From: a virus
DNA: 23,394 nt
Direction: 5' to 3' (one strand)
IMG/VR virus record: IMGVR_UViG_3300018421_000219
Location: 1 to 23,394 of that record
Shown here: positions 1-23,394 of the stretch, one piece after another
How positions within the stretch are numbered: position 1 is the first letter of the stretch
How the letters are laid out: the number at the start of each line of letters is the position of its first letter
Made by a program: the position numbers and the translations under genes
Notes under the pieces: model-generated
Database searches by the model: none
Told to the model about the DNA's origin: nothing
The model's input: only the letters and a program-made list of their open reading frames with translations

Positions 1-617
1 CAGGGCATGGTTGATGCGCTAGAAGCATCCGCCAATCCCACTTCAGGAAGATTCGCATTGTGTGTCCCACTGATGTAAAGTGCTTTACCCTTAGCGATAT
101 CAGAACCGGAGTCATTTTTAACTCTAATTAAACTAGCATCCTTATACTCTTCAAGTGATAAATACATTTGCACGTTATGTGCCACACCATCATTACCCGG
201 AGTAATTTCCACCAAAGCGATAGGTGCTGAATTAGCGGGAAGTTTGCTAACCTTTGGTTGTGCCGACTGACTAGCAGGAGAAGCGGTTTGAATCACACCC
301 GATGAGTCTAAGTAAATAAGCACATAGCGATTATATGTAGCAAAGGAGGCGGGCATAGTAACTGTTTGGTCTGTGGTCTGAATTGCAGGTTGTCCATTGA
401 TTACATATTGAATCTCACCCGCTAGAGTGTAAGATGTATTCGCACCCGTAGTATCTTCAGTAAATCCACCGTGTTCGCTTGTGATAAAGCAACCCGAAGA
501 GATTGCAAACAGCGCGTCGAGAATACCCGAATGCAGTTTATCCGTTCCGTCTATAAGTTCTGTTGTATCGCTAATTCCTGTCGTTAATGATTTAATAAAT
601 CCCGGCGAGTCTACCAT
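1..617 (-). CDS. Tail-fibre-like virion protein (3' end outside window)
   Basis: At least 205 residues are visible, and the frame stays open to the left edge. The ATG shares one base with the previous stop (TGATG) and is preceded by GGAGGTGGACTG, a good ribosome-binding site. The first ~100 residues have a helix followed by beta-rich sequence (SGCFITSEHGGF, YTLAGEIQYVINGQPA). The last part visible (VKNDSGSDIAKGKALYISG, then LPEVGLADASSASTMP) matches the style of the small beta domain found in phage tail fibres and capsid-attached beta proteins, in which a 'ndsG..i.kG..vyisG' strand is followed by a 'v.lAdas...tmp' strand. It lies last in the tail module, after the hub and a collar-type protein, which fits a receptor-binding or fibre role. 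The function comes from context and sequence style; the C-terminus and any receptor-binding tip are not visible. Confidence 0.7.
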   Translation of the reverse strand, partial: MVDSPGFIKSLTTGISDTTELIDGTDKLHSGILDALFAISSGCFITSEHGGFTEDTTGANTSYTLAGEIQYVINGQPAIQTTDQTVTMPASFATYNRYVLIYLDSSGVIQTASPASQSAQPKVSKLPANSAPIALVEITPGNDGVAHNVQMYLSLEEYKDASLIRVKNDSGSDIAKGKALYISGTHNANLPEVGLADASSASTMP

Positions 618-958
618 CAGTCCACCTCCATTACAATAATAAATTCAATTTCGTCCGTGCTAGTCAAAGGTCCGATGCCGTCATAGTTTACCCTTAATAG
701 CATATTGCCGCTAGAGTCAAATATACCTACTTCTTTAATAGTGTTTCCAATATATGAGGAACCTTGCACAGTAAATTTCCACTCCACCGTTGATTCAGAA
801 GAAGCCCCCGAACCTGTAACTGCGGTTAGTGAAGAAATCGGGGAATCCAAATCCCCCGCATTAGGATTGGTTGAATCCCCACCCGTTCCAATTTTATACC
901 TATTATACGTTGTGATAATATAATCTCTCACACTTTCTCTAGCATCTCTTACAATCAT
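617..958 (-). CDS. Small tail/fibre-attachment-type protein, 113 aa
   Basis: The ATG overlaps the hub gene's stop by four bases (ATGA) and follows GGAGGTAGGACC, so translation is probably coupled to the hub. The N-terminal third is helical (MIVRDARESVRDYIITTYN) and runs into KIGTGGDSTNPN; the rest is beta-rich. The arrangement 'IKEVGIFDSSGNMLLRVNY' followed by 'STDEIEFIIVMEV' resembles the region of phage tail-fibre and collar proteins in which a 'i.E.Gifd..gnll.r' strand pair precedes 'l..tdei.i...i.v'. Between hub and fibre genes, it is most simply a fibre-attachment or baseplate-periphery protein. The family match is from memory of sequence style, not from a search. Confidence 0.65.
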   Translation of the reverse strand: MIVRDARESVRDYIITTYNRYKIGTGGDSTNPNAGDLDSPISSLTAVTGSGASSESTVEWKFTVQGSSYIGNTIKEVGIFDSSGNMLLRVNYDGIGPLTSTDEIEFIIVMEVD

Positions 959-3900
959 GGTCCTACCTCCGAATCAAATCCAATTATATATCCAAATCCA
1001 ATTGTTGAAGTTGTATCATCTGTTAGGTTTGTAATATCAGCCTTTACAAACTTGAGTCTAACAGAAGAGATATCAATGTTAGGTGACGTTACGTTGCTAT
1101 AAACCTTTTGCTTTGTTAGTCCCTGAAGGTTGCGAGTTTCGCTGAGAAGAAGACTCATTGTGTTAGCCAAATCGCGGTTGTATTCCCCTAGTTTAACCTT
1201 AGTAGGGGAACCAAAAGAGCGTTCAATTTCAATAACAATATAGGGAGAGCGATAGATACCCTCACTTGGGTAATAAACTGAAATAATTTGACCCGGCGAG
1301 ATAAAGGGAACATCGTCGCCAATATCAATCTGAATGGCATCATTGATACGCGAGTGGATTTTCAAAAGCTTGGCCGCTCTTTCATCAGCCTGCTTTTGGT
1401 TAGTAATTGTGTAGTCGTAGACCTCCTTTGTAATCTCCCTTCCCTTTTTCTTAATCTCGCGGTAGTTTTTAGCCAAGGCCTTGATACCATCACCAAATAC
1501 AGCGATGGTGTTAAATTGGTCGAATAGGGATTTATCTCGACGAATGTTGGTAATCTTGTAAGTTGATTTATCTTCAGCAATCTCAATATCTCTGTAAAAG
1601 CGGTCTTCCTCATCTGCGACAATAGAAATATCCTCACCGTTTACTAATAATTTCTTCCCCTTATATGATAACACAGAGTTAGCAGCAGTAAAGGCGTTTT
1701 GTCCTGTAAAGTTAGCAGACATGTAGTAGTCATTACCCACTGTGGATTTATTAAAAGTCAATCCGACGCTGGATAAGATATCATCTACAATATCCTCCGC
1801 CTCATAGACAACGTTAAACGGGACACCAATTTGAGCCTTAGTGGGTGTAAAGGTGGCTCCCTTGTCCACTGTTACTGTGAAAATAGAACCTATTGAAGTC
1901 GCTCCTAACATCTCCCGCATTTTACCAAAAGATAGTTGTAAGTTCGAACCTTCATCTTGTGTAATTTTCATACTTGTGGTATTTTTATTAATTCCATCTG
2001 TTAGGTATACATTATGTTCTCCGAGAGAAAATGTGTTTTGTAAAGTAGCAGAATTAGTGTTTCTATTTACTAGATATTTTGCTGTATCACCATCAATATG
2101 AATAAGACCATATAGAGAGTTAATACCTGATTCATCATAGACTGGTTTACCATCTAATGTTTTGCTACCTGAAATATTAAACTCAGAATGCATTTTATTA
2201 CTACCGGGTATTTTAGTATAAATAGAATTAAACTCATTTAGTGTAATATTCTTTGGACTAAAGTTATAGAAACAATTTTGAGATATTTTTAACAATCTAA
2301 TATCATCATTAGTAGTAAAGGAAGCAGAATAATTATCAATTTTAATATGGTGACTAAACCCATTTTGTTTGCTAATTGTATGAGATTTAATATAATGTAA
2401 AGTAGATTCTGATACATTGTATAAATAATACCCACTTAAATTGTTACAATAATCTAACCATGAAGAAGATGTTGTAAAACTTATATCAAAATTTAACACC
2501 GCTTCATCACCATCCACATTAGCACTATCCCATGCAGGTAATTTAGGTCTAAATAAAATTTCTGTAAGACGCACTTTTTCATCATTAGTTCCACTAATAT
2601 TTGTTTCCAAGAAAGCGGTATCAGTGAAAATTAAATCAGGGTCGTCATAAGTTACACTATTCACAGTCTGACTAAGTGTTATATTAGATATACTAGTAGT
2701 AATATCCGATAACATAGCACCTTCAAAATTATACAAATCGCCAATGGATTTTTGAGCCTCCGTTGGGAATGTTTCAGATTTAATAATAACTACATCCATA
2801 TTTCCGTAGTCAAAAACTCCCTTTCCTGACTGTGAGTTATACATAACTCTTTGTGCAAAAGTTTCGTTAGTTTCTACATCATCTGAACCCCCTGTTCTAT
2901 CAAGAATAATTGGACGCTTAATAAACCCGCGAGTCGCCGCAGTTATTCCTGATAATACAGTGGGTAGTGTATACGGCGTATTTGGTAAGGTAATAGATGT
3001 TGTCTTATTAATTATATCCGACTTATTAGAAATAGAGTAACTATCTGTATATGCTAACTCTTGGTCTGATGTTCTAACCACTCGGAGATAGGTTTCATTT
3101 GAAGGGTCGTATTCTGTGTAATAAATAGAAGTGCCTGAGGGGACGGCATCAATTAAACAATTAGCCGTTAGTCTAATAGTGTAGGGCGAAGAGGCCCCCG
3201 AATACCCCGTTCCACCATTGTAGGTTGTGTCCAATCTTCCCAAATGTTTAATCACATCGTTGTAGTCTGGCTCTGTGTAAATATCTTGAGTTTTACTAAC
3301 GTCAATCCAGCTAATATCATCAATGAGTAAAAGGTCGCTAGTATTATCCGAATCAGATGTTAAATCAGCAGTGGTGTCGGAAGCAACATAACAATTCATT
3401 GGTCTTTGTTGTTCTAAGAATCCCTTAATTGTATTATCTGTGCTTTGCTTTCCCGGTTCATAATTTTCATAATCCACTTCATTCATCAAAAAATCGAATG
3501 TAACTTCAGTTAGTCTTACAAGACTGAATCTATTTCTACTCCCTGTAGAGGCCACAATTCTTCTATTTTCATAATCTCTATCTAAACGATTACCTGTATT
3601 AGATACACCTGCCCAATCTGTAGGGTATGTATCGCTTCCATGTTTCAAAGTGCTACTACTTTCTCCATCACGCTTTAAAATAATAGAATAGTCTGTTAGT
3701 GATTTTGCCCCAAAATGCGAGTCTAGATTATCCCAATTCATCTTAGATTCTGGATAAACGTGACCGGGAGCAAAGAGATGTAAAGTTCCTGCTCTTGGGT
3801 CCCAAATTTCAAAAGCTGAATAATTACTTTTTAGTAAATCTTCATCAATAAGTCTGCCGATATTATCAGCACTTGAATGGAAAGATGAAGGGTAGCGGTT

Positions 3901-6900
3901 TACGTCAAAGAATCTAGAACCAAGAGCAGGTCTAACACCCAATCTTTCATTAGATTTATCTTTAAGATAATATAAAGTTTCATCACTATTTTTATCGTTG
4001 GTGTGTTTTTCTTCTAAAGTAGCTCGATAACCACTTAGGTTAAATTTGAACTCACCACCGTTGTCGTAATAATCGTTAGGGAAGTCTTCAATTTCGGGGG
4101 TCATTGTGCCAATACTTCCCAATCTTTGTGTAAAATCACTTTGATTCTTATTCGTATATCTCCAAATGGGAGGACCAAAACGAGTTACATACTGTGAGGA
4201 AACAGTAGAAACATAGCCGGGGTCGTCGTCAAAAACATGATTAAATGGCATAGGTGCGTAAGCCGCGCTAATATCAGGGTTGCCTGCTTGCATTTCATTA
4301 TCCAAAAAGTGAATAAAACCACCATTGGGAAGACCTTGACCGTTTAATAAATAGAATGAGTCTAGATATCTCCCCGAAGTAGTATCCGCACTTTCAAGCC
4401 AAGTTTCATTTCTATTTCCACCATAGACTCTTCCTGCTACAACGGGAGAAATGTAACCTAAAGAATAAATAGTCTGTCCATCTGCTTGCTCTTGATTAAT
4501 AATATCAAACTCAACCATTGAGGAGAGTGCATTAATTTTATCGCTAATAGAAACAGAAAAGGGGGTGTCCTTGTTCACACCTGCGGAAGTAAAGGGTTTA
4601 TATACAGCATCAATAGGAATACCATTTACAGTAGAACCCTGAGTTACTTCTGATAAAGATTCTCCTTGTGTATTATAACTAGTAAAATTATGACCTGATT
4701 CAAAAACAATACCCTTATCAATACTACCTAAAACAGTAGTAGGTCCTAATAGTGGATTATATTTTTCTAACGATTTACCACCGTAAAGAGAGTTATCTAG
4801 TTTATATAAAATATAATAATCAGTAGAATCAATAGTCCACTGATTAGCAGATAAATCCCCTATGTTTGTAAAGTCACTAAAGTAACTATTTTTCATTAAA
4901 GTAATTGTGGTGTTACCAGTAGTAGATTCTACTATCCCAAGGGGTATTCGAATCCCACCTATGCTTGTAAATAATACATCACCAAACTGGACGTAATCTG
5001 AAAGACTTTTTCCAGACCTAGTATATACAGTAATTGTATTGCCACTAATTGAAACAATACCTACGTTGTAAAAAAGAGAGTTTGTATATCCACCTGTAAC
5101 GCTCTTCCAATGTGCTCTTCCAATTGGTGATAAGGTAGTGTATAAATATTCCTCGGTGTAATTGTAATTTTTATTTACAGGTGTTCCTAACAATTGAGAA
5201 ATTTTATCTCTACCAGAAATCTTCACTTGAAAAACCCCACCGTCTACATTCGTTTCCTTGTATTCCACATTAGAACTCATCAGTGGTTTGTTATACAAAA
5301 GCCCCGTTCTAACACAATCTAATAAGTTTCCACTAGTATTAAAAACTGAAGAAGGAACGGATTGCAATTCAGTATATGAATTTAATAAATCACCCTGCTC
5401 TACTTGCAATTTAATTCCGTAATTAGGGCCACCTACAATGTATTCAAGACCGTAAATATCCGCCTCCACATTTGTAATCGCAGTGTTGTTTCTTAAAATA
5501 CTACCACCCGACAATTCAGTATCAATCTGATGGGTAACCCCCATATTTTCTACAACGCCACTCCACCTTCTTCTAAATCCGGTATTAGCATTCAATGTTT
5601 CTACTGTAGAAGTTACAGTAAAGGTCGTATCTGAAACAGCCCTTTTGTGAGTAATTGTAATTTCTTGGTTACCATCCACAGGTGCGTTAATGTTAGAGAT
5701 AACATAGTAGTAACCATTAACAAAAATTACATCATAGTCAGGGCTAGAGTATAATAAATTCCGTAAATCCTGCCCATTTAATAACCCCGTGACTTGAATT
5801 TTATCTGTATCGGTCGCGTGATTATTCATAACACCGGGAAGAATAAATGAATATAAATCTGTAATATCATCTGAACCAATGTATTCCTTAATAGTCACTG
5901 ACTCATAATCTACAATCTTTCTATCTAAAAATCTCTCAGGGTCAATATATGTAGCCTCAAACATATTACCTCTATTTGTAATACTGTTTTTAATATCCAC
6001 ACTCACTGGAGCAGAAATTGTTTGATTTCTCAACGGTGAAACAATGAAATTAATATATGTAGAAATGGGGGTAGCACCTGCGCGATTATCATATTCTGCA
6101 ATATTTTGTGTCCAATCTGTAATATCTGCCCCTAAGGTATCATCTGAAGTTTTATTTGCATCCACGATATCCCCATGTTGTGTGTAAAAAGACTTATCTA
6201 AAACCATCCCTGATGTAACAGGTGCGGTTTTAAATACACTTACCATTGTATTGCTAGAAGGGTCAAAGGTCTTAATTGCTGTATATTTCTTATTAGCCTC
6301 CAATGCGTCGTCCTCATAAAAGTAGAATGTAGGGCGCGAAACATCACAGTAGCGGTCATGTCTTTCTTCTGAAGATGAGGTGTCGTTTAGTAAACCATAA
6401 CCAACCGCTACCACATTATGAGGTTTTGCAGGTCCACGAAAAATACACACATTTGTTCCTTCGGGGACGTAGCCACCCAATTTGGGAGTAAAGTCATAAC
6501 TGTAAATATCGTCGCTATACTGAACTTCCTCAGTAATCTTAGCGAAGTGGTGGTTGTATAAATCATCCGCGTAGAGTAGAATGAAGTAATCATAACTGTC
6601 GAAGTCTAAACTAAGACCGCTCGCACTTCCCGTATCAACGGTGACGCGATAAGAGGGTGAGTCGAATAGGGTTGGTTCTGAGTAATCCCCACTTGCGGTG
6701 GGTAATAGTTTAGTCCCACCTTCTAATGTCGTAGCATCATCGGAATGAATCTCAATGAAACTGCGATTAGTCTGAAGGGGGTCCGTTGTCCCCATGATTG
6801 TGAGAAGTCGGGGATTTACAGAAGCGTTGGTGTTATAATCTAGAGCAGGTGGGGTAGTTGTAAAATCAGTGGGAAGAGCCTGCCCCTCGTCTAATACAAA

Positions 6901-6915
6901 CAATTCATCGGTCAT
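955..6915 (-). CDS. Giant tail hub / tail-tip protein, 1986 aa
   Basis: This is the largest gene of the window, starting at an ATG that overlaps the previous stop by four bases (ATGA). Near the C-terminus (~residues 1700-1920) is a hub-like region: EAEDIVDDILSSVGLTF, then GKKLLVNGEDISIV, then ITNQKQADERAAKLL, then FISPGQIISVYYPSEGIYR and PYIVIEIERSFG. This order resembles gp27/gpD-type baseplate hubs and lambda J-like tail-tip proteins, in which a peptide-lined ring closes the tube. Around residues 615-675 is a small beta module (SGNTITVYTRSG, VQFGDVLFTSIGG, IPLGIVESTTGNTTITL) also seen in other virion proteins here. The middle, roughly 2000-6100 in the window, is visibly more AT-rich than both ends and has no domain I recognise; it is rich in Asn, Ser, Thr and Tyr, as expected for long beta folds. 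Position after the tape measure and distal-tail genes supports a tip/hub role. No muralytic motif was recognised. Confidence 0.75.
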   Translation of the reverse strand: MTDELFVLDEGQALPTDFTTTPPALDYNTNASVNPRLLTIMGTTDPLQTNRSFIEIHSDDATTLEGGTKLLPTASGDYSEPTLFDSPSYRVTVDTGSASGLSLDFDSYDYFILLYADDLYNHHFAKITEEVQYSDDIYSYDFTPKLGGYVPEGTNVCIFRGPAKPHNVVAVGYGLLNDTSSSEERHDRYCDVSRPTFYFYEDDALEANKKYTAIKTFDPSSNTMVSVFKTAPVTSGMVLDKSFYTQHGDIVDANKTSDDTLGADITDWTQNIAEYDNRAGATPISTYINFIVSPLRNQTISAPVSVDIKNSITNRGNMFEATYIDPERFLDRKIVDYESVTIKEYIGSDDITDLYSFILPGVMNNHATDTDKIQVTGLLNGQDLRNLLYSSPDYDVIFVNGYYYVISNINAPVDGNQEITITHKRAVSDTTFTVTSTVETLNANTGFRRRWSGVVENMGVTHQIDTELSGGSILRNNTAITNVEADIYGLEYIVGGPNYGIKLQVEQGDLLNSYTELQSVPSSVFNTSGNLLDCVRTGLLYNKPLMSSNVEYKETNVDGGVFQVKISGRDKISQLLGTPVNKNYNYTEEYLYTTLSPIGRAHWKSVTGGYTNSLFYNVGIVSISGNTITVYTRSGKSLSDYVQFGDVLFTSIGGIRIPLGIVESTTGNTTITLMKNSYFSDFTNIGDLSANQWTIDSTDYYILYKLDNSLYGGKSLEKYNPLLGPTTVLGSIDKGIVFESGHNFTSYNTQGESLSEVTQGSTVNGIPIDAVYKPFTSAGVNKDTPFSVSISDKINALSSMVEFDIINQEQADGQTIYSLGYISPVVAGRVYGGNRNETWLESADTTSGRYLDSFYLLNGQGLPNGGFIHFLDNEMQAGNPDISAAYAPMPFNHVFDDDPGYVSTVSSQYVTRFGPPIWRYTNKNQSDFTQRLGSIGTMTPEIEDFPNDYYDNGGEFKFNLSGYRATLEEKHTNDKNSDETLYYLKDKSNERLGVRPALGSRFFDVNRYPSSFHSSADNIGRLIDEDLLKSNYSAFEIWDPRAGTLHLFAPGHVYPESKMNWDNLDSHFGAKSLTDYSIILKRDGESSSTLKHGSDTYPTDWAGVSNTGNRLDRDYENRRIVASTGSRNRFSLVRLTEVTFDFLMNEVDYENYEPGKQSTDNTIKGFLEQQRPMNCYVASDTTADLTSDSDNTSDLLLIDDISWIDVSKTQDIYTEPDYNDVIKHLGRLDTTYNGGTGYSGASSPYTIRLTANCLIDAVPSGTSIYYTEYDPSNETYLRVVRTSDQELAYTDSYSISNKSDIINKTTSITLPNTPYTLPTVLSGITAATRGFIKRPIILDRTGGSDDVETNETFAQRVMYNSQSGKGVFDYGNMDVVIIKSETFPTEAQKSIGDLYNFEGAMLSDITTSISNITLSQTVNSVTYDDPDLIFTDTAFLETNISGTNDEKVRLTEILFRPKLPAWDSANVDGDEAVLNFDISFTTSSSWLDYCNNLSGYYLYNVSESTLHYIKSHTISKQNGFSHHIKIDNYSASFTTNDDIRLLKISQNCFYNFSPKNITLNEFNSIYTKIPGSNKMHSEFNISGSKTLDGKPVYDESGINSLYGLIHIDGDTAKYLVNRNTNSATLQNTFSLGEHNVYLTDGINKNTTSMKITQDEGSNLQLSFGKMREMLGATSIGSIFTVTVDKGATFTPTKAQIGVPFNVVYEAEDIVDDILSSVGLTFNKSTVGNDYYMSANFTGQNAFTAANSVLSYKGKKLLVNGEDISIVADEEDRFYRDIEIAEDKSTYKITNIRRDKSLFDQFNTIAVFGDGIKALAKNYREIKKKGREITKEVYDYTITNQKQADERAAKLLKIHSRINDAIQIDIGDDVPFISPGQIISVYYPSEGIYRSPYIVIEIERSFGSPTKVKLGEYNRDLANTMSLLLSETRNLQGLTKQKVYSNVTSPNIDISSVRLKFVKADITNLTDDTTSTIGFGYIIGFDSEVGP

Positions 6916-7919
6916 AGTCTAGCCTCCTCAAAGTCGAAGTATAACAATGCTGTTCTATAAGGGGGGCTGATGGAGTTAATACTCCTAAAATTACGGCGGT
7001 TTTCCTTGTAAAAAGCCACTTCATGTAACTCCCCCATAAACTGTGTAGTGGTAGCACCGCCGGAACCTTTCTTTCCTAAATACACATCTGAGGGGTCTAA
7101 TTGAAACTCCCCTGCTTCCGTATGGACTCCTGAAGCCACCAACACACCGTTGTAGAATAGGTAGATATTTTCATTTCCATACGATACTGCTACATGGTGT
7201 GAGGTTTCTGTATAGAGAACATCTCGGTCAACGGGAACATAAATTGTGGAGGAAGCATCGGGTTCATTAAATAACTCGGCTACTCTAAAACTAGAACCGG
7301 GGGTAACTGCATCAATTACACCTATTTGTAGACCCGCATCTGTATATACAGGTTGTCCTACATAAAAAGTTCCTGTAGTATTTACAATCCTACCACCCAC
7401 GTTTACAGAAATTACAGTGCTTCCTGTTGATTTATATTGTGGTAAATACTTTTGATAAATATATCCCGTTGGGTCTGAATAACTATCATCCACTATTTCT
7501 GAAGTGAAGATAGTAGGACTTTCAACAGTTACAGTAGTTCCATTAATTCTTACTTCCGCTTTTAACGAGTATTCAGCCGGTTGATAAAAAGCCTGTGTGG
7601 TGGTGTTTACTAAAGATAGAGTTAGATTAGTGTTGTGAAATAAACACATTTCCACATTATGTCTATCTGCGCTAGATAAATATGCTAATCCCAACGCATC
7701 TCTAGGAAGTGTTTTCTGACTATCCACGTTATCGTCAATAGGGTTACCATTTACTTCATAGGGTGTGATAATCATTTCCAATGTAAATGGTCCCTGATAG
7801 TCCCATAGTCCGGTTGTATCTGTTACATATGCCCCGCTAGCGTCTACTAATAAATATCCATCACACATAACGGGAAACTGCAAAGATTGCCGGTCATTAG
7901 AAAAAACGCTGTAAGTCAT
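6912..7919 (-). CDS. LamG-like (concanavalin A-like) lectin-fold tail protein
   Basis: About 335 residues. The sequence reads as a LamG/pentraxin-type jelly roll. An N-terminal strand set contains GPFTLEMIITPYEV and NVEMCLFHNTNLTLSLVN. The C-terminal half has the hallmark series HHVAVSYGNENIYLFYNGVL, then SDVYLGKKGSGG, then FMGELHEVAFYK, then ALLYFDFEEARL. Between the halves (~residues 168-230) is an inserted small beta module (VISVNVGGRIVNTTGTFYVG, PVYTDAGLQIGVIDAV). Such folds bind glycans, and in tail tips they may act in surface recognition. The start is uncertain: GTG at 7928 gives a four-base GTGA overlap with the previous stop, while ATG at 7919 is a stronger start codon. Neither has a clear ribosome-binding site, so coupling to the upstream gene is likely. 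Confidence 0.75.
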   Translation of the reverse strand: MTYSVFSNDRQSLQFPVMCDGYLLVDASGAYVTDTTGLWDYQGPFTLEMIITPYEVNGNPIDDNVDSQKTLPRDALGLAYLSSADRHNVEMCLFHNTNLTLSLVNTTTQAFYQPAEYSLKAEVRINGTTVTVESPTIFTSEIVDDSYSDPTGYIYQKYLPQYKSTGSTVISVNVGGRIVNTTGTFYVGQPVYTDAGLQIGVIDAVTPGSSFRVAELFNEPDASSTIYVPVDRDVLYTETSHHVAVSYGNENIYLFYNGVLVASGVHTEAGEFQLDPSDVYLGKKGSGGATTTQFMGELHEVAFYKENRRNFRSINSISPPYRTALLYFDFEEARL

Positions 7920-7924
7920 TTTAA

Positions 7925-8710
7925 TCACTGTCCAATAACTGCCGCTACTACGAAGGAGAGGGTGAATGTAATAAAGGGTTGTCCGGGTGTAATTTGTGTT
8001 CCGAAAGAGTCCACATAACCACTCAAACCCATATTTTTCTCAGGGTCGTCTAAATCGGGATAATTACCTGTAAGGGTGGCGAAGAAATTATCTCCACGTT
8101 TGACGGTAGCCCCCGTGGTATTGGGGTCAAGGTAGGTTGATTGCCAATTTCCGCTAGAGTCCAATAATACTTCCCTTGCTTTATAACTAAATGGTAGTAA
8201 GGGAAGTTCACTATGAGAGGTTGTTTCATCAACGCCGCTGTGGTAACGATAATATCTGTTAACCCGCGTGGGCATTAAAATAATCAATTCAGCAAAGTTC
8301 TGATGCTTCTGCAAGAAAGAGGAGTCTACCGCTGAGTGCATCAATTGTGCTACTTCAAAAGCGGTCATATGAACGCTCACCGTGTCTTCAACATTCTGAA
8401 ATCGCTTCTTAATTACTTGGTCTGTAATGATTCCACTTAGGCTAATTCTTTTAGAAGCAATACCGAGGTCAATAGCAAGGGTTTGCGATTCACCTGTAAC
8501 CGCACCTGAGAATGGGATGGGAATAGGGGCTACGCTTCTATTCGTATCTAATTGAACTGATTCACATTTTAGCATAATACGGTTTGTAATCCCCGCATCA
8601 TCCGCACCCTGCTTATCTCCAAAGGCTGCAAAGTTCAGGAATACCGTGGATTCCATACCACCATATCCGTTTTCAGCCAAACCTTCCAATATATCCTTCG
8701 TTGAAACCAT
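7925..8710 (-). CDS. Distal-tail / baseplate-type protein, 261 aa
   Basis: It directly follows the tape measure gene and precedes the lectin and hub genes, the usual place of distal-tail (Dit-like) or baseplate wedge proteins in siphovirus-type modules. The protein is mainly beta, with strands such as SQTLAIDLGIASKRISLSGI followed by a helical stretch (AFEVAQLMHSAVDSSFLQKH), then NFAELIILMPTRVN, and a hydrophobic C-terminus (PFITFTLSFVVAAVIGQ). The strand-rich edge with 'isLsGii' and a closing 'fitftlsf' strand fits a tube-like beta barrel that docks on the tail tube. I do not recognise a specific family, so the role is inferred from position. The ATG start has only a weak ribosome-binding site (AGGGCGTGATTAA). 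Confidence 0.55.
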   Translation of the reverse strand: MVSTKDILEGLAENGYGGMESTVFLNFAAFGDKQGADDAGITNRIMLKCESVQLDTNRSVAPIPIPFSGAVTGESQTLAIDLGIASKRISLSGIITDQVIKKRFQNVEDTVSVHMTAFEVAQLMHSAVDSSFLQKHQNFAELIILMPTRVNRYYRYHSGVDETTSHSELPLLPFSYKAREVLLDSSGNWQSTYLDPNTTGATVKRGDNFFATLTGNYPDLDDPEKNMGLSGYVDSFGTQITPGQPFITFTLSFVVAAVIGQ

Positions 8711-8714
8711 TTAA

Positions 8715-10499
8715 TCACGCCCTATATCCTGATGCTCCAAAGCGATTCATCTCGCGGTTAATCTTCTCTCCAAGTTTACGAGCAAGGTCATTTAACTCTT
8801 GGTCTGTCGCTCCTACACGTCCATTGACGTGAACGTTAATAGTATTACCCATACCGCGAGTAGTGGAGTTAGAAAGAATTGTTCCTGATGAACCGGGAAC
8901 GAACATTTCCGGCCCAACTTCTCCTACTAAATAAGGACGACCACCAATTACAGGACCACCGGATGCTCTAACCCCGTATCTATTTCTTGGGTCTGTTAAA
9001 TCAGAACCAGAATTTACACCCATTCTCTCATTAGCAATCACTTGGCGTTGTCCTTCGTTTAAATTTCGATAATCTTCCCCAGTTTTATTTTTGTTACTAA
9101 ACTTAATGTTTTCCCATAATTTTTGGAATAAGTCTCTAAGTGAAGTTAAAACAACACCCCAAAATGTAATTAAAACACCCGCTAATAAGCCCATTACTAT
9201 TTTAATAGTCCCTGAAACTAAGGCTGCTACCATTTTGAAGGCCTTTTCTACTAATTGTCCTAAAGCACCATCTGGACCAAATAACTTTCCTCCAGTAAAC
9301 AAGGCAACGAAAACATTAGCAATAGCCTTAAGGAATTCCCACACGCCTAAACCTATTTCTTTAATTCCTTCCCATGCGACCTTAAATCCGACCTTTGCAG
9401 CCTTCCAACCATCACTACCCTTGAAGAAGTTTGCAACAGATTCAATAATACCAGTTTTATGCAACAGATAAACTACAAGACCTGCTAAAGTAGCATATAA
9501 TAATACTGATTTAAATATTACATAACCCGTTGCAATATACCCACCCAATACTCTAAGAGAAGGTCCTGAAAAGAATTTAAAAAAACCTTTAAATTTATTT
9601 TTAATACCATCCTTAATTGCATTAAAAGCCTCTATCTGTTTTTCTCTAAAAGTTTTAGACTCTCCTCTTTCGATAACCGTTCTTCCACCTTCTTCTCTAA
9701 AAGTATACCCAGTTCTGTCTTTAGCTGCACCAATAGTCATTTTTTGTTCTTCTATTTGTTTATCTATTAATTTCAACTGAGTTTCAATTAACTCCTTTTC
9801 TTCTGCGGTAGTTAATGGGTCATGCATTTCCCTAGATAATCTTTCCTTTCTAACATTCATTTTCTCTAATTGTTCTTCGTATTTTAAAACCAACGCTACT
9901 GAATTTATATCTTGTCCTCTAACATTTTTAAATAATTCTGCATTATATAATCTATTTCTTTCAGATTTACTCAACTTTTCATCAATTCTAAAAGCCTTTT
10001 CAGTAACTTCTAAAATTCTTTTTCTAGCTTCTAAAATACCTTTTTCTTCTCCTAATCTTTCAATAAGATAAGACACTTGTTTATTTTGATATATTAATTC
10101 TTTTTGGTGAGCTTCTGCTCTACGTTCTTCAAATTTATCAACAGCTTTTAATAATTTTAAACTATCCGACCTTTCTTCGTTAATAGTTCTTAACAAAGTT
10201 AATGACTCTTTATCTGATTTTGCAGCCTCCGCTTTAGAAACCTCAAGATACTTAGCAACATACGCCAATGACCTTACAGCCGCTTCCGCCTTGTGAAAAG
10301 TAGGAGCCAAACCTACAGTTAGACGGCTTACAACAGACCAAGCAGCACCAAATTTAGTAGTAGTTCCTGAAAGTTTTGCTAATCGCTTAAGACCATCACT
10401 ATATGCATCATTGATTCTAAGGAGAGAAGAGTTAATATCACTAGTTTCTCTTTTAAGTTCCTTAAGGCCCTTAATCATATCATCAATATCGGTTGCCAA
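8715..10499 (-). CDS. Tail tape measure protein, 594 aa
   Basis: The N-terminal half is charged and heptad-rich, with coiled-coil character at about residues 95-260. Hydrophobic segments at ~315-345, ~383-402 and ~420-455 are typical of tape measure proteins and are thought to be released into the target membrane. The C-terminal piece RASGGPVIGG...PYLVGEVGPEMFVPG (~511-536) is the Gly-rich motif repeatedly found near the end of phage tape measures. It lies directly downstream of the frameshifted chaperone pair, the canonical position. The start is TTG at 10499, nine bases after a GGTGAAG ribosome-binding site and two bases after the chaperone stop; ATG at residue 8 is an alternative. From the general rule of roughly 1.5 angstrom per residue, the tail would be about 90 nm long (inference). 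Confidence 0.93.
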   Translation of the reverse strand: MATDIDDMIKGLKELKRETSDINSSLLRINDAYSDGLKRLAKLSGTTTKFGAAWSVVSRLTVGLAPTFHKAEAAVRSLAYVAKYLEVSKAEAAKSDKESLTLLRTINEERSDSLKLLKAVDKFEERRAEAHQKELIYQNKQVSYLIERLGEEKGILEARKRILEVTEKAFRIDEKLSKSERNRLYNAELFKNVRGQDINSVALVLKYEEQLEKMNVRKERLSREMHDPLTTAEEKELIETQLKLIDKQIEEQKMTIGAAKDRTGYTFREEGGRTVIERGESKTFREKQIEAFNAIKDGIKNKFKGFFKFFSGPSLRVLGGYIATGYVIFKSVLLYATLAGLVVYLLHKTGIIESVANFFKGSDGWKAAKVGFKVAWEGIKEIGLGVWEFLKAIANVFVALFTGGKLFGPDGALGQLVEKAFKMVAALVSGTIKIVMGLLAGVLITFWGVVLTSLRDLFQKLWENIKFSNKNKTGEDYRNLNEGQRQVIANERMGVNSGSDLTDPRNRYGVRASGGPVIGGRPYLVGEVGPEMFVPGSSGTILSNSTTRGMGNTINVHVNGRVGATDQELNDLARKLGEKINREMNRFGASGYRA

Positions 10500-10500
10500 C

Positions 10501-10704
10501 TTACTTCACCTTTTGCATCTCTTTTGCCTCAGCTTCTTTCACAATGGAATGAATTAAGAGTAAATCCCTTACCATAGAATAAGGCATTTCGTATGCCTCG
10601 GCGGGACTAATATGTAATTGGGATGCTAAGATATATAAACTTATCCGATTTACCTTAGTAGGGTCGTCGGATTTTCCTGTTTTCAGGATTCGCTCGTATT
10701 CTCT
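10501..10704 (-). CDS. Tail assembly chaperone, downstream (T-like) part read by -1 frameshift
   Basis: An open frame of 67 codons lies between the short chaperone and the tape measure. It lacks a credible start of its own but continues the upstream gene in the -1 frame. Slipping at T TTA AAA gives a continuous protein (next residues REYERILKTGK) of about 185 residues in total. The extension contains a helix pair with ISPAEAYEMP and MVRDLLLIHSIVKEAEAKE, much like the second half of G-GT-type tail assembly chaperones. In lambda-like phages the long product binds the tape measure while tube subunits are recruited, and the ratio of short to long product is set by slippage. Gene order (tube, chaperone, frameshifted extension, tape measure) is the conserved one. 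I found it by reading the gap in the other frame. Confidence 0.85.
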   Translation of the reverse strand, partial: REYERILKTGKSDDPTKVNRISLYILASQLHISPAEAYEMPYSMVRDLLLIHSIVKEAEAKEMQKVK

Positions 10705-11057
10705 TTTAAATCCTCAGCCTCCCCATAGTCAAAGGGGTCCGGTAGGATTGACTTAATTTGATTTCCAATATACGGACTGAGGCGCAAAACTTCCACTACT
10801 GTTAGAGAGGGTTCTGTCTTCTCCACGAATGCTTCCCATAGGTAGCGGAATAGGGTGTCCATTTCAATACTCACGTCGTTGGTGCGCGAGTTTAAGTTAA
10901 TCAACTTAGCCTGTGCCTTTTCCAACTGAATGAAAGTCGGCTCCTTTACCCAAACCTTGAGGTATTCATCCGAGTCGGGGGCTACGCGGACGTGGTGTAG
11001 TTTGCTATCGCTAGGCGCAAAAAGTTTATTCTTATCTGATACTGTCTTCTTATCCAT
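10683..11057 (-). CDS. Tail assembly chaperone, short (G-like) form, 124 aa
   Basis: The ATG follows GGGAGAGTGTAAACT. The protein opens with a beta-rich part (KLHHVRVAPDSDEYLKVWVK, then PTFIQLEKAQAKLINL) and continues with helices (FRYLWEAFVEKTEPSLTVVE, then IGNQIKSILPDPFDYGEAED). This length and layout fit the first protein of a G/GT chaperone pair: about 120-150 residues, directly before the tape measure, with a slippery site near the 3' end. The last six codons are read only by non-shifting ribosomes; shifting ribosomes enter the 67-codon extension. The acidic C-terminus (EAEDLKENTSES) covers the slip site. It should act in the cytoplasm during tail assembly and be absent from finished virions. 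Confidence 0.85.
   Translation of the reverse strand: MDKKTVSDKNKLFAPSDSKLHHVRVAPDSDEYLKVWVKEPTFIQLEKAQAKLINLNSRTNDVSIEMDTLFRYLWEAFVEKTEPSLTVVEVLRLSPYIGNQIKSILPDPFDYGEAEDLKENTSES
10704..10724 (-). promoter_or_regulatory. Programmed -1 ribosomal frameshift signal
   Basis: On the minus strand the heptamer TTTAAAA (10710-10704) is exactly in X XXY YYZ register of the short chaperone frame (GAT TTA AAA). Seven bases upstream is an internal Shine-Dalgarno-like GGGGAGG (10724-10718), the same kind of stimulator as in dnaX. Downstream, UCCUG-AAAA-CAGGA (10688-10675) can form a five-base-pair hairpin overlapping the zero-frame stop, though its ~15-base distance from the slip site is longer than usual. 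The two frames join with no stop between. Slip efficiency cannot be judged from sequence. Confidence 0.85.
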
Positions 11058-11112
11058 AGTTTACACTCTCCCTTGCGGGTATAAAGCAATTGTTTCTGAA
11101 GGCTTATAATAA

Positions 11113-13209
11113 TTAGCCTTGAATTGCCCAATAGGTTGTTAATACACATGATTGTAGCGCGAGAGGAACAACCGTCCAAGTTACAACCAATGGCCCATTG
11201 TCGTTTGTTAAGGGGAATTCTGCGCTAGTAACATGGTAGTCCTTGAATTTCATTCTAAGGGACTCTCCATTATCCTTCTCGAATAAAAGGTCAATTACTG
11301 CATCATCAGTTCCACTTAGAGAAAAAGCGTGTTCTCGTCGGAAATAGTCAAACAATTTCGCATCTGTAACCAAACCTGTAAAGTTTAGGTTGTAGGTGCG
11401 TTGTCCCGCAAATGCAAATTGACTGTTTTTATCGTAAGCACCGACGAAACGCTTCTGTTGAATAGCGTTATCAATTGATAAAGTAATATTTTCTAATTGA
11501 ATAAACTCCTGTTCGAATAGTTTGATAGTGCCATCTGAGAAAAAGAATGGTCGCATTAGAGGCTCATTAATTGCGGTCGAAGAATCTTCCCCATCTCTAG
11601 TTCCGAAGTTAATAAAATCTGCAACATCGGGAATGCCGTTTTGAATATCATAGTTTACCGGAGCCACAAATGTAGTTTTAGGCATAGCAGAAATATTACA
11701 AGTAACCTCTTGTCCTACCGCCGCTGTTAGTGTTAAATTATTAACGGTGCAACCGGGATAAATTTTAGCATATACCTGTTCCTTATTTGTATCAGTTGAA
11801 GCAGAAGTTCCCGCTGTGAAAACAACATCGGGCTTTCTAAGAGAATACTCAACCGCAAAGGATGGTAAATCTGATGATTCGTTTTCAGTGATAGTGTATG
11901 TAATGAGGTCGTTTGCCGCATCATCTTCATTGATTAATTCACCTGCTAAAACCTCAGTTGGTAAAATGGGTGGACAAAAGATACCGGGGGAAGTAGAGGC
12001 TTCGGGGTTCTTAGCTCTAATTAATCTATCTCCAGCATTTGTTCTCCAAAATCTATTAGCACCCGCGCTAATATCTGAAGAAGTTTGCCATGTATTACTC
12101 GGCGTTTGGTCTATTTTTGCTGTTGAATCTAAAGAAGAAATACTTTTGGTTCCCAAAGCATAATACAACCACGGGAAAGAGTTAGCCATCGCGTCGAGGC
12201 CAAATTCGCTTGTAGTTTCTGTTCCTTTAAATTGGTAGGTAAAGTTTCTTGTCCCACCAATACCCACGTTAATTTGCTTTGCCTCCACGCTTGTAGCGGG
12301 AATAGTAATGCTTGTCGCAAGACCCGGCCAATTGTCTGCAAGTAGGCGGGGGTTGTTAGAAGTGTTTGTAGCACCGGGAATAGTTTCAGTTAATTCAATA
12401 ATAGATGTTGAAGCCGTATCTAAAGAACTAATTGTAGAATCAGCCCCACCATCGTCGGTTCCGGGTGTTCTTGAAACTGTTCCGCCATATACGTTTGTTA
12501 AAATAAGAGAACTACCACTTCTTACAGCAGTAAAATCTGATAAGGAATCAGCATCCCCTTCATCTGTATCTACTAAGTTAATAGCAGCAATAGCAGCATC
12601 AATATATTCTTCAGCGGTAGTTAACTGTGCGTTAGAAATATCAACCTCAATATCATAATCTGTATCTGTGAGTAAGCTTGCTAAATTATCAAAAGTGCCA
12701 TCAGAAGTAAAGAAAATCCCCACATCTCTTTCAGTTCCACCATTTCCATCCAATACTCCGAATATAATTCCTACATTATCATAATCTCCTTTTGTATCAG
12801 ACTTAAATTGAACTGTAAGAACTTGTTGAGTATAAACAGAACCCGCCGAAGCACCCTTTAGTGCGGGAACAGGTGCTCCATAGTGATGAATTACGCCGTA
12901 GTAAGCAGTAGGTGTGTCGGTAATAAGAGTATCTAAACTATCTGCTACTGTAATAGTAGTAGCAGTATTTGATTGAATCATTGTTCTATCAATTAAAGCA
13001 TTATCCGATACTGCGTAAATATCTAACATACAACCTCTATATAAATTAGTCAATAGAGCAAAATTAGCAGTAAAGCTATCATTTAATGTTATTACTTTCT
13101 GATTACCTGAGTCCGCAATAGGACTTTTAAACGCACCCAAGTAAATGTCTTGTTCCGGAATAATGCCCACATTCGCGTGTGAGTCTAGCCAAATTTCATT
13201 GTTTACCAT
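11113..13209 (-). CDS. Major tail tube protein with inserted modules, 698 aa
   Basis: The ATG follows AAGGTGAAGAAAA. The C-terminal ~130 residues have the features of a phage tail-tube fold: QLENITLSIDNAIQQKRFVG, then RTYNLNFTGLVTDAKLFDYF, then LRMKFKDYHVTSAEFPL, then NGPLVVTWTVVPLAL. The order of strands (an 'i.n.t.si.n' strand, an 'y.l.f.g' strand, a final 'l.f....vts.e.p....g.l...w.v' pair) is that of tube proteins related to lambda gpV and Hcp. Residues ~38-92 (VITLNDSFTANFALLTN...ATTITVAD) and ~129-275 (LTVQFKSDTKG...SGSSLILTNVYGG) look like inserted beta modules, making it far longer than most tube proteins (often 150-400 aa). It is the only abundant-type tail protein between neck and chaperone genes, so I prefer tube to sheath. 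A sheath would need a separate tube gene, and none is seen. Confidence 0.75.
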   Translation of the reverse strand: MVNNEIWLDSHANVGIIPEQDIYLGAFKSPIADSGNQKVITLNDSFTANFALLTNLYRGCMLDIYAVSDNALIDRTMIQSNTATTITVADSLDTLITDTPTAYYGVIHHYGAPVPALKGASAGSVYTQQVLTVQFKSDTKGDYDNVGIIFGVLDGNGGTERDVGIFFTSDGTFDNLASLLTDTDYDIEVDISNAQLTTAEEYIDAAIAAINLVDTDEGDADSLSDFTAVRSGSSLILTNVYGGTVSRTPGTDDGGADSTISSLDTASTSIIELTETIPGATNTSNNPRLLADNWPGLATSITIPATSVEAKQINVGIGGTRNFTYQFKGTETTSEFGLDAMANSFPWLYYALGTKSISSLDSTAKIDQTPSNTWQTSSDISAGANRFWRTNAGDRLIRAKNPEASTSPGIFCPPILPTEVLAGELINEDDAANDLITYTITENESSDLPSFAVEYSLRKPDVVFTAGTSASTDTNKEQVYAKIYPGCTVNNLTLTAAVGQEVTCNISAMPKTTFVAPVNYDIQNGIPDVADFINFGTRDGEDSSTAINEPLMRPFFFSDGTIKLFEQEFIQLENITLSIDNAIQQKRFVGAYDKNSQFAFAGQRTYNLNFTGLVTDAKLFDYFRREHAFSLSGTDDAVIDLLFEKDNGESLRMKFKDYHVTSAEFPLTNDNGPLVVTWTVVPLALQSCVLTTYWAIQG

Positions 13210-13223
13210 TTTTCTTCACCTTC

Positions 13224-13811
13224 TTACAAACATACGGCGAAACGCTTTAGCGTTACGTTAATTCTATACCCAAATATTCTAGATTTCTTATCATTCGCGT
13301 CACTTCGCGCTCCAAAAATAATGTGCTTAATATTCTCTTCTACAACACCGGGAGTTCTTAACCAACCCCTACGGTTATTTTCTAATATGTAACGAACTAC
13401 TTTATAAAGGTTCTCCAACCTATCTCTACCAAAAGTGCTTCCCGAAGGTGCTATTCTCTCACCATCGTTAGTTCGCCTATCATCTTGTTTAGTTCTAATT
13501 GAAACGGACATGTCGTAAGTTTCATTCCTAACAGACCAATCGCGGGTAGGGTAGTCAATCGTATTGCTATTTTCCATAACCACTAACAAATCCTTAGATG
13601 GCGTTACACCACCTGCGGTAGTTTCATTAGCAATAGAAATACGAACCCTATTACCACCCCGACCTTCATTACCTCTTGTAGAATCCATAGAACGAATATC
13701 CATAATCTGCGGATGAACGCGATGGACTTCAGGAATTTCTTCCCCAAGGGCTGTAATTGCAGCATCCCACTGTTCGTCTAAAAGTGTGACGAGAAATGTA
13801 ACTTCATCCAT
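13224..13811 (-). CDS. Tail completion / neck-type protein, 195 aa
   Basis: The start is ATG at 13811, chosen because AAGGAGGCTTTCG lies right before it; upstream in-frame starts lie inside the previous gene. The start overlaps the previous stop by eight bases. The N-terminus is a helix (MDEVTFLVTLLDEQWDAAI), followed by basic mixed beta sequence (NRVRISIANET, LLVVMENSNTIDYPTRDWSV, ETYDMSVSIRTK), a helix (DRLENLYKVVRYILENNRRG) and a closing strand (RIFGYRINVTLKRFAVCL). A helix, then beta sheet with a 'y..svsir..' strand, a helix and a closing strand is the pattern of tail terminator/completion proteins that cap the tube at the neck. The position just before the tube gene agrees. No named family is claimed. 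Confidence 0.6.
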   Translation of the reverse strand: MDEVTFLVTLLDEQWDAAITALGEEIPEVHRVHPQIMDIRSMDSTRGNEGRGGNRVRISIANETTAGGVTPSKDLLVVMENSNTIDYPTRDWSVRNETYDMSVSIRTKQDDRRTNDGERIAPSGSTFGRDRLENLYKVVRYILENNRRGWLRTPGVVEENIKHIIFGARSDANDKKSRIFGYRINVTLKRFAVCL

Positions 13812-14013
13812 CGAAAGCCTCCTTAATTCTTCTAGCCAAGGTGTCCGCAATCTCCCTTTGAATAATCTCATTCATTACTTCTTCGGTAATTTCTTCTCCC
13901 ATGTGTTCCTTCATCAAGTCGTTAATGTCCTGATTCTGTTTTACAATGGTTTCCATGATAGTTTGAGATTCTTTGGTAACCTGCTCAAGCCTCTTAATCT
14001 GCTTACGAAACAT
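13804..14013 (-). CDS. Short helical coiled-coil protein, 69 aa
   Basis: The preferred start is ATG at 14013 after GGGATTGGTGATT; GTG at 14019, overlapping the previous stop, is possible. The protein is almost wholly helical and heptad-like (KQIKRLEQVTKESQTIMETI, then DINDLMKEHMGEEI, then EEVMNEIIQREIADTLARRI). It has no Cys, no membrane segment and no signal peptide. It lies between the Cys-rich tagged protein and the tail-completion gene and overlaps the latter by eight bases, so the two are probably made together. I do not recognise a family. It could be a small neck component or an assembly factor. Confidence 0.7.
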   Translation of the reverse strand: MFRKQIKRLEQVTKESQTIMETIVKQNQDINDLMKEHMGEEITEEVMNEIIQREIADTLARRIKEAFDG

Positions 14014-14015
14014 AA

Positions 14016-14339
14016 TCACCAATCCCTACAAGCCATACAGCGGGGGGAATAATCACTTCTCTTACAGGACTTACAGTTATGGCGGGCATTGAAAGACTTC
14101 TTCCTCTTTGTATTTCCCTTCTTTCCTGTAACTGTAACTCCACGTTGCCCCCAATGAACGCGTTTGTAGCCTCCCTTTCCATTAGGAACGCAGGCCATCC
14201 ATTTCTTCCCCTTAGCGGTGGAGGAAGTTTTCTTAGTCCTCTTTGTGCAAGCAGCCTTGTCCACAGACTCGATATCCTCATCCTCACAGGAATTACAACC
14301 GCAGCCACAATCCTTTAGTATGGTCTTCCAATCGGACAT
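14016..14339 (-). CDS. Tagged Cys-rich protein with KSFxARHxC-type domain, 107 aa
   Basis: ATG at 14339 is set by GGAGGAAGTGAT directly before it; in-frame codons further upstream lie inside the previous gene. It begins MSDWKTILKD, one of the six W-x-x-[IL]-[IL]-K tags of this island, followed by CGCGCNSC, an acidic patch and a basic linker. The C-terminal part has GYKRVHWGQRGVTVTG, then KRKKSFNARHNCKSC, then YSPRCMACRDW. I recall a widespread small viral domain of this form (kV.fG.....RRKSF.ARH.C.......y..C..W) in marine phage and giant-virus proteins of unknown function. The paired Cys (C-x-x-C, C-x-x-C) and the His suggest a zinc-binding fold. Strong positive charge suggests nucleic-acid contact, perhaps on packaged DNA; that is inference. 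Confidence 0.8.
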   Translation of the reverse strand: MSDWKTILKDCGCGCNSCEDEDIESVDKAACTKRTKKTSSTAKGKKWMACVPNGKGGYKRVHWGQRGVTVTGKKGNTKRKKSFNARHNCKSCKRSDYSPRCMACRDW

Positions 14340-14340
14340 A

Positions 14341-15522
14341 TCACTTCCTCCCATGTTTACAATGCTGACTACAAGTAAACCCCCTTGTCTTATTGGGTCC
14401 ACTACAAACGCAATAACTCATATCTTTCTTTTTAATATTTTCAGAAATTTTTTTTCTGCGATTTAGTAGATATTCGTCGGTGGAATCTTGGTCCCCATCA
14501 TTATCAATATCCTCATCTTCTTCACCCACGGGGTCTAGTTTAAGAATGTCTTGCCACTCACCTTTCATTCCCTCATTAGTTTTCCTTTCCTCCGTTCTAT
14601 TAGGATTCTTTTCGACTTCTTTTGCAAATTGTGTTAAAATTCTTGAAAGAAGATATTGAACATATCTTGTAGCATCTCCCTCTAAATTATCAGCCTTAGC
14701 TCGTATTTCTCTTATACGAGTTCGAGCAAAACTACGAATTTGATTACCATTTAGATGAGAAACTATTCTTTCTACAAATGTAGCAAGTTCTTCTGCAATA
14801 GGAACAAGAGTAGTAAATGAAGAACCCACTATTCCTCGAATTAAGGATTGTGTCTGATTTTGAGTAAAGCCACCCGTAGTTCTAAAATTGTCTAGGGCCG
14901 TTCTAAACGGTTCTGTTACTAAATAAGCCTGTGTTTCTATAAGAATATTTGTTTTTAAATAAGTATCTAAACGTTCTACAAAATCACCTAAATAATCTCT
15001 TAAAATATTAGAAATATTATTTTGTGCTTCATTTGATAATACTCTACGTTGATTCGTTCTTTGATTTCTTCTTTGATATCCAGTAGGCCTACTTGTTACA
15101 AGATAACGTGCTTTTGGTCTATAGTTATTATTTCCAGCTGGTTCAAAATATTCCATTATAGCCGTTTCAAATTGTTTTCTATCAAATAGTATTCTTTTCC
15201 TATCTGTTAATAATTCTTCACCCATATTATGTTGAACTTGGTGAACTCCTTCGTGAATTAACATATTAATAAATGCGTCTTCCATCTCTCTTTGTCCTAC
15301 GTTAGTAGCCATTTCAGTATAAAGACCCCCCGGAATATGAGTTAAATTATCTCTAAAATTATAGGCGGCTTGCATACGATTATTTGGATTCCTAAGACGC
15401 ACATAGGCTTCCAAAAGAGGGTCAATCTGAGTTGTTCGGAATTCTGCGGGGTCTTTATCTTCTGCATCGCGGCTGTAATCGTCTTCATCGTCTTTCAACA
15501 ATTCAAACCAGTTTACCACCAT
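14341..15522 (-). CDS. Tagged zincin-type metallopeptidase candidate, 393 aa
   Basis: ATG at 15522 is chosen because TAGGTGGTGGAA precedes it and it puts the tag near the end (MVVNWFELLKDDED); GTG at 15531 is the alternative. Residues 90-98 are HEGVHQVQH, a HExxH zinc-peptidase motif preceded by a hydrophobic helix (DAFINMLI). A downstream I-L-I-E-T-Q-A-Y (E196) fits the third-ligand glutamate helix of gluzincin-type enzymes. The middle is basic (YQRRNQRTNQRR). The C-terminus adds acidic DPVGEEDEDIDNDGDQDSTD and a Cys cluster, CVCSGPNKTRGFTCSQHC, likely zinc-binding. The next gene upstream is a paralogue-like protein with a damaged motif. Possible roles are maturation of virion proteins or entry through host surface layers. 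Peptidase activity is inferred from motif only. Confidence 0.75.
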   Translation of the reverse strand: MVVNWFELLKDDEDDYSRDAEDKDPAEFRTTQIDPLLEAYVRLRNPNNRMQAAYNFRDNLTHIPGGLYTEMATNVGQREMEDAFINMLIHEGVHQVQHNMGEELLTDRKRILFDRKQFETAIMEYFEPAGNNNYRPKARYLVTSRPTGYQRRNQRTNQRRVLSNEAQNNISNILRDYLGDFVERLDTYLKTNILIETQAYLVTEPFRTALDNFRTTGGFTQNQTQSLIRGIVGSSFTTLVPIAEELATFVERIVSHLNGNQIRSFARTRIREIRAKADNLEGDATRYVQYLLSRILTQFAKEVEKNPNRTEERKTNEGMKGEWQDILKLDPVGEEDEDIDNDGDQDSTDEYLLNRRKKISENIKKKDMSYCVCSGPNKTRGFTCSQHCKHGRK

Positions 15523-15608
15523 TTCCACCACCTAATTTTAATACCACTACGGTATACCTGTTTATCAAGCACGTCACTAATATATAAATCTAACCAAGCG
15601 TCACGCAT
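15513..15608 (-). CDS. Candidate 31-aa small protein between the two zincin-like genes
   Basis: The ATG at 15608 overlaps the end of the upstream gene and is preceded by AAAGGAGGAATTAA, the best ribosome-binding site in this neighbourhood; no other start could use it. The frame stops at 15513, ten bases into the next gene. The product starts MRDAWLDLYISDVLDKQVYR and ends IKIRWWKWW. The Trp-rich end is encoded by the TGGTGG...TGG repeats that include the next gene's ribosome-binding site, so it may be a by-product of that constraint. The frame fills a gap of ~78 bases that would otherwise be the longest within the island. Function is unknown; it might also be a translational coupling leader rather than a protein with its own role. 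Confidence 0.55.
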   Translation of the reverse strand: MRDAWLDLYISDVLDKQVYRSGIKIRWWKWW

Positions 15609-16398
15609 TTAATTCCTCCTTTACACTATCCATTGTTTCTTCCATATTATTAATAACATGGTTTCTTATAAATTCTTTTAATCCGTCTATTGGAGTAGTA
15701 TCAATAGTTTCCATCGCAAAATCTCTAAATTTTCTAGTTCTATTAGGAAGGTCTTCAAATATAACATCTTCAACCATTTTATCCAAAAAAGCAATTAGTT
15801 TTGTTTTAAAATTTTCATATACAGGTAAAATATATTCTAAAATTTCAGGCGACTGTATTCTATTTATCATAGTAGGTAATAGAGCTAAATAAATATCAAG
15901 TGGACGCAAAACATATGCATCAGCCAAATTTATAATCTTTTCAGTTTTTCGTAAATTTCTAGATTCCTTAGCATGACTTTCTAATAAAATATGTTCACTA
16001 ATTTGATTAAAAAATAAATTAAAATAAGTGTTAGCAAATTCTCTTGCAAGAGTTGGAATAAGGTTTTCATTCCCTCTAAGTTTTGCTTGAGCTATGGGAA
16101 GTAAATAATCATCCGACAAGGAATTAAGATTTGCGTTAAAATTTCTATTAAATTCTCGATAGTCCGGGTCTAACCTACCCACTACATCTTGAGCGTGATG
16201 GGTTGTTTCTTCTGCAATAGTTTGAGCAATTTCTTCAGGTGTATCGTCACCTACACTAAATGCATATTCTCCCGTTTGTGAATTATATAACGCTGCTGTT
16301 CTATCATCCCCCGTGGGTCTAAGAAAATCTCTAGCCGTTGGGGACAAGGGTTCATCAGCGGGTCTGAAGGTAGCCTTAAGAATATCAATCCAATTCAT
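15601..16398 (-). CDS. Tagged zincin-like protein with degenerate active site, 265 aa
   Basis: ATG at 16398 follows GAGGGGTGGAATT and places the tag first (MNWIDILKATF); GTG at 16419 is less likely. Residues 62-70 read AEETTHHAQ where its neighbour has IHEGVHQVQ, so the first metal His of HExxH is replaced by Glu. The later HILLESHAKE (E140) matches the neighbour's NILIETQAYL. Both proteins also have a 'Y....vg' beta turn just before the motif helix. The rest is helical and AT-rich in codon use (YFNLFFNQISEHILLE, LDIYLALLPTMINRI, VYENFKTKLIAFLDKMV). I read it as a diverged paralogue that is catalytically weak or inactive, perhaps structural or inhibitory. A different metal set (E, H, H, E) cannot be excluded. 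Confidence 0.72.
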   Translation of the reverse strand: MNWIDILKATFRPADEPLSPTARDFLRPTGDDRTAALYNSQTGEYAFSVGDDTPEEIAQTIAEETTHHAQDVVGRLDPDYREFNRNFNANLNSLSDDYLLPIAQAKLRGNENLIPTLAREFANTYFNLFFNQISEHILLESHAKESRNLRKTEKIINLADAYVLRPLDIYLALLPTMINRIQSPEILEYILPVYENFKTKLIAFLDKMVEDVIFEDLPNRTRKFRDFAMETIDTTPIDGLKEFIRNHVINNMEETMDSVKEELNA

Positions 16399-17014
16399 AA
16401 TTCCACCCCTCAGAATCACCTAGCGATACCGCATCTTCCAATGATAATCTATGGTAATCTTCTTTATAAACCTTTAGCCAATTGGGGGAGTCCAATTCTT
16501 CAGGAGATAAACTCGAATCTCTTATGATTAACTTATTATTAGGACCACTACACAAAGAGCCTGTGCGCTCATCAAAGAAAAATGTCTTGGTCTTATGTTC
16601 ATTCCATTTTGTAGCTAAACCATAATCAACCATTGGTTCAGGAAGTGGGTCACATGTGAATAAATACGTTCCCTTCATCATCTCCCCCTTTCTATTCTTC
16701 ATCTCAATAGTGCAATACCTAAGACCTTCAATTTGAATTATTTGCCAATTATCCGATATAGAATCCCACCACCCTACGTCATGCATGGTAACCATATGTG
16801 TAGGGTCGGGCTTTAAAAAAATAGCACATTGGTCTACCTTGTCGTATAAGGCCCCAATAGAGGGAAGGTAAACAACAAATAGTGGGGCACGACCACGAAT
16901 AAATCTAATAGCCTTAATTACACCAAAGATAGTTTTATCCCTTGTGTATTTTGGCTCACCTGATAGAAACGAGGTTTTTACATAACACTCGATATAGGGG
17001 GTAGAAACTAACAT
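16385..17014 (-). CDS. Unknown protein in the tagged island, 209 aa (no tag)
   Basis: ATG at 17014 follows TTAGGTGAATTTCT; the end overlaps the next start by 14 bases. It lacks the W-x-x-[IL]-[IL]-K tag of its neighbours. The N-terminal half is compact and beta-rich (TPYIECYVKTSFLSGEPKY, then TIFGVIKAIRFIRGRAPLFV, then PSIGALYDKVDQCAIFLKP). The middle has WWDSISDNWQIIQIEGLRYC, MMKGTYLFTCDPLP and FFFDERTGSLCSGPNNKLII; the C-terminus is acidic (LEDAVSLGDSEGWNYELD). I recall similar 'rGrp.lfe.ylp..GalyDkLp..af' sequences among uncultured marine virus proteins, without a known role. No catalytic motif, signal peptide or membrane segment is evident. Confidence 0.8.
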   Translation of the reverse strand: MLVSTPYIECYVKTSFLSGEPKYTRDKTIFGVIKAIRFIRGRAPLFVVYLPSIGALYDKVDQCAIFLKPDPTHMVTMHDVGWWDSISDNWQIIQIEGLRYCTIEMKNRKGEMMKGTYLFTCDPLPEPMVDYGLATKWNEHKTKTFFFDERTGSLCSGPNNKLIIRDSSLSPEELDSPNWLKVYKEDYHRLSLEDAVSLGDSEGWNYELD

Positions 17015-17024
17015 AGAAATTCAC

Positions 17025-17267
17025 CTAACCCCTCCTTTCAAACCAACCGTGAAGACCCTTCTCTTCCTCCCTATCGAATGTCCCCGCTTTACGCTTCTTA
17101 GGTTTCCCACCTCTTCTTTTGTAATCTTTACAAGCAGAACAGGTCGGCCTACACCTTCTCTTTCTTCCCTTAGATGCATCTTTACGACCACAGGGACGAC
17201 GTTTTTTTCCTTTACCACAAGAAGAACAATCTACCCAATCCTTTAGTAGAATGTCCTCCCAACTCAT
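17025..17267 (-). CDS. Tagged basic Cys-rich zinc-ribbon-like protein, 80 aa
   Basis: The ATG overlaps the previous stop by four bases (ATGA) and is preceded by AGAGGGGGCTACTGC. It starts MSWEDILLKDW, the clearest form of the island's tag. It continues with CSSCGKGKKRRPCGRK and CRPTCSACKDYKRRGGK: two C-x-x-C pairs plus single Cys residues in a very Lys/Arg-rich context. The element PTCSACKDY mirrors PRCMACRDW at the end of the 107-aa tagged protein, pointing to a shared zinc-binding tail piece. High charge and zinc-knuckle spacing suggest nucleic-acid binding (inference). A competing frame on the same strand (17218-17021) is a shadow without tag or ribosome-binding site. Confidence 0.8.
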   Translation of the reverse strand: MSWEDILLKDWVDCSSCGKGKKRRPCGRKDASKGRKRRCRPTCSACKDYKRRGGKPKKRKAGTFDREEEKGLHGWFERRG

Positions 17268-17476
17268 GCAGTAGCCCCCTCTTCACGGAGGAACTGAACC
17301 ATATAATCTAAAAAGTTAATAGCCTTATCAATACGACCGGCTACTATTTCTTCCCTTAGGGCTAAAAGGTGGTGAAGTTGTTGATTCATAAACTCTACCA
17401 TTTCTGTTTCATCTTCATCAAAGTCAGGATTACCTAAACCTTCAGGTCTGTTTTTAATAATATCTTCCCAAGTCAT
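17264..17476 (-). CDS. Tagged short acidic helical protein, 70 aa
   Basis: ATG at 17476 is chosen because TTGGGGGAAGAAGAA precedes it and it overlaps the previous stop by four bases (ATGA). The protein opens with the tag MTWEDIIKNRPEGLG, then an acidic linker (NPDFDEDETEM) and a long amphipathic helical region (VEFMNQQLHHLLALREEIV, then AGRIDKAINFLDYMVQFLRE). No Cys or known catalytic motif is present. It sits between the 54-aa and 80-aa tagged proteins in a chain of four-base overlaps, so all three are probably translated together. The helical part could dimerise. Function unknown. Confidence 0.78.
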   Translation of the reverse strand: MTWEDIIKNRPEGLGNPDFDEDETEMVEFMNQQLHHLLALREEIVAGRIDKAINFLDYMVQFLREEGATA

Positions 17477-17637
17477 TTCTTCTTCCCCCAATTCTTAGCA
17501 CCTACCTTTCTACATTGAACTAATGCACCTGAAGCATAAGCGGAGGGCCACTTTTTATACCTACTCTTAACTTTGTAATAGCAGGCATCACGCTTTACTT
17601 TTTTCTTAGCCTTAAGCGTTTCCCACCATTCTTCCAT
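17473..17637 (-). CDS. Tagged 54-aa SAYAS-type protein
   Basis: Found by reading the gap between the connector and the 70-aa gene. ATG at 17637 follows ACTGAGGTGTTAAT, a good ribosome-binding site, and the stop overlaps the next ATG by four bases (ATGA). The N-terminus MEEWWETLKAKKK is a variant of the island's tag. The rest carries a compact motif, ACYYKVKSRYKKWPSAYASG followed by ALVQCRKVGAKNWGKKK, with two Cys 24 residues apart. I recall this Y-K-V-K-x-R-Y...PSAYASGALVxCRKVGAxNWG element as common in short proteins of tailed phages and giant viruses with no known role. It is strongly basic. Here it shows the tag fused to a widespread viral peptide family. Confidence 0.85.
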   Translation of the reverse strand: MEEWWETLKAKKKVKRDACYYKVKSRYKKWPSAYASGALVQCRKVGAKNWGKKK

Positions 17638-17646
17638 ATTAACACC

Positions 17647-18732
17647 TCAGTTTCCATCTAGATAATACATCACTCGTCTATTCATCTTTATAATCTTATC
17701 TACATCAGCCTTGTATGAATCGTATTTACTCTTAAGGTCAATACCCGAAGTGCTTCCACCGGAGTCTAACAAGGTGTAGGAATCATCAGAAGCAATCATT
17801 TCACAACATACTAATTTAGTAGCCGCATCTTCAATAGTAGCAGGAACACGTCCATTTCCATAAGTATAGGTTACCTTTAATGCGTGTTTTTTATGAACAG
17901 GGAATTCACTTACAAAGAAAATATCAGCACTATCGCGGATATCCCACCAATTTTGGTTTCTATCATACTCTTCCTTATCTGTAAAATCACCTACTGTAAG
18001 ACCAGTTCCCGTCTTTGTAATTGTGCATGAGGAACCATCACTGCCCGGAAGTAGAGAAACAATAGTAACTGTATCATCAGTTTCCAAGGCGGCGTAAAAA
18101 AAGTTTGAAATGGCGTAGGTATCGGTGCTATCATTCAAACCCTTACTTGTAGTGGCTCCCGTAAAGGACGCTGTAATAGCGGGAGCCTGCTCATTGATAA
18201 GATAGCACAATTCCTGTGCAGTTGTGCGAGTGCCAAATGCGTTGTTAAATCCTGTAGATGTGCTATCAGAAACGGCGGTTAGAGTCCAAGAAAGACTTCC
18301 CGCAGTTAATGTAATGTCTGTAACATTTGAAAAATCTGAAATTGTAACTGTTGCTACCGCTGAGGCTAAATCTCTATAAGAACCACCTTCCCAAGATTGA
18401 ATGCGGATAATTTTCCGGATATGCTCATTTTCTAAGCGAATCTTTCCGGCATAGTCCGCATATGTGTATAAATACTTATCAAAAAGGTCAAAGTCATGGT
18501 ATTCATCTTCCACTAAATTTTCTCTCCAAGAATCATTTGTAGCGTGGTCTATGTAATCTTCACACCTGCGGATAAGGTCGCCAACCTCAGCAACGGTTGG
18601 GGAAGTAGTGGTTGTAAAATCTGAGATACCCAATAGAGCGGCGACTTTAACTGCGGTTGTATATGAACCCACACCATTAGAATAATTTACAGCATTTAGG
18701 GTGCTATCCGATGGTGAAACGATTCTAACCAT
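17647..18732 (-). CDS. Head-tail connector (adaptor) with inserted beta module, 361 aa
   Basis: ATG at 18732 shares one base with the previous stop (TGATG) and follows GGAGGAAGAG; GTG at 18735 would add one residue. The N-terminal part (KVAALLGISDF, VAEVGDLIRRCEDYIDHATN) and C-terminal part (IEDAATKLVCCEMIAS, LKSKYDSYKADVDKIIKMNR) are helices of the gp6/gp15-type adaptor pattern, in which the protein attaches below the portal. Between them come LENEHIRKIIRIQSWEGG and VHKKHALKVTYTYGNGRVP, the usual strand pair before the closing helices. An inserted beta module occupies ~residues 125-247 (DITLTAGSLSWTLTAV, RTTAQELCYLINEQ, TVTIVSLLPGSDGS), resembling the one in the tube protein. The role is inferred from fold pattern and position before the neck genes. 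Confidence 0.7.
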   Translation of the reverse strand: MVRIVSPSDSTLNAVNYSNGVGSYTTAVKVAALLGISDFTTTTSPTVAEVGDLIRRCEDYIDHATNDSWRENLVEDEYHDFDLFDKYLYTYADYAGKIRLENEHIRKIIRIQSWEGGSYRDLASAVATVTISDFSNVTDITLTAGSLSWTLTAVSDSTSTGFNNAFGTRTTAQELCYLINEQAPAITASFTGATTSKGLNDSTDTYAISNFFYAALETDDTVTIVSLLPGSDGSSCTITKTGTGLTVGDFTDKEEYDRNQNWWDIRDSADIFFVSEFPVHKKHALKVTYTYGNGRVPATIEDAATKLVCCEMIASDDSYTLLDSGGSTSGIDLKSKYDSYKADVDKIIKMNRRVMYYLDGN

Positions 18733-20582
18733 CACTCTTCCTCCTCTGTATCAAAATCTCTTAAGTATAGTTTATTAAGAACCAATAGTCTTGCTCTAAT
18801 TTTGTTAATTTGTTTAACAGCACTTGCTCTAACCGCTTGGCCTAAAATGGTTTTTCTCTTATCTGAAAACACCTTCTGTGAAGGAATAATCTGTTTAGAC
18901 TTTTCTCCACCTACTAATTTAGCACCTGTTCCCAATTCGGGGCGATATTCGTGACTCGCTACAAATTTAATAGTGATAGATTCAGGATGTATTTTTAATC
19001 TAAAGAACCCACCAAATTGAGGGGAGATAGGACTTTTACTAATAGCATTATAGATAACCTGTAAATATCTATCTTCACCCATACCTGTTCTAACATAAGG
19101 TTGTTCTCTTAATTCCTTTCTTAATTTTTTTAGTAAATCTGTAACGGCTTTCATATTAGCGGGGTTATCAGATTTTCTAGCTAATTCTAACGCTTTAATA
19201 TAGAATGCTCTTTCTTTCTCATCTTGGTAAATATCCAACAGTTCAGGCTTTTCCATTTCGTCCGAATCAATTTCAATACCCTCATAATCAAAAAGAGATG
19301 AAACTTGTTTCATGAAATTTCTAAAAGACTGATAGGGTTTCCTTTGATTCGGACCCGCAACCGCCCCTTTCTTATTGGCTTTACCACTTGATAAACCACC
19401 GCCAAGCATTGTTTTTCTTTCTAAATCAAAGTCAGCTAAAGCCTGCATAATTTTTATCCTTTCTGCTTTATTAGGTTCAACAATACTTCTTCTTGCGGTT
19501 GTAATATCAGTAAAGTTTGTAATACGTTTTTGAGAAGATTCAGTAAAAATCTTATTTAAATTTTCCAAATAACTCTTAATATCAATAACTTCCTCGGAAC
19601 CAAGAACAGTGCTAATTTTAATATTTAGCTCATCAATGATAAATTCATCACTAAGCATTTTTTTAATATTTCTTTCTACCAATTTAAACTTGTCCTGCAA
19701 CTTCGCTTTACGGTGATTAATCTTAGTAATAATATCTGTTACTATATCAATTTCGTCTTCAAAGGCCAAGGGTGGAACATTTCTATCCACATCAACAGTA
19801 ACAGTAAAACTACCCTGTTCGCCAGTTTTTGGGATTACATATTTAGTAGCACCGGGGTAATAATTTCTACCTAAATCCCATTCATACTTCGTATTACTCT
19901 TTTTTAAAGATTCAATAGTAATGTTCTCTTCGAACCAATCCCTAAAGGTAAATTGGTTAACAATACCTCTAGTTTCTGAAGGAATTTCGATAGTTTCATC
20001 TAAATCTACCCCCTCGGTAACCTTAGTTCTTGAAACCTTACTATATCTTTCAGCATACAATGGGTTATCAGGGTCTACCTTAGAATAAAGCCCACGGTCT
20101 TTCATTTGTAAAACTTCAGCAAAAGTAACATCTGAAATTAAAACATCTCCCGCATCTTGGGCTTCCTGCGCCCTTAGTTCTCGAATATATTCGATGGCTT
20201 GTTGCCTTACGGTAGCATCTTCTTCATCATCAAGATACCCAAGTCGTTCTTCTGTGGGGGCATTTTGTTGAGCTAAATCTCTATATTCATTCACAAGTTC
20301 AGCAATTTCTTCCTCGTCGTTAGCAATATAGTCTAGGTAAGGAATTACATCTTGGACAGGTTTTTGTAATAAAGATTGAAAAGCAGAAATATTAATTTCA
20401 TCAAAATTTTCTACATCGTGTGTATCATCCAAAAGCCAATCAATAAACTGAGTAGAAAAGGCATCACGCCTTCTTCTATCGGACTTAAGATATTTAACAA
20501 AAAGATTAAACGCGGTCTTTTCATCGTAAGGCCTTTGAGGGTTCAAAACATCTTCTGACCCTGCCAAGGGATTAGTAGGCAT
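18732..20582 (-). CDS. Large charged unknown virion-module protein, 616 aa
   Basis: ATG at 20582 follows TTGAGGTGTCTTGA. The protein is highly charged and mostly helical, with long acidic stretches (DEEEIAELVNEYRDLAQQ, YLDDEEDATVRQQAIEYI), a beta part near residues 230-270 (YPGATKYVIPKTGEQGSFTV) and coiled-coil-like segments (KINHRKAKLQDKFKLVERNI). The C-terminal third has GGFFRLKIHPESITIKFVAS and a basic end (RASAVKQINKIRARLLVLNK). I recognise no family. Between small head proteins and the connector it is likely a virion or assembly protein, perhaps an internal head protein or minor structural component. No protease, nuclease or membrane motif was recognised. Confidence 0.75.
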   Translation of the reverse strand: MPTNPLAGSEDVLNPQRPYDEKTAFNLFVKYLKSDRRRRDAFSTQFIDWLLDDTHDVENFDEINISAFQSLLQKPVQDVIPYLDYIANDEEEIAELVNEYRDLAQQNAPTEERLGYLDDEEDATVRQQAIEYIRELRAQEAQDAGDVLISDVTFAEVLQMKDRGLYSKVDPDNPLYAERYSKVSRTKVTEGVDLDETIEIPSETRGIVNQFTFRDWFEENITIESLKKSNTKYEWDLGRNYYPGATKYVIPKTGEQGSFTVTVDVDRNVPPLAFEDEIDIVTDIITKINHRKAKLQDKFKLVERNIKKMLSDEFIIDELNIKISTVLGSEEVIDIKSYLENLNKIFTESSQKRITNFTDITTARRSIVEPNKAERIKIMQALADFDLERKTMLGGGLSSGKANKKGAVAGPNQRKPYQSFRNFMKQVSSLFDYEGIEIDSDEMEKPELLDIYQDEKERAFYIKALELARKSDNPANMKAVTDLLKKLRKELREQPYVRTGMGEDRYLQVIYNAISKSPISPQFGGFFRLKIHPESITIKFVASHEYRPELGTGAKLVGGEKSKQIIPSQKVFSDKRKTILGQAVRASAVKQINKIRARLLVLNKLYLRDFDTEEEE

Positions 20583-20592
20583 TCAAGACACC

Positions 20593-20889
20593 TCAACAGT
20601 AGATAACGTAAACTTCTAAATCCGTCCAATCACTCGCAGTAACAACGATTCCATTTACACAAACAACGCTGAAGCCACGAAAGTCATTTCCTGCCGGTGG
20701 CGGTGTTCCCGTTGTGTGAAACTTACCAATCTGATTAGAAGGTGTGCTAGTGGTAGTATCATCAAATACTGAAATGTATGTATTAGGTGTTCCCGTAGCA
20801 TCCATATGCCAAATGAAACCCTCGAATGTTCCACCCTTATCTGTAATCACCGTATCTGCTGTAATCTTTTTAATTCTATTATTAGCCAT
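20593..20889 (-). CDS. Small beta-rich head protein, 98 aa
   Basis: ATG at 20889 follows ACAGGAGGCTGATAAGC. The sequence is a compact beta fold: IKKITADTVITDKGGTFEGF, then IWHMDATGTPNTYISVFDDT, then GNDFRGFSVVCVNGIVVTAS, then DLEVYVIYC. A 'f.Gf.w..datgt..t.i.vfD' strand with 'f.gf.vvcvnGivv.a' reads like small capsid-decoration or stabilising proteins, in which one short beta domain sits on the shell. It lies between the HeH-type protein and the large unknown, right downstream of a TATA-like element. The decoration role is inference. Confidence 0.75.
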   Translation of the reverse strand: MANNRIKKITADTVITDKGGTFEGFIWHMDATGTPNTYISVFDDTTTSTPSNQIGKFHTTGTPPPAGNDFRGFSVVCVNGIVVTASDWTDLEVYVIYC

Positions 20890-20928
20890 GCTTATCAGCC
20901 TCCTGTAATATAGGTAAGTAAGAGTAGG

Positions 20929-20936
20929 TATTTAAA
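20929..20936 (-). promoter_or_regulatory. Archaeal-type TATA box candidate
   Basis: TTTAAATA on the minus strand exactly matches the archaeal TATA consensus (TTTAWATA). It lies in the largest true intergenic gap of the head module, just after the stop of the 107-aa gene. The preceding bases (GAAGAGTAAG) are purine-rich, as in a BRE. The distance to the next ATG is 39 bases, so transcription would begin ~15 bases before it, leaving room for the AGGAGG site. It could be chance in AT-rich DNA. Confidence 0.4.
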
Positions 20937-20937
20937 C

Positions 20938-21261
20938 TTACTCTTCTTCGCCAAGTGCTAGAGCCAAAAGTGTAGCCTTATTATCTGAGAATTTATAGGA
21001 AATACCTAATTCACGAAGATGGGACTGCAATTCACTCTTAGTCATAGACTCCAAATCGAGGGAAGGCTCCGAAGGGGAGTCCTCCACTACGGCAGTTTCT
21101 TCAACCACCGGAGCAGATTCTTCCCCTTCGGAAACCAACACAAATTTGTTGCGAAGGTATAAACTAACTTGGTCTTCCGGAACATCAACAATGTAGTTTC
21201 CTCCAATATCTTTACCGAGGACTGTTCTCGTTCCACCCGATTTGTTAATCATTCGCACCAT
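20938..21261 (-). CDS. Head protein with C-terminal HeH/LEM-type motif, 107 aa
   Basis: ATG at 21261 follows TTGAGGTGATTTAGG. The N-terminus is a small beta piece (INKSGGTRTVLGKDIGGNYI, then VDVPEDQVSLYLRNKFVLVS). A flexible acidic, Pro/Glu-rich linker follows (EGEESAPVVEETAVVEDSPS). The last ~30 residues, LESMTKSELQSHLRELGISY then FSDNKATLLALAL, match the helix-extended-helix (HeH/LEM, SAP-like) pattern. Such small domains end several phage head and neck proteins and are thought to mediate protein or DNA contact. A beta head, a linker and a helical hairpin suit a small capsid-associated or connector protein. Position right after the 195-aa head protein agrees; the exact role is unknown. Confidence 0.75.
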   Translation of the reverse strand: MVRMINKSGGTRTVLGKDIGGNYIVDVPEDQVSLYLRNKFVLVSEGEESAPVVEETAVVEDSPSEPSLDLESMTKSELQSHLRELGISYKFSDNKATLLALALGEEE

Positions 21262-21272
21262 CCTAAATCACC

Positions 21273-21860
21273 TCAAATTAGTCCAAATACTCTCAAACGC
21301 ACACAATCACCGTTAGTAGCACCGGATGATAATTCAGTTCCTGTGCTACCAACACGGATTTCTAATTCTACACATTTAGAATTAAGATATGCACCCGCGT
21401 CACTAGTCTTAACTGTATATACGTTTGTTCCGTCTTCTTGCCCTGAGACAAAAACTGCACTAATGCTCTTAAGCCCAAAGTCGCTAGCCAAAAGGTATTC
21501 CTCAGCCGGAGTTAGGGTAATAGCGTCGGCAGACGCGTCGGTGGTAACTGCACTAAAAGTAATAACAGAACCAATTTCACCCGAACCACTCAAAGCATCA
21601 ACCGTAACAGTAGCGTTATTGCCCACTTCAGACGCATCAGTAATAGCGTAGGTTTGCCCAACAGCCAAACGAGCAAAATCAGTGGTATCAGCAGTAGTTA
21701 ATGTAAAGGTATTCGCTGAGGCTAGGAAATCTCCTGTAAGGGTTAAGGCCGCTCGATATTCGGTGCAGTTTACAGCCGCATCTACATAATAGTCGTGACC
21801 CATAACCTTTGGACCGGAAAAACCCAAATGGTCTGCTAATTGTGTAATAGTCGAAGTCAA
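21273..21860 (-). CDS. Beta-rich head protein with inserted module, 195 aa
   Basis: The start is TTG at 21860, supported by GAGTGAGGTGTTTTAG directly upstream and by lack of a better start. The protein follows the capsid gene by ten bases. The outer parts (VMGHDYYVDAAVNCTEYRAA and FGLKSISAVFVSGQEDGTN, then CVELEIRVGSTGTELSSG, then GDCVRLRVFGLI) look like one beta-sandwich. The stretch at residues ~42-117 (TGDFLASANTFTLTTADTTD, then FARLAVGQTYAITDASEVGN, then SVITFSAVTTDASADAITLT) reads as an inserted small beta module like those in tube, lectin and hub proteins. The position suggests a capsid-stabilising or decoration protein; no family is named with confidence. Confidence 0.7.
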   Translation of the reverse strand: MTSTITQLADHLGFSGPKVMGHDYYVDAAVNCTEYRAALTLTGDFLASANTFTLTTADTTDFARLAVGQTYAITDASEVGNNATVTVDALSGSGEIGSVITFSAVTTDASADAITLTPAEEYLLASDFGLKSISAVFVSGQEDGTNVYTVKTSDAGAYLNSKCVELEIRVGSTGTELSSGATNGDCVRLRVFGLI

Positions 21861-21870
21861 CTAAAACACC

Positions 21871-23118
21871 TCACTCCAAGTCAATAATCTTGCCCTGTCC
21901 ACGGAAATAGGTGCACATTGTTTCTGCAACAGTTCGATAAAGACCCTTGTGACCGAGTTTGCCATGACCGAATACATCGGCGTTAATACCACCCTCGAAA
22001 TACTCAGTGGGCTTTAGTGTGCAAAGGAACAAGTGGTCGGTGTCTAGAATTAACATATCGCTTAGACCTGCACCACCATTCGGCATATCCTTTACGGGGA
22101 TAATCGGAATGTCGTGGTATGTAGCAACACGGAAACCTACTTCACGGCCTGCAACGCCCTTAATACCCGAATGGGTTGGGACGATTTCACTGCGACCCAT
22201 GAAACGCTCTTGGGCTTGTAGTAACTCACCAAGAGTTTGAATGGTGTCGTAGCCGGTTAGAATAACCTTGGGGTCACCACCGCGAGCCATCAATTGACGG
22301 AGAGCGGTGTTTAGTAGGTTAACAGTTAGAGCACGGTCTGTGCCGTTGTTTAGGTCAACGTAAGATTCTAGGTGGTCGGCACTGGATGAAGCGCGGGTAG
22401 CACCGAAGAGGTCTAAACCATTTGCAACACTGCTAGCATTCAATTCAGCGTAGTTAGAAACAATTTGGTAAAGCGAAGTTAGATTTCTTTCGCGCTCGGC
22501 CTCAGTAAAACCGGAAGCCGCTAGACCTTCACCTGCGGTGCTTGTTAAGTCAAGAAGAACCATCTTGTTCATAACTTCAGCGTGAGTAATACCGACTTCT
22601 TCACGATAGTTTTGCATAATGTCGCCAATGCCGTCGTCAAGACCACCCATTAACTGAGCAATCTCAGAAACTTCGAAAGTGTGAGCGATGGTCTTAGGCG
22701 AAATGCTAAGAACATCGTAAACAGGTCGAATGTCTGTAAAGCTACTAAGGGCGGCGTTCTCAGCCGTTCCACCAAGAGTAGCGGAATCAGAAACAGTCAT
22801 TAAGTCTGTTCCACCACCAAGGGCGCGTTCCTTTAGGATTCTCCAACCGGAGGACTTCCAAGGCTTCTTAGGAAGCATGGAAAGTGCGTTAATCTCACGG
22901 TTAATCATGGACCAAACCTTCTGCCCGTATACAAGGTTGTATAGGGAAGTGGTTACGCCTAAGGCGTGTCCTGTTCCACTTACTAAGTCAATAGCACCAT
23001 CATGGTGACTACCACTAATGCCTGATAGTGCGCCTGTCGCCTTAAGAAGACGGTCACCACCAAAGGAACCATATGTCGCTCGTTCTAAATCTGCAATTGT
23101 CTTATAATATCCACTCAT
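21871..23118 (-). CDS. Major capsid protein, HK97-fold type, 415 aa
   Basis: ATG at 23118 follows ACAGGAGATGATTTAA. After a ~60-residue arm come SLYNLVYGQKVWSMINREIN and ALSMLPKKPWKSSGWRI, the usual entry of HK97-type capsid proteins, in which a helix leads into the first core strands. Then GGTAENAALSSFTDIRPVYD and DVLSISPKTIAHTFEVSEIA fit the E-loop and following P-domain strands, and EVGITHAEVMNKMVLLDLTS the long spine helix. The A-domain part includes LRQLMARGGDPKVILTGYDT and HDIPIIPVKDMPNGG...MLILDTDHLFLC, a typical 'd.piipv.dmp.....ilildt.hl' ending. The preceding coiled-coil gene and downstream head genes support it. The length of 415 residues is normal for the family. Whether the N-terminal arm is cleaved cannot be seen. 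Confidence 0.92.
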   Translation of the reverse strand: MSGYYKTIADLERATYGSFGGDRLLKATGALSGISGSHHDGAIDLVSGTGHALGVTTSLYNLVYGQKVWSMINREINALSMLPKKPWKSSGWRILKERALGGGTDLMTVSDSATLGGTAENAALSSFTDIRPVYDVLSISPKTIAHTFEVSEIAQLMGGLDDGIGDIMQNYREEVGITHAEVMNKMVLLDLTSTAGEGLAASGFTEAERERNLTSLYQIVSNYAELNASSVANGLDLFGATRASSSADHLESYVDLNNGTDRALTVNLLNTALRQLMARGGDPKVILTGYDTIQTLGELLQAQERFMGRSEIVPTHSGIKGVAGREVGFRVATYHDIPIIPVKDMPNGGAGLSDMLILDTDHLFLCTLKPTEYFEGGINADVFGHGKLGHKGLYRTVAETMCTYFRGQGKIIDLE

Positions 23119-23123
23119 TTAAA

Positions 23124-23394
23124 TCATCTCCTGTTGTAACGAGCCATTAACTCGTGTGCTTCGCTCCACGACATTTCTGCAACGCGGGAAAAGTCTTCGT
23201 CAATCTGAGCCTGTTGTGTTTCAACAGACTTTGCGATGGTTGCATCGCCTTCCTCAAGGGACTTGCGGAGAGCGTTAAACTCATCCTTAAGAGCCATAAC
23301 TGCCTCAGCAGCGTCAAACTCTTCCTTAGCAATACGGGCTTTCTCAGCCTCTAACTCAGCCATATAGCGAGCCTCGAATTGAGCCTTGACTAAA
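23124..23394 (-). CDS. Scaffold/protease-type coiled-coil protein, C-terminal part (5' end outside window)
   Basis: The frame is open to the right edge, giving 89 visible residues; the ATG at 23363 is probably internal, since the reading continues upstream (LVKAQFEARYMAELEAEKA). The visible part is a long charged coiled coil (FDAAEAVMALKDEFNALRKS, then IAKSVETQQAQIDEDFSRVA) ending EMSWSEAHELMARYNRR. It stops six bases before the capsid gene. A helical scaffold domain just upstream of the capsid gene, either free or fused behind a prohead protease, is the standard layout of HK97-type modules. The short C-terminal helix after a charged coiled coil is often the part that contacts the capsid protein. 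The protease portion, if present, is outside the window. Confidence 0.7.
   Translation of the reverse strand, partial: LVKAQFEARYMAELEAEKARIAKEEFDAAEAVMALKDEFNALRKSLEEGDATIAKSVETQQAQIDEDFSRVAEMSWSEAHELMARYNRR

Follow-up and report, generated by a model that had tools for sequence, protein, structure and literature searches.

Why should neighboring genes of one virus, encoding proteins with unrelated bodies, begin with the same handful of residues? The question is raised by a 23.4 kb virus record, analyzed here over its whole length of 23,394 nucleotides and called the window, in which six genes, all on the minus strand, were described in an initial annotation as sharing the N-terminal tag W-x-x-[IL]-[IL]-K. 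The tag was proposed to be a capsid-targeting or scaffold-binding sequence that loads accessory proteins into the virion.

Several viral systems provide a background to this proposal. Herpesviruses (UL26/UL26.5) possess a protease fused to a scaffold with a capsid-binding C-terminus, and the protease of phage HK97 is of the same S78 type as that encoded beside the tagged genes. The N-terminal sequence MKTYQEFIAE of phage T4 targets cargo to the prohead core and is then removed by the prohead protease (PMC10229621). The first 30 residues of P1 DarB direct a reporter into the head (PMC9024508); this signal is not known to contain a W motif, and there are only six Dar proteins. Here, we describe a computational analysis of the tag in the window and in related contigs of uncultured viruses.

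Organization of the tag block

Along the minus strand of the window, the end of a scaffold gene is followed by the capsid protein gene, small head genes, two larger head or connector genes, and the tag block (17637 to 14016), which holds the six tagged genes and one untagged gene. Apparent neck and tail genes lie downstream. The features are as follows.

23124..23393, minus strand: C-terminal part of an S78 prohead protease-scaffold fusion that runs off the window; homology to 94 fusions; anchor MSWSEAHEL at 23148-23174
21871..23118, minus strand: major capsid protein (PHROG 24667, 3e-31; Pfam SU10_MCP, 1.1e-9); candidate processing site LLK/A at 23041-23049
17473..17637, minus strand: tagged gene 1, 54 aa, SAYAS body (PHROG 727, 6.5e-18); imperfect tag WWETLK at 17611-17628
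17264..17476, minus strand: tagged gene 2, 70 aa, acidic body; tag WEDIIK at 17453-17470
17025..17267, minus strand: tagged gene 3, 80 aa, Cys-rich zinc-ribbon-like body; tag WEDILLK, with one extra L, at 17241-17261
15601..16398, minus strand: tagged gene 4, 265 aa, EExxH replacing HExxH; tag WIDILK at 16375-16392
14341..15522, minus strand: tagged gene 5, 393 aa, HExxH (LIHEGVHQVQH); N-terminal tag WFELLK at 15493-15510
14539..14556, minus strand: internal second tag WQDILK of gene 5, preceding an EF-hand-like module; PHROG 764, 4359 and 38880 matches lie within residues 290-370
14016..14339, minus strand: tagged gene 6, 107 aa, DUF5754-like body (Pfam PF19058, 1.9e-6); tag WKTILK at 14313-14330

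All six N-termini of the initial annotation are in place, and four of them (MTWEDIIK, MNWIDILK, MVVNWFELLK and MSDWKTILK) fit the strict pattern; the remaining two are only near variants, MEEWWETLK having T at the first [IL] position and MSWEDILLK an extra L ahead of K. The further claim that each tag start has a good ribosome-binding site holds, by the presence of a Shine-Dalgarno sequence, for at least five of the six genes, but for MTWEDIIK the gene caller chose a TTG five codons upstream. The sole untagged gene of the block (16385-17014, minus strand) has a match to PHROG 3704 (1.2e-26), a family labelled ferredoxin, that covers almost the entire gene.

The internal tag of gene 5, GEWQDILK, has its W at residue 323 and is the seventh tag copy in the window. 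Because it precedes a module that is a separate, stand-alone tagged gene in a relative (L006, MWWDIIKNLDPVGEEDEDIDNDGD), the 393-aa gene looks like a fusion of two tagged genes. The zinc-ribbon module of the window is likewise found behind an internal SWEDVLYK in a tagged fusion of SAYAS and a PAP2-type phosphatase (L095:9914-10957). SAYAS proteins of the lineage bearing W tags nearly all begin with the tag or a close variant, such as LWFEELK.

Enrichment and genomic distribution of the tag

Related contigs were fetched from IMG/VR by means of the capsid protein, the SAYAS protein and the protease-scaffold, and genes were called by a script that uses codon usage and ribosome sites and is blind to the tag. 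In 35 capsid-related loci, 58 of 381 distinct proteins have a strict tag that begins within their first ten residues, approximately 200 times its rate in protein bodies; in this set, no match was obtained with reversed, acidic or serine versions of the pattern, and F and Y versions gave 0 to 2. Over all loci, 221 of 2391 distinct N-termini bear the strict tag, whereas 200 shuffled rounds gave 1.47 on average and never more than 5. A lack of enrichment over shuffled N-termini in related genomes had been named in advance as grounds for refutation; with enrichment exceeding 100-fold, that refutation failed.

Seventeen of the 32 genes are tagged in the densest locus, and the tagged set varies greatly among relatives. 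The tags are confined to one late block: in four contigs of 87-98 kb, all 32 strict tags fall within a single stretch of each contig, near terminase and capsid genes, and none of the 32 is on a replication gene of these contigs. In one of the four, the stretch runs round the contig ends.

Scaffold and coil proteins end in the core of the tag

The gene directly upstream of the capsid gene encodes a fusion of an S78 prohead protease with a coiled-coil scaffold, as seen in a full-length homologue (Pfam, 7.8e-12). An S78 domain in this position together with a coiled-coil part identifies a scaffold of the HK97 kind, and a low-confidence model contains the helices. All 94 non-identical protease-scaffold fusions end in [MLI]-x-W-x-[DEQ]-[ILVA], the W lying 10 to 14 residues before the C-terminus, where little else is conserved. 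The same ending is present in every member (67/67) of a family of small coiled-coil proteins encoded between the portal and the protease, and in the same genomes the scaffold profile gives a second, weak match to the end of this coil gene. Among 1938 non-identical proteins, M[STNDE]W.[DENQ][ILVA] occurs at the N-terminus in 112 cases, in the last 30 residues in 83, and elsewhere in 2; all but one of the 83 C-terminal cases belong to the scaffold or coil families.

The core of the tag, M-x-W-x-[DE]-[IL], is common to the C-terminal anchors of both scaffold-type proteins. Since the Met of the tag is the start codon, only W, the acidic residue at +2 and I/L at +3 count as independent matches, and the L at +4 and K at +5 of the tag are absent from the scaffold anchor. 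AlphaFold models of the scaffold and of one cargo protein place the W motif at the start of a terminal helix, with low confidence (scaffold mean pLDDT 47.5). A contig of 184,733 bp (G057, IMGVR_UViG_3300021958_000021) has two different scaffold-protease genes and two coil genes; at about twice the usual genome size, it perhaps represents two joined genomes.

The close likeness of the tag to the C-terminal end of the scaffold leads us to conclude that it most likely loads proteins into the growing head, and we consider it probable that the tag is a capsid-targeting sequence that copies the scaffold anchor and brings cargo into the procapsid. The suggestion of a scaffold-binding tag is sharpened accordingly: the tag seems to reproduce the anchor of the scaffold itself and not merely to be a peptide that binds the scaffold.

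Parallels with virion proteins of other phages

The tag has one hallmark of a T4-like targeting sequence, in that it is a short N-terminal motif common to unrelated proteins of one virus. Like the tag, the T4 sequence occupies approximately 10 N-terminal residues on several unrelated proteins and follows the order aromatic-x-acidic-hydrophobic-hydrophobic. The two differ in sequence (W and ILK in the tag) and in protease, which is gp21 in T4 and of the S78 (HK97) type here; moreover, the tag is found on many more cargo families, and its core is common with the scaffold C-terminus. In the loci bearing W tags, the T4-type consensus MKxxxEF[IL]xE is found at 1 N-terminus against 1.03 by chance. 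The tag thus appears analogous to the T4 sequence in how it would work, without being a member of it by sequence.

Certain cargo modules also occur in cyanophage genes that stand among T4-like-tagged genes, and one matches a PHROG family named for a cyanophage virion protein. The C-terminal module of gene 5 (DIDNDGDQDSTDEYLLNRRK) occurs together with SAYAS in gene 156 of cyanophage P-SSM4, whose neighbors begin MKKFSAFLKEA, MLSFKSFNQL and MLSFKAYLAE. The window module matches PHROG 764, annotated as cytidyltransferase, and the cyanophage cytidyltransferase cluster T4-GC190, which in P-SSM4 begins MKKFSAFLKEA, has been detected in purified S-SM1 virions (PMC3037559). S-CREM2 gp136, which starts MQTFSMFFSED, has also been detected in virions (PMC10665884). 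Its neighbor in number, gp137, was considered as a SAYAS protein and rejected, as its sequence contains no SAYAS.

Entry of the tagged proteins into virions is an inference, and we know of no virion proteomics for these viruses. The tagged proteins could instead be assembly helpers (extra scaffolds, chaperones or size factors) that are lost before maturation and never become virion cargo. The motif is common with scaffolds, which normally leave, and most of the bodies have no match to a known enzyme family. A tagged set that is so large in the densest locus and so variable among relatives is, however, unlike conserved assembly factors, and the match of the gene 5 module to a cytidyltransferase family, given that the cyanophage cytidyltransferase cluster is a virion protein in S-SM1, also speaks against helpers, an explanation that we regard as unlikely.

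A candidate release site

Of 161 non-redundant tags, in which W is invariant by construction, 150 have I at +3, 128 have L at +4 and 156 have K at +5; D, N or E predominates at +2, and conservation drops sharply right past the K. The N-terminal arm of the capsid protein, which is short and varies in length, ends in LLK or similar (LLK/[ASQG]) in 72 of 73 homologues, and 66 of 67 coil proteins contain LMK[SA]G or a sequence like it. Two hydrophobic residues followed by K are not rare, being expected at 16% per random 32 residues. The HK97 capsid protein is cut at K103/S104 (PMC10275583). An S78 protease encoded beside the tags, the K at +5 and these LLK and LMK sites in head proteins raise the possibility that the prohead protease cleaves cargo after ILK, an inference made without cleavage data that we place slightly short of an even chance.

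The same observations might be taken to mean that the entire tag is a docking, recognition or degradation signal for the prohead protease and is no capsid address. The near-invariant K with its abrupt boundary, and the similar sites in the capsid and coil proteins, would be accounted for. The scaffold and coil anchors, however, have the W, the acidic residue and the I but no K, so that W and K seem to do separate jobs, and the substrates of a protease locked in the procapsid would still need to be brought in. We therefore hold this explanation to be very improbable.

The tag is a modular peptide signal

BLAST divides the bodies of the 192 non-identical tagged proteins in the first set into 94 families, an upper bound given that remote relatives are split by this method. 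The bodies had been called unrelated, and they include distinct SAYAS, DUF5754, PAP2, HExxH, EF-hand and zinc-ribbon types, in agreement with that description. When 99 tagged proteins covering the 192-protein set are aligned, only MxWxxILK is left conserved. Pfam, PHROGs and NCBIfam name few of the bodies (PAP2, DUF5754, EF-hand and SAYAS). The tag is also movable: in one family it remains N-terminal on the same body with either 2 or about 60 residues inserted between them, its W ranges from residue 2 to 12, and further copies stand between domains or, in two proteins, form the very C-terminal end.

Descent from one old gene family, diverged beyond recognition except at the N-terminus, would be consistent with the tandem paralogues that are alike beyond the tag, namely the MNWFTLLKQPKLRT-type genes in G084 and the RQKLR-PLPDDD genes in L095. 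It is contradicted by the distinct, recognizable bodies, by modules inserted between tag and body, by the internal and C-terminal copies, and by the presence of the core in unrelated scaffold proteins; little credence remains for it, and even were it correct, the tag would still be the part conserved for function.

At the nucleotide level, 134 different 18-nt words encode the 161 tags, and synonymous codons are used broadly as in the bodies. Because the codons vary freely, the tag acts at the protein level, as a peptide signal. A nucleic-acid signal at the gene start (for translation or recombination) that incidentally encodes MxWxxILK, although in keeping with the position of most tags right at the start codon, is refuted as the main cause by this codon diversity, by the varying position of W and by the recurrence of the motif at scaffold C-termini, with two folded start regions having given nothing notable, and can be given practically no weight.

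Other features of the tagged proteins were noted. Tandem paralogues at G084:C1:5200-12000 (QPKLRT) and L095:4083-8219 (RQKLR-PLPDDDD) have a second element after the tag and then diverge. An RGAFTDRD-like C-terminal ending is present on tagged proteins of at least two families (in L015, L020, L023, L025, L042, L069, L080 and L086); as a second general C-terminal motif it was rejected, since it belongs mostly to one family. A resemblance of two bodies (L095:11275-11994 and L002:8712-9305) to ADP-ribosyltransferases was guessed by eye only and was not retained, Pfam giving no match and a scan finding a homologue only in the query's own contig.

Linkage of the tag to one capsid lineage

Among contigs found through the SAYAS protein, the capsid family is encoded in 18 of 19 with W tags and in 0 of 31 without them (Fisher p 1e-12). 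A codon scan of all IMG/VR for M[S/T..]WEDILK, with no other seed, yielded 116 stretches, and the scaffold is encoded in 39 of the 50 contigs tested. Four long contigs lack it: three have the usual tag block but a break at the head module, and the fourth has only one match, probably by chance. The remaining seven without a scaffold are fragments (6 to 45 kb). The tag goes with a single capsid and scaffold lineage, although mere shared descent would give the same linkage.

The 51 SAYAS loci without W tags have a different motif, M[KR]xxD[IF][IL]xE, in 16 proteins against 0.46 by chance (for example in L066, L100, L103 and L104), whereas in the W loci it is at chance level. It resembles MKTYQEFIAEA of T4 (ipII, ipIII) and, judged by sequence, is likely another lineage's capsid-targeting tag. 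This split between SAYAS loci implies that one cargo module can be joined to different N-terminal motifs, depending on the head lineage. The earlier capsid-targeting proposal is supported by the scaffold and coil endings, by the linkage to one lineage and by the cyanophage module parallels, with virion entry still unproven.

Relatives and hosts of the tag-bearing viruses

The capsid protein of the window is assigned to the HK97 type by profile matches to SU10-type and PHROG head-protein families, and its nearest isolates are haloarchaeal viruses such as HCTV-1 (29% identity). HCTV-1 itself was rejected as a tag-bearing isolate, as none of the 22 of its proteins that were inspected has a tag and its presumed protease-scaffold has no W anchor. 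One tag-bearing contig encodes a small subunit of archaeal-type RFC (2.8e-71). It also encodes a B-family polymerase; among the relatives of this enzyme, the polymerases of haloarchaeal viruses are the best covered, and vibriophage polymerases come next. Poseidoniales virus P01 (Satyavativiridae, Adrikavirales) has a genome of 87 kb, a prohead protease and a capsid protein near Druskaviridae in phylogeny (PMC13108676). The tag-bearing contigs resemble P01 in size (87 kb range), prohead protease and capsid relation. The RFC, polymerase and capsid relation fit Satyavativiridae-like viruses of Poseidoniales, an assignment made without comparison with the P01 genome (PP497040), and the tag-bearing lineage, one of tailed marine viruses, probably infects archaea.

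Matches in genome bins of Maricaulis, Altibacter and Thioglobus look like contamination and were rejected as evidence of bacterial hosts. Four contigs of the Maricaulis sp. IN14 MAG (L231-L234) have different protease-scaffold relatives in this one bacterial bin, and binning errors are therefore likely.

Discussion

The following mechanism is proposed. M-x-W-x-[DE]-I would start a short amphipathic helix copying the C-terminal anchor helix of the scaffold; in HK97 and P22, a scaffold helix lies beneath the capsomer, to which the W anchor may be compared. During head assembly, the tag would dock cargo at the same procapsid-interior receptor as the scaffold anchor, the likeliest candidate being the inner face of the major capsid protein, and the final ILK would probably be an S78 site at which cargo is released as the head matures. 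The shared receptor and the binding are inferred, as are cleavage after K and delivery to the host.

We know of no case in which a scaffold anchor motif is carried by dozens of cargo proteins. No earlier report of the tag was found in the literature searched, and typical tag strings are absent from the paper texts searched, which shows only that main texts omit them.

The fuller model is a two-part address code, consisting of a scaffold-derived W-helix and a protease release site, by which eight codons would make any gene head cargo and a fast-changing set of one to two dozen proteins would be delivered into a probably archaeal host; we consider it about evenly balanced between right and wrong. 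If right, a general method would follow, the search for N-terminal motifs common to unrelated genes of one virus. The tag would suggest that targeting tags can originate by copying a scaffold anchor, and it would provide a portable loading peptide. For an entire lineage of uncultured marine viruses, a text search would then list the head cargo, and up to about 17 orphan genes per 20 kb would become predicted virion or injected proteins.
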